Part shown: in pieces, positions 1 through 54,594 of the stretch
Layout: each line of letters opens with the position of its first letter
Position numbering within the stretch: position 1 is the stretch's first letter
NCBI GenBank assembly: GCA_947625935.1
Contig: CANQQE010000020.1
Location: forward strand, 1-54,594
DNA from: an uncultured Muribaculaceae bacterium
GTDB lineage: Bacteria > Bacteroidota > Bacteroidia > Bacteroidales > Muribaculaceae
Direction: 5' to 3'
Length of the DNA stretch: 54,594 nucleotides
Notes under the pieces: generated by a model
Told to the model about the DNA's origin: nothing
The model's input: only the letters and a program-made list of their open reading frames with translations
Databases searched by the model: none
Translations under genes and position numbers: made by a program

Positions 1-288
1 GGCGATAACTCGCATGAGGTTACACCTACGGAAATGAAATGGGCGTGCGACCTATGCCGATACCTCCACCAAACGCAGATGAGGGTTTACGAGGAACTGC
101 AAAGCGGCAACAGGCAACGACCGATGAATGACCGTGAACTGATTCGCGCATTTTTCAAGCGGTTTGAAAGCAAGGGCGTGACGCAAGGCAAATTAGCCAA
201 GTTGCTGAACACCTCCCAACCGTACATAAGCCAATGCGTGAATCCAAAAGCGAAAACCACACAGGAAATAGAATCATCAGAACAATAA
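1..288 (+). CDS. C-terminal end of a mobile-element protein, possibly DUF3987 helicase/primase-like (5' truncated)
   Basis: The reading frame is open from base 1, so the gene begins outside the window and only its last 95 residues are visible. The segment opens with a helical stretch containing KWACDLCRYLH and RVYEEL. It ends in a helix-turn-helix-like segment (KGVTQGKLAKLLNTSQPYIS), which may be a small DNA-binding tail. In Bacteroidales elements a DUF3987 protein commonly sits beside a VirE-N/BT4734-type gene, which is the next gene here, so a DUF3987 C-terminus is the best guess. This rests mainly on context, because the diagnostic helicase motifs are missing. A start at the ATG at 34 is possible but would give an implausibly short fragment of the same frame. 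Confidence 0.45.
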   Translation, partial: GDNSHEVTPTEMKWACDLCRYLHQTQMRVYEELQSGNRQRPMNDRELIRAFFKRFESKGVTQGKLAKLLNTSQPYISQCVNPKAKTTQEIESSEQ

Positions 289-462
289 GGTTATGGGTTA
301 TATATGCCGCTGTTTGTTGAATAGCAACGCATTAAGTCATAACAAACACATAACTTGCCTGTTCACCAATGAGATACTTATGATGTTGTTATGCCTCAAC
401 GCTCTAATTTTCAAAGGATAATGGCTAATATAACCCATAACCCCAAAAAAAGAGAAAACAAA

Positions 463-1338
463 ATGATTTTTGACAGAGAAATTTCAATATACAGCAATGT
501 CAGCGACACCAAAGGAAGTGTCGGAACACTGCGCGACTTCCTCAACATAGGTCAGCAGAACAAAGATTATATCGACCGACTGCGGCAAACCTCCGGCGAT
601 GAGCGCAAGGAAATGAAGCTGAAACTGCCATGTGCCACCATATCGGGATTGTTCGGCAAACGAGGTAAGCAGGGACTTATCCGACATTCGGGGTTAATCG
701 CCCTTGACATGGACGATGTGTCGGACTGTGCCGAGTTGATAGATAAACTTGCCGACATGGATATGGTAGCCTACGCCGGACGAAGCGTAGGAGGTAACGG
801 AGTGTTTGCAATCGTGTCAATCGCTTATCCCGAAAAGCACGTTCAGCAATGGGAATCTCTGCGCCGCTATTTCGATTCGCTCGGAATAACGGTTGACCCT
901 CAGACAAAAGATGTGGCAAGACTTCGGATTTGCAGCTACGACCCCGAAGCGCGTGTGCGATTCGATGCCGTTCCGTACAAAGGAGTATATACACCTCCGA
1001 AGCCGAAGCCTGTTACTGCCTTACGGTATTACGGCAGCGATGAAACCGAGGCGAGAGTGTCGGAGTGCTGTCAGCAGATAGCGGCGTATCATACCGACCT
1101 CACAAACGACTATGCCGATTGGTTGAGGCTCGGATTCGCACTCGCCGAACTCGGAGAGGCAGGGCGCGGCTACTTCCACACGGTAAGCAGTCAGAATCAG
1201 AAATACGACCGTGAGAAATGCGACCGCAAATTCTCGGAATGTCTGCGGACTGCCTCGCGCTGCGGAATCGGTTACTTTTTCAACCGATGCAAAGAATATG
1301 GTATAACCTACAAAACAGAACGCTATGAATCAGAATGA
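463..1338 (+). CDS. VirE-N / BT4734-family protein with primase C-terminal (PriCT-2) domain
   Basis: A 291-residue protein. Residues 1-130 resemble the VirE N-terminal (BT4734/BF3469) domain, a primase-polymerase-like fold; the acidic pair in IALDMDD (D82, D84) fits its metal-binding strand. Residues about 200-275 (DYADWLRLGFALAELG and the KCDRKFSECLR helix) resemble the PriCT-2 domain found C-terminal to primases. Such proteins initiate replication of integrative elements and phages in Bacteroidetes (family knowledge). I chose the ATG at 463 because the family begins near IFDREISIYSNV and an A-rich purine stretch precedes it; an in-frame ATG at 391 would add 24 unlikely residues. The gene overlaps the next small gene by 14 bases, suggesting translational coupling. 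Confidence 0.7.
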   Translation: MIFDREISIYSNVSDTKGSVGTLRDFLNIGQQNKDYIDRLRQTSGDERKEMKLKLPCATISGLFGKRGKQGLIRHSGLIALDMDDVSDCAELIDKLADMDMVAYAGRSVGGNGVFAIVSIAYPEKHVQQWESLRRYFDSLGITVDPQTKDVARLRICSYDPEARVRFDAVPYKGVYTPPKPKPVTALRYYGSDETEARVSECCQQIAAYHTDLTNDYADWLRLGFALAELGEAGRGYFHTVSSQNQKYDREKCDRKFSECLRTASRCGIGYFFNRCKEYGITYKTERYESE

Positions 1339-1492
1339 CCTGTTATGCCAGACGTGCCGACACGCCCGTAAGAGCGACGGTAAAGTAGTGGCGTGTACCT
1401 CAATCGGCAATCCGACCCTTACATTCCTGTACGGGCGATGCCGCAAGTATGAACCCAAACAGAACCTCAACAATCAAAAACTGATATTATGA
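1325..1492 (+). CDS. Four-cysteine microprotein, possible zinc finger (55 aa)
   Basis: A 55-residue frame that starts inside the end of the primase-like gene and ends in an ATGA overlap with the next gene. Both junctions argue that it is a real, translationally coupled gene. It carries Cys8-x2-Cys11, then Cys24 and Cys39, a spacing that could bind one zinc ion. The short segments CQTCRHARK and YGRCRKYEP are basic, so nucleic-acid binding is possible. Small zinc-ribbon-like proteins are common in the replication modules of Bacteroidales mobile elements. No function can be assigned from the sequence. Confidence 0.6.
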   Translation: MNQNDLLCQTCRHARKSDGKVVACTSIGNPTLTFLYGRCRKYEPKQNLNNQKLIL

Positions 1493-1731
1493 CTTGGAAA
1501 TATCACACTATGATGTATGCCGACCGCTATCCGATTCAGTTCCGGCAGAACGTGGTTAGCGGAGAGATTCAGATGCGCGTCGATGACGCGATGGCAAAGG
1601 CAAACGGCTATGCCGACCTCGCCGAGCTGAAAGCGTTTATCGCGGAGCAAGACCCGGCAATGACCGTTCCCGAATGGTTGCGTGTCGATGATTGGGATTC
1701 GCCCCTGCGGATGTCGCTAAACCTCAACTGA
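1489..1731 (+). CDS. Hypothetical small protein of the mobile-element module (80 aa)
   Basis: An 80-residue acidic protein whose ATG overlaps the stop of the preceding microprotein gene (ATGA), typical of one operon. It has no signal peptide or membrane segment. The middle (VDDAMAKANGYADLAELKAFIAE) is predicted helical and the end (PEWLRVDDWDSPLRMSL) is tryptophan-rich. I do not recognise a family. Its position between a primase-like gene and another small unknown points to an accessory role in element replication or maintenance, which is context only. Confidence 0.55.
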   Translation: MTWKYHTMMYADRYPIQFRQNVVSGEIQMRVDDAMAKANGYADLAELKAFIAEQDPAMTVPEWLRVDDWDSPLRMSLNLN

Positions 1732-1840
1732 TGTAATAAAAAGCATGGCGGCAGTCAGCAGAAGCCACAATAAAAGTCAAGGAATTTGTTGGTTGCCGTC
1801 AATGCTTGAAGTAAACAACAACAAGTCAAGTTTTATTCTT

Positions 1841-2152
1841 ATGAAGCATACGAAGAAGAAAAGCCAAGACAAACCGGTGTGGCAGACGGCATGGGAATTG
1901 GCGAAATACCCTGCGAAGATTCATCTGTCAAAGAAGATGACCCGTGCCGATGTTGTGTTTTGCCTGATGATGTGGCTGGGCATGAGCAAAGTCGATGCGT
2001 TCCTTACCGCCTATCCGCAGACCAAGGCAAGCCGCAACTCAATATCGGCGATGGCGACACGCCGCAGCCAAGAGGAATGGGTGAGCGAATATTTCCAAGC
2101 CCTCTACGACCTCCGCCTTGAAGATAAATTGAAGTTCAACCCAATACCGTAA
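1841..2152 (+). CDS. Hypothetical mobile-element protein, helical, terminase-small-subunit-like (103 aa)
   Basis: The frame extends upstream to 1745, but the basic N-terminus MKHTKKKSQDKPVW at 1841 looks like the natural start. The 103-residue product is helical. Its middle, KVDAFLTAYPQTKASRNSIS, faintly resembles the helix-turn-helix region of phage terminase small subunits (an AYP motif followed by S/N-rich turns). That is a weak similarity, and no large terminase is nearby. It is the last gene of the replication module and is followed 16 bases later by a terminator hairpin. Confidence 0.5.
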   Translation: MKHTKKKSQDKPVWQTAWELAKYPAKIHLSKKMTRADVVFCLMMWLGMSKVDAFLTAYPQTKASRNSISAMATRRSQEEWVSEYFQALYDLRLEDKLKFNPIP

Positions 2153-2168
2153 CTTACTTTTCAGATGA

Positions 2169-2198
2169 GCCGTTGCCCTCCGTGGTGGCGGCTTTTCT
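2169..2198 (+). terminator. Probable rho-independent terminator after the replication module
   Basis: A 9-bp stem (2169-2177 with 2184-2192, three G-U pairs) and a 6-base loop are followed directly by TTTTCTCT. It lies just after the stop at 2152 and separates the replication module from the promoter of the restriction-modification genes. Confidence 0.6.
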
Positions 2199-2250
2199 CT
2201 GCTTTTGATATGTTATTGAGCATAATCAGGAATAATAAGCGATTGAAGCC

Positions 2251-2281
2251 TTTGTCAATCGGCGATTTATTGCTAATTTTG
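2251..2281 (+). promoter_or_regulatory. Consensus Bacteroidetes promoter for the restriction-modification leader
   Basis: TTTG at 2251-2254, 19 bases, then TAATTTTG at 2274-2281. This matches the Bacteroidetes housekeeping promoter form TTTG-N19-TAnnTTTG. Transcription would begin near 2288, about 280 bases upstream of the methylase gene, leaving a long 5' leader. Confidence 0.7.
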
Positions 2282-2400
2282 CGGTATAAATCATAAACTC
2301 CAACAATACGAAACAGACATACTCGTAAATACGACATATTAAAAATATAAGCGCGTTAGCTTTTATTCTGTGATTCTGAAACTTGGACACTTTCAACAAT

Positions 2401-2522
2401 CACTCAACGGAATAAAGTTGATGCTCACGTGGTTTACACGTGGGCTTTATTCCATTATTGAGTGATAGGTAGTCCAAGACCTCAGAATCAGTAGCCGGAA
2501 AAGTCCACGTTTTTTCGTGGAC
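2401..2522 (+). promoter_or_regulatory. Structured leader: two stem-loops upstream of the restriction-modification gene
   Basis: Stem-loop 1 pairs 2401-2407 with 2458-2464 and 2409-2417 with 2445-2453. An inner hairpin is made from two CACGTG copies at 2426-2431 and 2437-2442. Stem-loop 2 is a perfect 7-bp hairpin (2503-2509 with 2516-2522) closed by six T bases. Both lie inside the predicted leader between the promoter at 2251 and the gene at 2569. The rest of 2153-2568 holds no convincing reading frame. A role in controlling expression of the toxic nuclease is inference; an RNA or protein binding site are both possible. Confidence 0.55.
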
Positions 2523-2568
2523 AATCCAAAGAGGGTAAAATGCTAAAGCATTAAACAAACCCTCAACA

Positions 2569-4395
2569 ATGACTACCAAAAACAATCTTTCAAATACATC
2601 TCTGACCGAGGCGGAAGTGGCTCATCTTGCCAAAGAAACATTAGGTCTATATAATACTTCCTCTGCGAAAGCAGATATGGGGCAAACTACTACGTTCAAT
2701 GAGTTAGGATTTAGAGGTGTAATCAAGAAACCCGATGGGTGGTATCTGCCATGCGATGTGACTTGTCCGGCTCTAATTGTTGAGGTAAAGAGTAGCAAGA
2801 CCAATATAGAGAAATATATTGATGAGATTCTACGAAACTGCGAAATTGCAGGAGATAAATACAATCGGGTAATTGGGATTATTTGGAATGGCTATGACTT
2901 AATTGTATTTAAGAATGGTGAAAGAATCGATGATATTCCAAACGAGCTTCAACCCAAGGAATACTATTTCAGGCTATTTGACCCTAACACTATTGACAAA
3001 CAAGCCATATATCGTGCGACAAAAGCTATAAATGACACTTTGCATTTTGATTTAATACTGAATAGCCTTTATCATCGCATGATTTTTACTGCCTGCGCAT
3101 TAGTAGCAATCAGATATGGTGCCACTCTAACCCCTAACATGGGCTACAAAGCCCTAAGAGCGTCAATTAGTGAGCGGTTAAGCATTGCATTGGAGGATGA
3201 TTTACGGATTAACCATAAGTTATATTCATTGATAAAGATATTCGAGAGCATTGAAGTTGGCAATCCTAAGAACGAAAAGGCAATAGATATTTTTGTAACG
3301 CAGCTCAACAGCATTTCCGACCATATTAAATCCGACTATTGGAATGGAGAGGATGTAATGGCCATATTTTTCAACGAGTTCAATCGCTATAAAGGAAGAA
3401 CAGAATCGGGACAGGTTTTCACTCCCGACCATATTACATCCTTGATGTATCGTATATTGGAGGTAAGTGATAATGACCGTGTGCTTGATGCCGCTTGTGG
3501 CTCTGGCGCGTTTTTAGTCAAGGCTATGTGCAATATGATTAAATCCGCAGGAGGTGTCAACTCCCCCAAGGCAACACAGATAAAGCAAGAGCAACTCTTT
3601 GGGATAGAATTATGTGAAGAAGTATTCGCTTTGGCCTGTGCAAATATGCTTATTCACAAAGATGGAAAATCAAATATCACTCGTTTGGACAGCAGAACAC
3701 AAGAGGCTTTTGAATGGATAAGGTCAAAAGAAATTACAAAAGTTCTGATGAATCCGCCATTTGAGCAAAAATATGGCTGTCTTACCATTGTGGAAAATGT
3801 GCTTAATGCAGTTGCATGTCCGTTGGATGATAAAGCCCCAAAACGTAATATATTATGCGGGTTCATTCTCCCCGATGACAAGTTAGAGAAGCGGAAAGGT
3901 CAGGCAAACAGGATATTGAGGAATCATAGCCTATTGAAAATAATAAAGCTCCCCGAAAAATTATTCCCCAATGGCACAAAAACCTCTATTTATGTCTTTA
4001 TGAGTGGAGTGCCCCATTGCTCTCAGCAAAACAAAGATATATTAGGCTATTATATTGCAGAAGATGGCTTTGAAACCGTGAAGAATCAAGGGCGGCATGA
4101 CATTTATGATAAATGGCAGACAATCGAGAATGAATGGATAGATGTTATCGTTAAACAAGAAAACGATAAACACAACTCCAAAAGATGGATTGACCCCAAT
4201 ACCGCATTGAGGTATATTGTACCTGATAATCCTTTTCAGATAGACGCAACCGACTTCAAAAAAGTAGTTTTGGAGTATGTCCTATATCAATCTCAGATAG
4301 ACGCAACCGACTTCAAAAAAGTAGTTTTGGAGTATGTCCTATATCAATCTCAGATAGACGCAACCGACTTCAAAATAATCATAAAAGACATTTGA
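2569..4395 (+). CDS. BcgI-like restriction-modification A subunit: N-terminal nuclease fused to N6-adenine methylase
   Basis: A 608-residue fusion. Residues about 45-80 carry a PD-(D/E)xK-type nuclease signature (D63, then E72-V-K74). A helical region follows. From about 280 comes a gamma-type adenine methylase with QVFTP, the SAM-binding motif DAACGSG (307-313, A replacing the usual P) and the catalytic NPPF (395-398). This order, followed by a separate specificity gene, matches BcgI-like type IIB/IIG systems, which both cut and methylate DNA. The C-terminus is extended by 2.4 copies of a 19-residue repeat (QIDATDFKKVVLEYVLYQS) encoded by a 57-bp DNA repeat beginning at residue 557. The AT-richer composition than the flanking chromosome and the neighbouring element genes suggest transfer. 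A solitary methylase cannot be fully excluded. Confidence 0.8.
   Translation: MTTKNNLSNTSLTEAEVAHLAKETLGLYNTSSAKADMGQTTTFNELGFRGVIKKPDGWYLPCDVTCPALIVEVKSSKTNIEKYIDEILRNCEIAGDKYNRVIGIIWNGYDLIVFKNGERIDDIPNELQPKEYYFRLFDPNTIDKQAIYRATKAINDTLHFDLILNSLYHRMIFTACALVAIRYGATLTPNMGYKALRASISERLSIALEDDLRINHKLYSLIKIFESIEVGNPKNEKAIDIFVTQLNSISDHIKSDYWNGEDVMAIFFNEFNRYKGRTESGQVFTPDHITSLMYRILEVSDNDRVLDAACGSGAFLVKAMCNMIKSAGGVNSPKATQIKQEQLFGIELCEEVFALACANMLIHKDGKSNITRLDSRTQEAFEWIRSKEITKVLMNPPFEQKYGCLTIVENVLNAVACPLDDKAPKRNILCGFILPDDKLEKRKGQANRILRNHSLLKIIKLPEKLFPNGTKTSIYVFMSGVPHCSQQNKDILGYYIAEDGFETVKNQGRHDIYDKWQTIENEWIDVIVKQENDKHNSKRWIDPNTALRYIVPDNPFQIDATDFKKVVLEYVLYQSQIDATDFKKVVLEYVLYQSQIDATDFKIIIKDI
4237..4375 (+). 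repeat. 57-bp in-frame tandem repeat, 2.4 copies, at the 3' end of the RM A-subunit gene
   Basis: Two identical 57-bp units (4237-4293 and 4294-4350) and a 25-bp partial third unit (4351-4375). The unit is 19 codons, so copy-number change keeps the frame and only lengthens or shortens the C-terminal tail. The absolute identity of the copies points to recent duplication or slippage. Confidence 0.95.
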
Positions 4396-4397
4396 GT

Positions 4398-4931
4398 ATG
4401 GATATAATTGATTTCTTCAAAGAAATAAAGCAAGACAATCCTGTTGATGTATCAAACTGGAAGCCTTTTGTCATAGCCGATATTTTTGATGTTGGCACAG
4501 GCGCATCAATAAAGAAATCAGACTTAATCGCAGGGGAAATCCCGAGAATAACTGTCACGACATCCGACAATGGCATTTTAGGACGATACGCATACATAGA
4601 CAGCCCAAATTATCGTCTGTTTGAGAACTTTGTATCATATTCATTTCTCGGAACGTGTTTTTATCATCCATATAAAGCAAGTGTGGATATGAAAGTACAC
4701 ACCTTGCAGCCTAAAGGACTTGAATTAAACCCCTGTATTGGATTGTTTTTAGTAGCCGTGTTGCGTAAAAGCTATAATCCCGACTACAACAATCAAATTT
4801 CAAAAGACATTCTCAAAGGACAAAAAATATACCTGCCTGCAATCACTGATAGTTTGCCAAATTGGGAACTCATGGAAAGTTATATACGCCAACTTCCACT
4901 ATCCAACAGAATAGAATCACGGACAACTTAA
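4398..4931 (+). CDS. Half-size restriction specificity (S) subunit, single target-recognition domain
   Basis: A 177-residue protein starting 2 bases after the methylase stop; a TTG two codons earlier is possible but unneeded. The segment WKPFVIADIFDVGTG is the usual start of a target-recognition domain in type I S and BcgI B subunits. The C-terminal part (NNQISKDILKGQKIYLPA, then NWELMESYIRQL) matches the end of such a domain and the first turn of the conserved spacer helix. BcgI-type B subunits usually hold two recognition domains in about 340 residues, so this is half-size and would probably act as a dimer. It supplies DNA sequence specificity to the upstream subunit. Confidence 0.8.
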   Translation: MDIIDFFKEIKQDNPVDVSNWKPFVIADIFDVGTGASIKKSDLIAGEIPRITVTTSDNGILGRYAYIDSPNYRLFENFVSYSFLGTCFYHPYKASVDMKVHTLQPKGLELNPCIGLFLVAVLRKSYNPDYNNQISKDILKGQKIYLPAITDSLPNWELMESYIRQLPLSNRIESRTT

Positions 4932-4965
4932 ATAATATTCAATAACAATCAAAAATCAAACAGCG

Positions 4966-5430
4966 ATGAAGAAAGTATTTTCGCTCATGTTGCTACTCGC
5001 AACAATCGTAATCGCCTTGCCGAGTTGCTCGGATGATGATGACGAACCCGATATGTCATACCTGACCGAACAGCAAAAAAACGCTCTGTCTGCGTTGCAC
5101 GGTACATTCTCTTACACTTTAGAACTGATGAATTGGACGACGACGATTGAGTTCTTAGAACAGTACCATCCTGCTAAAGATGCGTTTGACCCATCTACAA
5201 ATTCGACAATACCTCAATATATCCACGGCAAACTCCGAATAACATATTACGAGGGAAGTTCTTTTGAATATTATTATCGCTTGAATAGCGATGCTACTAA
5301 AATATATATGGGTAGCAATATTAATAATTGGGAATATGTCAAGACCCAAGATTTTAGATTGGTAAATAATGACCAATTCAAACTGAAAGAAACTAAGGAT
5401 GTCCTTTGGGATACATACAATCGGAAATAA
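4966..5430 (+). CDS. Hypothetical lipoprotein (154 aa) beside the RM genes
   Basis: The N-terminus MKKVFSLMLLLATIVIALPSC is a lipoprotein signal with the lipid-bearing cysteine at about residue 21. The acidic run SDDDDEPD that follows is the kind of sequence that exports Bacteroidetes lipoproteins to the cell surface. The mature part (LSALHGTFSYTLE, YIHGKLRITYYEG, FEYYYRLNSDATKIYMG) alternates like a small beta-barrel or lipocalin-like fold, but I recognise no family. It starts 34 bases after the specificity gene and ends 9 bases before a second lipoprotein gene, so all four genes may be co-transcribed. A link to restriction is not shown. Confidence 0.65.
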   Translation: MKKVFSLMLLLATIVIALPSCSDDDDEPDMSYLTEQQKNALSALHGTFSYTLELMNWTTTIEFLEQYHPAKDAFDPSTNSTIPQYIHGKLRITYYEGSSFEYYYRLNSDATKIYMGSNINNWEYVKTQDFRLVNNDQFKLKETKDVLWDTYNRK

Positions 5431-5439
5431 GTTCGTATC

Positions 5440-6039
5440 ATGAAAAAACTTTTACCAATCTTAGCCGTTGCGCTATTGGCACTCTCGACCGCTTGCGGTG
5501 GAGGGTCAAAAGGCAGTGGCGGCGAAAAGTCTGCAAATGATTCTATCGCCAATGATACGGCGGTGGATTCTCTCGCCCTTGCATTGAGCCGCTTGGACAG
5601 CATACAGAGCAAAGGGCAGCTCGTACACTTCGACACATGGAAAATCGGCAGTCTCAAAAGCATAGAGATACAAGCACAGAAATTCTCCAGCGAGAACGAC
5701 AGCATCGTGTTCATTGCACTGCGCAAAGACTGTGGCGGTGAGTATTACTATTCATGGGAGGATGCTTTCATTTTCCAAAAGGAACTTCCCTCGCTATATG
5801 AGGCGGTCAACACCATCAAAAGCAACCTCAACAGAGCGACAGACCATAACGAGAAGTATGCCTACGCCACAAAGGATAATGTCGTGATATTCGCCGAGAA
5901 TCCCGGCAAAGGGTGGACTTTGAAATTAAGTGTCGACGCGCATAAAAGCAATTCACACATAAGCCTCACTCCTGCGGAGCTTGACAATTTCGTGCAACTG
6001 CTCCAACAGGCAAACAAGAAACTTGACGAAATAAAATAA
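5440..6039 (+). CDS. Hypothetical lipoprotein (199 aa), second of a pair
   Basis: The signal MKKLLPILAVALLALSTAC ends in a lipobox cysteine, followed by a flexible Gly/Ser/Lys linker (GGGSKGSGGEKS). The mature domain contains a basic-acidic segment (SIVFIALRKDCGGEYYYSWEDA) and a C-terminal helix (LDNFVQLLQQANKKLDEIK). No family is recognised. It lies 9 bases after the preceding lipoprotein gene, evidently in the same transcript, and is the last clear gene before the tRNA boundary. Confidence 0.65.
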   Translation: MKKLLPILAVALLALSTACGGGSKGSGGEKSANDSIANDTAVDSLALALSRLDSIQSKGQLVHFDTWKIGSLKSIEIQAQKFSSENDSIVFIALRKDCGGEYYYSWEDAFIFQKELPSLYEAVNTIKSNLNRATDHNEKYAYATKDNVVIFAENPGKGWTLKLSVDAHKSNSHISLTPAELDNFVQLLQQANKKLDEIK

Positions 6040-6044
6040 TAGCT

Positions 6045-6122
6045 ATGGGATTTCTAATTGCAATCATCTGCGTCATTTGTTGGCTTGGCCCGGCATTGAA
6101 GGATGGTGGAAAAATCAAATAA
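6045..6122 (+). CDS. Possible 25-residue hydrophobic peptide
   Basis: A short frame 5 bases after the lipoprotein stop encodes a hydrophobic segment (GFLIAIICVICWLG) followed by a polar tail ending in KDGGKIK. It could be a single-pass membrane peptide. Length alone makes chance likely; only the tight spacing supports it. Confidence 0.25.
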   Translation: MGFLIAIICVICWLGPALKDGGKIK

Positions 6123-6224
6123 AAAATTTTTCTGACTCGCACCTCAGCGGCACAAAGACGGTGAGGCGTTACCCCCGGCACCCCTTATGGGGGCAGCCCT
6201 CAACAATCATTCAGAACTGACAAG
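6123..6224. other. Non-coding element-end segment with C/G-rich inverted repeats
   Basis: No gene is seen. The stretch carries a run of five C (6172-6176) and CCCC at 6181-6184, either of which can pair with GGGGG at 6189-6193 around a TTAT loop. It sits between the last element gene and the tRNA. Clustered C/G inverted repeats of this kind occur near transfer origins of mobilisable elements, but nothing here proves an oriT. Confidence 0.3.
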
Positions 6225-6262
6225 GCGAGGCTTCCGCATCCGTGGAGGCTTCGCTTCTTTTA
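6225..6262 (+). terminator. Rho-independent terminator at the end of the island
   Basis: An 11-bp stem (6225-6235 with 6244-6254, two G-U pairs), 8-base loop, then TTCTTTTA. It ends plus-strand transcription from the lipoprotein genes before the oppositely oriented tRNA. Confidence 0.6.
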
Positions 6263-6370
6263 TGGATAGACCAACGCAAAATTGCGGGCGTTGCCGCCGA
6301 GCCTAAGCAGTCCAATATCGGTGCAAAAGCAGATAATGCGCCGAAAGTTGCTTATCTGTTGCTTATTGAT

Positions 6371-6411
6371 AAAATAAAAATAGCTGAAAATCAAATGATT
6401 AACAGCTATTT
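6371..6411 (-). terminator. Terminator of the tRNA-Leu transcript
   Basis: On the minus strand a perfect 9-bp stem (6403-6411 with 6378-6386) with a 16-base AT loop is followed by a T-rich run (TTTATTTTAT). It begins 2 bases after the tRNA CCA end. Confidence 0.6.
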
Positions 6412-6412
6412 G

Positions 6413-6496
6413 TGGTGCCCAGAACAGGACTCGAACCTGCACGCCTCGCAGCACTCGCACCTGAAACGAGCGCGTCTACCATTCCGCCACCTGGGC
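6413..6496 (-). tRNA. tRNA-Leu (anticodon CAG)
   Basis: An 84-nt class II tRNA on the minus strand. The acceptor stem pairs GCCCAGG with TCTGGGC, the A discriminator is followed by an encoded CCA, and GTTCGAGTC marks the T arm. The D arm is GCGGAATGGTAGACGC and a long variable arm identifies leucine. The anticodon loop TTCAGGT reads CAG, which decodes CUG. The accessory genes abut its 3' end, the position used by many tyrosine-recombinase elements. Confidence 0.95.
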
Positions 6497-6507
6497 TTTT
6501 GCGTGTG

Positions 6508-6539
6508 CAAAGATAATCGTTTTTTCTATCAGCGGCAAA
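6508..6539 (-). promoter_or_regulatory. Promoter of tRNA-Leu
   Basis: On the minus strand TTTG (6539-6536), a 20-base spacer and TATCTTTG (6515-6508) match the Bacteroidetes promoter exactly. Transcription would start about 5 bases before the tRNA 5' end. Confidence 0.75.
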
Positions 6540-6642
6540 ATTTTGGCTGATATTTTTCCGACGCTGACGAAAAAAAGCCATCTACGGAGGGCTGACCCGC
6601 CTATCGCCAGCCGGTGGACGCGGGCGGAGACAACCATACAAG

Positions 6643-6687
6643 AAAAAAAGCGATGGCCGCCAAGGAGGTATTCTAAAACGGCCATCG
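6643..6687 (-). terminator. Rho-independent terminator of asnS
   Basis: On the minus strand a perfect 9-bp stem (6679-6687 with 6651-6659) is followed by C and a run of seven T (6649-6643). It lies 34 bases after the asnS stop. Confidence 0.75.
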
Positions 6688-6720
6688 TCATATTGTCTCT
6701 ATGGGTTGACTGATTTTTTG

Positions 6721-8109
6721 TCAGAACTCAGCGTTGTTAGGCGTGCGGGGGAATGGGATGACGTCGCGGATGTTGGTCATGCCGGTGACGAAAAGCACCA
6801 GTCGCTCAAATCCGAGGCCGAATCCAGCATGAGGCACCGTACCGAAGCGGCGCGTGTCGAGATACCACCACATATCTTTCATCGGGATTTCGAGCTCGTT
6901 GATGCGGGTGAGCAGTTTGTCGTAGTTTTCCTCGCGCTCCGATCCGCCGATAATCTCACCGATTTTCGGGAACAGCACGTCCATGGCGCGGACGGTCTTT
7001 CCATCGTCGTTTTGCTTCATATAGAAAGCCTTGATTTCTTTGGGGTAGTCGGTGAGGATAACGGGCTTGCGGAAGTGTTCTTCGACGAGGTAACGCTCGT
7101 GTTCACTTTGAAGGTCAGCACCCCAATAGACGGGGAACTCAAATTTGCGGCCTGACTCCTCAAGGATTTTCACACCTTCAGTATATGTCAGCCGGACGAA
7201 ATCGTTGCTTACCACAAATTTAAGTCGCTCAATCAGTTCGGGGTCGTACATCTGCGCAAGGAACTCTATGTCGTCCTTAGCATTGTCGAGTGCGTAACCG
7301 ATGCAATATTTCACGAACTCCTCGGCGAGATCCATGTTGTCGGTTATGTCATAGAATGCCATTTCCGGCTCGATCATCCAAAATTCCGACAGGTGTCGCG
7401 GGGTGTTGGAGTTTTCGGCGCGGAAAGTCGGACCGAAGGTGTAAATCTGGCCAATCGCCGTTGCACCAAGCTCCCCTTCGAGCTGACCCGATACGGTCAA
7501 TGCGGTAGGTTTGCCAAAGAAGTCGGCCGAGTAATCGACTTTGCCCGACTCATCTTTAGGGAGGTCATTGAGATTGAGCGTGGTCACCTGGAACATAGCA
7601 CCGGCGCCTTCGCAGTCGCTGGCAGTGATGAGCGGGGTGTTGAGATAGAAGAAGCCTCGCTCGTTGAAGAATTTATGTATGGCGAAAGCCAACGCACTGC
7701 GCACGCGCAGAATGGCTCCGAACGTGTTGGTACGGGGACGCAGGTGGGCCTTCTCGCGTAGAAATTCGAGGGTGTGCCCTTTTTTCTGCAACGGATATGT
7801 CTCCGGATCGGCTGTGCCGAATATCTCAAGGGTTTTGGCCTGAATTTCTGCAGTCTGCCCTTTGCCCATTGACTCTACCAGCAGTCCGGTCACATGGATG
7901 CTGGCCCCGGTGGTGATGGGTTTGAGCTGTTCGTCGGTGAACTGGCTCATGTCGAAAACAATCTGTACGTTTTTGATGGTGGAGCCGTCGTTAAGAGCCA
8001 CAAACTGCACATGCTTGTTGCCGCGGCGGGTGCGCACCCAACCCATGACACTCACTTCGTGCCCGAGCTTTTCGGGAGCGAACAGGTCGACTATTTTGGT
8101 ACGTTTCAT
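6721..8109 (-). CDS. asnS: Asparaginyl-tRNA synthetase
   Basis: A 462-residue class IIb aminoacyl-tRNA synthetase that charges tRNA-Asn in the cytoplasm. The N-terminal OB-fold anticodon-binding domain ([20 protein letters not shown]) is followed by the class II core. That core has motif 2 around [19 protein letters not shown] and motif 3 [16 protein letters not shown] near the C-terminus, ending in [10 protein letters not shown]. The asparagine rather than aspartate assignment rests on the whole-protein resemblance to AsnS, including [19 protein letters not shown]. Length is normal. It lies 78 bases downstream of the pseudouridine synthase gene on the same strand and could share its transcript. 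Confidence 0.95.
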
Positions 8110-8145
8110 TGAGTCTATTATGTTTGAAATGTGATAGATGAGTAT

Positions 8146-8165
8146 GGGCGCGAATAATCGCGCCC
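8146..8165 (-). other. Intercistronic hairpin between the pseudouridine synthase gene and asnS
   Basis: A perfect 8-bp GC-rich stem (8146-8153 with 8158-8165) with a 4-base loop. No T run follows on either strand, so an RNA-processing or attenuation hairpin is as likely as a terminator. Confidence 0.5.
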
Positions 8166-8187
8166 TTACCCCCTATTGATTTAAAAT

Positions 8188-9729
8188 TTATTCAAATGAA
8201 CCCATTTTAAGGAAGTTTACCTCCTCCTGAGTCAGATAACGCCAGCGTCCGCGGGGCAGATTCTTCTTGGTCAGACCGGCGAAGTACACGCGATCCAGCT
8301 TAGTCACATGGTAACCGAGCGACTCGAAGATGCGGCGCACGATGCGGTTGCGACCCGAGTGGATTTCTATACCGGCCTGGTTGCGGTCGTTCTCCGTGGC
8401 GTAGCTGATAGCGTCGGCATGAATCGGGCCGTCCTCAAGCTCGATGCCGTCGGCTATGCGCTGCATGTCGTCCTCGGTAATATCCTTGTCACACCATACA
8501 TGGTAGATTTTTTTCTTGACATATTTGGGGTGAGTGAGACGCGACGCAAGGTCTCCGTCGTTGGTGAGCAGAAGCACGCCGGTGGTGTTGCGGTCGAGAC
8601 GGCCTACGGGGTAAATGCGCTCGGTGCAGGCACCTTTGACGAGATCCATCACTGTCATGCGGCCATTGGGGTCATCGCTTGTGGTGACGCAGTCTTTCGG
8701 CTTGTTGAGCAGAATGTAGCACTTGCTCTCCAATGCCACTACTTTCTCATCGTATTCGACGACATCGCTATGTGAGATTTTCGTTCCCAACTCAGTCACT
8801 ACGTTGCCGTTGACCTTGACCAGACCCTGCTGGATAAATTCGTCGGCTTCGCGACGCGAGCAGATTCCGGCGTTAGCCATGAACTTGTTGAGACGTATCT
8901 GTTCATTGGGATCGGGCAGCGGCATTTCATACTCGATGCGCTTGGGGCGCGGAGTGAAGCTCTTGCCGGGACGCTGCTGGTTGAATCCCTGTCCCTGACG
9001 GCGGTTGTTATAGCCACCGGGACGCTGCTGGTAACCTCCTTGACGGTTCTGGTTGTTGTAACCGCCGGGACGTTGTTGATAGCCGCCGGGACGTTGCTGA
9101 TATCCTCCTTGACGGTTCTGGTTGTTGTAACCGCCGGGACGCTGCTGGTAGCCGCCCTGTCGGTTGTTGTTATAGCCGCCTTGACGAGGTTGGTATCCAC
9201 CCTGGCGGTTGTTGTTATAGCCGCCTTGACGGGGCTGGTAACCGCCCTGGCGGTTGCTGTTATAGCCGCCTTGACGGGGTTGATAGCCCCCCTGACGGTT
9301 GTTATAGCCATTCTGACGGGGCTGATAGCCTGTTGTGCCGGTCGACGGGGTCGTGTTTTCTGCGTTCTCCCCCTCGGCCGCACCCTCGGCAGGCGTGGCG
9401 GCTGAATTGAAATCGGGGCGGGGACGCGGTTGGTAACCACCCTGATTGTAGTTGTTGTAACGGTTATAGCCGCCCTGACGCTGCTGATAGCCGCCTTGAT
9501 TGTTGTAGCGGTTATAGCCACCCATGCGATTGTTATTATAAGGGCGGTTGTTGCCATAAGTACGTTCTGTGCGGTTCTCGTCGGTCATGCCGTCGGAAGC
9601 CGATTGGGCATTGAAATTCCTTGTAGCGTTGTAGCTTGGTTTCTCGAATCGTGTCCCCTCGTGGTCATCTGCGACGGGGCGATTCTCCCCGATTCTCGGT
9701 CGTTTCGGTTTCTTTTCGTTGCTGTCCAT
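8188..9729 (-). CDS. RluB/RsuA-family pseudouridine synthase with long repetitive disordered N-terminus
   Basis: A 513-residue protein. Residues 278-513 form a complete RsuA/RluB-type rRNA pseudouridine synthase: S4 RNA-binding domain (IRLNKFMANAGICSRREADEF) and catalytic domain with the active aspartate D379 in GRLDRNTTGVLLLTNDG. The first ~270 residues are unusual. After an acidic/basic start, residues 65-245 are made of units such as QGGYQPRQGGYNNNR, rich in Q, G, Y, N and R. Such RGG/QGGY tracts bind RNA and can drive phase separation in other proteins (family knowledge). RluB modifies 23S rRNA, but RsuA cannot be ruled out, so I give no symbol. Arginine-rich tails on this enzyme are frequent in Bacteroidetes. 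Confidence 0.85.
   Translation of the reverse strand: MDSNEKKPKRPRIGENRPVADDHEGTRFEKPSYNATRNFNAQSASDGMTDENRTERTYGNNRPYNNNRMGGYNRYNNQGGYQQRQGGYNRYNNYNQGGYQPRPRPDFNSAATPAEGAAEGENAENTTPSTGTTGYQPRQNGYNNRQGGYQPRQGGYNSNRQGGYQPRQGGYNNNRQGGYQPRQGGYNNNRQGGYQQRPGGYNNQNRQGGYQQRPGGYQQRPGGYNNQNRQGGYQQRPGGYNNRRQGQGFNQQRPGKSFTPRPKRIEYEMPLPDPNEQIRLNKFMANAGICSRREADEFIQQGLVKVNGNVVTELGTKISHSDVVEYDEKVVALESKCYILLNKPKDCVTTSDDPNGRMTVMDLVKGACTERIYPVGRLDRNTTGVLLLTNDGDLASRLTHPKYVKKKIYHVWCDKDITEDDMQRIADGIELEDGPIHADAISYATENDRNQAGIEIHSGRNRIVRRIFESLGYHVTKLDRVYFAGLTKKNLPRGRWRYLTQEEVNFLKMGSFE
8995..9537 (-). repeat. Degenerate coding repeats for the QGGYQ(P/Q)R(Q/P)GGYN tract
   Basis: About 540 bases of imperfect tandem repeats of roughly 45 bases within the pseudouridine synthase gene. 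Codon choice varies between units, while GGTTAT/CAGGGC-type blocks recur, so it has arisen by repeated duplication. Copy number may vary between strains. Confidence 0.85.
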
Positions 9730-9860
9730 GATAGTTTTGTTTGTTTCAGTTCTGCCTCTCGGCGGGAAAAATAGTTAAATTTATTGTTTGTTGAGCAATC
9801 TTTAGCGCAGTTAGAAAAACAATCTTATGCTCCTTGCCCTTTCACGGGTGATGAGCGATG

Positions 9861-9892
9861 CAAATATAGAATAAATTCTTGATTACCACAAT
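9861..9892 (-). promoter_or_regulatory. Promoter for the pseudouridine synthase-asnS genes
   Basis: On the minus strand ATTG (9892-9889), a 20-base spacer and TATATTTG (9868-9861) fit the Bacteroidetes promoter with one mismatch in the upstream element. It would give a leader of about 125 bases. Confidence 0.5.
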
Positions 9893-9962
9893 CAAACTTT
9901 CTATTAAAAAATGTTGATTGCCACGCCCGTTAACCCGTTACTCATTCTATAACGCCAATCAT

Positions 9963-9985
9963 GCCCTGCGGTTTGCCCGCAGGGC
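9963..9985 (-). terminator. Hairpin after purB, probable terminator
   Basis: A perfect 9-bp GC-rich stem (9963-9971 with 9977-9985) with a 5-base loop, 21 bases after the purB stop. It lacks a clear T run. Confidence 0.5.
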
Positions 9986-10005
9986 TCGGAGCGACGACGT
10001 TTTTA

Positions 10006-11349
10006 TCAATATCCCGTGTAGGAATGGGGCGACAGGCGGTGAAGCTCGGCGCGCACCTCGTCGCTGACATTGAGAGTGTCGATAAACTCAGATATGCTCT
10101 CCGCGGTAACAGCCGTGTTGGTTCGTGTCAATTGCTTGAGAGTCTCGTAGGGGTTGGGGTAACCCTCGCGGCGCAGTATGGTCTGGATGCCCTCGGCCAC
10201 TACATTCCACATCGAATCGAGATCGGCGTTAATTGCCGCTTCGTTGAGCAACAGCTTATTAAGCCCCTTCAAAGTGCTGTGCATGGCTATAAGGCCGTGA
10301 GCCAAAGGCACACCCACATTGCGCAGCACAGTCGAGTCGGTCAGGTCGCGCTGTAGGCGGGATACGGGCAACTTCTGGGCCAGATGGGCCAGGATGGCGT
10401 TGGCCATGCCGAGATTTCCCTCTGAATTTTCAAAATCAATCGGATTGACCTTGTGGGGCATAGCTGACGAGCCCACCTCACCGGCCTTGATCTTCTGTTT
10501 GAAATACTCCATGGAAATATACATCCACATATCACGGTCGAGATCAAGTATTATGGTGTTGATGCGGCGCAATGCGTCAAACAACGCCGCGAGATTATCG
10601 TAATTTGAAATCTGAGTGGTATATTCCTCACGTTCTATTCCCAACTTCTCGTCGAGAAAACGCGCTGCGAATTCTTGCCAGTTGATATCGGGATAAGCGG
10701 TCAGATGAGCGTTGAAATTACCTGTCGCGCCACCAAACTTTCCGCTCACCACAGCATGATCCAGAGTTTCGAGCTGACGGCGCAGTCGATAGCTGAATAC
10801 CTTTATTTCCTTGCCTAAGCGTGTGGGCGATGCCGGCTGTCCGTGAGTCTTCGCAAGCATAGGAAGGTCGCGCCACTCCTCGGCACGCTGCTCCAAATGG
10901 TCTATCAGTTCAACGAGGACGGGACGGTAGACATCCTCGATCGCTTCCTTCACCGACATAGGCACAGACGTGTTGTTGATGTCCTGCGATGTAAGTCCGA
11001 AATGAATGAACTCCTTATACTGCGAAAGCCCGAATGCGTCAAACCGCTCTTTGATGAAATATTCCACAGCCTTCACGTCATGGTTTGTCACCGACTCTAT
11101 CTCCTTGATGCGGCGGGCATCGTCGAGCGAAAAGTCGGCATATATGCCGCGGAGCTTCCCGAACGCAGCCACAGGCACCGCCGACAATTGGGGAAGAGGT
11201 ATCTCGCACAAAGCGATGAAATATTCAATCTCGACGCGCACGCGATAACGTATCAGCGCATACTCCGAAAAATACTCGTCTAATTTTTCACATTTGCCGC
11301 GATAGCGGCCATCGATCGGCGATATAGCCGTCAGGGAATCAAGTTGCAT
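10006..11349 (-). CDS. purB: Adenylosuccinate lyase
   Basis: A 447-residue fumarase/aspartase-superfamily enzyme that removes fumarate from adenylosuccinate and from SAICAR, two steps of purine synthesis. The start MQLDSLTAISPIDGRYRGK is typical of the long bacterial PurB type. The catalytic serine loop is in the superfamily signature SSAMPHKVNPIDFEN, and the other active-site segments TSQDINNTSV and AKTHGQPASPTRLGKE are intact. Length is normal. It stands alone on the minus strand, with nearly 590 bases of non-coding sequence upstream. Confidence 0.97.
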   Translation of the reverse strand: MQLDSLTAISPIDGRYRGKCEKLDEYFSEYALIRYRVRVEIEYFIALCEIPLPQLSAVPVAAFGKLRGIYADFSLDDARRIKEIESVTNHDVKAVEYFIKERFDAFGLSQYKEFIHFGLTSQDINNTSVPMSVKEAIEDVYRPVLVELIDHLEQRAEEWRDLPMLAKTHGQPASPTRLGKEIKVFSYRLRRQLETLDHAVVSGKFGGATGNFNAHLTAYPDINWQEFAARFLDEKLGIEREEYTTQISNYDNLAALFDALRRINTIILDLDRDMWMYISMEYFKQKIKAGEVGSSAMPHKVNPIDFENSEGNLGMANAILAHLAQKLPVSRLQRDLTDSTVLRNVGVPLAHGLIAMHSTLKGLNKLLLNEAAINADLDSMWNVVAEGIQTILRREGYPNPYETLKQLTRTNTAVTAESISEFIDTLNVSDEVRAELHRLSPHSYTGY

Positions 11350-11936
11350 TGTGAGTAGTCAATATTTTGAACGACGCGAAATTACAAACATTCCGCCATA
11401 TGCGCAAGCACACAACCGACGCCCTATAAAAAATTTGCCCCGAGGCTCCTTTCAATCAAGGAGCCGCAGGACTAAAGCCAAAAGGCATGATTTGTGATTC
11501 TAAAGATAGTTGTCTTATAGCAATTTCCAAGTGTAGAGATTATATCATACTTACATCTTCCACCTGTAACCAGCGAGGCGTCTCCCGACGACATATTGAT
11601 CAATGCCTTTCCTTAGTCCTTTTGTTTGCGTAAAAATTAACCGGCCCAAGGGTGAGCATCAGGTGTTCTCTTTATTGCTGACAAATATATGACATTATTT
11701 TCAATCTCCAACACTATCTTTCACACAAATTTGCTATTATTGACAAAATCAATATTAATTTTACATACTTTATATATCATAAATTATTTTTCATACAAAT
11801 AAGTCTCTTTTACGATTTGCCGATTCCTACAATTTCGTCATTTATCAAAATTATTAGCAATTTTGTAACTTTCATCAAAGTTGACGCGTCTATAAAAAAA
11901 AGCCACGGAATAGATACACCAATAAATATCGACAAT
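11350..11936. other. 587-bp AT-rich non-coding region between purB and a DUF2807 gene
   Basis: No coding frame is convincing. It holds a perfect 8-bp inverted repeat (11444-11451 with 11458-11465, loop of 6) on the purB side and then about 250 bases of very AT-rich sequence. It must hold the divergent promoters. I do not see a full TTTG-N19..21-TAnnTTTG match, only partial ones such as TAACTTTC near 11868. Confidence 0.5.
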
Positions 11937-12758
11937 ATGAAACCCATTCTGTTACCCATAGGAATCATGCTCGCCGTAATGGTCTCGTCATGTATCACAA
12001 TCTATGAATCAAACGGCTCAGATAATTACATATCTGACCAAAGTGACAAAAAGATAAAACTCTCGGGCATAATAGAATCAGAGAGCTACACATTCGACGA
12101 AATCGAACGATACTCTGCAACGGGCATAGTCCCCGTTGTATACCACCCCGACACAAACGCCACAAAAACCACGGTGAAAATAACCGCAGATAAAGCGGTG
12201 TTGGCCCATATCAAAGTAGCAAAACGGGGGAACGAATTACGCATTTACCGAAACAACAACAGCCACAACGACAAAGACAACCTGAAAATCACTGTAACCG
12301 GCCCGGCGATGACGTGCTACAAAACGGAAGCCTCAGCCACCCTGTCGATAGCCGGCACCCTGTCAGCACCGGGAAAATCATTGAAACTCGTCACCTCATC
12401 CTCATCGGGCATATGGGCCGACAGCATCTCAGCAGGCACAATCTCAATCAGTTCTCAATCATCATCGCTCGTGAAAATAGAATCGGTCAACGCCTATATA
12501 TTTAAGGTGACATCCTCATCATCCTCAGAAGTCAACGTGGACAGAATCTATGCCGACTCGACCAAAGCCGACGCTTCATCAAGCTCCGACGTCACCCTTA
12601 ACGGGATTGCTGCAAAAAGCGTGGTAGCCACATCATCCTCATCGGCCAAACTCGTACTTCGGGGACACACCGACAACGCCAACATCGAATGCTCGTCGAG
12701 CGGCACCGTGTCATGGAAAAATCTTTCGGTCAACAGCTCGTTCTTCCATACCTATTAA
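11937..12758 (+). CDS. DUF2807 (GIN-domain) lipoprotein 1
   Basis: A 273-residue protein starting at MKPILLPIGIMLAVMVSSC, a lipoprotein signal with the lipobox cysteine near residue 19. An upstream ATG in frame at 11817 would hide this signal, so I reject it. Residues ~50-270 match the DUF2807 head/GIN domain: an opening ESYTFDEIERYSATGIVPVVYHPD, a segment reading ITVTGPAMTCYKTEASATLSI, and repeated serine turns (TSSSSSEVNVD, DASSSSDVTLN, TSSSSAKLVLR) spaced about 20 residues apart, as in a right-handed beta-helix. It is probably at the outer membrane or cell surface. Function in the family is poorly known, with adhesion suggested by the domain name. Confidence 0.8.
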   Translation: MKPILLPIGIMLAVMVSSCITIYESNGSDNYISDQSDKKIKLSGIIESESYTFDEIERYSATGIVPVVYHPDTNATKTTVKITADKAVLAHIKVAKRGNELRIYRNNNSHNDKDNLKITVTGPAMTCYKTEASATLSIAGTLSAPGKSLKLVTSSSSGIWADSISAGTISISSQSSSLVKIESVNAYIFKVTSSSSSEVNVDRIYADSTKADASSSSDVTLNGIAAKSVVATSSSSAKLVLRGHTDNANIECSSSGTVSWKNLSVNSSFFHTY

Positions 12759-12813
12759 ACTCAAGCATCGTCAACCGACACCACCCATATTATATAAATA
12801 GTACATAACAGAT

Positions 12814-13551
12814 ATGAAATTCAACAAATCATTATCATTGGTGATTGCCATCGCCTTATCGGCCTCAGCATTGACTTCATGCGGCCTCAACATAAACGGA
12901 TTGGCCCAAAGCATCAAAAACGTCAAGAAGTCGGGACACACGGAGAGTAAAAATTACACCTTCGATTCGTCAAAAATATCAGGAATGGACATTGCCGCAG
13001 GAGTCAATGTCACCTACACCGTATCCGATTCCGTCGCCTCGACAGCAGTGACAGTTGAGACCGACGAGGCAATGATGCCCTATGTTGTGGTCAAACTCGA
13101 TGGCAACGAACTTAACATCTACCGCGAAAGCAATGTCAGCAACAGCAATATAGAAATAAATGTAGAAGTTACCGGGCCGTCGCTGACCTCATGGGAAATG
13201 AGTTCCGGATCACAAATCACGGTCAACGGCACAGTATCGGTATCGACAGGCGCGGAAATAGACGCATCGTCGGGTGCATCAGCCAAATTCACAAGCATCC
13301 ACGCGCCCAGACTGTCAATCGACGTGTCATCGGGGAGCATTGCCAATGTGGCGGAATTTAACGGCGGGAAACTGTCGGTCGACGCATCATCGGGTGCCAT
13401 AGCCAAGATAACCGGCATCAGAGGAGCAAGCGTGTCGGCCGAAGCTTCATCGGGGGCCATCGTCAAGCTCGATGGATGGGCCGCCGACACCGATTTCGAC
13501 ACCTCATCGGGAGGCTCGATACGCTGCTCACAGTTGAAACACACACGATGA
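12814..13551 (+). CDS. DUF2807 (GIN-domain) lipoprotein 2
   Basis: A 245-residue paralogue of the preceding protein, 55 bases downstream. The signal MKFNKSLSLVIAIALSASALTSC ends in a lipobox cysteine. The domain opens with ESKNYTFDSSKISGMDIAAG and shows regular coil repeats (IDASSGASAKF, IDVSSGSIANV, VDASSGAIAKI, AEASSGAIVKL), one per about 20 residues, consistent with stacked beta-helix rungs carrying an SSG turn on one face. It is closer to the DUF2807 consensus than its neighbour. The pair is a local duplication, presumably co-transcribed. Confidence 0.85.
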   Translation: MKFNKSLSLVIAIALSASALTSCGLNINGLAQSIKNVKKSGHTESKNYTFDSSKISGMDIAAGVNVTYTVSDSVASTAVTVETDEAMMPYVVVKLDGNELNIYRESNVSNSNIEINVEVTGPSLTSWEMSSGSQITVNGTVSVSTGAEIDASSGASAKFTSIHAPRLSIDVSSGSIANVAEFNGGKLSVDASSGAIAKITGIRGASVSAEASSGAIVKLDGWAADTDFDTSSGGSIRCSQLKHTR

Positions 13552-13575
13552 CGACAACGATATAACTCAATGGCG

Positions 13576-13617
13576 GCCCATTTTCCCATTAACTTTTTTT
13601 AGTTATGGAAGATGGGC
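13576..13617 (+). terminator. Stem-loop between the DUF2807 genes and the deaminase-like gene
   Basis: GCCCAT at 13576-13581 pairs with ATGGGC at 13612-13617, and an inner arm ending in AACT pairs with AGTTATGG around a T-rich loop. It lies 25 bases after the second DUF2807 stop, so a terminator is likely, although the T run is in the loop rather than after the stem. Confidence 0.4.
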
Positions 13618-13660
13618 TTCCACCGCTCAAAATCACTAATTTTGTCAAAATTCAAGTCAA

Positions 13661-14167
13661 ATGATGAAAAAAATACTTCTTTCAGCCGTAGCCGCGCTCG
13701 TAATCGCCGCCCCGGCTATCATCGCTCAGGCAGTGATAACAAAAGTTGACAAAATCGCCCCGACCGACCAGGTTTATATGGACATGGCCACCGAAGCGGC
13801 AAAATCGGCTAAAAAAGCCGGCAAAAAAGCCGACGGTGCGGTTGTCATCCTCAACAACGCTTTCCATTCGAGCGGAAAGCCATCGGGTGACACATCGGCT
13901 GTCCAGGACGCCATAGGGAAAGCCCGCGTCGCTTCGCTTGAAAACGCTAAAATCTACACCGTCAACGAACCCACCACCGAAGCCCTCAACGCCATATCGC
14001 GCCGCAAAGCTCAGGCTGTCTACTTCGTCAATTCGCGCGAAGATGTGGTCAAAGCCGGCATATATCCCGCAGAGGCCTACGACGACTCGAAAATCGACAC
14101 CACAGTCACCCAAGTCCCGATGCACCAGATGGCCTACGATGCCGCCTCAAAACTCATCGGAAAATAA
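13661..14167 (+). CDS. Exported deaminase-fold protein lacking the zinc and catalytic residues
   Basis: A 168-residue protein with an N-terminal signal peptide (MMKKILLSAVAALVIAAPAIIAQA, cleavage after about residue 24). The mature part follows the guanine/tRNA-adenosine deaminase pattern. GAVVILNNAFHSSG matches the first strands, AKIYTVNEPTTEALNAI replaces the family's YTSCEPCPMCLGAI, and the RRKAQAVYFVNSREDVVKAG and PMHQMAYDAA segments match the end. The family's HAE zinc/catalytic motif is replaced near GDTSAVQDA (77-84), and both zinc cysteines of PCxxC are lost (PTTEA, 104-108). It therefore cannot be a normal zinc deaminase and is probably a ligand-binding or structural derivative in the periplasm. 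TAATTTTG at 13637-13644 may be its -7 promoter element. Confidence 0.7.
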   Translation: MMKKILLSAVAALVIAAPAIIAQAVITKVDKIAPTDQVYMDMATEAAKSAKKAGKKADGAVVILNNAFHSSGKPSGDTSAVQDAIGKARVASLENAKIYTVNEPTTEALNAISRRKAQAVYFVNSREDVVKAGIYPAEAYDDSKIDTTVTQVPMHQMAYDAASKLIGK

Positions 14168-14179
14168 CGGTTTCAACAA

Positions 14180-14680
14180 ATGAAAGGAGCAAAACTCCCG
14201 GCTAAAACCAATGTCGCGCGCCTGCTTGACCGGGCGCGCGTTCCTTACGAACTGATTCCCTACGAGGTTGACGAAAATGACCTGGCAGCCACCCATGTCG
14301 CTTCACAGCTCAGCGAGGATATCAGACGGGTGTTCAAGACGCTCGTGCTACACGGAGAGAAAGCCGGATACTTTGTATGCGTTGTCCCCGGCGACGCCGA
14401 GGTTGACCTGAAAAAGGCAGCTAAAGCCGCCGGCGCTAAAAAGGCCGAACTGATTCCCATGAAAGAGCTGCTTCCTCTCACGGGATATATACGCGGAGGA
14501 TGTTGCCCCATAGGCATGAAAAAGCCGTTTCCAACCTTTTTCCACTCTACCGCCCTCGACTACGACTACATCTATGTCAGCGCGGGACAGCGGGGACTTC
14601 AACTAAAGATAAACCCCCGGCAGTTGATAGACTACGTCAAAGCCTCTGTCGCCCCGATAATTGTTACTGCAGATGAATAA
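14180..14680 (+). CDS. ybaK: Cys-tRNA(Pro)/Cys-tRNA(Cys) deacylase, YbaK family
   Basis: A 166-residue cytoplasmic editing enzyme of the YbaK/EbsC family, which hydrolyses cysteine wrongly attached to tRNA-Pro. The family opening [20 protein letters not shown], the segment [12 protein letters not shown] containing the conserved lysine, [25 protein letters not shown] and the glycine loop [20 protein letters not shown] are all present. Length is normal. It begins 12 bases after the deaminase-like gene and overlaps aroC by 8 bases. Confidence 0.9.
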
Positions 14681-15749
14681 ATTCGGCAACCTGTACTCAT
14701 TCACCTCCTTCGGCGAATCCCATGGCCCGACAATCGGAGGAGTCATCGACGGCATCCCCGCCGGCCAGCCAATTGACCTTGACCGCGTGCAGCGCGAGCT
14801 CGACCGCCGCCGTCCCGGACAGTCGGCTATCACAACCGGGCGCAACGAGACCGATCGTCTGACCGTGCTTTCAGGGATGATGGACGGTCTGACAACGGGC
14901 ACCCCCATCGGATTCACCGTGACCAATGCCGATCAGCATTCCCGCGATTACGCGGAATTGCGCGACATATACCGCCCTTCCCATGCCGATTTCACCTACC
15001 AAACAAAATACGGGATCCGAGACCACCGCGGAGGAGGCCGTTCATCGGCCCGGGAGAACATCTCGCGCGTGGTGGCGGGAGCGTTTGCCCGCCAAATTCT
15101 TGAACGCCTCGGAATCACCATCTATGCCTACACCTCCCGTGTCGGCGACATATCGCTCCAAGACGACTACACTCTATATGACCCTGCCCTGATTGACTCA
15201 AACGCCGTGCGTTGTCCCGATACTGAAGCCGCCGAGCGCATGGAACGCCTCATCCTCGACGTCAAGCGCGACGGAGACACCATCGGCGGTGTGGTGACCG
15301 GAGTAATCAAAGGGGCGCCTGCAGGTCTCGGTGAGCCAATCTACGATAAGCTCCATGCCATGCTCGGCGCAGCGATGCTCGGCATCAATGCGGCCAAAGG
15401 ATTTGACTACGGAATGGGATTCGACGGTGTCACTCGCCGCGGAAGCGAGATGATCGACACGTTTATCCCCGGCGACGTGATTCCGAGAACAGCGACCAAT
15501 CACTCAGGAGGCATACAAGGTGGGATATCAAACGGAGCCGACATCTATTTCAGGGTTGCGTTTAAGCCCGTGGCCACGCTGCTGCGGCAGGTTGATACCG
15601 TAGATACCGCAGGCCGCTCCGCCACTCTAAGCGTCAGGGGGCGGCATGATCCATGCGTGTTGCCGCGCGCTGTGCCGGTGGTCGAGGCAATGGCAGCTTG
15701 CGTGATGCTCGACGCCATTTTACTCGACAGAAGCCGCCGCTCATTCTGA
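14673..15749 (+). CDS. aroC: Chorismate synthase
   Basis: A 358-residue enzyme for the last shared step of aromatic amino acid synthesis: FMN-dependent loss of phosphate from EPSP to give chorismate. The start at 14673 gives the family N-terminus [18 protein letters not shown]; the upstream ATG at 14661 adds four residues and is less likely. Further signatures are [15 protein letters not shown], the loop [14 protein letters not shown] and the C-terminal [19 protein letters not shown]. Length is normal. It is translationally coupled to ybaK (8-base overlap) and followed 10 bases later by the radical SAM gene. Confidence 0.97.
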
Positions 15750-15759
15750 GATTTCGACA

Positions 15760-16659
15760 ATGGGCAAATTATATCGCGACTACGCTGACTTTCTTGCCGA
15801 CCATTTCCCCGGCAAAATGCAGAAACTCGCCGTCAACGCCGGCTTTTCATGCCCCAACCGCGACGGCACCATAGGGCGCGGGGGCTGCACATATTGCAAC
15901 AACGCTTCGTTCAATCCGTCATACTGCGACCCGAAAGGCAGCGTAACCTCACAGCTCCAGGCAGGGAAAGCATTCTTCGCCCGCAAATACCCTGCGATGC
16001 GTTATCTCGCATACTTCCAAGCCTACACCAATACTCATGCGGCAATCACGCATCTGTTGCCGCTGTATGAGGAAGCCCTGGCGGTCGACGGTGTGGACGG
16101 AATCATAATCGGCACTCGCCCCGACTGTATGCCCGACGAGCTTCTCCACGAACTTGCCGGCTTGCATAGCCGCCATTGGGTAGCGGTCGAATACGGGGCC
16201 GAGACATCCTTTGACACCACACTGAGGCTCATAAACCGATGCCACACATGGAACGACACTTGCCGGGCTGTAGAGCGCACAGCCGACGCCGGATTGCCCG
16301 TCGGACTGCACCTGATCGCCGGGCTGCCGGGAGAAAGCCGCGACGAAATTCTCCACACAATCCGACGTGTCGCCGAGCTGCCTGTCGATACCGTCAAGAT
16401 CCACCAACTTCAAGTGCTGCGCGGAACGCGACTCGCCGCCGACCTCGCCAAGGGGCTATACGACATACCCCGCTTCACCCTCGATGAATACCTCGACCTG
16501 TGCGCCGAAATAGTCCGTACGCTACCGCCGCGCATCGCAATCGAACGGTTCCTGTCGGCTTCTCCGCCCGAAATGCTTCTATACCCCAAGTGGGGACTCA
16601 AGAACTACCAGTTCACTAACCTCCTCCACTCCCGTCTGCGACAACGCAAGCCTCTCTGA
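15760..16659 (+). CDS. TIGR01212-family radical SAM protein (YhcC-like)
   Basis: A 299-residue radical SAM enzyme. The iron-sulfur cluster cysteines are in the extended spacing typical of the YhcC/TIGR01212 family: CPNRDGTIGRGGCTYC, giving C-x12-C-x2-C instead of C-x3-C-x2-C. Other family landmarks are YLAYFQAYTNTHA, the IGTRPDCMPDE strand, GLHLIAGLPGESRDEI and the C-terminal KWGLKNYQFTN. The substrate of this family is not firmly known. It probably belongs to the ybaK-aroC transcript (10-base gap). Confidence 0.9.
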   Translation: MGKLYRDYADFLADHFPGKMQKLAVNAGFSCPNRDGTIGRGGCTYCNNASFNPSYCDPKGSVTSQLQAGKAFFARKYPAMRYLAYFQAYTNTHAAITHLLPLYEEALAVDGVDGIIIGTRPDCMPDELLHELAGLHSRHWVAVEYGAETSFDTTLRLINRCHTWNDTCRAVERTADAGLPVGLHLIAGLPGESRDEILHTIRRVAELPVDTVKIHQLQVLRGTRLAADLAKGLYDIPRFTLDEYLDLCAEIVRTLPPRIAIERFLSASPPEMLLYPKWGLKNYQFTNLLHSRLRQRKPL

Positions 16660-16668
16660 TTTCACTGA

Positions 16669-16700
16669 TTTGCATATAAACGGCAAATTTCATAATTTTG
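16669..16700 (+). promoter_or_regulatory. Consensus promoter for the exporter operon
   Basis: TTTG at 16669-16672, a 20-base spacer and TAATTTTG at 16693-16700. It would start transcription about 50 bases before the ABC transporter gene. Confidence 0.75.
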
Positions 16701-16758
16701 TGGTCTTAGAGCAAGCTGCGGGATTTAACCATGGATTTCCGCTGCCATACTTTAATAT

Positions 16759-18585
16759 ATGAAAGGATTTTACCAACTGTTGCGACGTTTCGTCCCTCCT
16801 TATAAGAAATATTTAATCCTAAATATTTTTTTCAACATCCTTGCGGCGTTCCTGACGCTGTTCTCGTTTGCCGTGATTATCCCTATTCTGGAAATGCTGT
16901 TCCAGATAAAAGAGGCTACCTACGAGTTCATGCCTTGGGGAAGCGAATCGGCCAAGGAGGTGGTGGTCAACAACTTTTACTACTACACCCAGCAGGCCAT
17001 AGAAAACTGGGGGCCATCAGTCACTTTGGCATTGCTCGCCGGCCTGCTCGTCTTCATGACGCTGCTGAAGACCGGGGTGACCTACCTAAGCTCATATTTC
17101 ATCATTCCGATGCGTTCGGGCATAGTGCGCGACATACGCAACTATGTCTACGACAAGATTGTGACCCTTCCCATATCGTTCTTCACCTCCGAGCGAAAAG
17201 GCGACGTGATGGCGCGCATGAGCGGTGACGTGGCCGAGATTGAAAACTCCATCATGGCTTCGCTCGATATGTTCTTCAAAAACCCGGTGATGATCATAGT
17301 CTGCCTCACCATGATGATAGCCATCAGTTGGCAACTGACACTGTTCGTGTTAGTATTGCTGCCGATAGCCGGACTGGTTATGGGCCGAGTCGGCAAGCGG
17401 TTGAAACGCCAGTCGCTCGAAGGGCAGAAACAGTGGGGGTTGCTGATGGCCGAGATAGAGGAAACCCTCGGCGGACTGCGCATAATCAAAGCCTTTAACG
17501 CCGAGCACAAAATCAAGGAGCGTTTCCACCGCGACAACCATGTGTTCTACAAAATCAGCAACCGCATAGCCCGACGCCAGTCACTCGCCCACCCCATGAG
17601 CGAGCTCCTCGGCACGACAGCCATAGCGATCGTGCTATGGTTTGGAGGCTCATTGATTCTCAATGGAGCGTCATCCATGAACGCTGCGTCATTCATCTAC
17701 TACATGGTTATTTTTTACAGCATAATCAACCCCGCCAAAGAACTGTCGAAAGCCATGTACTCGATACAAAAGGGTCTGGCATCGATGGAGCGTGTCGACA
17801 AGATACTCAGTGCGGTAAACCCCATCATGGATCCCAAAGCGCCAAAGAGCATAGAAAATCTCAGGGGACACATTGAATACGCCGATGTTGATTTCAGTTA
17901 TGCACAGACCAAGGTGCTCGACAATGTCTCGCTCGATATACCGGCTGGATCCACGGTAGCCGTCGTCGGTCAGTCGGGATCAGGCAAATCCACGCTCGCC
18001 GACCTGCTGCCTCGATTCTACGATGTCGACGCCGGGTCGATAAAGATTGACGGTATCGACATCCGACAGCTACGCGTTCACGACCTGCGCGGCATGATGG
18101 GCAATGTTAACCAGGAGGCGATACTGTTCAACGACACATTCTTCAACAACATAACATTCGGCGTAAAGAACGCCACGATGGAACAGGTGATAGCTGCCGC
18201 CAAAATCGCCAACGCCCACGAGTTCATTATGGCATCGGAAGACGGCTATAACACCAATATCGGCGACCGCGGATGCCGGCTGTCAGGCGGGCAACGCCAA
18301 CGCGTCTCCATAGCGCGCGCCATTCTGAAAAACCCGCCGATTCTGATTCTCGACGAAGCTACATCGGCTCTCGACTCACAGAGCGAGCAACTCGTCCAGG
18401 AGGCTCTGGATCGTCTGATGAAAAACCGCACTACACTCGTCATAGCCCACCGTCTGTCGACAATCAAAAACGCCGATATGATCTGCGTGATGCACGAGGG
18501 ACGCATCGTCGAGCGCGGAACCCACAACGAGCTGCTGCAACTCGGAAAATACTACAAGCATCTCGTTGATATGCAGAAATTCTGA
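16759..18585 (+). CDS. ABC exporter, MsbA-like fused permease/ATPase
   Basis: A 608-residue half-transporter. The N-terminal ~330 residues contain about six membrane helices (first near 20-45, with a large periplasmic loop holding YEFMPWGSESAKE). The C-terminal ATPase has Walker A GQSGSGKST from residue 404, the signature LSGGQRQR from 508 and Walker B ILILDEATSALD with D532 and E533, followed by the switch histidine in IAHRLST. It would work as a homodimer moving lipid-linked or hydrophobic substrates, as MsbA does for lipid A-core. The neighbouring glycosyltransferase fits an envelope-glycolipid role. Other multidrug/lipid exporters share this layout, so I give no symbol. Confidence 0.85.
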   Translation: MKGFYQLLRRFVPPYKKYLILNIFFNILAAFLTLFSFAVIIPILEMLFQIKEATYEFMPWGSESAKEVVVNNFYYYTQQAIENWGPSVTLALLAGLLVFMTLLKTGVTYLSSYFIIPMRSGIVRDIRNYVYDKIVTLPISFFTSERKGDVMARMSGDVAEIENSIMASLDMFFKNPVMIIVCLTMMIAISWQLTLFVLVLLPIAGLVMGRVGKRLKRQSLEGQKQWGLLMAEIEETLGGLRIIKAFNAEHKIKERFHRDNHVFYKISNRIARRQSLAHPMSELLGTTAIAIVLWFGGSLILNGASSMNAASFIYYMVIFYSIINPAKELSKAMYSIQKGLASMERVDKILSAVNPIMDPKAPKSIENLRGHIEYADVDFSYAQTKVLDNVSLDIPAGSTVAVVGQSGSGKSTLADLLPRFYDVDAGSIKIDGIDIRQLRVHDLRGMMGNVNQEAILFNDTFFNNITFGVKNATMEQVIAAAKIANAHEFIMASEDGYNTNIGDRGCRLSGGQRQRVSIARAILKNPPILILDEATSALDSQSEQLVQEALDRLMKNRTTLVIAHRLSTIKNADMICVMHEGRIVERGTHNELLQLGKYYKHLVDMQKF

Positions 18586-18602
18586 TTATCACCCACCCTG
18601 CC

Positions 18603-19607
18603 ATGATAAGCTACATAAAGACCCCCTCGACCAATAAAGCCAAGCTCGACATCGACATTCTGTGCGACGAGCGCGGCTACAGAAACATAGCCATCGGTAA
18701 TGGCAGCGGAAAAATCAGCAAATTTTTTCAGAAACTCGCCACTGTGGCCATGTTGCCGTTCAGGCTTCGCAAAGGTGATGTGCTGCTGATACAGTATCCC
18801 TACAAAAAATACTACCGTCACCTGTGCCGTGCCGCCCATTGGCGCAAAGCAAAAACGGTAACACTCATACACGACCTCGGCTCATTCAGGCGCAAGAAAC
18901 TCACTCCGGCGCAAGAAATAAAGCGGCTTTCAGACACTGATTTTATCATTGTCCACAACAGTTCCATGAGAAAATGGCTCATTGATCATGGATGCCTGGT
19001 GCCGATGCACGACCTTGACATATTCGACTACCTCAGCGACGCCACGCCGACGGGCGGCTATGAAAAGTCAGCCCCCAACGTGGTTCTCTATGCGGGAGGT
19101 CTCGGGCCGCGCAAAAACCGTTTTCTCTACGACATAGACCCGCTGCTCGGCGACTGCCGCATGGAAGTCTATGGCAAAGGGCTTGAGCCTGGCATTGCCG
19201 AAACATGGAAACGCATAGCCTACAAAGGATTTGTCCCGAGCGACCGATTCATTTCGGAGGCCAATGGACATTGGGGACTCGTATGGGACGGTGACTCGGT
19301 CGATGAATGCAACGGGGAGTGGGGAGAATACCTACGCTACAACAACCCCCACAAGACGTCATTTTATCTCCGGGCCGGCATACCGGTCATAATCTGGGAA
19401 AAATCAGCCATGGCTCCCTTTATAACAGCCAACAATCTCGGAATAGCGGTCAGTTCGCTGCGCGAACTCGATAAGAAGCTAAATGCCATGACTTTAGAGG
19501 AATATGCAGTCTACCGGCGCGAAGCCTCAACCATCAGTGACCGTCTGCAACAAGGCGCATACTTCGGGCTGGCGATGGACAAAGCCCTGAAACAATTAAG
19601 CGACTGA
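18603..19607 (+). CDS. Glycosyltransferase, Gtf3 / galactofuranosyltransferase-like
   Basis: A 334-residue GT-B-fold protein. The start at 18603 is 17 bases after the exporter gene. GDVLLIQYPYKKYYRHL, VTLIHDLGSFRR and the nucleotide-sugar region VLYAGGLGPRKNRFLYD, followed by a C-terminal donor-binding half (GHWGLVWDGDSVDECNGEWG, YNNPHKTSFYLRAGIPVIIW), match the family that contains WbbI beta-1,6-galactofuranosyltransferase and streptococcal Gtf3. It has no membrane segments, so it is cytosolic or membrane-associated. It probably adds a sugar to a surface glycan or glycolipid, perhaps the substrate of the adjacent exporter (inference). The donor sugar is unknown. Confidence 0.8.
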   Translation: MISYIKTPSTNKAKLDIDILCDERGYRNIAIGNGSGKISKFFQKLATVAMLPFRLRKGDVLLIQYPYKKYYRHLCRAAHWRKAKTVTLIHDLGSFRRKKLTPAQEIKRLSDTDFIIVHNSSMRKWLIDHGCLVPMHDLDIFDYLSDATPTGGYEKSAPNVVLYAGGLGPRKNRFLYDIDPLLGDCRMEVYGKGLEPGIAETWKRIAYKGFVPSDRFISEANGHWGLVWDGDSVDECNGEWGEYLRYNNPHKTSFYLRAGIPVIIWEKSAMAPFITANNLGIAVSSLRELDKKLNAMTLEEYAVYRREASTISDRLQQGAYFGLAMDKALKQLSD

Positions 19608-19622
19608 TTGTTTTGATAAAAG

Positions 19623-20567
19623 ATGAACGCTCCTGAAAAATATGACACCGTTAAGGTTGCGCGCCGCGTCACATGGGTTGGTTTCTGGACCAACGCCGCC
19701 CTTGCCGTCATGAAAATAGCCGCAGGCATTGTCGGGCGGTCAGGCGCCATGGTGGCCGACGGCGTGCATTCGTTGAGCGACTTCATCACCGACATTATCG
19801 TCATTGTTTTTGTCGGTGTCTCGCGCCGCAAGGCCAACGCCAACTACCAGTATGGCCACGGGAAATATGAGACATTCGCCACAATGTTGATAGCCATGTT
19901 CCTCGCTTTCGTCGCCGTGGCGTTCTTTTACGACGGGGCCGAGCGCGTGTGGCACACCCTTCACGGGCATCAGCTTCCCCGCCCGGGGATGATCGCCCTT
20001 GCCATGGCCATCATATCAATCGGCCTTAAAGAATGGCTGTTTCACTATACACGTCGCTGGGGCGAACGCATCCACTCGGCATCGGTAGTAGCCAACGCAT
20101 GGCACCACCGCAGCGACTCGTTGTCGTCGGCGGCAACGCTTGTCGGCATAGCCGGAGCGATGTTTCTCGGTCAGCGTTGGAGAGTGCTCGACCCTATCGC
20201 CGCAATGGTCGTCAGCGTGTTCATATTTGTTGTGGCATGGCGTATAGGACTCCCGTCAATCAAGGAACTGCTTGAGGTGTCGCTGCCGCGCGACCTCACA
20301 CGCAAGATATGGGCGGTGATCGGTTCGACACCGGGCGTGGAGGGATTCCACCATTTCATGTCGAGACGCAACGGCAATGCCTCGATTCTCGACTTCCACA
20401 TCAAAGTCAACCCCGCCATAACCGTCGTGCAAGGCCACGAGATAGCCACCGCGGTAGAGCATAACCTTAGGGAACGTTTCGGCAACGACATGATCATCAA
20501 CATCCATGTCGAGCCATACAAGGGGGAACCCGTCGATGAGATGAAACATTGCGTCGAAAAAGTCTAA
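19623..20567 (+). CDS. Cation diffusion facilitator family transporter
   Basis: A 314-residue inner-membrane CDF exporter of divalent metal ions (zinc, iron, manganese or cobalt). Six membrane segments are visible. The metal site is formed by GAMVADGVHSLSDFITD in helix 2 (conserved D and the H-x3-D pair) and by NAWHHRSDSLSS in helix 5 (H-x3-D). The cytoplasmic C-terminal domain (SILDFHIKVNP, VVQGHEIATAVEHNLRERFG, NIHVEP) is typical. It begins 15 bases after the glycosyltransferase gene and may share its transcript. The ion cannot be told from sequence alone. Confidence 0.9.
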   Translation: MNAPEKYDTVKVARRVTWVGFWTNAALAVMKIAAGIVGRSGAMVADGVHSLSDFITDIIVIVFVGVSRRKANANYQYGHGKYETFATMLIAMFLAFVAVAFFYDGAERVWHTLHGHQLPRPGMIALAMAIISIGLKEWLFHYTRRWGERIHSASVVANAWHHRSDSLSSAATLVGIAGAMFLGQRWRVLDPIAAMVVSVFIFVVAWRIGLPSIKELLEVSLPRDLTRKIWAVIGSTPGVEGFHHFMSRRNGNASILDFHIKVNPAITVVQGHEIATAVEHNLRERFGNDMIINIHVEPYKGEPVDEMKHCVEKV

Positions 20568-20595
20568 TCGGCTTCGACTTGCAAAACAATCTAAA

Positions 20596-20631
20596 CATAA
20601 AGTTATCTACTATCATAAAGTTATCTATTAT
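20596..20631 (+). repeat. 18-bp tandem repeat overlapping a start codon
   Basis: Two near-identical units (20596-20613 and 20614-20631, one mismatch), the second running into the ATG at 20630. The AT-rich repeat covers the expected ribosome-binding region of the next gene, so changes in copy number could alter its translation. Confidence 0.8.
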
Positions 20632-22030
20632 GAAATCTATTAAATCATTCCGACTGATATTGCCGATGGTCGTTTTCGTGCTTGCGGCCATGGTGTCAAG
20701 CTGCGACAAAAGCGAACGCGGCCTGCTCGACACAGTCCCCGACTCGGCTCAGGCGATAGCCACAGTCGATTTTGACGAACTACTGAAAAACGCGGGATGC
20801 CAGGTGAAAGACGGCAAATATGAGTTGACACCGCAACTGACGTCGCTCCTGGGAAACTCTGACGCGCGTTCGTTCGCCGAATGGCTCAGCCGTTTTTCCA
20901 AAGTTGTCGACCTCAACCATGTGGTAATCTACATGATGGACAAAACCACCACTATCGGCACCGTGAGTGTCACCGACCTCGACGGGCTTGAATCCGCCCT
21001 GACCCACTATGATTTACACAAAGTCGATGGGCGCGACGGCTATGACATCTACGAAGGCGAAGACGGCTCGGTAGCTATGTTAAAAGATGGTCAGGCATGG
21101 TTCGCGCGCAAGGCCGACTATGTCATCAAATCGGTCAAAAAAGCGGAGAAAGACCCCCTGGCCTCACTGGTGGGTGTCAAGGAGTTCCTGTTGACTGAGC
21201 ACCCACTCAACTTCGCCTATCGCTACAGCGGCATATCGTTCAACTGGGTATGCGGAAGCGTCGCGCTCAACGACAACATCATGGGAATGACCATCAAAGG
21301 TATGGACGACGACGGAAAGCTGCTCGAATTTGACCCGCTGTTTGGTGCCGTCAACACCGATTTTCTCCGTTACACCCCCGGCAACACCCAGCTTGCCGCA
21401 GCTTTCTCGGTGAAAGCCGATGTGCCATGGGACCAGGCTCTTGCGATACTCAAAGCTCATCCGGGTCTGTCGATGTCGCAAAAGGGTATGTTGGAGATGG
21501 TTTTCTCGCAGCTTAAAAAAATCGACGGTACCGTAGCCCTGACGGCTGCGCCTGCGGCCGGTGCGCCCGCTCTGGCCAATTTCAGCTTCTCCACCTGGGA
21601 CCTGATGCTCATGGCCCATATGCCGCAAAACGAGGTGAACGCCAATGTCAGCCAGCTTGTCGCCACAGCCCGCCAGTTTGGCATAACTGTCGATGAGGAA
21701 AATGGCGTATACCACGCCAACCTGTCCAGGCTCGACCCCTCGCTCGGTGATGTCTACGTCGGCAATGTAGACGGCTATTTCGCCGTGTCGACCCGCCCGT
21801 TCGACTCTAATTCCAACAACTCATTGACCCAGGTATTCCAAGGCCGCGGCGGAGCCGTCGCACTCGACATCCCTTACGGGAGCGAGACAATGAAAGCTTT
21901 TGGCCTCCCTTACGGGCTTAGTGTCACCCTGCAGCTCGAAAAGAAATCGGTGGAAATGCGTGCCCGCTTCAACGGCACAAACGGTTCGTTCCTGTCGTCG
22001 CTTATCGACATGATTCAAAAAATGAACTGA
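20630..22030 (+). CDS. DUF4836-like lipoprotein
   Basis: A 466-residue lipoprotein starting at 20630; an in-frame ATG at 20549 would bury the signal. The signal FRLILPMVVFVLAAMVSSC ends in the lipobox cysteine. The mature start LLDTVPDSAQAIATVDFDELLKNAGC resembles the opening of DUF4836/DUF3352-type proteins, where a hydrophobic phrase meaning 'values at which a mean is tested' is followed by repeated beta-rich modules; two similar halves seem present (near 50-240 and 250-440). Its stop overlaps the next ATPase start by one base, so it is tightly coupled to an ABC transporter and may be its outer-membrane or periplasm-facing partner. The function is unknown. Confidence 0.7.
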   Translation: MKSIKSFRLILPMVVFVLAAMVSSCDKSERGLLDTVPDSAQAIATVDFDELLKNAGCQVKDGKYELTPQLTSLLGNSDARSFAEWLSRFSKVVDLNHVVIYMMDKTTTIGTVSVTDLDGLESALTHYDLHKVDGRDGYDIYEGEDGSVAMLKDGQAWFARKADYVIKSVKKAEKDPLASLVGVKEFLLTEHPLNFAYRYSGISFNWVCGSVALNDNIMGMTIKGMDDDGKLLEFDPLFGAVNTDFLRYTPGNTQLAAAFSVKADVPWDQALAILKAHPGLSMSQKGMLEMVFSQLKKIDGTVALTAAPAAGAPALANFSFSTWDLMLMAHMPQNEVNANVSQLVATARQFGITVDEENGVYHANLSRLDPSLGDVYVGNVDGYFAVSTRPFDSNSNNSLTQVFQGRGGAVALDIPYGSETMKAFGLPYGLSVTLQLEKKSVEMRARFNGTNGSFLSSLIDMIQKMN

Positions 22031-22692
22031 TGACCATCGACACCATACAGTTCGAGGGTGTCCTGCCCCGCGTGTTTCGCGACTCGCGGGGCGACACGTC
22101 GGTTTCCTCGTCGGGGGTGTGGCTTTCGTCACTCACCTTCCGGCGGCCTGAGGTCTACATGGTCGCCGCGGAATCCGGCGCGGGCAAATCATCCCTGTGC
22201 AGCTTCATCTACGGTAACCGAGACGATTACGAAGGGCGCATACTGTTTAACGGCACCGACATCCGTGGATTCTCGATTGACCGGTGGTGCGCCATCCGCC
22301 GCGAATCGCTCGCACTGCTCCCGCAGGAGATGAGAATATTCCCGGAGCTGACGGCGATGGACAACGTGCTGCTTAAAAACCGGTTGACCGACCGTTTCAC
22401 AGCCGCCGAGATACGCGCGATGTTCGACCGTCTCGACATCAGCGCCAAGACCGATGTCGCCGCCGGATGCCTCTCAGTGGGACAACAGCAACGCGTGGCC
22501 ATCATACGCTCGCTATGCCAGCCGTTCAGTTTCATTTTGCTCGACGAGCCGGTGAGCCATCTCGACGAGCGCAACAACCGCGCAGCAGCCATGCTGATAA
22601 CTGAGGTGGCAGCCTCACAACAGGCATCAATCATAGCCACGTCGGTCGGCAATCCGCTGTCGCTCGACAATTTCATCAGCCTATCGTTATGA
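22030..22692 (+). CDS. ABC transporter ATP-binding protein, LolD/MacB type
   Basis: A 220-residue soluble ATPase subunit. Walker A is AESGAGKSSLC, the Q-loop is in LALLPQEMRIFPELTAMDNV, the signature is LSVGQQQRVAI (V replacing the usual G) and Walker B is FILLDEPVSHLDERN. The switch region reads SIIATSVGNPLSLD, with no clear histidine where the H-loop normally lies. That is odd and may mean weak or altered ATP hydrolysis. The gene overlaps both the lipoprotein gene (1 base) and the permease gene (4 bases). The small size and permease partner place it in the LolCDE/MacB/FtsE-type branch. Confidence 0.85.
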   Translation: MTIDTIQFEGVLPRVFRDSRGDTSVSSSGVWLSSLTFRRPEVYMVAAESGAGKSSLCSFIYGNRDDYEGRILFNGTDIRGFSIDRWCAIRRESLALLPQEMRIFPELTAMDNVLLKNRLTDRFTAAEIRAMFDRLDISAKTDVAAGCLSVGQQQRVAIIRSLCQPFSFILLDEPVSHLDERNNRAAAMLITEVAASQQASIIATSVGNPLSLDNFISLSL

Positions 22693-23891
22693 CCGCTAAT
22701 TCACGAAACATCGTCTGGCGGCTGCTCCGCCGCAACATAAGCCCCGGCCAGATTATCGGCTATGCGCTCGCCAATTTCATCGGACTCGCCATCGTGATTA
22801 CCGCCGTGCAATTCTATCGCGACGTAACCGCCGGATGGAATACCGACGATGCCATGATATCGAGTGATTATCTCGTCATCTCAAAACGCGTGGAGGGGAT
22901 GGGCAGCCTGTTTGGAGCCGTCTCCACCGGATTTTCCCGGGCCGACATCGACTCCATACAATCGCAACCATGGTGCCGCAGAGTGGGCAGCTTCACGTCG
23001 TCGCGCTACAACGTACAGGCGTCGGTGGAGATGCAAGGGCGAGGGATGTCGACCTCAATGTTTTTCGAGTCGATTCCCGACGAGTTTTTCGATGTCAGCC
23101 CCGATGGCTGGACATTCGACCCCTCCGCACCCGGAGAGATACCTATAATCCTGTCAAAAGACTACCTCGCTCTCTATAACTTCGGGTTCGCTGCCACCCG
23201 CGGCTTGCCTCAGGTGAGCGAGTCGATGATAAAGATGGTGCCCTTGGCGGTGTCAATCAGCGGCAATGGCCGGCAGAAGGAAATGCCGGCCCGCATCGTC
23301 GGGTTCTCATCGAGGCTCAACACTATCGCCGTACCGCAGAGCTTCATGGACTGGGCCAACGACCTGTTCGCGTCAACCCCGGCCGATGACCCGTCGCGTC
23401 TGATTGTCGAGGTAAACTCTCCCGGCGACCCGGCTATCACTTCGTTCATCGAGCGACACGACTGGGAAACAGCCGGCGACAAGCTCAACAGCGGCCGAGC
23501 CTCCTATTTCCTCACCCTCGTGACCTCCGTGGTTATCGCCGTTGGCGCCGTCATAAGCGTGCTCGCATTCTTCATACTGATGTTGAGCATCTATCTTCTC
23601 ATTCAGAAAAACCGCCGCAAAATCCATGACCTTATGCTGCTTGGCTACACCCCGGCGGCTGTCGCCGTCTGCTACTACAGGCTTGTGGCCGCAGTCAACA
23701 TCTGCGTGTTTGCGGGAGCTGCGGGAGTCATGCTGATAGCCCGCCGCGTATGGAGTCAATCGCTCGATGCGATGGGCGCGTCGGTCAGTTCCCCCTGGAT
23801 GGCATTGTTCGTCGGAGCCGCTATCATAATCCTCGTCACAACCTTCAACATCCTCACCATCCGTCGCCTCACCCGCCGCGCCTTCGCCTGA
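22689..23891 (+). CDS. FtsX-like ABC permease
   Basis: A 400-residue membrane protein of type VII (MacB/FtsX/LolC) layout. There is one N-terminal helix (QIIGYALANFIGLAIVITAVQF), a large extracytoplasmic domain of about 220 residues, then three C-terminal helices around TSVVIAVGAVISVLAFFILMLSI, LVAAVNICVFAGAAGVMLIA and MALFVGAAIIILVTTFNILT. NRRKIHDLMLLGYTP in the cytosolic loop is the ATPase-coupling segment of the family. Such transporters move lipoproteins or transmit force across the envelope instead of importing solutes. The gene is the third of a coupled lipoprotein-ATPase-permease unit. Confidence 0.85.
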   Translation: MTANSRNIVWRLLRRNISPGQIIGYALANFIGLAIVITAVQFYRDVTAGWNTDDAMISSDYLVISKRVEGMGSLFGAVSTGFSRADIDSIQSQPWCRRVGSFTSSRYNVQASVEMQGRGMSTSMFFESIPDEFFDVSPDGWTFDPSAPGEIPIILSKDYLALYNFGFAATRGLPQVSESMIKMVPLAVSISGNGRQKEMPARIVGFSSRLNTIAVPQSFMDWANDLFASTPADDPSRLIVEVNSPGDPAITSFIERHDWETAGDKLNSGRASYFLTLVTSVVIAVGAVISVLAFFILMLSIYLLIQKNRRKIHDLMLLGYTPAAVAVCYYRLVAAVNICVFAGAAGVMLIARRVWSQSLDAMGASVSSPWMALFVGAAIIILVTTFNILTIRRLTRRAFA

Positions 23892-23975
23892 CACGATTAG
23901 CGATTCATACATTTTATAAGATTAGCCAACCACTTTTTGGGAGGGGGGCAGCGTGTTAGTTTGGAACGGATGTAG

Positions 23976-23983
23976 TATCTTTG
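23976..23983 (+). promoter_or_regulatory. Probable -7 promoter element before the Ig-like lipoprotein gene
   Basis: TATCTTTG fits TAnnTTTG and lies 18 bases before the ATG at 24002. A TTTG exists upstream but at a non-standard distance (12 bases), so only the -7 element is supported. Confidence 0.35.
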
Positions 23984-24001
23984 TGGTGGATTTACAAAAA
24001 G

Positions 24002-26002
24002 ATGAAGCAGAGTGCCATATATATGAGACTGCTGGTAGTGGCCGCTATGGCCGCTCTGATGGCGGCTTGCGCGTCGATGGGACGGCCTGAAGGAGGCCCG
24101 CGCGACGAGATGCCGCCGCGATACCTGTCGAGCGTTCCGGCTCCGGGCTCGGTCAATATCAGCAAGCCCAAAATCGAGATTCTGTTTGACGAGAATGTCA
24201 AAATCGAGGATGCTCTCAACAAAATCGTAGTCTCCCCCGCCCAAAAGACGCCACCGGCTATAAATGCCTCAGGACGGAAAATATCGGTGGAACTCCGCGA
24301 CACCTTGCTCGACTCCACAACCTACACTATTGATTTCTCTGACGCCATCCGCGATCTCAACGAGGGCAATATCCTCGACGGATTCGCCATCGACTTCGCC
24401 ACCGGCCCCACCATCGACTCCCTCCAGATTTCAGGTATGGTGCTTGAGGCGCGCAATCTCGAACCGGCCCAAGGGATGCTCGTGGGGGTCTATTCCAATC
24501 TCGCCGATTCAGCCATTTCAACGCTCAAGCTCGAGCGTATAGCCCGCACCAACCAGCTCGGACAATTCACCGTGCGCAACCTCAAGCCCGGTAAATACAA
24601 CATTTTCGCGCTGAACGACATAAACCGCGACTACCATTGGGACCGCTCGGAAGATGTGGCCTTTTTTGACTCCGTCATTTCTCCCGAAGTCACCGTCACC
24701 GAGACCGTCGACACCATAACCGCCTCCGATGGCCGCGACTCGACCGTGACACGCGCCAAAACCGTTTTCGGGCCGCGTGACGTGCTTCTGACATGGTTCA
24801 ATGAAAACTACAAAGCTCAGTACCTTCAAGACTACAAACGCCCCGAAAACAAGCGGCTGACCGTGCGAATGGCAGCTCCATCCGACTCGCTGCCGCTGCT
24901 GACCATCGTCAACGGGCCCAATGCGGGCCGCACCGACCGCGAATGGGCGAGGCTCAACGCCAACTCCACCCGCGACACTCTCGAATACTGGATTAGCGAC
25001 AGTGCGGTTATCAGGCAGGATTCAATGCTCGTAGCCTTGAGGTATCAGCGCACCGACACCCTCGACCGCCTGACATGGACAACCGACACCCTGAAATTCT
25101 TCTACAGACCACCCAAGGCAAAAAAATCGAAGAAAAAAGATGAGAAGGCCGACACAGTGCCGCAGATTAACTTTCTGACATTCCAGTTCCGCGGCTCCAC
25201 GCAGCAAGACCTCAACAAGCCTCTATCATTTGAAGCCTCGCAGCCACTCGACACAATCCTCCCCGAAGGGGTCACCCTCCAAATACTCCGCGACACGGTG
25301 TGGACACCGGTTGCTCGGCCTGTAATCAAACCCGACACCGCAGCCGGACTGTTACGCTACACAATGCCCTACAACTGGGAGGGGGGCGCGAAATACCGCC
25401 TGAGCGTCGATTCGGCGGCGGTCATAGGTATGTATGGCGAGTGGAACCGACCGCTCAAGGTAGAGTTCACGGTAAAGCAACCCGAGGACTACGCCAACAT
25501 CTATTTCAAAATCGGCGACACCGACGCTCCACTCATCGTCGAGCTGCTAAGTGGCGGCGACAAGCCGGTGGCAACCGCCCCCCTGAAAGGTGGCACTGCC
25601 GAGTTCAATTTCGTTAATCCCGGCACTTACTATGCCCGTGCGTTCATCGACTCCAACGGTAACGGTGAGTGGGACACAGGCTACATGAAAGAGCGCCGGC
25701 AGCCTGAGGAAGTCTACTATTATCCTAAGAAACTTAACATCCGCAAGAACTGGGACGTGGAGCAGTCGTGGGACATCTACGCCCTCCCCCTCGACACCCA
25801 GAAACCGATGGAGATAAAGAAAAACAAGCCCGTCACCAAGGAACGCGACCCCAACGAAGAATCCGACGAGGACGATGAAGACGGATACTTCGACGGGAAT
25901 TTCGGCCCCGGTTCGCAATACGACAATCAGCACCGGCAATCATCCGGCAGCAACTCGTCGCGCAGCCGCAACCCTCGGCTCAAACGCGCGTCTAATTTCT
26001 GA
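24002..26002 (+). CDS. Ig-like domain lipoprotein (Big_5 type)
   Basis: A 666-residue lipoprotein starting at 24002 with MKQSAIYMRLLVVAAMAALMAAC; the ATG at 23981 would put extra residues before the signal and overlaps the likely promoter. The first domain (PPRYLSSVPAPGSVNISKPKIEILFDENVKIED) is the Big_5 bacterial Ig-like fold common in Bacteroidetes. A carboxypeptidase-regulatory-like segment follows (LGQFTVRNLKPGKYNIFALND, and later FIDSNGNGEWDTGY). The tail is low-complexity, acidic and then Ser/Arg-rich (DPNEESDEDDEDG; SSGSNSSRSRNP). It is a surface or periplasmic protein of unknown role that is widespread in the phylum. It stands upstream of the DUF3822-rsmD pair. Confidence 0.8.
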   Translation: MKQSAIYMRLLVVAAMAALMAACASMGRPEGGPRDEMPPRYLSSVPAPGSVNISKPKIEILFDENVKIEDALNKIVVSPAQKTPPAINASGRKISVELRDTLLDSTTYTIDFSDAIRDLNEGNILDGFAIDFATGPTIDSLQISGMVLEARNLEPAQGMLVGVYSNLADSAISTLKLERIARTNQLGQFTVRNLKPGKYNIFALNDINRDYHWDRSEDVAFFDSVISPEVTVTETVDTITASDGRDSTVTRAKTVFGPRDVLLTWFNENYKAQYLQDYKRPENKRLTVRMAAPSDSLPLLTIVNGPNAGRTDREWARLNANSTRDTLEYWISDSAVIRQDSMLVALRYQRTDTLDRLTWTTDTLKFFYRPPKAKKSKKKDEKADTVPQINFLTFQFRGSTQQDLNKPLSFEASQPLDTILPEGVTLQILRDTVWTPVARPVIKPDTAAGLLRYTMPYNWEGGAKYRLSVDSAAVIGMYGEWNRPLKVEFTVKQPEDYANIYFKIGDTDAPLIVELLSGGDKPVATAPLKGGTAEFNFVNPGTYYARAFIDSNGNGEWDTGYMKERRQPEEVYYYPKKLNIRKNWDVEQSWDIYALPLDTQKPMEIKKNKPVTKERDPNEESDEDDEDGYFDGNFGPGSQYDNQHRQSSGSNSSRSRNPRLKRASNF

Positions 26003-26023
26003 CAGACCAATAATCCGCTACCA

Positions 26024-26851
26024 ATGGAACCCGACCGTTTCGACAAAGAATCAATTGGAGACCCCCGACTATGGCGGCTGTACCTGCGTCTCGGAGAGAA
26101 ACGCTTAGATGCGATGCTCTACAACGTAGCTACCGACAACTCTCTAATACACCGCGCGTTTCCTCTCGACAATCCCGACGGCAAGCTCAAAGCCCTTGAA
26201 GATATCGTTTACGATCATCCGTTGCTGCTCGGCGACTTCCAATCGGTCGATATTATAGTCGAGTCGATGGTGTTCACCATCCTGCCGGCTGAAATCACCG
26301 ACCACGACCTGCAAAGAGATATCTTCGACGCACAGCTCCCGGGCAACATCGACAGCGAGATGATATTGTCGCCCATAAGAGAGCAAAACGCCGTTATTGC
26401 CGCCGGAATAGACTCCGAGACAGCCCGGTTCCTGCGGCGCACATTCAACAATCCACCTCTCCACCACCATCTCGCCCCCCTTTGCCGCTACTTTCATGAC
26501 AAAAGCCGCATAGGCAATGCCGGGAAAATGTACGCCCACCTGCGTGAAGGATACCTCGACCTGTTGCTGTTCGGGAGAGAAACGTTGCGTCTGGCCAACA
26601 CCTACGCCGTGCGCGACCCGATGGATGCCGTCTACTACATTATAGCCGCACGCCAACAGCTCGGGCTAAACCCCGACAGCGACGAGCTGCTCCTCGCCGG
26701 GGACCATCACTTGCGCGAGGCGGTGACCCCGGTGCTGCGCGAATATCTCGCATATGTGATGCCCGCCATATTCCCCTCAGCGATGTACCGTGCCGGGAAA
26801 GAGGCGCTAAAAGCCCCGTTTGATTTAATTGTGATGCCATTATGCGTATAA
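26024..26851 (+). CDS. DUF3822 family protein
   Basis: A 275-residue soluble protein that matches the Bacteroidetes DUF3822 family. It has an ASKHA/actin-like opening (WRLYLRLGEKRLDAMLYN), LLLGDFQSVDIIVESMVFTILP, and HLAPLCRYFHDKSRIGNAGKMYAHLREGYLDLLLF, ending in FDLIVMPLCV. Members are nearly always encoded directly before rsmD, as here, where the two genes overlap by 10 bases. This suggests a role linked to ribosome maturation, but no activity is known. Confidence 0.8.
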   Translation: MEPDRFDKESIGDPRLWRLYLRLGEKRLDAMLYNVATDNSLIHRAFPLDNPDGKLKALEDIVYDHPLLLGDFQSVDIIVESMVFTILPAEITDHDLQRDIFDAQLPGNIDSEMILSPIREQNAVIAAGIDSETARFLRRTFNNPPLHHHLAPLCRYFHDKSRIGNAGKMYAHLREGYLDLLLFGRETLRLANTYAVRDPMDAVYYIIAARQQLGLNPDSDELLLAGDHHLREAVTPVLREYLAYVMPAIFPSAMYRAGKEALKAPFDLIVMPLCV

Positions 26852-27384
26852 TAAGAGGAAAATACGGCCGCAGGCGCTTTGACGTGCCGGGCAACATTAC
26901 AGCGCGCCCTACCACCGACTTCGCCCGCGAAAACATCTTCAACGTACTTGAAAATATCATCGACTTTGAAGGAAAAACCGCCCTTGACCTTTTTGCGGGA
27001 ACCGGAGCCATAACGTTCGAGTTCCTGTCGAGGGGATGCGACTCTGTCACAGCCGTTGAGAAAGCCGCCACACAATACGGATTCATACGCCGTGTCGCCC
27101 AACAGCTCGACTGCGCCGACAAGCTCACCCTGATTAAAGGCGACGCCATAAAATTCGCCCAAACGTCGGAACGCAAGTTTGACATCATCTTCGCCGACCC
27201 CCCCTACATCCTCCCCGACTTCGACACCATCCCGGGGATTGTGCTGCAAAGCCGGATGCTGACCCCCGACACCATTTTCATCATGGAGCATTCAAAAGCC
27301 TATGATTTCTCCGGCCTCCCTCACTTCAAAGAACATCGCGCCTACGGCAGCGTCAACTTCTCCATCTTCGACCTCTCCCTCTGA
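26842..27384 (+). CDS. rsmD: 16S rRNA (guanine966-N2)-methyltransferase
   Basis: A 180-residue SAM-dependent methyltransferase for G966 of 16S rRNA. The family start MRIIRGKYGRRRFDVP is followed by the RPTTDFARENIFNVLEN signature, the SAM-binding LDLFAGTGAITFEFLSRG and the catalytic DPPY in IIFADPPYILPD. Length is normal. It overlaps the DUF3822 gene and ends convergently, about 290 bases from the Sus-like locus. Confidence 0.93.
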   Translation: MRIIRGKYGRRRFDVPGNITARPTTDFARENIFNVLENIIDFEGKTALDLFAGTGAITFEFLSRGCDSVTAVEKAATQYGFIRRVAQQLDCADKLTLIKGDAIKFAQTSERKFDIIFADPPYILPDFDTIPGIVLQSRMLTPDTIFIMEHSKAYDFSGLPHFKEHRAYGSVNFSIFDLSL

Positions 27385-27402
27385 CGCCATCGGGTAAGGC
27401 CC

Positions 27403-27602
27403 GCCCTACCCTCCTGCCGCCATCACAACCCATCATCCGGGGAGTTGACAAGATGGAAGTAGGGCCTGCCCACGGGCTGGCCGCTATGAAAGGGTGTGGC
27501 CCCCGGCTTGCTCATGAGCAAGCCCTACCCTCTCGATGCCTTCACAACCAATCATCCGGGAAATTGACAAATGGAAGTAGGGCCAGCCCATGGGCTGGCC
27601 GC
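27403..27602. repeat. REP-like palindromic repeat cluster, two copies of about 81 bp
   Basis: Two related units (27403-27483 and 27522-27602, period 119) share the block from GCCCTACCCTC through TCACAACC and ATCATCCGGG to GGAAGTAGGGCC. Each ends in a 20-base palindrome; the second, 27581-27600, is perfect and the first, 27463-27482, nearly so. Between them lies another perfect 20-base palindrome at 27505-27524. No gene is seen here. Extragenic palindromes of this kind are usually dispersed over a genome. Confidence 0.85.
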
Positions 27603-27615
27603 ATATTCCGCCAAC

Positions 27616-27649
27616 AAAAAAACGGCGACCCCGGGTTTCGGGGTCGCCG
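27616..27649 (-). terminator. Rho-independent terminator of the Sus-like operon
   Basis: On the minus strand a perfect 11-bp GC stem (27639-27649 with 27623-27633, loop of 5) is followed by seven T (27622-27616). It is 22 bases after the last gene of the locus. The stem could also stop plus-strand transcription. Confidence 0.85.
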
Positions 27650-27671
27650 CCTTTATAATCAAGGGATATGA

Positions 27672-29144
27672 TTAGTCGATGTAAATCACATAACCGTGGC
27701 CCGATGCAGAAAGCGCGCTCAGGTCGAGAGTGATGTGGTGCACACCTGCGCCCGGAGAGGGGAGGTTATCGTTGCACTGGTGAGCGTCATCAATGCTTGT
27801 GCCGCCGAGACTTACTTCCCAGTCATCGTTGCAACGGAGTTTCCAAGAGCCTGAACCATCACCGAAGTCCACATCGCCTTCCCAGATAAGGAAGTCGGCA
27901 GAGGGGGTGAGAGCCACTGAAGAAGCCCAGCCGTTGAAGTCGCCGATGGCGCCGATGGTGTTCACCTGATAGAGTGAATAGGTCAGCGAAGCGATGTTGG
28001 CCTTGCACCAGTAGAGAGCGTCGGCGGGTGCGCTGAGGTTGCCTGCGCCACCGTCGTTGGAGAGTTTACCCTCCTCGTCGGCGTTACCGTAGTTGATGCC
28101 GTCCCAGTTGGCCTGAGATGAGAACTTGAAGTCGCCGTTGAGGTGAGCGTAACCCTCGTAGTTGGTGTAGTCGCTGGTGTAGAGCATCTGAGAAGAAGCC
28201 TGGCTCCAGCCGTTCGAGTTACCCGGAGTGTAGAGGTTCTCGATTGCGAGTGAGAAATCGTAGGTACCTTCCTCAAGGTTGATTGTCAACAGGAACGGAC
28301 CGGCCTCGTTGATGCAGCCTGCGCCTTCCTCCTTGGCGGTGGTGCGGCCTACGAGCATACCCGACAGAGCGGTGTCACCGTTATCTGCCACACCATATGC
28401 GGTGTTATCACCGTCTACCCAGTTGCCTGTGATGTAGGTCGATTCGGGAACGATCTTCCACCACCATCCGGCAGCAGCATCATCAGCCGAGATATCGACT
28501 TTGAGGGTGAATACGGGATCATCGTAGGGGCTTACACCTTCGGCATGGTTCATCTTGACAGCCTCAGCTACCGACCAGCCGTTGATTGTGCCGAGCAGAT
28601 AGTAGTTATCCTCGATTACCAAAGATGAGGGGAAGGGCAGAACGTTGAGAGCTATATAGTTAGTCTCGCCGTTGGGCCAGTAGAAAGTGGGATCGCCGAG
28701 ACGCACGGTAGTTTCGCCTTTCACGGCATAACCGGCATAGCGCACATAGATGGTCTTTTCTTTCGGGCCTTTGCTTATGTTGGCATAGTAGGCACCCTGG
28801 AGATCATCGGGTTTTACATAGAGCACACCGTCAACGATGGTGGTGGGCACCTCAGCCACGCGGCTGAAGCTCTCATCCTTGCTGATCTGCATCACGAGCT
28901 GGAGGTCATAGTCAGCGGGGAAGTCGGTAACGGCAACCGCACTGAGGGGGATATTCTTAGCCTCATCGTTGTAAGCCTTCAGGTCGATCGTAGTCTCTGT
29001 CTCGGCAGAGGGGGTCAACACAAGGCCACTGGTCTCGAAGATGGCTGAGGCGGGATTTTCAGGAATCCCGACAATGTCATTGTCATCGCATGAGGTGAAC
29101 CCAAGGCAAAGTGCCAATGCTGACAATAAAGCTATTTTCTTCAT
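27672..29144 (-). CDS. SusE/SusF-like outer-membrane glycan-binding lipoprotein
   Basis: A 490-residue lipoprotein (signal MKKIALLSALALCLGFTSC). An N-terminal SusE-type Ig domain (SAIFETSGLVLTPS, and SKDESFSRVAEVPTTI) is followed by starch-binding-like modules with NGWS/NGWA motifs: YYLLGTINGWSVAEA near 180, a middle module with NSNGWSQASSQML, and IGAIGDFNGWASSVALTPS near 405. Repeated aromatic turns of this sort bind alpha-glucans in SusE and SusF. It is the last gene of the locus and lies on the cell surface. The three-module layout is closest to SusF. Confidence 0.85.
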   Translation of the reverse strand: MKKIALLSALALCLGFTSCDDNDIVGIPENPASAIFETSGLVLTPSAETETTIDLKAYNDEAKNIPLSAVAVTDFPADYDLQLVMQISKDESFSRVAEVPTTIVDGVLYVKPDDLQGAYYANISKGPKEKTIYVRYAGYAVKGETTVRLGDPTFYWPNGETNYIALNVLPFPSSLVIEDNYYLLGTINGWSVAEAVKMNHAEGVSPYDDPVFTLKVDISADDAAAGWWWKIVPESTYITGNWVDGDNTAYGVADNGDTALSGMLVGRTTAKEEGAGCINEAGPFLLTINLEEGTYDFSLAIENLYTPGNSNGWSQASSQMLYTSDYTNYEGYAHLNGDFKFSSQANWDGINYGNADEEGKLSNDGGAGNLSAPADALYWCKANIASLTYSLYQVNTIGAIGDFNGWASSVALTPSADFLIWEGDVDFGDGSGSWKLRCNDDWEVSLGGTSIDDAHQCNDNLPSPGAGVHHITLDLSALSASGHGYVIYID

Positions 29145-29239
29145 ATTGATATTAGCGTTGTTATTGTTTGTTGGTTAATTTCCCGCTCCCGGCGGCTTCG
29201 GGCAAATCACCGGAAGCCGCGGGTTTCGGGAGTGGTTAA

Positions 29240-30175
29240 TTATTCTGCTGCGGGAGCTATCTCAAGACGCATATTGTTAACATCAGACATATCGACTTTG
29301 ACTGTCATCAGACCACCGGGCCATGAGGGGAAGCTGAACGCACCCTTACCTTTGACAATCTTACCTGAGTAGGTATCGTTAGTAAGCTCGAGTTCCAATG
29401 GGTTATCATCGGCCTGTGAACCGTAAGAGTCGTTGTCCCATCCGGTCAAAGCGGTGTAGAAGCGGAACATAGCGTCGCCCTGATTAACCTGGAAAGTGCC
29501 GTAGTAAACCTTAGAGCCGATTTCGTCATCTTTCTCAAACATCTTCCAAGCCTCATAGTGAGCTGCATTGGCTTCTGTAGGACCGGCCCAGCCTTCGGGC
29601 TGACCCACGAAGAAGATGAAGCCGGGTGAAGGAATAGCGAAGTAGGGCATCACGCGGTTAAGCGAAACGGCGTTCTTTGAAACGACCTCGCTTCCCTCGA
29701 TACCGTCAACGCGGCAAGTGGCACGGAAATAAACCTGTTCGGTCGCAGCGAACACATAGCCCGCGTCATCTTTGGTGAGACCTTTCAACTGGCAGATAGC
29801 CTCGGCGAGGTTGCTGTCCTTGAAAGTCATCTTTGATGCGTTGTTGGTTGCGCCGATAACCTTATAATTGGCGGGAGTAACAACGTTGCCTTCCTCATCG
29901 ACCACAGCGTCGACGAAGTCAGGGGTGAGAGATACCTGCGCACCATAGATGGTCGGGCCTACAGGATGACCGCCGGCGAAGTCGGGCATGCTCTTGCAGT
30001 CGATGTCGAACGTTCCGTTCTCGGTCAGTTCATAGTATTGGTTCTGTAATGCGGGCTGCAGCAACTCGAAAGAATCGGAAGAAGCAGGGGTGTAGACCGG
30101 CTCCTTGTCATCCTCACAGCTTGCGAAGCAGAGCAGAGCGAACACAGATGCTAAAAATATTGATATTTTCTTCAT
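29240..30175 (-). CDS. SusE-like outer-membrane binding lipoprotein
   Basis: A 311-residue lipoprotein with signal MKKISIFLASVFALLCFASC followed by an acidic EDDKE surface-export-type signal. A SusE-like Ig domain (FELLQPALQNQYYELTENGTFDIDCKSMPDFAG) precedes a C-terminal module around IFFVGQPEGWAGPTEAN, which resembles the FVGxxNGW phrase of SusE/F starch-binding modules, with E in place of N. It sits between the SusD-like gene (40-base gap) and the SusF-like gene (95-base gap). Glycan binding is inferred from fold and position; the ligand is unknown. Confidence 0.8.
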   Translation of the reverse strand: MKKISIFLASVFALLCFASCEDDKEPVYTPASSDSFELLQPALQNQYYELTENGTFDIDCKSMPDFAGGHPVGPTIYGAQVSLTPDFVDAVVDEEGNVVTPANYKVIGATNNASKMTFKDSNLAEAICQLKGLTKDDAGYVFAATEQVYFRATCRVDGIEGSEVVSKNAVSLNRVMPYFAIPSPGFIFFVGQPEGWAGPTEANAAHYEAWKMFEKDDEIGSKVYYGTFQVNQGDAMFRFYTALTGWDNDSYGSQADDNPLELELTNDTYSGKIVKGKGAFSFPSWPGGLMTVKVDMSDVNNMRLEIAPAAE

Positions 30176-30215
30176 TTTACTGTTCTTGTTTTAAAATTGT
30201 CCTGTCACAATCTGA

Positions 30216-31940
30216 TTAGTAACCGGGGTTTTGGTTGAAAGTAGGCTGAGCACCGATGATGTTGGTCGGGATAGGCATCAGATCCATGTAGGCGGGGAAT
30301 GCCACACCGTTGGGATCGGTCTGAGAGCCTTTGTATGACCACATATAGGCTGTGCCTGAGAATTTGCCGTGGCGAACCAAGTCTGAGCGACGGGTAAGCT
30401 CCCAGTAGAGCTCGCGCTGACGCTCGGCGAGGATGTTGTCGGTGCGGAGGTCGGCATCAGTCCAGGGAGTGACACCGGCGCGGCCGCGCACGTTGTTGAC
30501 ATAGGTGAGGGCGTCGGCGGCGTTACCTGCGCCACCTACGATGTAGCTTTCAGCATACATCAGGTAAACGTCGGCGAGACGGATCAGAGGAAGGTCGGTA
30601 TCTACCCAAGTCTCAGCGCGGGCTGCCGAGGGGCCATACTGGCCACCGTTGGCTGCCGACCAGGTGGGACCGCAGGGGGTACCGGCTGCGTTCTTCCAGC
30701 GGCTGTCGGTACCTGAGATCAGGTTAGTGAACTTGATGACAGCGTAACCGTTGGAGAATTTACCGAAAGCGGCGTTAGCCATTATGTAATCGTTCGGTTC
30801 TTTGAGCCACATAGACCAGCGTGCGTCGTTGGCGTCGTTGGTGAAGCTCTCAGAGAACTGCTTGGTGGCGTGCATACATTTCCAGGGGTTGTTGATACCG
30901 TAGTCAGCCGAGGTGCAGGTACCGTCGTCGGGGCTACCGGCAGCATTGGCTGTCGCAGCGGCGATGAGGAACTGAGTGCCACCGTAAGCGCGGGTATAGG
31001 TAGCGTCGTAAGCGATACCCCAGAGGATTTCGTTGACGTCGCCGCCGCCGGGCATATATTTGTCATTGTCGGCGCAGAACAGATACATATATTCGGGAAC
31101 GAGACCGTTGCCGAGAGGACCTTCCTGGTGACGGCCGATAATCGCAGAGCAGAGTGCCGAGCACTTGGCGTAGCCGTCGGTTACGGCTCCGTTGGTGTAG
31201 ACACCGGCGTTGAGACAGAGGCGGGCGTGAAGTGCCTGCACACCGTCGAGACCGATCTGGCCGTATTTCACGTTAGCGTGGTTGGCCTTTTCGGGGAACT
31301 CCTCGTTGTACTGAGTCTCAATATCGGTCAGCTCCTTGTCAAGCCAATCGTAGAGGAACGCGCGGTCCTTCTGCTCGGGGCTGGAGAAAAGGGGATCGGT
31401 GTCGAGCACGAATGAACCCTGACCGAAGATGTCGATCACCCAGTAGTAGCTCATGGCGCGGAGGGCGCGGGCCTGAAGCACCATCTCGCGGACCGCGGGA
31501 TCGCTGTTCTCCTTGGCCATGCGGATGAAGTCGTTGCAGACAGCTATGTGTGAGTACAGACGAGAATATGTACCGAACACGTTACCGTTATCTTTACCCC
31601 AGGTGTTGGTGATAAGGTCGATCACACCGTTGTCGGGGTGGATCCAGATGCACTCGTCGGTTGTGAACTCGTTCATCATGAACAGGGCGCGGGTGTACTG
31701 GCTCGTACCGCCGTCAAGACCCGAGATGTCGCAGTCTCCGTTAGGGCCTGTCTGGCCGGAATAAGCCATACCACCGTAGCATTTGGCGAGGACCGAGGTG
31801 TAGTCGTCTACGGTGAGGTCGGCGCCGTTGATCAGGTTGGGGTTGTTGGGGGCAAGGTCGAGGTCACCGACACAAGAGGTCGACAACAGCATAGCGGCAC
31901 CACACAACCCGGTGAATATTTTATTGATTGTTGATTTCAT
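30216..31940 (-). CDS. SusD/RagB-family surface glycan-binding lipoprotein
   Basis: A 574-residue SusD-like lipoprotein (signal ending in LLSTSC). The family's TPR-rich start (LDLAPNNPNLINGADLTVDDY), the segment MVLQARALRAMSYYWVIDIFGQ and the C-terminal signature LPLIRLADVYLMYAESYIVG, with ADALTYVNNVRGRAGV and ILAERQRELYWELTRRSDLVRHGKF, are all clear. SusD proteins cap the SusC channel on the outside and deliver glycans to it. The gene follows the SusC-like gene by 38 bases, the usual paired arrangement. Confidence 0.95.
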   Translation of the reverse strand: MKSTINKIFTGLCGAAMLLSTSCVGDLDLAPNNPNLINGADLTVDDYTSVLAKCYGGMAYSGQTGPNGDCDISGLDGGTSQYTRALFMMNEFTTDECIWIHPDNGVIDLITNTWGKDNGNVFGTYSRLYSHIAVCNDFIRMAKENSDPAVREMVLQARALRAMSYYWVIDIFGQGSFVLDTDPLFSSPEQKDRAFLYDWLDKELTDIETQYNEEFPEKANHANVKYGQIGLDGVQALHARLCLNAGVYTNGAVTDGYAKCSALCSAIIGRHQEGPLGNGLVPEYMYLFCADNDKYMPGGGDVNEILWGIAYDATYTRAYGGTQFLIAAATANAAGSPDDGTCTSADYGINNPWKCMHATKQFSESFTNDANDARWSMWLKEPNDYIMANAAFGKFSNGYAVIKFTNLISGTDSRWKNAAGTPCGPTWSAANGGQYGPSAARAETWVDTDLPLIRLADVYLMYAESYIVGGAGNAADALTYVNNVRGRAGVTPWTDADLRTDNILAERQRELYWELTRRSDLVRHGKFSGTAYMWSYKGSQTDPNGVAFPAYMDLMPIPTNIIGAQPTFNQNPGY

Positions 31941-31978
31941 TCTGTTTTTCTAAGATTGAATGTTAATGGTTTCAGATA

Positions 31979-34900
31979 TTAGAAAGTAGCTACTATACCG
32001 AGTGAGTAAGTGGTCGAGCGGGGGTAGACGTTGTTGTCGATACCGCCGAACACCTCGGGGTCGATACCGCTGTACTTGGTGATCACGAAGGGGTTCTGCA
32101 CAGCTCCGAACACGCGGAGGTTCAACTTGTTGTTGATAAGGTTGTCCCATGTGTAACCAAGAGTGATGTTGTCGCAGCGCAGGAACGACGCATTCTCAAG
32201 GAAGTAGTCGCTCATGTAGTAGTTGGCGGCTGATTTGTTCTTGAAGTAGTAGTCAGCCTTGACGAGGTTGCTCAGACCGTAGCTGTTCACACCGTCCATC
32301 GCGCTGTTGGTGGCAAGAGTGTTGTTGTAGACATAGTTGCCGATCGAGGCGCGGAGCGAGATGCCGAGGTCCCACTTCTTGTAGCGGAAGGTGTTGCTCA
32401 TGGTCATGGTCACCTTGGGATCCGGTGAGTGGTTGATCACCTTGTCGTCAGAGTTAATGATACCGTCGTTGTTCTGGTCAACGAATACACCCTCGATGGG
32501 GTTGCCGGCGTTGTCATAAACCTGCTGCAGCAGATAGAACGAGCTTGCGGCATGGCCAACGGCGTGAGCCTGAACGGTGTTACCTGTACCGCCGGAGATG
32601 CCGCCGGTGGTGATGATTGCCGACGCGTCGTTGAGCTTGGTGATCTTGTTGTGGTTGTAACCTACGTTGTAGGCGATAGTCCAATTGAAGTCCTTGGTCA
32701 CGACGGGGCGGGCGGTGATGTTGAACTCGACACCGTAGTTCTCAAGGTCGCCGATGTTGCGGTTGAGCATGTTCACGGTCGACGAACCGGCGGGGATGGT
32801 CACATAAGAGAGAAGGTCTTTGGTCTTGCGCAGATACCAGTCAAACGATGCGTTGATGCGGTTGTTGAGGAATGCGAAGTCCAGGCCGGCGTTCCATGTG
32901 GTGGTGGTCTCCCACTTCAGGTCGGGGTTGTAGCCCTGGAGGAAGTAACCGGGGACGTAAACCACTTGGCCGGTAGCGTCGGTAACGGGATAGTAAGAAC
33001 CGGGGCCTGCGATAGAGTACATCGGGAGATAGTTGCAGGTAGAACCAACTTCCTGCTGACCCGTCATACCCCAGCCGAGACGCAGCTTGAGGTCGTTCAT
33101 CCAGCCGCGGGTGCCTTCCATGAAGCTCTCATCGATGATGCGCCAGCCGAGGGCAACTGCGGGGAATGTACCCCACCGGTTATCCTTCGAGAAGCGTGAG
33201 GTTGCGTCGCCGCGGACAGTCACGGTTGCCAAGTAGCGACCCATGAATGTGTAGTTGACACGGCCGAAGAACGAAAGCAACTGCAGATGTTCTTTGTAGT
33301 GGTAGTTACCGTTTGCGTCAACGATGTCGTCAAGATAGTTCTTGCCGATCATGTCGAGCGAAGCGGGATTGATATCCATCGAGTAGGTACCGGTTGCGGC
33401 ATCATAGATGGGAAGGTTAAAGCCGGGAGTTGTGGGACGGCCTGCCTCTGAAGCGGCACCGTAGTTCCACTCGCTCTTGTAGTTGCGCTGCCAAGAGTAA
33501 CCGGCGGTAACATCGAAGTTTGATTTGATTGACTCAACCTCCTTGCGGTAGTTCAGGTAGAAGTCCAGAAGGGTGTTGCTCTTGAACTGGTATTTGTAGT
33601 TGGTGAAACCGGCACCGTTCTTCTGGTGGCTCCAGTAGGTGTTGGGGGTGTTCACTTCGGTCGAGTCATACTCGTTGGTCTTGCTGACGTCGTAACCCAA
33701 GTTGAGGTTGGCGTGCAGCTCGGGGAGGAAGTGGAAAGAGTAATCCAACTGCAGGTTGCCGTTAGAACGGTAAACCTTGGCGTAGTTGTCGTGACCGTTA
33801 ATGTACGACATCGGGTTGCGGGTTGCGTTCTGCTCAACTGTAACCGTACCGTCGGCGGCTGTGTTCATCCAGGTGTAGAAACCACCGTAGAGATACTGCT
33901 GGCCGCTGTTGCCACCGGTGATGGGTATGTTGGAATAGACAGGCTTGGTGGGGTCAAAAGCGAGAGCCGCACCGATTGCGCCGCCATCAGTGAAATGGTT
34001 CTTGGCATAGAAACCGAGCACGTTGGCGTTAACGCTCAAGTGGTTGTCAAAGAACTTGGGCGACAAGCTGAATCCGCCGGTAACGCGGTCCATCTTGGTG
34101 CCTTTGAGGATACCGTTGGAGTTGGTATAGGCTACATCGACACGGTAGGGGAGGATGCCGGCTGTACCGCTCACGCTCAGGCTGTAGTCCTGAGAAACGG
34201 TGGTGCGGAGCACTTCGTCCTGCCAGTCGGTGTTGTACATCTTGCCGTTGTAGCCGAGACGCTCGGGGTTAAGGTCGTTGTCGGTAACCAACGAAGCGAA
34301 CTCGCCTGCGCTGAGCACATCCCAGGTCTTAGCCGCGGTGTTGATGTGCATATTGGCTGCGAAGCTCACTTTCGGACGGCCTGATGTTCCCTTCTTGGTG
34401 GTGATGATGATGACGCCGTTCGACGCGCGCGAACCGTAGATGGCGGTAGCGGAAGCATCTTTCAGCACGGTCATCGACTCAACGTTGTTGGGGTTGACCA
34501 TTGCGAGGGGGTTGCTCATACCCTGCACACCGCTGTTATCCAAGGGCACACCGTCGATCACGATCAGAGGGTCGTTGGAGGCGTTCAGTGACGAACCGCC
34601 GCGGATACGGATGTTTGCAGCACCTTCAGGACCGCCTGATGTCGTTACGACAACACCGGGGGTCTGGCCCACGAGCATATCCTGAACCGAGGTAGACATA
34701 CCCGCCTCTACATCGTCGGGCTTAATCACTGCCACCGAACCGGTAGCGTCTGATTTCTTCACGACACCGTAACCGATGGCTACGACCTCGTTGAGGACGA
34801 CGCTGTTCTCCTTGAGAGTAACGTCGATGGTGGTGCGGTTGTTGACAGCGACTGTCTGCGTGTCGAAACCGACATAAGAGAAGGTTAGTTCGCCGGTAGG

Positions 34901-35095
34901 CTCTACTTCGATACGGTAAACACCGTCGATGTCAGTGGCCACGCCGTTAGCTGTTCCCTTGGCGAGTACGCTCGCTCCGATAAGGGGCTCACCTGAGGCG
35001 TCGGTTACAGTACCGGATACTGTAATCTTCTGCGCTAAAGCAGGGAAAGAAAGGCACAGCGTCATTAAGAGCGCGAGCCAAGCCTTCCGATTCAT
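31979..35095 (-). CDS. SusC/RagA-family TonB-dependent outer-membrane transporter
   Basis: About 1038 residues, starting at MNRKAWLALLMTLCLSFPALAQ; a start 7 codons earlier (35116) is possible. After the signal comes a carboxypeptidase-regulatory-like domain (ITVSGTVTDASGEPLIGASVLAKGT), the TonB-box/plug region (LNEVVAIGYGVVKKSDATGSV, VLKDASATAIYGSRASNGVIIITTKKG) and a 22-strand barrel ending in STTYSLGIVATF. It imports oligosaccharides across the outer membrane using the TonB-ExbBD proton force, with the downstream SusD-like lipoprotein as lid. No SusR, hybrid two-component or ECF-sigma gene is adjacent, so its control is not evident from the window. Confidence 0.95.
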   Translation of the reverse strand: MNRKAWLALLMTLCLSFPALAQKITVSGTVTDASGEPLIGASVLAKGTANGVATDIDGVYRIEVEPTGELTFSYVGFDTQTVAVNNRTTIDVTLKENSVVLNEVVAIGYGVVKKSDATGSVAVIKPDDVEAGMSTSVQDMLVGQTPGVVVTTSGGPEGAANIRIRGGSSLNASNDPLIVIDGVPLDNSGVQGMSNPLAMVNPNNVESMTVLKDASATAIYGSRASNGVIIITTKKGTSGRPKVSFAANMHINTAAKTWDVLSAGEFASLVTDNDLNPERLGYNGKMYNTDWQDEVLRTTVSQDYSLSVSGTAGILPYRVDVAYTNSNGILKGTKMDRVTGGFSLSPKFFDNHLSVNANVLGFYAKNHFTDGGAIGAALAFDPTKPVYSNIPITGGNSGQQYLYGGFYTWMNTAADGTVTVEQNATRNPMSYINGHDNYAKVYRSNGNLQLDYSFHFLPELHANLNLGYDVSKTNEYDSTEVNTPNTYWSHQKNGAGFTNYKYQFKSNTLLDFYLNYRKEVESIKSNFDVTAGYSWQRNYKSEWNYGAASEAGRPTTPGFNLPIYDAATGTYSMDINPASLDMIGKNYLDDIVDANGNYHYKEHLQLLSFFGRVNYTFMGRYLATVTVRGDATSRFSKDNRWGTFPAVALGWRIIDESFMEGTRGWMNDLKLRLGWGMTGQQEVGSTCNYLPMYSIAGPGSYYPVTDATGQVVYVPGYFLQGYNPDLKWETTTTWNAGLDFAFLNNRINASFDWYLRKTKDLLSYVTIPAGSSTVNMLNRNIGDLENYGVEFNITARPVVTKDFNWTIAYNVGYNHNKITKLNDASAIITTGGISGGTGNTVQAHAVGHAASSFYLLQQVYDNAGNPIEGVFVDQNNDGIINSDDKVINHSPDPKVTMTMSNTFRYKKWDLGISLRASIGNYVYNNTLATNSAMDGVNSYGLSNLVKADYYFKNKSAANYYMSDYFLENASFLRCDNITLGYTWDNLINNKLNLRVFGAVQNPFVITKYSGIDPEVFGGIDNNVYPRSTTYSLGIVATF

Positions 35096-35116
35096 TTGAT
35101 AACAAATGTTCTTCAT

Positions 35117-35600
35117 GCAAGAATTGTTTTTAAGTTTTACTTGGGTTTTACATTAATTTATATTTATCTCTATTTTTCATGCCAAACAGTGCAGGGCAAC
35201 CCTGACACCTGGGGCGGCGCGAAGCTCTCTCCGCAGACCGCTACGGGGGTGAAGACATCAATTTCAGAAAGGGATTTACGAGGTATCAGACGAGGCAAAA
35301 CCGCTTGGCAAGCCAAGCTCAACGGCCGGCACTAAAACCGGCGCTTACGGTTATTAGATTCAAGCGCAACATCAGTTCAACTTCCTATCCTTTTTCTTAA
35401 TCATGCTTCTGGTCAATACGAGCCGACACAGCCGTCCCGAATTTCCGACCACAAATTAAGCTAAAATTTTCTTTATTATTTTATTTTAGCACAAAAAAGT
35501 CACCCGGGTCCGCCAATTTAACTACAGTTAATTAACATAATGGCAACTATTTTGAACTTTATTAAATATTTTTCAATGTAACGGGCGATAAATAACCCTA
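35117..35600. other. Upstream region of the Sus-like locus / downstream of queC
   Basis: No gene is convincing in these 484 bases. The first part is AT-rich. From about 35195 to 35345 it turns GC-rich with small stems: GCTTGG/CCAAGC at 35303-35318 and GCCGG/CCGGC at 35325-35342. An AT-rich 8-bp inverted repeat (35460-35467 with 35483-35490) may end queC transcription, and a GTTAATTAAC palindrome lies at 35527-35536. I see no full housekeeping promoter, so the susC promoter may be of another class. The GC-rich patch could be a leader or small RNA. Confidence 0.4.
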
Positions 35601-36260
35601 CTACGATGGTGTCTCATAGAGGGTAGTGTCAACGATACCAGCCTCTTTAAGTGCCTGCCGACGCTCAACGCAGGTGCCGCAACGCCCGCAATGCACCGCA
35701 CCGCCTTTATAGCACGAATAGGTCGTGGAGTAGTCAATGCCGAGCCGCGAGCCGCGGGCCGCTATCTTGGCCTTGGTCAGCCCCGTGTAGGGGGCAAACA
35801 GGCGCAGATGCTCATAGGTTCCGGCAGATATGGCCGCGTCCATCGCCTCGACAAACTCAGGCCGGCAGTCGGGATAGATGGCATGGTCGCCGGAGTGATT
35901 GGCGAGCATCACCGACCGCAACCCGCGGCTCTCGGCAAGTCCGGCGGCGACCGAAAGCATTATACCGTTACGAAACGGCACAACGGTCGAACGCATATTA
36001 TCGTCGGCATAATCACCCTCGGGAATGGCATCGGCCCCCTCAAGCAGCGAACTTTTAAAATGGCGGCCCATGAAGCCGAGGTCAATCTCGACAAGCTCGA
36101 TGCCGAGCTGACGGCAATGCAGGCGGGCGCACTCCGCCTCGCGGGCATTGTGATTGGAGCCATAGTTGAAATTAACCGCAAGTGCGATGCGGTCGGCGTA
36201 GTCATGGAGCATGGTGACCGAGTCCATGCCGCCCGACAACACTATCAATGAATCTTTCAT
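35601..36260 (-). CDS. queC: 7-cyano-7-deazaguanine (preQ0) synthase
   Basis: A 219-residue ATP-dependent enzyme that turns 7-carboxy-7-deazaguanine and ammonia into preQ0, a step in queuosine synthesis. The PP-loop is LSGGMDSVTMLHDY at the N-terminus; FNYGSNHNARE matches the family; the four zinc cysteines are in TYSCYKGGAVHCGRCGTCVERRQAL. Length is normal. It follows queF by 7 bases on the same strand, forming a queuosine operon. Confidence 0.96.
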   Translation of the reverse strand: MKDSLIVLSGGMDSVTMLHDYADRIALAVNFNYGSNHNAREAECARLHCRQLGIELVEIDLGFMGRHFKSSLLEGADAIPEGDYADDNMRSTVVPFRNGIMLSVAAGLAESRGLRSVMLANHSGDHAIYPDCRPEFVEAMDAAISAGTYEHLRLFAPYTGLTKAKIAARGSRLGIDYSTTYSCYKGGAVHCGRCGTCVERRQALKEAGIVDTTLYETPS

Positions 36261-36267
36261 AACATAA

Positions 36268-36741
36268 TCAATTGTTAGAATCGAACGCAGCTAAAAGACG
36301 GGCTTTCACCATATCCCGGTGGGAATCGTCACCGGCGTTGGCGAAGGGATAGATGGATATGCCCCCGCGCGGAGTGAAGATACCCTTGACCTCAATGTAA
36401 CGGGGGCGCATAAGCCGCTGAAGGTCCTTCATGATGATGTTGACGCAATCCTCATGGAAATCGCCGTGGTTACGGAAGCTGAACAGGTACAGTTTCAGAC
36501 TCTTGCTCTCGACCATCAGGCGGTCGGGGATGTAATTGATGATTATCCGGGCGAAGTCGGGCTGACCCGTTTTGGGACACAGCGAAGTGAACTCAGGGCA
36601 ATTGAATGTAACGAGATAGTCGTTCTCGGGGTGCTTGTTGGGAAACACCTCAAGAATCGAAGGGTCGTAGTCAGCGGGATATTTCACGCGGGTGTCACCC
36701 AGCAGCGTCACCCCTTCAAGTTCTTTGTTGGTTCTTGACAT
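36268..36741 (-). CDS. queF: NADPH-dependent preQ0 reductase
   Basis: A 157-residue single-domain QueF that reduces the nitrile of preQ0 to preQ1. The start at 36741 ([16 protein letters not shown]) gives the family length; a longer frame reaching 36909 runs into the divergent promoter region and is rejected. The nucleophile is the cysteine in [15 protein letters not shown], and the substrate-binding segment is [24 protein letters not shown]. It is the first gene of the queF-queC pair. I see no preQ1 riboswitch in its short upstream gap. Confidence 0.95.
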
Positions 36742-36812
36742 TATAATATATATCTGATTTAATCTATGCAATGATTCCGCCGCGAAGATAGCTAATATAC
36801 CCCATTGATGGT

Positions 36813-36844
36813 ATTGCGGGGGATGAAAAGGTTGACTAACTTTG
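36813..36844 (+). promoter_or_regulatory. Promoter of the O-acetylhomoserine sulfhydrylase gene
   Basis: ATTG at 36813-36816, a 20-base spacer and TAACTTTG at 36837-36844. The start codon is 24 bases downstream, leaving a very short leader with no room for a riboswitch. Confidence 0.7.
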
Positions 36845-36867
36845 CACAAAACAAAACGATAACGATT

Positions 36868-38154
36868 ATGAAAAAGAAGAACTACCGTTTCGAGACCCTG
36901 CAGCTCCATGTCGGGCAGGAAAACCCCGACCCGGCCACCGACTCAAGAGCGGTGCCAATCTACCAGACGACATCCTACGTCTTCCCCGACTCGGCAAACG
37001 CCGCCGCTCGTTTCAGCCTCGAGGCTCCGGGAAACATATATGGCCGACTGACCAACTCCACACAGGACGTGTTTGAACAGCGCGTAGCGGCTCTCGAAGG
37101 TGGAGTGGCGGCTCTCGCGACTGCATCGGGCGCCGCAGCCATCACCTACGCGTTCATGAACCTTGCGAAAGCCGGCGACCACATCGTAGCAGCCAACACC
37201 ATCTACGGTGGAACATACAATCTGCTGGAACACACGCTGCGCGACTACGGGGTAGAGACCACTTTTGTCGACCCGTCCGACACCGCCAACTTCGAGCGCG
37301 CCATTCGCCCCGAGACCAAGGCCGTTTTCATCGAGACATTCGGAAACCCCAACTGCAACCTCATCGAAATTGAGAAGGTGGCTCAAATAGCCCACAGCCA
37401 TAACATTCCGCTGATGATTGACAACACGTTCGGCACCCCCTATCTCATACGCCCCATCGAGCACGGAGCCGATATCGTCGTGCACTCGGCGACAAAATTC
37501 ATCGGTGGCCACGGCACCACGCTCGGCGGCGTGATTGTCGACTCAGGCAACTTCGACTGGAAAGCCTCCGGCAAATTCCCGCAGCTATCCGAACCCGACG
37601 CAGCCTACCACGGCTTGATATTCACCGAAGTCGGCGGCAAAGCGGCGTTCGCTGTGAGAGCGCGCGCCATTCTGCTCCGCGACATGGGCGGAGCCATTAG
37701 CCCCATCAGCGCGTTCCTGCTGCTGCAAGGACTTGAAACACTGTCGCTCAGAGTGGAACGCCACGTCGAGAACGCACTAAAAGTAGTCCAATTCCTGTCG
37801 AAACATCCCAAAGTGGCCAAAGTCAACCACCCGTCGCTCCCCGACCATCCCGACCATGCGCTCTATAACCGATATTTCAAGAACGGAGCGGGCTCAATAT
37901 TCACCTTTGAAATCAAAGGGGGCAAAGAGGAGGCTCACCGTTTCATCGATTCGCTCGAGATTTTCTCGCTGCTGGCAAACGTGGCCGACGTGAAATCGCT
38001 CGTCATACACCCCGCCACCACCACCCACTCCCAGCTCAACGAGCGCGAGCTGGCCGAGCAGGGCATATCTCAAGGCACTGTACGACTGTCGATAGGCACC
38101 GAGCATATCGACGACATAATCGACGACCTCAGCCAGGCGCTCGACAAAATTTGA
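36868..38154 (+). CDS. metY: O-acetylhomoserine sulfhydrylase / aminocarboxypropyltransferase
   Basis: A 428-residue PLP enzyme of the Cys/Met metabolism family that makes homocysteine from O-acetylhomoserine and sulfide. The start at 36868 ([22 protein letters not shown]) follows the promoter; the ATG at 36805 lies upstream of it. The segment [13 protein letters not shown], the PLP lysine in [20 protein letters not shown] and the C-terminal [22 protein letters not shown] are characteristic of MetY. The long insertion [18 protein letters not shown] also favours MetY over MetB/MetC. With cysK nearby it suggests a local sulfur-assimilation set. Confidence 0.93.
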
Positions 38155-38165
38155 CGGCTCCTTTG

Positions 38166-38195
38166 TTGCAATTCAGGAATAAATGAGTATCTTTG
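38166..38195 (+). promoter_or_regulatory. Promoter of the small DUF4190-like gene
   Basis: TTG at 38166-38168, a 19-base spacer and TATCTTTG at 38188-38195; the start codon is 36 bases downstream. Confidence 0.55.
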
Positions 38196-38230
38196 ACCCA
38201 AACATTAATCATTTAACACCCTAAATCGCA

Positions 38231-38536
38231 ATGGAAAATTACACCGCTCCCCCCTGCCCGCCGCAGCAACAGCCGCAGCAAATAGTCATTAACAATGTGG
38301 TCGAGAAGAAAAACGGTCTCGGGACCGCCGGATTTGTCCTCGCATTGCTCGCCCTCATCTTTTGCTGGGTGCCGGTTGTCGACTGGATTCTCTGGCTTCT
38401 CGGGGCAATCTTCTCATTCATCGGCGTGTTCAAAGCTCCCCGCGGGCTCGCCATCACCGGTCTTGTAATCTCTTTCATCGGAGTCATAATCATGGTAATC
38501 TTCTTCGGCGCGCTATTCGCCGCAGCCTCCGTGTAA
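38231..38536 (+). CDS. Small membrane protein, DUF4190-like
   Basis: A 101-residue protein with a proline/glutamine-rich cytosolic N-terminus (PPCPPQQQPQQIVI) and two or three membrane helices: LGTAGFVLALLALIFCWVP, WILWLLGAIFSFIGVF and LAITGLVISFIGVIIMVIFFGALF. The GFVLALLAL...GLVISFIGV layout matches the DUF4190 family of small bacterial membrane proteins of unknown role. It is a single-gene unit with its own promoter and a downstream hairpin. Confidence 0.75.
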   Translation: MENYTAPPCPPQQQPQQIVINNVVEKKNGLGTAGFVLALLALIFCWVPVVDWILWLLGAIFSFIGVFKAPRGLAITGLVISFIGVIIMVIFFGALFAAASV

Positions 38537-38551
38537 ACCCGATAACAGTTC

Positions 38552-38600
38552 TAAAAAAAGCGACACCCCGCTATCGGCCTATGACTGATGCGGGGTGTCG
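38552..38600 (-). terminator. Bidirectional terminator between the DUF4190-like gene and korB
   Basis: A perfect 11-bp stem (38561-38571 with 38590-38600) with an 18-base loop. On the minus strand it is followed by C and seven T (38559-38553), giving a strong stop for korAB. On the plus strand GTTTAT follows, so it may also stop the small gene. Confidence 0.8.
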
Positions 38601-38624
38601 GTTTATGTCGGGGGGAGCCGGCCG

Positions 38625-39638
38625 TCAATCAACGTGCCAGTGGTCGCCGGCCATAATCATGTCGCGCAGGCTGTCGAAGCCTTTCTTTGACTTGACGGCG
38701 GCAACTTGAGCGTCAATCTCGTCGTTATAGACAGGTGAGGCCACATCGCGAATCACACCGATTGCGAGAGGCAGCTCATGGCCATCCATCATGGCAAGCT
38801 GCTGATGGAGGAAATTGCTCGGAGTGTGTGCGTCATGCACCAACACATCGTCCATGGTATATCCATCCTCACCAACAGTAACCGCCTTCAGGAGGAAACC
38901 GTCCTGAACCAAGCCGCGGTTGCCATCCTTGCCGAAAAGCATCTTCTCGCCGTGGCGCAAGTGGATTGTGCGCTCGGCGCGATAGGCGCGGTCTACAATA
39001 TCGTTGTGGATGCCGTTGTTGAAAATCATACAGTTTTGCAATATTTCAACCACCGAAGTGCCTCTGTGGCGGGCGGCGGCCACCATTACCTCCTGAGAGA
39101 TGGCGAGTTCCACGTCGATCGAACGGGCAAAGAAGTTGCCGCGCGCGCCGAACACCAACTCGGCGGGAATAAACGGATCCTCGGTGGTGCCGTAGGGCGA
39201 AGACTTCGACACGAACCCGCGCTCCGATGTGGGGGAATATTGCCCCTTTGTCAAGCCATATATTTTGTTGTTGAACAACAGCATATTGATATCGACATTT
39301 CGGCGCACGGCATGGATAAAGTGATTGCCGCCGATAGCCAGACCGTCACCGTCGCCCGAAATCTGCCACACAGTCATATCAGGGTTGGCCACCTTGAAGC
39401 CTGTGGCGATTGCGGCGGCGCGGCCATGGATGGTGTGAAACCCGTAGGTGTTCATATAGTAGGGCAGTCGCGACGAGCAACCGATGCCCGAGATGACTGC
39501 CGTCTTGTGGGGCGGCACGCCTACCGTGGCCATCGCCTTGTGAAGGGTGTTGAGGATAGCGTGGTCGCCACAACCGGCACACCAGCGCACCGACTGGTCA
39601 TTTTTGAAATTGGCGGGGGTATAAAGGGTTTCTTCCAT
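38625..39638 (-). CDS. korB: 2-oxoacid:ferredoxin oxidoreductase, beta subunit
   Basis: A 337-residue subunit that binds thiamine diphosphate and an iron-sulfur cluster. The N-terminus has RWCAGCGDHAILN with two cluster cysteines. The TPP motif is GDGDGLAIGGNHFIHAVRRNVDINMLLFNN, and IYGLTKGQYSPTS is typical of the 2-oxoglutarate-type enzyme. With the alpha subunit, one base upstream, it interconverts a 2-oxoacid plus CoA with acyl-CoA and CO2 while reducing ferredoxin. 2-Oxoglutarate is the most likely substrate; branched-chain acids are possible. Confidence 0.92.
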   Translation of the reverse strand: MEETLYTPANFKNDQSVRWCAGCGDHAILNTLHKAMATVGVPPHKTAVISGIGCSSRLPYYMNTYGFHTIHGRAAAIATGFKVANPDMTVWQISGDGDGLAIGGNHFIHAVRRNVDINMLLFNNKIYGLTKGQYSPTSERGFVSKSSPYGTTEDPFIPAELVFGARGNFFARSIDVELAISQEVMVAAARHRGTSVVEILQNCMIFNNGIHNDIVDRAYRAERTIHLRHGEKMLFGKDGNRGLVQDGFLLKAVTVGEDGYTMDDVLVHDAHTPSNFLHQQLAMMDGHELPLAIGVIRDVASPVYNDEIDAQVAAVKSKKGFDSLRDMIMAGDHWHVD

Positions 39639-39639
39639 T

Positions 39640-41490
39640 TCAGTTTTCCTCCATGATTTTGGTTACAGCTTCCACAACCTCGCTGACGAGGAATGGCTGC
39701 CCTTGAATCTTGTTGACACGCTCGATTTTGACATCGGGGAACTTGGCCTGGAGATAGTCGGCAAACTGTCCGCAGTTAAGTTCTGCGACTATCACGCGGC
39801 GGTAACGGCGCAGCACTTCCCCGGTATTGGCCGGAAGGGGATTGATATAGCGGAACTGTGCGAAAGCCACAGGACGTCCGGCCGCGGTGAGCTCGCGGGC
39901 TGCGGTGTAGAGATGCCCGTATGTTCCGCCCCACCCCACGAGCAGTGTGTCGGCGGTGTCGTCACAGAGTGTTTCGAGCAGTGGTATGTCGTTGGCGATG
40001 CGAGCTATTTTCTCGCGGCGTATCTTGACCATCTTCTCATGGTTGACAGGGTCGGTCGAGATTGCGCCGGTGACAGCATCCTTTTCAAGACCGCCGATGC
40101 GGTGGGTTGCGCCGGGAGTGCCGGGAATGGCCCAATAACGCACCTGAGTCTCGGGGTCACGCTCATAAGGCTTCCACGACCCGTCGCATCTCTCGGCGGG
40201 AAGATAATTGGGCTTTATCTCGGGATATTCGTCAGCCTCGGGTATGCGCCATGCCGACGAACCGTTGCCGATGAACGCGTCGCTCAACAGAATGACTGGG
40301 GTCATATGCTCGATGGCTATGCGGCAAGCCTCGAATGCCATCGCGAAACAGTCGGTAGGTGAGCAAGGCGCCACAACAGCCAGCGGCGACTCCCCGTTTC
40401 GGCCATAGAGAGCCTGCATCAGGTCAGTCTGCTCGGTTTTCGTAGGCAATCCGGTGGAGGGCCCTCCGCGCTGCACGTCGATGACCACTAACGGCAACTC
40501 GGCCATCACGGCCAGACCGATACCCTCACCCTTCAGGGCGAGACCGGGACCTGAGGTCGAAGTCACGGCGAGGTCCCCGGCAAACGATGCGCCTATAGCC
40601 GAGCAAACGCCGGCTATCTCATCCTCCATCTGGCAGGCGCGGACTCCAAGGTCCTTGCGCTTGGCCAGCTCATGCAATATGTCGGTGGCGGGAGTGATCG
40701 GATATGACCCAAGGAACAGCGGACGGCCTGATTTCTCCGAGGCCATAATCAAGCCCCAGGCTGTGGCGGTGTTGCCGTTGATGTCGGTATAATCGCCCGG
40801 AACAATCTCGTCGGTCTCGATGCGATAGGTCGATACCGAAGCGTGGATATTGGAACCGTAATCATAGCCGGCTGCTATCACGCGGGCGTTGGCCTCATAT
40901 ATCGCCGGTTTCTTGGCAAACTTGTTTTTAAGATGATGGAGCGCGCTCTCGATGGGGCGGTCAAACAGCCAGCACACCAAGCCGAGGGCGAAAATGTTGC
41001 GGCATTTGAGCATCGACTTGTTATCGAGGCCCGAGTCGGCCAAAGCGGCCTTGGTGAGGCTCGTCACAGGCACCTCAACGACCTGGGCGGTTATGCCAAG
41101 CTCCTTGATGGGGTCGAGCGTCTCGAAAAGAGCCTTCTTGAGGTCGCTTTCCTTGAACGAGTCTATATCGGTGATTATGACCCCGCCGGGGCGCAAAAAC
41201 TTCACGTTCTGTTTCAACGCCGCCGGGTTCATGGCTATAAGCACGTCACACTTGTCGCCCGGAGTATAGACCCCCGTACCGACACTTACCTGAAATCCCG
41301 AAACACCGCTCAGAGAGCCCTGCGGGGCGCGAATCTCAGCGGGATAGTCGGGAAATGTTGAGACCTGGTTGCCCATGCCGGCCGACACATTCGTGAAGAT
41401 ATTGCCGGCGAGCTGCATACCGTCGCCCGAGTCACCCGAAAATCTCACGACAACCTTGTCGAGCGATTTAACGTTGGTTTTCTCTTCCAT
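39640..41490 (-). CDS. korA: 2-oxoacid:ferredoxin oxidoreductase, gamma-alpha fused subunit
   Basis: A 616-residue protein. Residues 1-190 are the gamma domain (VVRFSGDSGDGMQLAGNIFTNV, then VLIAMNPAALKQNVKFLRPGGVIITD). The rest is the alpha subunit, with LGSYPITPATDILHELAKR, VTSTSGPGLALKGEGIGLAV, LPLVVIDVQRGGPSTGLPTKTEQ and a C-terminal VVAELNCGQFADYLQ. The fused gamma-alpha form is usual for KorA in Bacteroidetes and archaea. It works with KorB in the cytosol in anaerobic 2-oxoacid metabolism. The tandem-repeat region directly upstream carries its probable promoters. Confidence 0.92.
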   Translation of the reverse strand: MEEKTNVKSLDKVVVRFSGDSGDGMQLAGNIFTNVSAGMGNQVSTFPDYPAEIRAPQGSLSGVSGFQVSVGTGVYTPGDKCDVLIAMNPAALKQNVKFLRPGGVIITDIDSFKESDLKKALFETLDPIKELGITAQVVEVPVTSLTKAALADSGLDNKSMLKCRNIFALGLVCWLFDRPIESALHHLKNKFAKKPAIYEANARVIAAGYDYGSNIHASVSTYRIETDEIVPGDYTDINGNTATAWGLIMASEKSGRPLFLGSYPITPATDILHELAKRKDLGVRACQMEDEIAGVCSAIGASFAGDLAVTSTSGPGLALKGEGIGLAVMAELPLVVIDVQRGGPSTGLPTKTEQTDLMQALYGRNGESPLAVVAPCSPTDCFAMAFEACRIAIEHMTPVILLSDAFIGNGSSAWRIPEADEYPEIKPNYLPAERCDGSWKPYERDPETQVRYWAIPGTPGATHRIGGLEKDAVTGAISTDPVNHEKMVKIRREKIARIANDIPLLETLCDDTADTLLVGWGGTYGHLYTAARELTAAGRPVAFAQFRYINPLPANTGEVLRRYRRVIVAELNCGQFADYLQAKFPDVKIERVNKIQGQPFLVSEVVEAVTKIMEEN

Positions 41491-41541
41491 TGTGATACTA
41501 TATCTATAATGTGAGTTAATGATTTGCTTTTATCTATTTCG

Positions 41542-41704
41542 CAAAGATACGAATAAGTCGAGCGCAAAGCCAAATTTATTTGAGCTTTGCCGAGCGAAAG
41601 TATCTTAGACGGCAGTCAAAGATACGAATAAGTCGAGCGCAAAGCCAAATTTTATTTGAGCTTTGCCGAGCGAAAGTATCTTAGACGGAGTCAAAGATAC
41701 GAAT
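41542..41704 (-). repeat. 75-bp tandem repeat carrying duplicated promoters toward korAB
   Basis: Two 75-bp units (41542-41616 and 41617-41691) are near identical, followed by a 13-base start of a third (41692-41704). Each full unit, read on the minus strand, contains TTTG, a 21-base spacer and TATCTTTG: -7 elements at 41549-41542 and 41624-41617, upstream elements at 41574-41571 and 41649-41646. The units also hold internal inverted repeats (AAGATAC with GTATCTT; GCAAAGC with GCTTTGC). This gives two or more stacked promoters for korAB. Confidence 0.8.
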
Positions 41705-41729
41705 CTTTTGGAAATACCACAACAGCGGT

Positions 41730-41761
41730 ATTGCAGAAATTATAACTCTTGGCTACCTTTG
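41730..41761 (+). promoter_or_regulatory. Promoter of cysK
   Basis: ATTG at 41730-41733, a 20-base spacer and TACCTTTG at 41754-41761. The cysK start codon lies 22 bases downstream. It is divergent from the korAB promoters. Confidence 0.7.
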
Positions 41762-41783
41762 CAACAATAAAACATAACGAAAA

Positions 41784-42731
41784 ATGGCACGAATCAAAAA
41801 AAATCTAACAGAACTGATAGGCAACACCCCACTGCTCGAACTGACCAACATCGAAAAAGAACAAGGATTGAAAAGCCGTCTGGTTGTTAAAATCGAATAC
41901 TTCAACCCCGGCGGAAGCGTTAAGGATCGCGTGGCACTCGCAATGATTGAAGCAGCCGAAGCAGACGGCTCACTGAAACCCGGCGGACTGATTGTCGAAC
42001 CGACCAGTGGAAATACCGGCATCGGCCTGGCATGGGTGGCATCGGTCAAAGGCTATAAACTCATCCTGACTATGCCCGAAACCATGAGCGTCGAGAGGCA
42101 AAACCTGCTGAAAGCTCTTGGTGCGACGCTGATTCTCACCCCGGGCGCCGAGGGGATGAAAGGCGCCATCAGGGTGGCCAACGAACTGAAAGAGAAGCAC
42201 CCCGGAGCAATCATACCCCAACAGTTTGAGAATCCCGCCAATCCCGAGGCGCATTTCCGCACGACTGCCGAAGAAATATGGCGCGACACCGATGGCAAAA
42301 TCGACTATTTCGTGGCCGGTGTGGGAACCGGCGGAACCCTAAGCGGCACCGCCCGAGGGCTGAAACGCCACAATCCCGCCATAATGGCCATAGGCGTTGA
42401 ACCGGCAGGCTCGCCCGTGCTGTCGGGCGGTCAGGCGGGGCCCCACAAGCTACAAGGAATTGGCGCAGGGTTCATACCGCGCAATTTCGACCCGTCGGTA
42501 GTTGACAGCATCGTCACCGTAGCCGACGACGACGCTATAGCCGCCTCACGGCTGCTTGCCCGCAAAGAGGGACTGCTTGTAGGCATTTCCTCTGGAGCTG
42601 CCCTGCACGCCGCGCTCAACATAGCCCGCAAAGACGAAAACGCCGGAAAAACCATCGTGGCACTGCTTCCCGACACCGGCGAGCGATACCTCTCCACGCC
42701 GCTCTACGCCTTCGAGGAATATCCGCTCTGA
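41784..42731 (+). CDS. cysK: Cysteine synthase A (O-acetylserine sulfhydrylase)
   Basis: A 315-residue PLP enzyme making cysteine from O-acetylserine and sulfide. The PLP lysine is in [16 protein letters not shown]; the phosphate- and substrate-binding loop is [29 protein letters not shown] and the C-terminal [16 protein letters not shown] are also typical. Length is normal. It is followed 6 bases later by an orphan response regulator gene, an unusual partner. Confidence 0.96.
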
Positions 42732-42737
42732 TCGACG

Positions 42738-43385
42738 ATGATAACACTTATATTGGCTGATAATCAAGACCTGACCCGCGCCGGGTGGCGGATGATCGCC
42801 GCTTCCCGGCCCGAAGTCTGTCAGGTGGTTGAGGTTTCACACAAAACCGCACTGATTGAGACGCTGCGGCAAGTCGACGGCAATGCGGTGGTCGTCATCG
42901 ACTACACCCTTTTTGATTTGAAAAGCATCGAGGAAATGGCCGTGATTTCACGCCGTTACCCCAATGCGCGATGGGTGATGGCAAGTGGCGAGCTGAGCCG
43001 GAACATGGTTCGCGACATTAGCCTCTGGAAAGAGATGAGCATCGTGTTCAAGGATGCGCCGCTCGCTGAAATCGAGACGGCCATCAAAGTCGCAGCGGAA
43101 GGAGGTCGATACTTGACTCCTCAGGCCGAGGATATGCTGCACGCCCGTCACGACAGCCTCAACGAGGAGCGATCTCCGCTTTCAGCCTCAGAAATAGCGG
43201 TGCTGAAATTAATCGCCAGCGGAATGACAGTCAAAGAAATCGCAGCCGAGCGCACATCGAGCATCCACACAATCATAACCCACAAGAAAAATATATTCCG
43301 AAAAATCGGAGTCAACACCATCCACGAAGCCACCCGCTATGCCCTGCGCACCGGTCTGGTCGAACTGATCGAATACTACATCTGA
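42738..43385 (+). CDS. LuxR/NarL-type response regulator, orphan
   Basis: A 215-residue two-domain regulator. The receiver domain keeps the phospho-acceptor D55 (VVVIDYTLF), an acidic site reduced to D8-N9 instead of D-D, and K105 (IVFKDAP). The C-terminal LuxR-type helix-turn-helix is LSASEIAVLKLIASGMTVKEIAAE, then SSIHTIITHKKNIFRKIGVNTIHEATRYAL. No histidine kinase is nearby. The 6-base gap suggests co-transcription with cysK, so a role tied to sulfur or redox state is possible but unproved. The altered acidic pocket may mean atypical phosphorylation. Confidence 0.88.
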   Translation: MITLILADNQDLTRAGWRMIAASRPEVCQVVEVSHKTALIETLRQVDGNAVVVIDYTLFDLKSIEEMAVISRRYPNARWVMASGELSRNMVRDISLWKEMSIVFKDAPLAEIETAIKVAAEGGRYLTPQAEDMLHARHDSLNEERSPLSASEIAVLKLIASGMTVKEIAAERTSSIHTIITHKKNIFRKIGVNTIHEATRYALRTGLVELIEYYI

Positions 43386-43534
43386 TCTCCTCCCATAGCA
43401 CACACTTTTGGTTACGCTTCAAAATAAAAACCTCACCGGTTTACAGCAACGAGGCCATATAGACAGGTAGACAAATCAAGAATGCCATTTAACCTTAATA
43501 CATTATTAATCAACATAGAATTGAAGCACTTGTC

Positions 43535-43587
43535 CCAAACAGCAAAATGTTTTCAGCCAAAAATGCACCAAACAGCAAAATGTTTGG
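43535..43587. repeat. Short direct repeat with hairpin, before the DUF6155-like gene
   Basis: CCAAACAGCAAAATGTTT occurs at 43535-43552 and again at 43568-43585. The second copy extends to a 7-bp inverted repeat (43568-43574 with 43581-43587). On the minus strand it lies right after the DUF6155-like stop and is followed by a T-rich stretch, so it may serve as a weak terminator. Confidence 0.6.
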
Positions 43588-44106
43588 CTATTGAATTGCA
43601 CTGTCATAGATGTCGAGCAAGAGGTCGGCAAGCCCCCAGCCGCGGCGGTCGGTATCATCGATGATAGCCCTCAGGCGCGGGGCATATTCAGGCAACATCC
43701 CCTGCGACGCTATGAACTTGACCGCCCGCGCGAAAGCCGTCTTAACGCTTGTGTAATGCTGTTCGCGACCGCGACGCATCCCTTTCAGAAAATCGACGCC
43801 AAGCTCGGTATAATAAATCATCAGCTCGGCAACACACCGCGAATCGGGACTCAGCGATGCGTAATCGGCGATTACTTTGGCACACTTGCCGAACTTGGGG
43901 CGACGCAGCGGTCGACCGGTGCGTGCAGTGAAGTAGCCCCTTATCTTCAGGCGGGCCTTCTCCATCAGCCCCTCACTGTCGGGTGACAGATAAAATTCAA
44001 GATATTCCTTAGCCTCCTTGCGGGCATCGTAGAGATCAAGGACCACCTCCACTACCTGATCGCGGGTAAGCGTGTCGAAATGTTTTTTAAGTTTGGCCTT
44101 TGACAT
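43588..44106 (-). CDS. DUF6155-family protein
   Basis: A 172-residue helical, basic protein. The start MSKAKLKKHFDTLTRDQVVEVVLDLYDARKEAKEYLEFYL closely follows the DUF6155 family opening, and KARLKIRGYFTARTGRPLRRPKFGKCAKVIADY continues it. No enzymatic motif, signal peptide or membrane segment is visible. The family is widespread in Bacteroidetes with no known function. It is a single gene, between the orphan regulator (convergent) and the broken receptor gene (same strand). Confidence 0.75.
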   Translation of the reverse strand: MSKAKLKKHFDTLTRDQVVEVVLDLYDARKEAKEYLEFYLSPDSEGLMEKARLKIRGYFTARTGRPLRRPKFGKCAKVIADYASLSPDSRCVAELMIYYTELGVDFLKGMRRGREQHYTSVKTAFARAVKFIASQGMLPEYAPRLRAIIDDTDRRGWGLADLLLDIYDSAIQ

Positions 44107-44162
44107 GATGCAAATTTACATCATAAACAAATTCCTACGCAACACTGATCGGAATTATCTGT

Positions 44163-46610
44163 CTATTTTGTCGTTTTGCCGCCCACGAGATCATCGTTTG
44201 AAATAGTGCGCGAGGTCTTTTTAACCGAAGCGTTGAGCGAACCGAAGCGATATGATACCCTGACGCTGAAACTACAGTTATAAGGGCTCTTGGACACATT
44301 CTCTCCAATCATCGAATTGTTGATTGACCGCATGGTATTGCTCCATGAGTACGGGCCGAAGGGGTTCCAAGCCTGCAACATGACCGTCAGGCGGTCTTCC
44401 TTCAGGAAGCTGCGTTCAATCCACAGAGTATGGTCCCATGCGCCCGCTCCGTTTGCACGAGTCTCGCCATAGACACCGTTCATCCATCCGCTCCAATAGC
44501 TCAACGATACCGAGCCGCGCAGCTTCCATGGCAGACGCTGGGTAAGTTTTGTGTAAAAGTTGCCGGTCTAGCCGTGGTTTTTCAACGTCACGCCCGGCAA
44601 AGCGTCAGGATTGGCGAAGTCATTGTAATAAGCCGCACCGTTAAACATCCACTGCGTCTTGTCTGTTATCGACCACTGGCAATAGAGCGACAGGCTGAAA
44701 CGCTTGTTGCGCCCCGCATTGGCATATGTCGAATAAAGTACGTTATCAACAGCCCGCTGCATAGAGATTATACCGTCGTCGGTAAAACTGTAGCCTGCGG
44801 TGAAATCGACATTGAATTTCTGGGCTGTAAGTCCGTAATTAAAGTTCAACTCGTTGTAACGGGCGCTTTCCAACGCGGGGTTACCTGTCGATACAGAGGT
44901 CGGCGACTCCTCCACGGCCGGGCTAAGATACATTATTCCCGGTCGGTTTATGCGGCGCGAGAAACTGAGTTTCAATGAATTTGCATCATTCACGGCATAC
45001 GATACCGCCGCATTTGGCACCCAGTCGTTAAGGTCTGTTCCAAACGCCGGGGTGTCACCGCTACGGTAATGGCCCGACATATGTGAATATTCATACCGCA
45101 AACCTCCGCGTAGCGTGAAACGCCCGAGTGATATGCGATAGTCGGCAAACAGGGCAGCGACCTGAGTATCATGTATGAAGTCGGTATATTCCTCCCCGGC
45201 GCCGATATAATCCATGCGGTTACGGGCATGGTTGCGCCTGAATATGTATTTTCCTCCGGTGTCGAGTTTCTGATGCGATCCAATAGGCCGCGACCAGTCG
45301 ATTTGCACTGTGTGCTCGGCAAAATCGCTGCGGCGGTCACGGTCGATGCCGGTATAACCTACGGGGAGATTCACGGCGTTGTCGTAGGTCTCTGAACCTT
45401 TTACCTGCTCGCCCGTGTGAGAGAACTGGTATGAGACAGTCACAGTCTCACCCTTGAGGCGCGTCGAATGTTGATAGTTGACGCCGACACCAAAATCCAT
45501 ATACCCGTATTTCGGATAGCGCGTGTGGCTGTCATAGCTATACAACTGCGACCCGTCGGGCGCAATCATCGTCCTCCTCGCATCCTCTATCCATTTGACA
45601 TCATAGCCGTTTCCCTCAAACTCCATCGTAAACAGGTTGAGCGAGTCAAGTTCCCAGCTCCCCTCGAGTCCCCACCACATGGAGTTGCCGGGATTCTGCG
45701 ATTCACGGTGAGTTACGAGCCGGTCACCCGTGCCTTCAAAAGTGTAATCGCTATCCGACCTCCTCAGGCTGTTGCGCCGGCACATATGATATGTACCCGC
45801 ATAAGCCGACATAGTCACCTTGTCAATCTGCGTCGTCACATAGAGATTCGGGTTAGGCACAAAGTCATTGTTTGACCCGAAGGCGACCGACGCAGTCCCG
45901 GTCACACCCTTTATCGCCGTGTTTTCAAGAGTGACTATATTGAGAATAGCTCCAACACCCTCTGCGTCTTCACGCGCCCCGGGGTCGGTGATAACCTCAA
46001 TTTTCTTTATCATAGATGCCGGTATGGCTGCGAAAATATACTTGGCATTCTTCGTGAACGCATTGTTGGGTCGACCGTTACGATAGATCTTGAAATCCGA
46101 TGAACCTCTGACTTTGATCGTACCGTCGGCCTCGACCGTGACCAACGGCACCTTGCGAAGTATATCTTGCACAGTCGCCGTACGGGAATCCTCATCGGCC
46201 TGCACGTCATATCCCAGCCGGTCTATCTCTTTTACCACTAACGGGCGTTGGGCTGTCACGGTAATCTCGCCAAGCTCAGTCGACCGTTCCTTCATGACAA
46301 TTGTGCCGAGGTCCGCCGACGGCGACTGCCTGGTCACGCTGAAACTCCGCTCGGCATCATCGCGTCCCACCGAAGCCACCCGCGCGCGGTAATCGCCTGC
46401 ATTGGCAAGTTTAAGCGCAAAACGCCCGTCATCGCCTGCGGCTCCTATCGCTACCGGCTTAACAGTGTCAGAGACGGCAAACACCCTGATGGTTGCATAT
46501 GGCTCAGCCTCACCCTCGGCATCAGCCACATACCCGCTCACGCGGTACTGCCCTGACAATGACAGCGAGGTAATCAACACTAATCCGAAAAATATAACGG
46601 CCTTATACAT
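44163..46610 (-). pseudogene. TonB-receptor-like outer-membrane beta-barrel gene interrupted by an in-frame TAG
   Basis: An 815-codon frame with one internal stop: TAG at 44570-44568, after codon 680. The first part has a signal peptide, a carboxypeptidase-regulatory-like domain (YRVSGYVADAEGEAEPYATIRVF), a plug-like domain (VVKEIDRLGYDVQADEDSRTATVQDILRKVPLVTV) and an outer-membrane beta-barrel of the OMP_b-brl_3 type. The reading frame continues past the stop without shift (TGNFYTKLTQRLPWKLRGSV, then YWSGWMNGVYGE) to the true barrel end. The stop lies where related barrels often have a Trp after Gly, so a TGG-to-TAG change is the simplest cause. The 680-residue product would lack the last barrel strands. 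The ligand is unknown. Confidence 0.8.
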
Positions 46611-46862
46611 CTGTTAAAATTCTGTTTTTAGTTTGTTCAAAGTATAGACGCAAAGACAAGGCTATAAGTTACCATAAATTTTAAATTATTTTTACTCTAA
46701 ATCAGTTAATCGATATAACATTCTGATTATTAGCACATTTTCAAAATCCAATTAGAAGTCAAACAGACATCGGCGACCAAAAATATATCTATAGTGGCCT
46801 AAGGTTCACGGATTTTCTGTATTTTCGCACGTTATATATCTAATCACTCCAACAACCCGTAC

Positions 46863-47306
46863 ATGGAACGAATAAAAGTAAAAATCATAAATCGCTCACA
46901 CCACGATTTGCCGGCCTATGAGACTCCGTCATCGGCCGGGATGGATGTCAGAGCCTGCATTGACCACCCCATTGTGTTGCAACCTATGCAAAGGGTGCTT
47001 GTCCCCACCGGGCTGTACATACAGCTACCCCAAGGCCATGAGTGCCAGATACGCCCCCGCAGCGGCCTTGCCCTGAAACACGGAATCACAATAGCCAACT
47101 CGCCGGGTACTGTCGACGCCGACTATCGCGGAGAGATAAAAGTAGTGCTTATCAATCTGTCGCAAGAACCGTTCGTAATCAACGACGGAGAACGCATCTG
47201 CCAGATGGTGATTGCCAACTACACCCACATAGAATGGGAACCTGTTGATAAAATTGACGAAACAAAGCGCGGAGATGGCGGATTCGGCCACACCGGGCTA
47301 AACTAA
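46863..47306 (+). CDS. dut: Deoxyuridine 5'-triphosphate nucleotidohydrolase (dUTPase)
   Basis: A 147-residue trimeric dUTPase that hydrolyses dUTP to dUMP, keeping uracil out of DNA. The five family motifs are visible: [37 protein letters not shown] with the catalytic aspartate, GERICQMVI, and the C-terminal GDGGFGHTG. Length is normal. It is the first gene of a plus-strand group leading into the TPR, DUF4292 and M23 genes, an arrangement common in Bacteroidetes. Confidence 0.96.
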
Positions 47307-47322
47307 TATATCTTGTCAAACA

Positions 47323-49074
47323 GTGAGACCTCTATCACGTCAGCTAATCTCTCTGATCCTCATAGCCATGGGGCTGATAACCTGTGTCATGGCCTCGGGA
47401 CGCAGCAAGTGGCAAGATGGCGAGCAAGCGCGGAGAGCCGACTACATATTCATGGAGGCGCAACGCCAGAATGCGCTCGAAAACAACGCCGCATACTATG
47501 AACTGCTCAATCGCGCCTACAGGCTTGACACTACTCAGACAGCCGTGGGACACGACCTCGGCTATCTCATCATGATGACCGCCGACAACGACTCCGATAT
47601 GTTCCAGGAAGGGTATGACATGATGGCCGCGCATTTCAACGCTCACCCCGACGACTACTACAGCGCAGTGTTTTATGGCACAGTAAACGATCGTCTGCGC
47701 CTGAGCGACGAAGCCGTCAGAGTTTGGACGACCCTCGACTCTCTTTTCCCCAACAAGCCTGAAATATCGTTTAAGCTCGCCGAAGCCCTCACGGCCACCG
47801 GCGACACAGCCAGCATACGGAAAGCTGTAGCTGTCTACGACCGACTTGAAGATGCCGAGGGAGCTGATGTCGGACTTGCTTCAAGGAAAATACGAGCCTA
47901 CTATGCGCTCGGCGACACATCTTCGATGCGCCGCGAGCTAAACGAGCTGCTCGCGTCATCACCGAAATCATCTGAATACAACATCTACGCCGGTGAGCTG
48001 TTCGCAGCCATGGGACGCACCGATTCCGCTCTGCACTATCTAAACCGCGCCTGCGAGCTTGACTCCACCAACGGACTCGCCTACTTCCAGCGGGCCAACC
48101 TATACCGTTCCATGGGCGACAGCGTCGCCTTTGACCGCGAAGTCTTCAGAGCGTTGCGACAAGACAACCTCGACCTCAACACAAAACTGTCGATGTTTAA
48201 GAGCTACATTCAGGAATTGTATGCCGACACTCTGCAACAGCCGCGTATCAACGACCTGTTCTCAGTTCTCATCGAGCAGAACCCACATGAAGTCGATGTC
48301 AGAGACCTATACACGGCCTACCTGATTGCCATCGACAACTACCGCGGGGCAGCCGAGCAGACAAGTTATGCGCTCGACATTGACCCCTCCAATCAGGAGC
48401 GGTGGAGCGCGGTGGTCAGCCTTTATATGCAGGCCGACGACTACCGCCGGGCGACACAGGAAGGGGAACGCGCGCTACGATACCACCCCGACAGCCCCAT
48501 GCTCTACATGATTACGGCAACAGGATACTCGATGATTGATGACCAGGACAAAGCTCTGGATTATTTCAACAAAGCCTATTCATTAGCCGATACAGCCAAC
48601 AATGTGCTGCGCTCCAAGATTCTCGGTGCCATAGGCGATTCCTACTATAAGACCGAGAAAAAAGACAGCGCGTTCGTCTACTACGACCGGGCCATAAAAC
48701 TCGATCCCGGCAATATGCTCGCCATGAACAATTGCGCATATTTCCTCGCCTGCGAAGGCCGCGACCTCGACCGGGCCGAACAACTCAGTGCGATTACCGT
48801 CCGCGACAACCCGCAAAACCCAACATCGCTCGACACATACGCCTGGGTTTTCTTCAAAAAAGGAGACTACGCAATGGCGCGGCAATACATCGACGCGGCT
48901 ATGGCAAACGAGTCTGAGCTATCAGCCGAGATACTGCACCATGCCGGAGACATATACTTCATGGACGGACACCCCGACGAAGCACTCGAATTTTGGAAAA
49001 AGGCGTTGAAACTCGACCCCAAGGATGAGTTGCTCGCACGAAAAGTGAAACACAAAACTTTCTTCTACAAATGA
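47323..49074 (+). CDS. Tetratricopeptide-repeat protein with signal peptide
   Basis: A 583-residue protein starting with GTG at 47323, 16 bases after dut. The N-terminus RPLSRQLISLILIAMGLITCVMAS is a signal peptide, possibly a lipoprotein signal with the cysteine near residue 21. The rest is built of TPR helices (for example YNIYAGELFAAMGRTDSALHYLNRACELDSTNGLAYFQRANLYRSMGD, here given by its ends AGELFAAMGRTD and RACELDS). C-terminal units such as ALEFWKKALKLDPKD are canonical. It is probably an envelope protein that holds a protein complex. It overlaps the DUF4292 gene by 4 bases. Confidence 0.85.
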   Translation: MRPLSRQLISLILIAMGLITCVMASGRSKWQDGEQARRADYIFMEAQRQNALENNAAYYELLNRAYRLDTTQTAVGHDLGYLIMMTADNDSDMFQEGYDMMAAHFNAHPDDYYSAVFYGTVNDRLRLSDEAVRVWTTLDSLFPNKPEISFKLAEALTATGDTASIRKAVAVYDRLEDAEGADVGLASRKIRAYYALGDTSSMRRELNELLASSPKSSEYNIYAGELFAAMGRTDSALHYLNRACELDSTNGLAYFQRANLYRSMGDSVAFDREVFRALRQDNLDLNTKLSMFKSYIQELYADTLQQPRINDLFSVLIEQNPHEVDVRDLYTAYLIAIDNYRGAAEQTSYALDIDPSNQERWSAVVSLYMQADDYRRATQEGERALRYHPDSPMLYMITATGYSMIDDQDKALDYFNKAYSLADTANNVLRSKILGAIGDSYYKTEKKDSAFVYYDRAIKLDPGNMLAMNNCAYFLACEGRDLDRAEQLSAITVRDNPQNPTSLDTYAWVFFKKGDYAMARQYIDAAMANESELSAEILHHAGDIYFMDGHPDEALEFWKKALKLDPKDELLARKVKHKTFFYK

Positions 49075-49940
49075 ACGCCCGAAATTTACTGTTGACACTC
49101 GGTGCCGCTTTGACCTTAGTGTTTGCGACGAATGGATGCCGTTCCTCCAAAAGCGTCTCGGCCACAGGCCAAAGCACGACAGATACCGCTATCTCCCGCG
49201 ATGCCTCCGTAGAGCAACGCTACAAATCATTGGTAACAAGCTGCTACCGGGAATGGTCTACCCTGTCGGTTCCTGTCAAAATAGAGCTCAGCAAGCCAAA
49301 ACGCTTCTCAATATCAGGGCGCGCCTATATGGAACGCAACAAGAGCGTGCTCATATCTCTCAGATTCCTCGGCATGGAGGTCGGCACAATCTACGTCGAT
49401 AACGATTCGCTGTTCATAACTGAGAAAATCCACAAATACTATGTGGCCGAAGGTGTCAAATCGCTTCTCGGAGGCTACCCGCTGACCGTGGCCGACCTTC
49501 AGTCATTGCTCATAGGGCAACCGTTCATGGCCGGAAAAGGGCCGTTCACGGAAGCCGACCGCAAAAACCTCTACATCTGCGACGCGCCCGTTAGCTCGAC
49601 ATGGACCATCACCCCACCCCCACCTGCCGACGGCATTGACTACACATTCTCGTTTTCCATGTCAAACGATAGGCTCGAACGCCTTACAGTCACCACCGAT
49701 GACTATCTGCCGGCAACCGTAGTCTACTCCGATGGAAGCCCCACACCCGCCGGATCGGTCAACAGCGTGATGAATATAGCGGCGACAGCGGCAAAAACGC
49801 CTATAGCCGTCTCTCTGAAATGGAATTTCAGAAACGCAGAGTGGAACTCCCCCGACCTCAGGCAATGGAAACGTCCAAAAGGTTATACAAGGCTAAAACA
49901 AAAAGATATCATCAATATGCTGTCATCGTTCCAGCCATGA
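49071..49940 (+). CDS. DUF4292 lipoprotein
   Basis: A 289-residue lipoprotein with signal NLLLTLGAALTLVFATNGC. The mature part matches DUF4292: YREWSTLSVPVKIEL, then FSISGRAYMERNKSVLISLRFLGMEVGTIYVDNDSLF and the LQSLLIGQPF segment, a fold related to LolA/LolB-like lipoprotein carriers (half-barrel around a hydrophobic ligand). It is always near an EnvC-like M23 gene in this phylum, as here. A role in envelope lipid or lipoprotein handling is inferred. It overlaps the TPR gene (ATGA). Confidence 0.87.
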   Translation: MNARNLLLTLGAALTLVFATNGCRSSKSVSATGQSTTDTAISRDASVEQRYKSLVTSCYREWSTLSVPVKIELSKPKRFSISGRAYMERNKSVLISLRFLGMEVGTIYVDNDSLFITEKIHKYYVAEGVKSLLGGYPLTVADLQSLLIGQPFMAGKGPFTEADRKNLYICDAPVSSTWTITPPPPADGIDYTFSFSMSNDRLERLTVTTDDYLPATVVYSDGSPTPAGSVNSVMNIAATAAKTPIAVSLKWNFRNAEWNSPDLRQWKRPKGYTRLKQKDIINMLSSFQP

Positions 49941-49972
49941 CGCATAATCCATAACAACCGACAAAACCAATC

Positions 49973-51553
49973 ATGTCTCGCGTAATAATCATATTCATCA
50001 CCTGCCTGCTGACCGCCTTGGCTTCGGCCGACGCGGCACGCCCGCGCAAAAAGGTCAGACAGCAGGCCAAACCTGCCACCACTCAGACCGTAAAACAAAA
50101 AAAGAAGGAAAATGAGCGAGCCATCAAGGAAACTTCAAAAAAAATCGAGGTAAACACCAAAGAGACAGCCCGGCAGCTAAACAATCTAAACCTCCTGGCA
50201 GCAGAAATTAAAGAAACCGACCACACTATAGCGGCGATAGGACACTCGGTCGACTCGCTTAACCGAGCAATCAGCAGCATTAATGATTCTATAGCCGCTC
50301 TCGACGCATCGGTCAAGGCTATGCAACAGAAATATGCCAACGCACTGCGGCACTTCCAGGGCCGCAAAGTTTCTATGAGCCCGTTGGTCTTCGTGTTCTC
50401 GTCCGATTCATTCCAGCAGGCTTACAGACGCCTGCGCTACCTGCAGCAATTCTCCCGTTGGAGAGAGCGCAAGACCCGTGATATAAAAGCTGCGAGAGTG
50501 ACGCTCGACGCACAGCGCGCGCGCCTCGCATCGCTGCAATCCACCCGACGGGAATCACTCAACTCGCTCAACACCGCCCGTGCCTCGCTCAACTCTAAGC
50601 GGCGTGACACCGACGCCCTTGTCGCATCGTTGAAACAGGAAGGAGGAGCGTTGAAATCGCTGCTCAGGCAGAAAGAAAAAGAAGCCCGAGACCTCGACAA
50701 TGAGCTTAACCGCCTCATTGCTGAGGAACAACGCCGACGTGAGCAACAGCTCGCCGAACAACGCCGTCGCGAGGAAGCTGCGCGTCAGGCCCGTTTAGCC
50801 GAGGAACGCCGGCAGCAGCAACTCGCCGCCGAGGCCGAACGCCGGCGTCAAGAGGAGGAGGCGATAGCTCAAGCCGAGAAAGAAAAAGCCGAGAAAGCCG
50901 CCGCCGAAGCCAAAGCCGCCGAAACCGCCAAAGCTAAGGATAAACCAAAGAAAGATAAGGACAAGAAACCGAAAGCCCAAAAGCACGACAAGAAGCCCAG
51001 GAAAGATAAGGACAAAAAGCCAGTAACGCCTCCATCTCAACCATCGCCTGCCGCCGATGTGGCAACGAACGCTACACCCACCAAATCGGCTACTGCGGCC
51101 GACCTCGACCGGATGGCCAAAGAAGACATCAGGATATCGGGCGACTTTGAAAGCAACCGCGGCCGCTTACCCTACCCCGTCGCCGGACGCTACCGCATTG
51201 TCAAGCGCTTCGGACGGCAACGGCACCCCGAACTGAAATATGTCGAGACCGATAACAGCGGCATCGACATCGAAGTCGGGTCGGGAGCCGCTGCAAGAGC
51301 CATATTCCCCGGGAAAGTGTCGGCGATTTTCCATCAGCCCGGATTCAACACCATCGTCATGGTGCGCCACGGCAACTACCTGACAATCTACGCCGGACTC
51401 GGGTCAATCGCCGTGAAAACCGGCGACTCGGTCAAGCCCAACCAGACCATAGGCTCGGTTTTCGCCGATCCCGATGACGGCGGCCGAAGCATACTCCACT
51501 TCGAGATACGCAAGGAGAAAAACAAGCTCAATCCTGAGGAATGGCTGCGCTGA
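49973..51553 (+). CDS. EnvC-like murein hydrolase activator, catalytically degenerate M23 domain
   Basis: A 526-residue exported protein: signal peptide, long coiled coil (about 35-280), a lysine/proline-rich linker (DKPKKDKDKKPKAQK) and a C-terminal LytM/M23 domain (from about 400). Of the zinc and catalytic residues only two remain: D432 (in NSGID, where the usual His is N428) and H509 (HFE, where HxH is usual, E511). The YAHL-type histidine is G475. Such degenerate domains activate amidases instead of cutting peptidoglycan themselves, as EnvC does. It therefore probably controls cell-wall splitting at division. It overlaps the flippase gene by 13 bases. Confidence 0.85.
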   Translation: MSRVIIIFITCLLTALASADAARPRKKVRQQAKPATTQTVKQKKKENERAIKETSKKIEVNTKETARQLNNLNLLAAEIKETDHTIAAIGHSVDSLNRAISSINDSIAALDASVKAMQQKYANALRHFQGRKVSMSPLVFVFSSDSFQQAYRRLRYLQQFSRWRERKTRDIKAARVTLDAQRARLASLQSTRRESLNSLNTARASLNSKRRDTDALVASLKQEGGALKSLLRQKEKEARDLDNELNRLIAEEQRRREQQLAEQRRREEAARQARLAEERRQQQLAAEAERRRQEEEAIAQAEKEKAEKAAAEAKAAETAKAKDKPKKDKDKKPKAQKHDKKPRKDKDKKPVTPPSQPSPAADVATNATPTKSATAADLDRMAKEDIRISGDFESNRGRLPYPVAGRYRIVKRFGRQRHPELKYVETDNSGIDIEVGSGAAARAIFPGKVSAIFHQPGFNTIVMVRHGNYLTIYAGLGSIAVKTGDSVKPNQTIGSVFADPDDGGRSILHFEIRKEKNKLNPEEWLR

Positions 51554-52986
51554 CCGACGACCGACGCCGCAAACCCGGCGTGACATCTATCGCGCTGCGC
51601 GCCATGAGTGTGTTCGGCGGTCTGCAAGTGGTGCAGATACTCTGCTCCATCATACGCGTGAAACTTGTGGCCGTATGGATCGGAGCGGCAGGAGTCGGCT
51701 TGTTCGGAATCTACAACTCAGCGTTGGAAATGATTGCAACCATCTCACAGCTTGGTATGCGCAACAGTGCGGTGCGCGACATCGCAGGCGCTCCCCCCTC
51801 AAGATTCGCCGTCATAGCCATCGTGATAAGGCGGTGGTCATGGATGCTCGGGATGCTCGGAGCCGTTGTCACTCTCGCCTGCGCGCCGCTGTTGAGCCGA
51901 CTGTCATTTGACGACTCCAACCACACCGGCGGATTCGTCGTCCTGTCGGTAGCTCTGTTGCTGACATCCCTCACCGGCGGCGAACAAGCCATCATGCAAG
52001 GAGCCAGAAAATTGCGCCGTCTCGCCGTCTCATCGCTTTGGGGAGCCGTCGGCGGCCTCCTCGTTTCAATTCCCATGTACTATTGGTGGCGCATCGACAG
52101 CATAGTGCCTTCAATCATAGCATACGCCGCCGTCGGATGCGTCGCCGCTGCCGTCTACCGCGTTCCGGCAGGAAAGCCCGACAGCCGGATCACGACCCGT
52201 GAAACTATCGCTACAGGCCGCGGATTCATTGTTCTCGGCTTCTACATGACCTTGTCGGTATTCATCGGGATGCTCGCCTCATACATCTTCGTCTCCTATC
52301 TCAACGTCACCGCCGACACAACTGTTGTCGGCTACTATCAGGCAGGGTTCACCCTGTTCAACCGCTACGTCGGCCTCGTATTCACCTCCATCGCCATGGA
52401 ATTTTACCCCAGACTTGCAGGGGTTGAGAAGTCGTCACACAGAACATCGGTCTACGTCTCCCACGAAATGGGAATCGTGCTATGGGTACTCCTCCCCGTG
52501 GTGTGCAGCTTCATAACTCTCGCCAAACCCATCGTAAACATCCTGTATTCATCGGAATTTGAAATCATCATACCGTTCATATCGTGGGGAATAGTCGGGA
52601 CCATACTCCGGGCTGTGTCATGGTGCATGGCCTTCACAATGCTCGCCCGGGGTGACGGACGCGTGTTCCTCATCACCGAAAGCGTCAGTGCCGTGCTGTG
52701 TGTCACGCTCAACATCGGCTTTTACCATCTATGGGGTCTGAGCGGCCTCGGCGTGTCCTATATCGTCTGGTACCTGTTCTACACCATCATTGTCGCCATA
52801 GTCTACTACCGGCGGTACGGTATGAGCGTCAACCGCCGCGCGATCTCACTCGCCATCGTTTCGATGGCAGTGTGCTCGATTGCCGCCGCAGCGTCACTCA
52901 CCGCCGGATGGGCAATCCCCGCCCTAATATCAGCCGCCACCCTCCTCCTCTCATTCCGCCACCTCCGCCCCATGCTCAAACGCTGA
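51541..52986 (+). CDS. Polysaccharide/O-antigen flippase (Wzx-like, MOP superfamily)
   Basis: A 481-residue polytopic membrane protein with about 12-14 helices. The start (TSIALRAMSVFGGLQVVQILCSIIRVKLVAVWIGAAGVGLFGIYNS) is typical of O-antigen translocases, which flip lipid-linked oligosaccharides across the inner membrane. GYYQAGFTLFNRYVGLVF in the middle and LWGLSGLGVSYIVWYLFYTII in the C-terminal half fit the family. It is not inside a large glycan cluster, but follows the EnvC-like gene with a 13-base overlap, so co-expression with wall-splitting genes is likely. The substrate is unknown. Confidence 0.87.
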   Translation: MAALTDDRRRKPGVTSIALRAMSVFGGLQVVQILCSIIRVKLVAVWIGAAGVGLFGIYNSALEMIATISQLGMRNSAVRDIAGAPPSRFAVIAIVIRRWSWMLGMLGAVVTLACAPLLSRLSFDDSNHTGGFVVLSVALLLTSLTGGEQAIMQGARKLRRLAVSSLWGAVGGLLVSIPMYYWWRIDSIVPSIIAYAAVGCVAAAVYRVPAGKPDSRITTRETIATGRGFIVLGFYMTLSVFIGMLASYIFVSYLNVTADTTVVGYYQAGFTLFNRYVGLVFTSIAMEFYPRLAGVEKSSHRTSVYVSHEMGIVLWVLLPVVCSFITLAKPIVNILYSSEFEIIIPFISWGIVGTILRAVSWCMAFTMLARGDGRVFLITESVSAVLCVTLNIGFYHLWGLSGLGVSYIVWYLFYTIIVAIVYYRRYGMSVNRRAISLAIVSMAVCSIAAAASLTAGWAIPALISAATLLLSFRHLRPMLKR

Positions 52987-53056
52987 CCCCATCCTCGCTT
53001 TCATCGGACAATAGTCCCGTGTCTCATTATTATATTTTATGGCTTCTGTACCGGTA

Positions 53057-53072
53057 TATTTTTGTAATTTTG
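53057..53072 (+). promoter_or_regulatory. Two overlapping -7-like promoter elements before the YhcG-type gene
   Basis: TATTTTTG at 53057-53064 and TAATTTTG at 53065-53072 both fit TAnnTTTG; the ATG at 53077 is only 4 bases after the second. The upstream region lacks a clear TTTG at the right distance. A very short leader or leaderless message would result. Confidence 0.4.
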
Positions 53073-53076
53073 CATA

Positions 53077-54225
53077 ATGGGAACAGAACTTAATATACAC
53101 AATGATATATCCGCTGATGACAAACAATTCATTAGCGATATTAAAGCGATAGTATATACCGCCAAACAAAAAGCATACCAAGCAGCCGACATCTATCAAG
53201 TTATAAGCAACTGGCTTGTCGGTCGGCGCATTGTAGAGCAGGAGCAGCACGGCCAAGAGAGAGCCCAATATGGGAAGCACATCGTTGAGCTTGCATCCGA
53301 GGCTCTAACAGCAGAGTTCGGGAAAGGATATTCTGTTGTAAATATAAAGAATTTCAGAAAGTTCTATCTTACATTCAACGACTTGCTAATTGGGCAGACA
53401 CCGTCTGCCCAATCTGAAAACGGCCTGACCATAAAAGGGCAGACCGTGTCTGCCGAATTGGAGCTGGCAAAAATGCTTCCCTCCAATTTGTCTTGGTCCC
53501 ATTATGAACGGTTGATGAGAATCAAAGATGACGATGAGCGTGATTGGTATATGAGGGAGGCTGCCGGGGAGAACTGGGGTGTCAGAACACTAAACCGTAA
53601 CATTGGCTCTCAATATTATCATCGTCTGCTACAGACACCGGAATCAAAACGTGGTGAAGTCATTGATGAGATGCAAAGACTGACAGCCGATTATCAGAAA
53701 GACCGACATAAATTCCTACGGAATCCTGTTGTCGCCGAATTTTTAGGTTTTTCGCAGGAGTCAGCGTATTCGGAAACCAATCTTGAATCTGCTATTATCG
53801 ACCATCTCCAGAAGTTTATCCTCGAACTCGGCAAAGGATTTGCGTTTGTTGCACGTCAGCAGAGAATAAAGACTGACATGGGCGAGTATTACATTGACCT
53901 TGTATTTTATAACTATGTACTTAAATGCTTCCTACTCATAGATTTAAAAAGCTCTCAAATATCTTATAAGGATGTAGGCCAGATGGATATGTATATCCGC
54001 ATATACGATGAGCTGAAATGCTCAGAAGGGGATAATCCAACAATCGGATTACTTCTATGTTCCGAGACGAGTAAAGATCTTGCCAGATATTCAATTCTCA
54101 AAGACAGTAAACAAATCTATGCGGCCAAATACCTAACTTACTTACCAACGAAAGAGCAACTGACGGCTGAGATAGAGCGACAAAAAGAAATCTTCGCTTT
54201 GCAGACCGGCAAGAAACTCGATTAA
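53077..54225 (+). CDS. YhcG/DUF1016-family PDDEXK nuclease
   Basis: A 382-residue protein of the YhcG (DUF1016) family. The N-terminal domain (AYQAADIYQVISNWLVGRRIVEQEQHGQERAQYG) is helical. The C-terminal half is a PD-(D/E)xK nuclease-fold domain with D274 in YYIDLVFYN, then D289-L-K291 in LLIDLKSSQI, and a conserved QMDMYIRIYDE after it. The linker contains two near copies of a GQTxSA phrase (IGQTPSAQSENG, KGQTVSAELEL) encoded by DNA hairpins. Family members are often found near mobile elements and restriction systems; the substrate is unsettled. It stands alone here. Confidence 0.85.
   Translation: MGTELNIHNDISADDKQFISDIKAIVYTAKQKAYQAADIYQVISNWLVGRRIVEQEQHGQERAQYGKHIVELASEALTAEFGKGYSVVNIKNFRKFYLTFNDLLIGQTPSAQSENGLTIKGQTVSAELELAKMLPSNLSWSHYERLMRIKDDDERDWYMREAAGENWGVRTLNRNIGSQYYHRLLQTPESKRGEVIDEMQRLTADYQKDRHKFLRNPVVAEFLGFSQESAYSETNLESAIIDHLQKFILELGKGFAFVARQQRIKTDMGEYYIDLVFYNYVLKCFLLIDLKSSQISYKDVGQMDMYIRIYDELKCSEGDNPTIGLLLCSETSKDLARYSILKDSKQIYAAKYLTYLPTKEQLTAEIERQKEIFALQTGKKLD
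53389..53454 (+). repeat. Two hairpin-forming coding repeats inside the YhcG-type gene
   Basis: A perfect 11-bp stem with 3-base loop (53389-53399 with 53403-53413) and, 24 bases on, a 7-bp stem with 3-base loop (53438-53444 with 53448-53454). Both share GGGCAGAC and GTCTGCC and encode the GQTxSA phrase in the same frame. Confidence 0.85.
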
Positions 54226-54268
54226 GGCTCCACTTTCTGTGTTATCAACATTCTGAATAAATCTCAGC

Positions 54269-54594
54269 ATGACTAAAAAGCTAATACATCTATGGATAAT
54301 CGTTGTCGTATTTGGTATCGTTTCCTGCTCGAAGTCCACATCAAGCCACAATGATGAGCTGAATCGAGCTGAAAAGCTGATGCGGGGCAATCCCGACAGC
54401 GCATTGTCGATACTGGATGCTATCGACCCCTCTGAGTTGAAACATGATTCCCTGCGGGCCAAATACCATTATCTGAAAGGATACGGACATCTGAGCCGTA
54501 ACCGCTCGATGATCGAGGACTCCCTGATTTGCTTTGCCCATGATTATTATCGCGGGAAGGACGTGGTGAGAGATGTCCGCAGCGGCATGGTTTT
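54269..54594 (+). CDS. Lipoprotein with probable TPR-type repeats (3' truncated by window end)
   Basis: The frame is open from the ATG at 54269 to the end of the window (108 complete codons). The signal MTKKLIHLWIIVVVFGIVSC ends in a lipobox cysteine at residue 20. The mature part (LNRAEKLMRGNPDSALSILD, AIDPSELKHDSLRAKYHYLKGYGHL) has the AEKLMxxxPDSALxxLD pattern of the TPR-like Bacteroidetes lipoproteins that often continue into a membrane helix and a LuxR-like or histidine-kinase region. What follows is not visible, so this last part is inference. Confidence 0.7.
   Translation, partial: MTKKLIHLWIIVVVFGIVSCSKSTSSHNDELNRAEKLMRGNPDSALSILDAIDPSELKHDSLRAKYHYLKGYGHLSRNRSMIEDSLICFAHDYYRGKDVVRDVRSGMV

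Follow-up and report, generated by a model that had tools for sequence, protein, structure and literature searches.

A guanine deaminase relative without a zinc site, probably exported, in the Muribaculaceae

The window, a stretch of 54,594 nucleotides from an uncultured Muribaculaceae bacterium (contig CANQQE010000020.1), encodes a protein of 168 residues that matches bacterial guanine deaminase (GDA) and has none of its zinc ligands. The gene, its recognisable segments and its nearest neighbours are as follows:

13661..14167, forward strand: pseudo-guanine-deaminase gene, an open reading frame of 168 amino acids plus stop
13661..13729, forward strand: signal-peptide-like segment by hydropathy, residues 1-23, with probable cleavage after IIAQ and before AV
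13745..14164, forward strand: deaminase-fold domain, residues 29-168
13895..13903, forward strand: former HAE motif, now S79-A80-V81, placed by the hhalign register and column counts
13964..13984, forward strand: former CEPCPMC zinc motif, now N102-E-P-T-T-E-A108, placed in the same way
13637..13644, forward strand: TAATTTTG, a weak match to the Bacteroides -7 promoter consensus
12814..13551, forward strand: DUF2807 protein, the upstream neighbour (Pfam E 2.4e-19)
11817..12758, forward strand: second DUF2807 protein (Pfam E 2.4e-21)
14180..14680, forward strand: ybaK/ebsC (Cys-tRNA(Pro) deacylase), the downstream neighbour (TIGR00011 E 8e-56)

The pseudo-deaminase gene lies 109 bases from the DUF2807 gene upstream and 12 bases from ybaK/ebsC, which is the first gene of a ybaK-aroC-radical-SAM block on its 3' side (aroC and the radical-SAM gene were named by eye from the sequence). 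The two DUF2807 genes upstream are arranged in tandem (11817-13551, forward strand). Further away, a 513-residue open reading frame on the reverse strand (8188-9729) has a long QGGYNNRQGGYQPRQ-type repeat region followed by a part that looks, by eye, like an RsuA/RluB pseudouridine synthase.

Relatives of the gene were sought in 298 genomes of the same taxonomic family, drawn evenly. The profile is matched in 235 of them at E<=1e-3, and matches of the pseudo-deaminase type (E<=1.0e-26) occur in 39 genomes at 40 places, the window's genome included; the next match stands at 1.8e-16. The weaker matches that were fetched, 40 loci (L110-L149, some being the same place repeated), all retain both zinc motifs, as do the GDAs found in tandem with pseudo-deaminase genes and L010-L016. 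In the order, 393 genomes were searched at E<=1e-8, and type matches are present only in the window's genome and in one more genome of its family, with the best other match at 1.1e-14. In the phylum, 395 genomes were searched, and the window's was the only one to pass 1e-18. A pattern scan of genome contigs gave 19 loci. All but one have records titled Muribaculaceae, Bacteroidales or Porphyromonadaceae; the title of the remaining contig (L029, JAMPAQ010000001.1, Pseudoflavonifractor sp.) looks wrong, as the contig matches G013:C11 of the window's family.

Profile-profile comparison with hhalign gives a strong match of the window protein to GDA, with the same fold and order of elements and 22-26% identity to the bacterial enzymes. 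A predicted model, of low confidence at residues 1-3 and 10-21, has the cytidine-deaminase fold when compared with known structures, so that the fold assignment made in the sequence-only reading holds by profile and by model alike. The best sequence match is 1wkq, whose absence from the 50 structural matches listed is uninformative. Descent from GDA is seen in the profile matches and in a tree in which the members form one clade whose origin among the GDAs of the taxonomic family is not rejected; the fold is shared with GDA through common ancestry. The window protein on its own scores under the family cutoffs and has no NCBIfam match at E<=0.01; similarity to PF00383 is weak in 31 of the 36 aligned members (E<=0.1), and 13 of the 36 match the TadA model (E<=0.01). 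Chance resemblance to GDA was rejected in view of the strong profile and fold matches. The similarity of the TVNEPTTEA stretch to fasciclin/TGFBI, whose PDB profile matches span some 32 residues and have E-values no better than 0.14, was likewise rejected because the full-length match to GDA is far stronger.

The three zinc ligands, His, Cys and Cys, are present in 15 of 15 GDAs and absent in all 36 members. In the window protein, the hhalign register places S79 at the His, V81 at the catalytic Glu, and T105 and A108 at the two cysteines, as had been read from the sequence at the outset (HAE lost, PCxxC turned into PTTEA). Among the members, the His position carries T in 23, S in 9, D in 2 and E in 2; the first Cys position T in 31, Q in 3 and S in 2; and the second A in 27, V and D in 3 each, T in 2 and S in 1. 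No member retains either the HAE His or the PCxxC cysteines, so the alternative of a single decayed copy among intact homologues falls away; it was rejected also on the strength of the 39 carrier genomes and the dN/dS of relatives given below. The Glu of HAE, invariant in the GDAs (15/15), is lost in the window protein and kept in 22 of the 36 members, with V in 8, A in 4 and I in 2. A relocated zinc site was considered and rejected: at no position does His or Cys reach 24 of 36 members, and His is absent from 24 of the 36 mature proteins. The mature part of the window protein contains two His and lacks Cys.

The substrate loop of the members is shortened and the C-terminal tail deleted relative to GDA. 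The loop deletion measures 6 residues by hhalign, the register used here, and 10 by MAFFT on the mixed set; MAFFT also sets the HAE region a few columns off; in either register the zinc ligands are lost. The loop Asn and the Trp, found in 15 of 15 GDAs, occur in none of the 36 members, and the Asp, equally invariant in the enzymes, is kept in 13 and lost in 23; these three residues presumably bind substrate in GDA. The C-terminal Tyr of all 15 GDAs falls in a column that is a gap in every member. The corresponding Tyr caps the ligand in Arabidopsis guanosine deaminase, as described in PMC9739398, and thus most of the substrate pocket seems to have been dismantled along with the metal site.

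The most conserved positions of the members are the start of helix 1 (D41-M-A to A47), G59, Y99-T-V-N-E/Q-P-T105, F122-V-N124, G133, Y140 and A162; Y99-T105 forms the junction of strand 3 and helix 3, which once held the zinc, and F122-N124 belongs to strand 4. The signature of the members is N(E/Q)PT, with N in 31, E or Q in 36 (25 E and 11 Q at position 103), P in 36 and T in 31 of the 36, and their conserved N-terminal segment reads ITKVDK..P..D....DMA. The GDA consensus has other residues at N102, T105, A108, D41 (D in 34 members, E in 2), K48, V123 and G133. G59, P104, N124 and Y140 are conserved in GDA too and may be merely structural. Cysteines at window positions 58 and 113 (A3 columns) occur together in 13 members, singly in 5 and 4, and are both missing in 14. 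The pairing gives a Fisher p of 0.007 with relatedness uncontrolled, and a disulphide near the old active site is a possibility suggested by the sequences of these relatives.

The N-terminus is signal-peptide-like in 36 of 36 members (simple hydropathy score 2.18-3.12) and in none of the 15 GDAs of alignment A4 (at most 0.99). The signal peptide first noted in the window protein is therefore common to its homologues, and the earlier suggestion that the fold is re-used outside the cytoplasm gains support, the location being called by this hydropathy heuristic. Two GDAs outside A4 have intact zinc motifs together with a signal-peptide-like N-terminus, one in the window's genus (L105:3870-4409, reverse strand, genome G003) and one in another family of the order (L112:1390-1944, reverse strand, genome G531). 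They stand apart in the tree, which points to more than one origin for the export of an apparently intact GDA.

Despite the loss of the active site, the protein product is maintained by purifying selection in the relatives of the window gene. In 13 pairs (identity >60%, 0<dS<2), kept from 703 pairs of 38 genes, dN/dS is 0.045-0.263, compared with 0-0.237 in 9 of 66 pairs of GDAs. The window gene, having no close enough relative, is in none of the 13. No stop codon interrupts the gene in the 40 places, two of which are contig-end pieces.

A tree of 76 rows groups all 36 members in a single clade (100/100), whose stem is 2.63 changes per column long. The clade stands beside a single GDA from outside the taxonomic family with weak support (80/63), leaving its position unsure, and the data do not reject a placement with the GDAs of the family (p-AU 0.382). 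More can be learned from gene order. At 12 of the 40 places the pseudo-deaminase gene is immediately preceded by a genuine GDA gene on the same strand, with gaps of -4 to 27 bases (the values depend on the start codons chosen, and -4 rests on a TTG start), and these 12 places are spread over three separate subclades of the pseudo-deaminase tree. The simplest reading would be that a GDA gene was duplicated in tandem and the copy then acquired a signal peptide; with the stem so long and the support so weak, this origin rests on gene order and not on the tree. GDA at E<=1e-40 is found in 19 of the 39 genomes with a pseudo-deaminase and in 77 of the 259 others (odds ratio 2.2, p 0.026, uncorrected for relatedness and incompleteness of the metagenome-assembled genomes). 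It was not found in the remaining 20 carriers, many of them incomplete; in the window's genome, listed as 99.99% complete, there is no genuine GDA at this threshold, and the nearest protein is TadA-like (37%).

The other neighbours differ between clades, and synteny therefore names no partner. With the window included, an aroC-like gene is nearby in at least 16 of 40 places, ybaK in at least 14 and a radical-SAM-like gene in at least 14, some contigs ending close to the gene; the ybaK-aroC-radical-SAM block of the window is reversed relative to most places. Within the window's genus, DUF2807 genes accompany the pseudo-deaminase in three genomes, called by scan in the window's genome and one further genome and by BLAST cluster in the third; a gene from the cluster of the upstream DUF2807 gene precedes the pseudo-deaminase in G002 and G003 too. 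In 7 of 40 places the gene immediately before the pseudo-deaminase is six-hairpin-glycosidase-like, with gaps of -4 to 114 bases; in five of the seven it is at most 6 bases off or overlapping. These genes, at loci L083, L087, L092, L093, L094, L097 and L100, encode about 754-811 residues with a CBM6-like tail; the call comes from a Pfam scan of L094, in which the CBM_6 match fell under its cutoff. A GH97 neighbour is present in two places, one of them scanned. The element upstream of the window gene was scored against TAnnTTTG, which we take to be the Bacteroides -7 consensus. Of the 40 places, 6 have a match within 90 bases upstream; 500 shuffles give a mean of 1.27 and a maximum of 6, an excess too weak for TAATTTTG to count as a real signal.

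With the shared loss of ligands, the signal-peptide-like N-termini, the selection and the tandem position in 12 of 40 places established, we think it probable that the protein is an exported pseudoenzyme, a former guanine deaminase kept under selection after losing its zinc site. On this reading, an ancestor of this gut family would have undergone a tandem duplication of its GDA gene. The copy would then have acquired a signal peptide and lost the C-terminal cap, part of the substrate loop and all three zinc ligands, after which purifying selection would have retained it. Folding of the mature protein presumably takes place in the periplasm, unless the protein is secreted; it would act by binding rather than by deamination. 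It may bind through the rebuilt edge of the active site, made up of N124, Y140 and the N-E/Q-P-T stretch where strand 3 meets helix 3, and perhaps also through the conserved N-terminal segment. The retention of the Glu base in 22 of 36 members counts against this reading, since a pure scaffold would need none.

As to what is bound, we place a putative protein partner or cell-envelope component first, binding of a purine second and new chemistry third; this ranking is our choice. The second of these, an exported protein that still accommodates a nucleobase or derivative in the old pocket, for delivery or sensing, is clearly less likely. Descent from guanine deaminase, the former active-site edge still among the most conserved places, and Y140 and N124 in common with GDA all speak for it. 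However, several residues invariant in GDA have been lost: every member lacks the loop Asn, the Trp and the final Tyr, which is the ligand cap in the plant enzyme (PMC9739398), and 23 lack the Asp. Nor was a purine transporter or nucleotidase seen among the recurrent neighbour clusters, whose representatives were named by eye. The purine-like ligand suggested from the sequence at first has accordingly become less likely.

A new, zinc-free catalysis on the old fold is improbable. It has a precedent in the TM1506 superfamily, where a deaminase-like fold carries out auto-ADP-ribosylation (PMC8946771), and the Glu retained in 22 members and Cys58 in 18 of 36 could serve such chemistry. However, no residue of catalytic type is invariant, D41 and position 103 coming nearest; the window copy lacks the Glu and its mature part any Cys; and, as weak evidence, none of the 36 members has a Pfam match named TM1506 at E<=0.1. 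Pairing with GDA as the regulatory subunit of an active deaminase, in the manner of ADAT3 with ADAT2 (PMC8216470), is about as improbable. The position directly downstream of GDA and the exported GDA with intact zinc motifs in the same genus (L105) are in its favour, but a signal peptide is predicted for the pseudo copies and not for the tandem GDAs that were scored, so the predicted compartments should differ, and 20 of 39 carrier genomes gave no GDA match at E<=1e-40. That the gene is decaying on its way out, or resembles GDA by chance, is scarcely credible: the window protein alone does score under the family cutoffs, but dN/dS in relatives is far under 1, the 40 places have no internal stop, and the profile and fold matches are strong.

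The exported pseudoenzyme can be set against several known systems. Bacterial guanine deaminase (PF00383; PDB 1wkq, 1tiy) is nearest in fold, element order and, in 12 of 40 places, gene position; unlike it, the members have no His/Cys/Cys, a shorter loop, a deleted C-terminal tail and a signal-peptide-like N-terminus. Plant guanosine deaminase (7dc9, 7dbf, 7dqn) has His80, Cys110, Cys113, Glu82 and the capping Tyr185 according to PMC9739398, and the window protein has none of these. ADAT3, the inactive subunit of the eukaryotic tRNA deaminase, still binds zinc through His and two Cys and serves ADAT2 on tRNA, and its pattern of a kept zinc site with a lost Glu, as given in PMC8216470, is not that of the pseudo-deaminases. 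The TM1506 superfamily likewise puts a deaminase-like fold to other use in bacteria (PMC8946771); auto-ADP-ribosylation is known there, whereas the pseudo-deaminases are known from sequence. A vertebrate protein also combines a signal peptide with a deaminase fold, but PMC11004436 describes its group as zinc-dependent deaminases. Our literature search found no paper on the present family of pseudo-deaminases.

The pseudo-deaminase is thus a pseudoenzyme with two unusual traits: it looks exported, and the metal site is gone from the whole family of members; ADAT3, in contrast, keeps both its zinc and an active partner. The similarity of members to PF00383 and TadA is an annotation trap, as none of them has a zinc site. 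More tentatively, and with somewhat less than even confidence, we suggest that a purine-salvage enzyme has become an extracytoplasmic binding module, its metal site turned into an N-(E/Q)-P-T recognition site, in a change specific to one gut family. If true, the Muribaculaceae would hold a family of exported pseudo-deaminases whose enzymatic parent adjoins them in 12 of 40 places and was not found in about half of the carrier genomes, a clean natural case of the change from enzyme to non-enzyme after duplication, with the parent still adjoining in some genomes.
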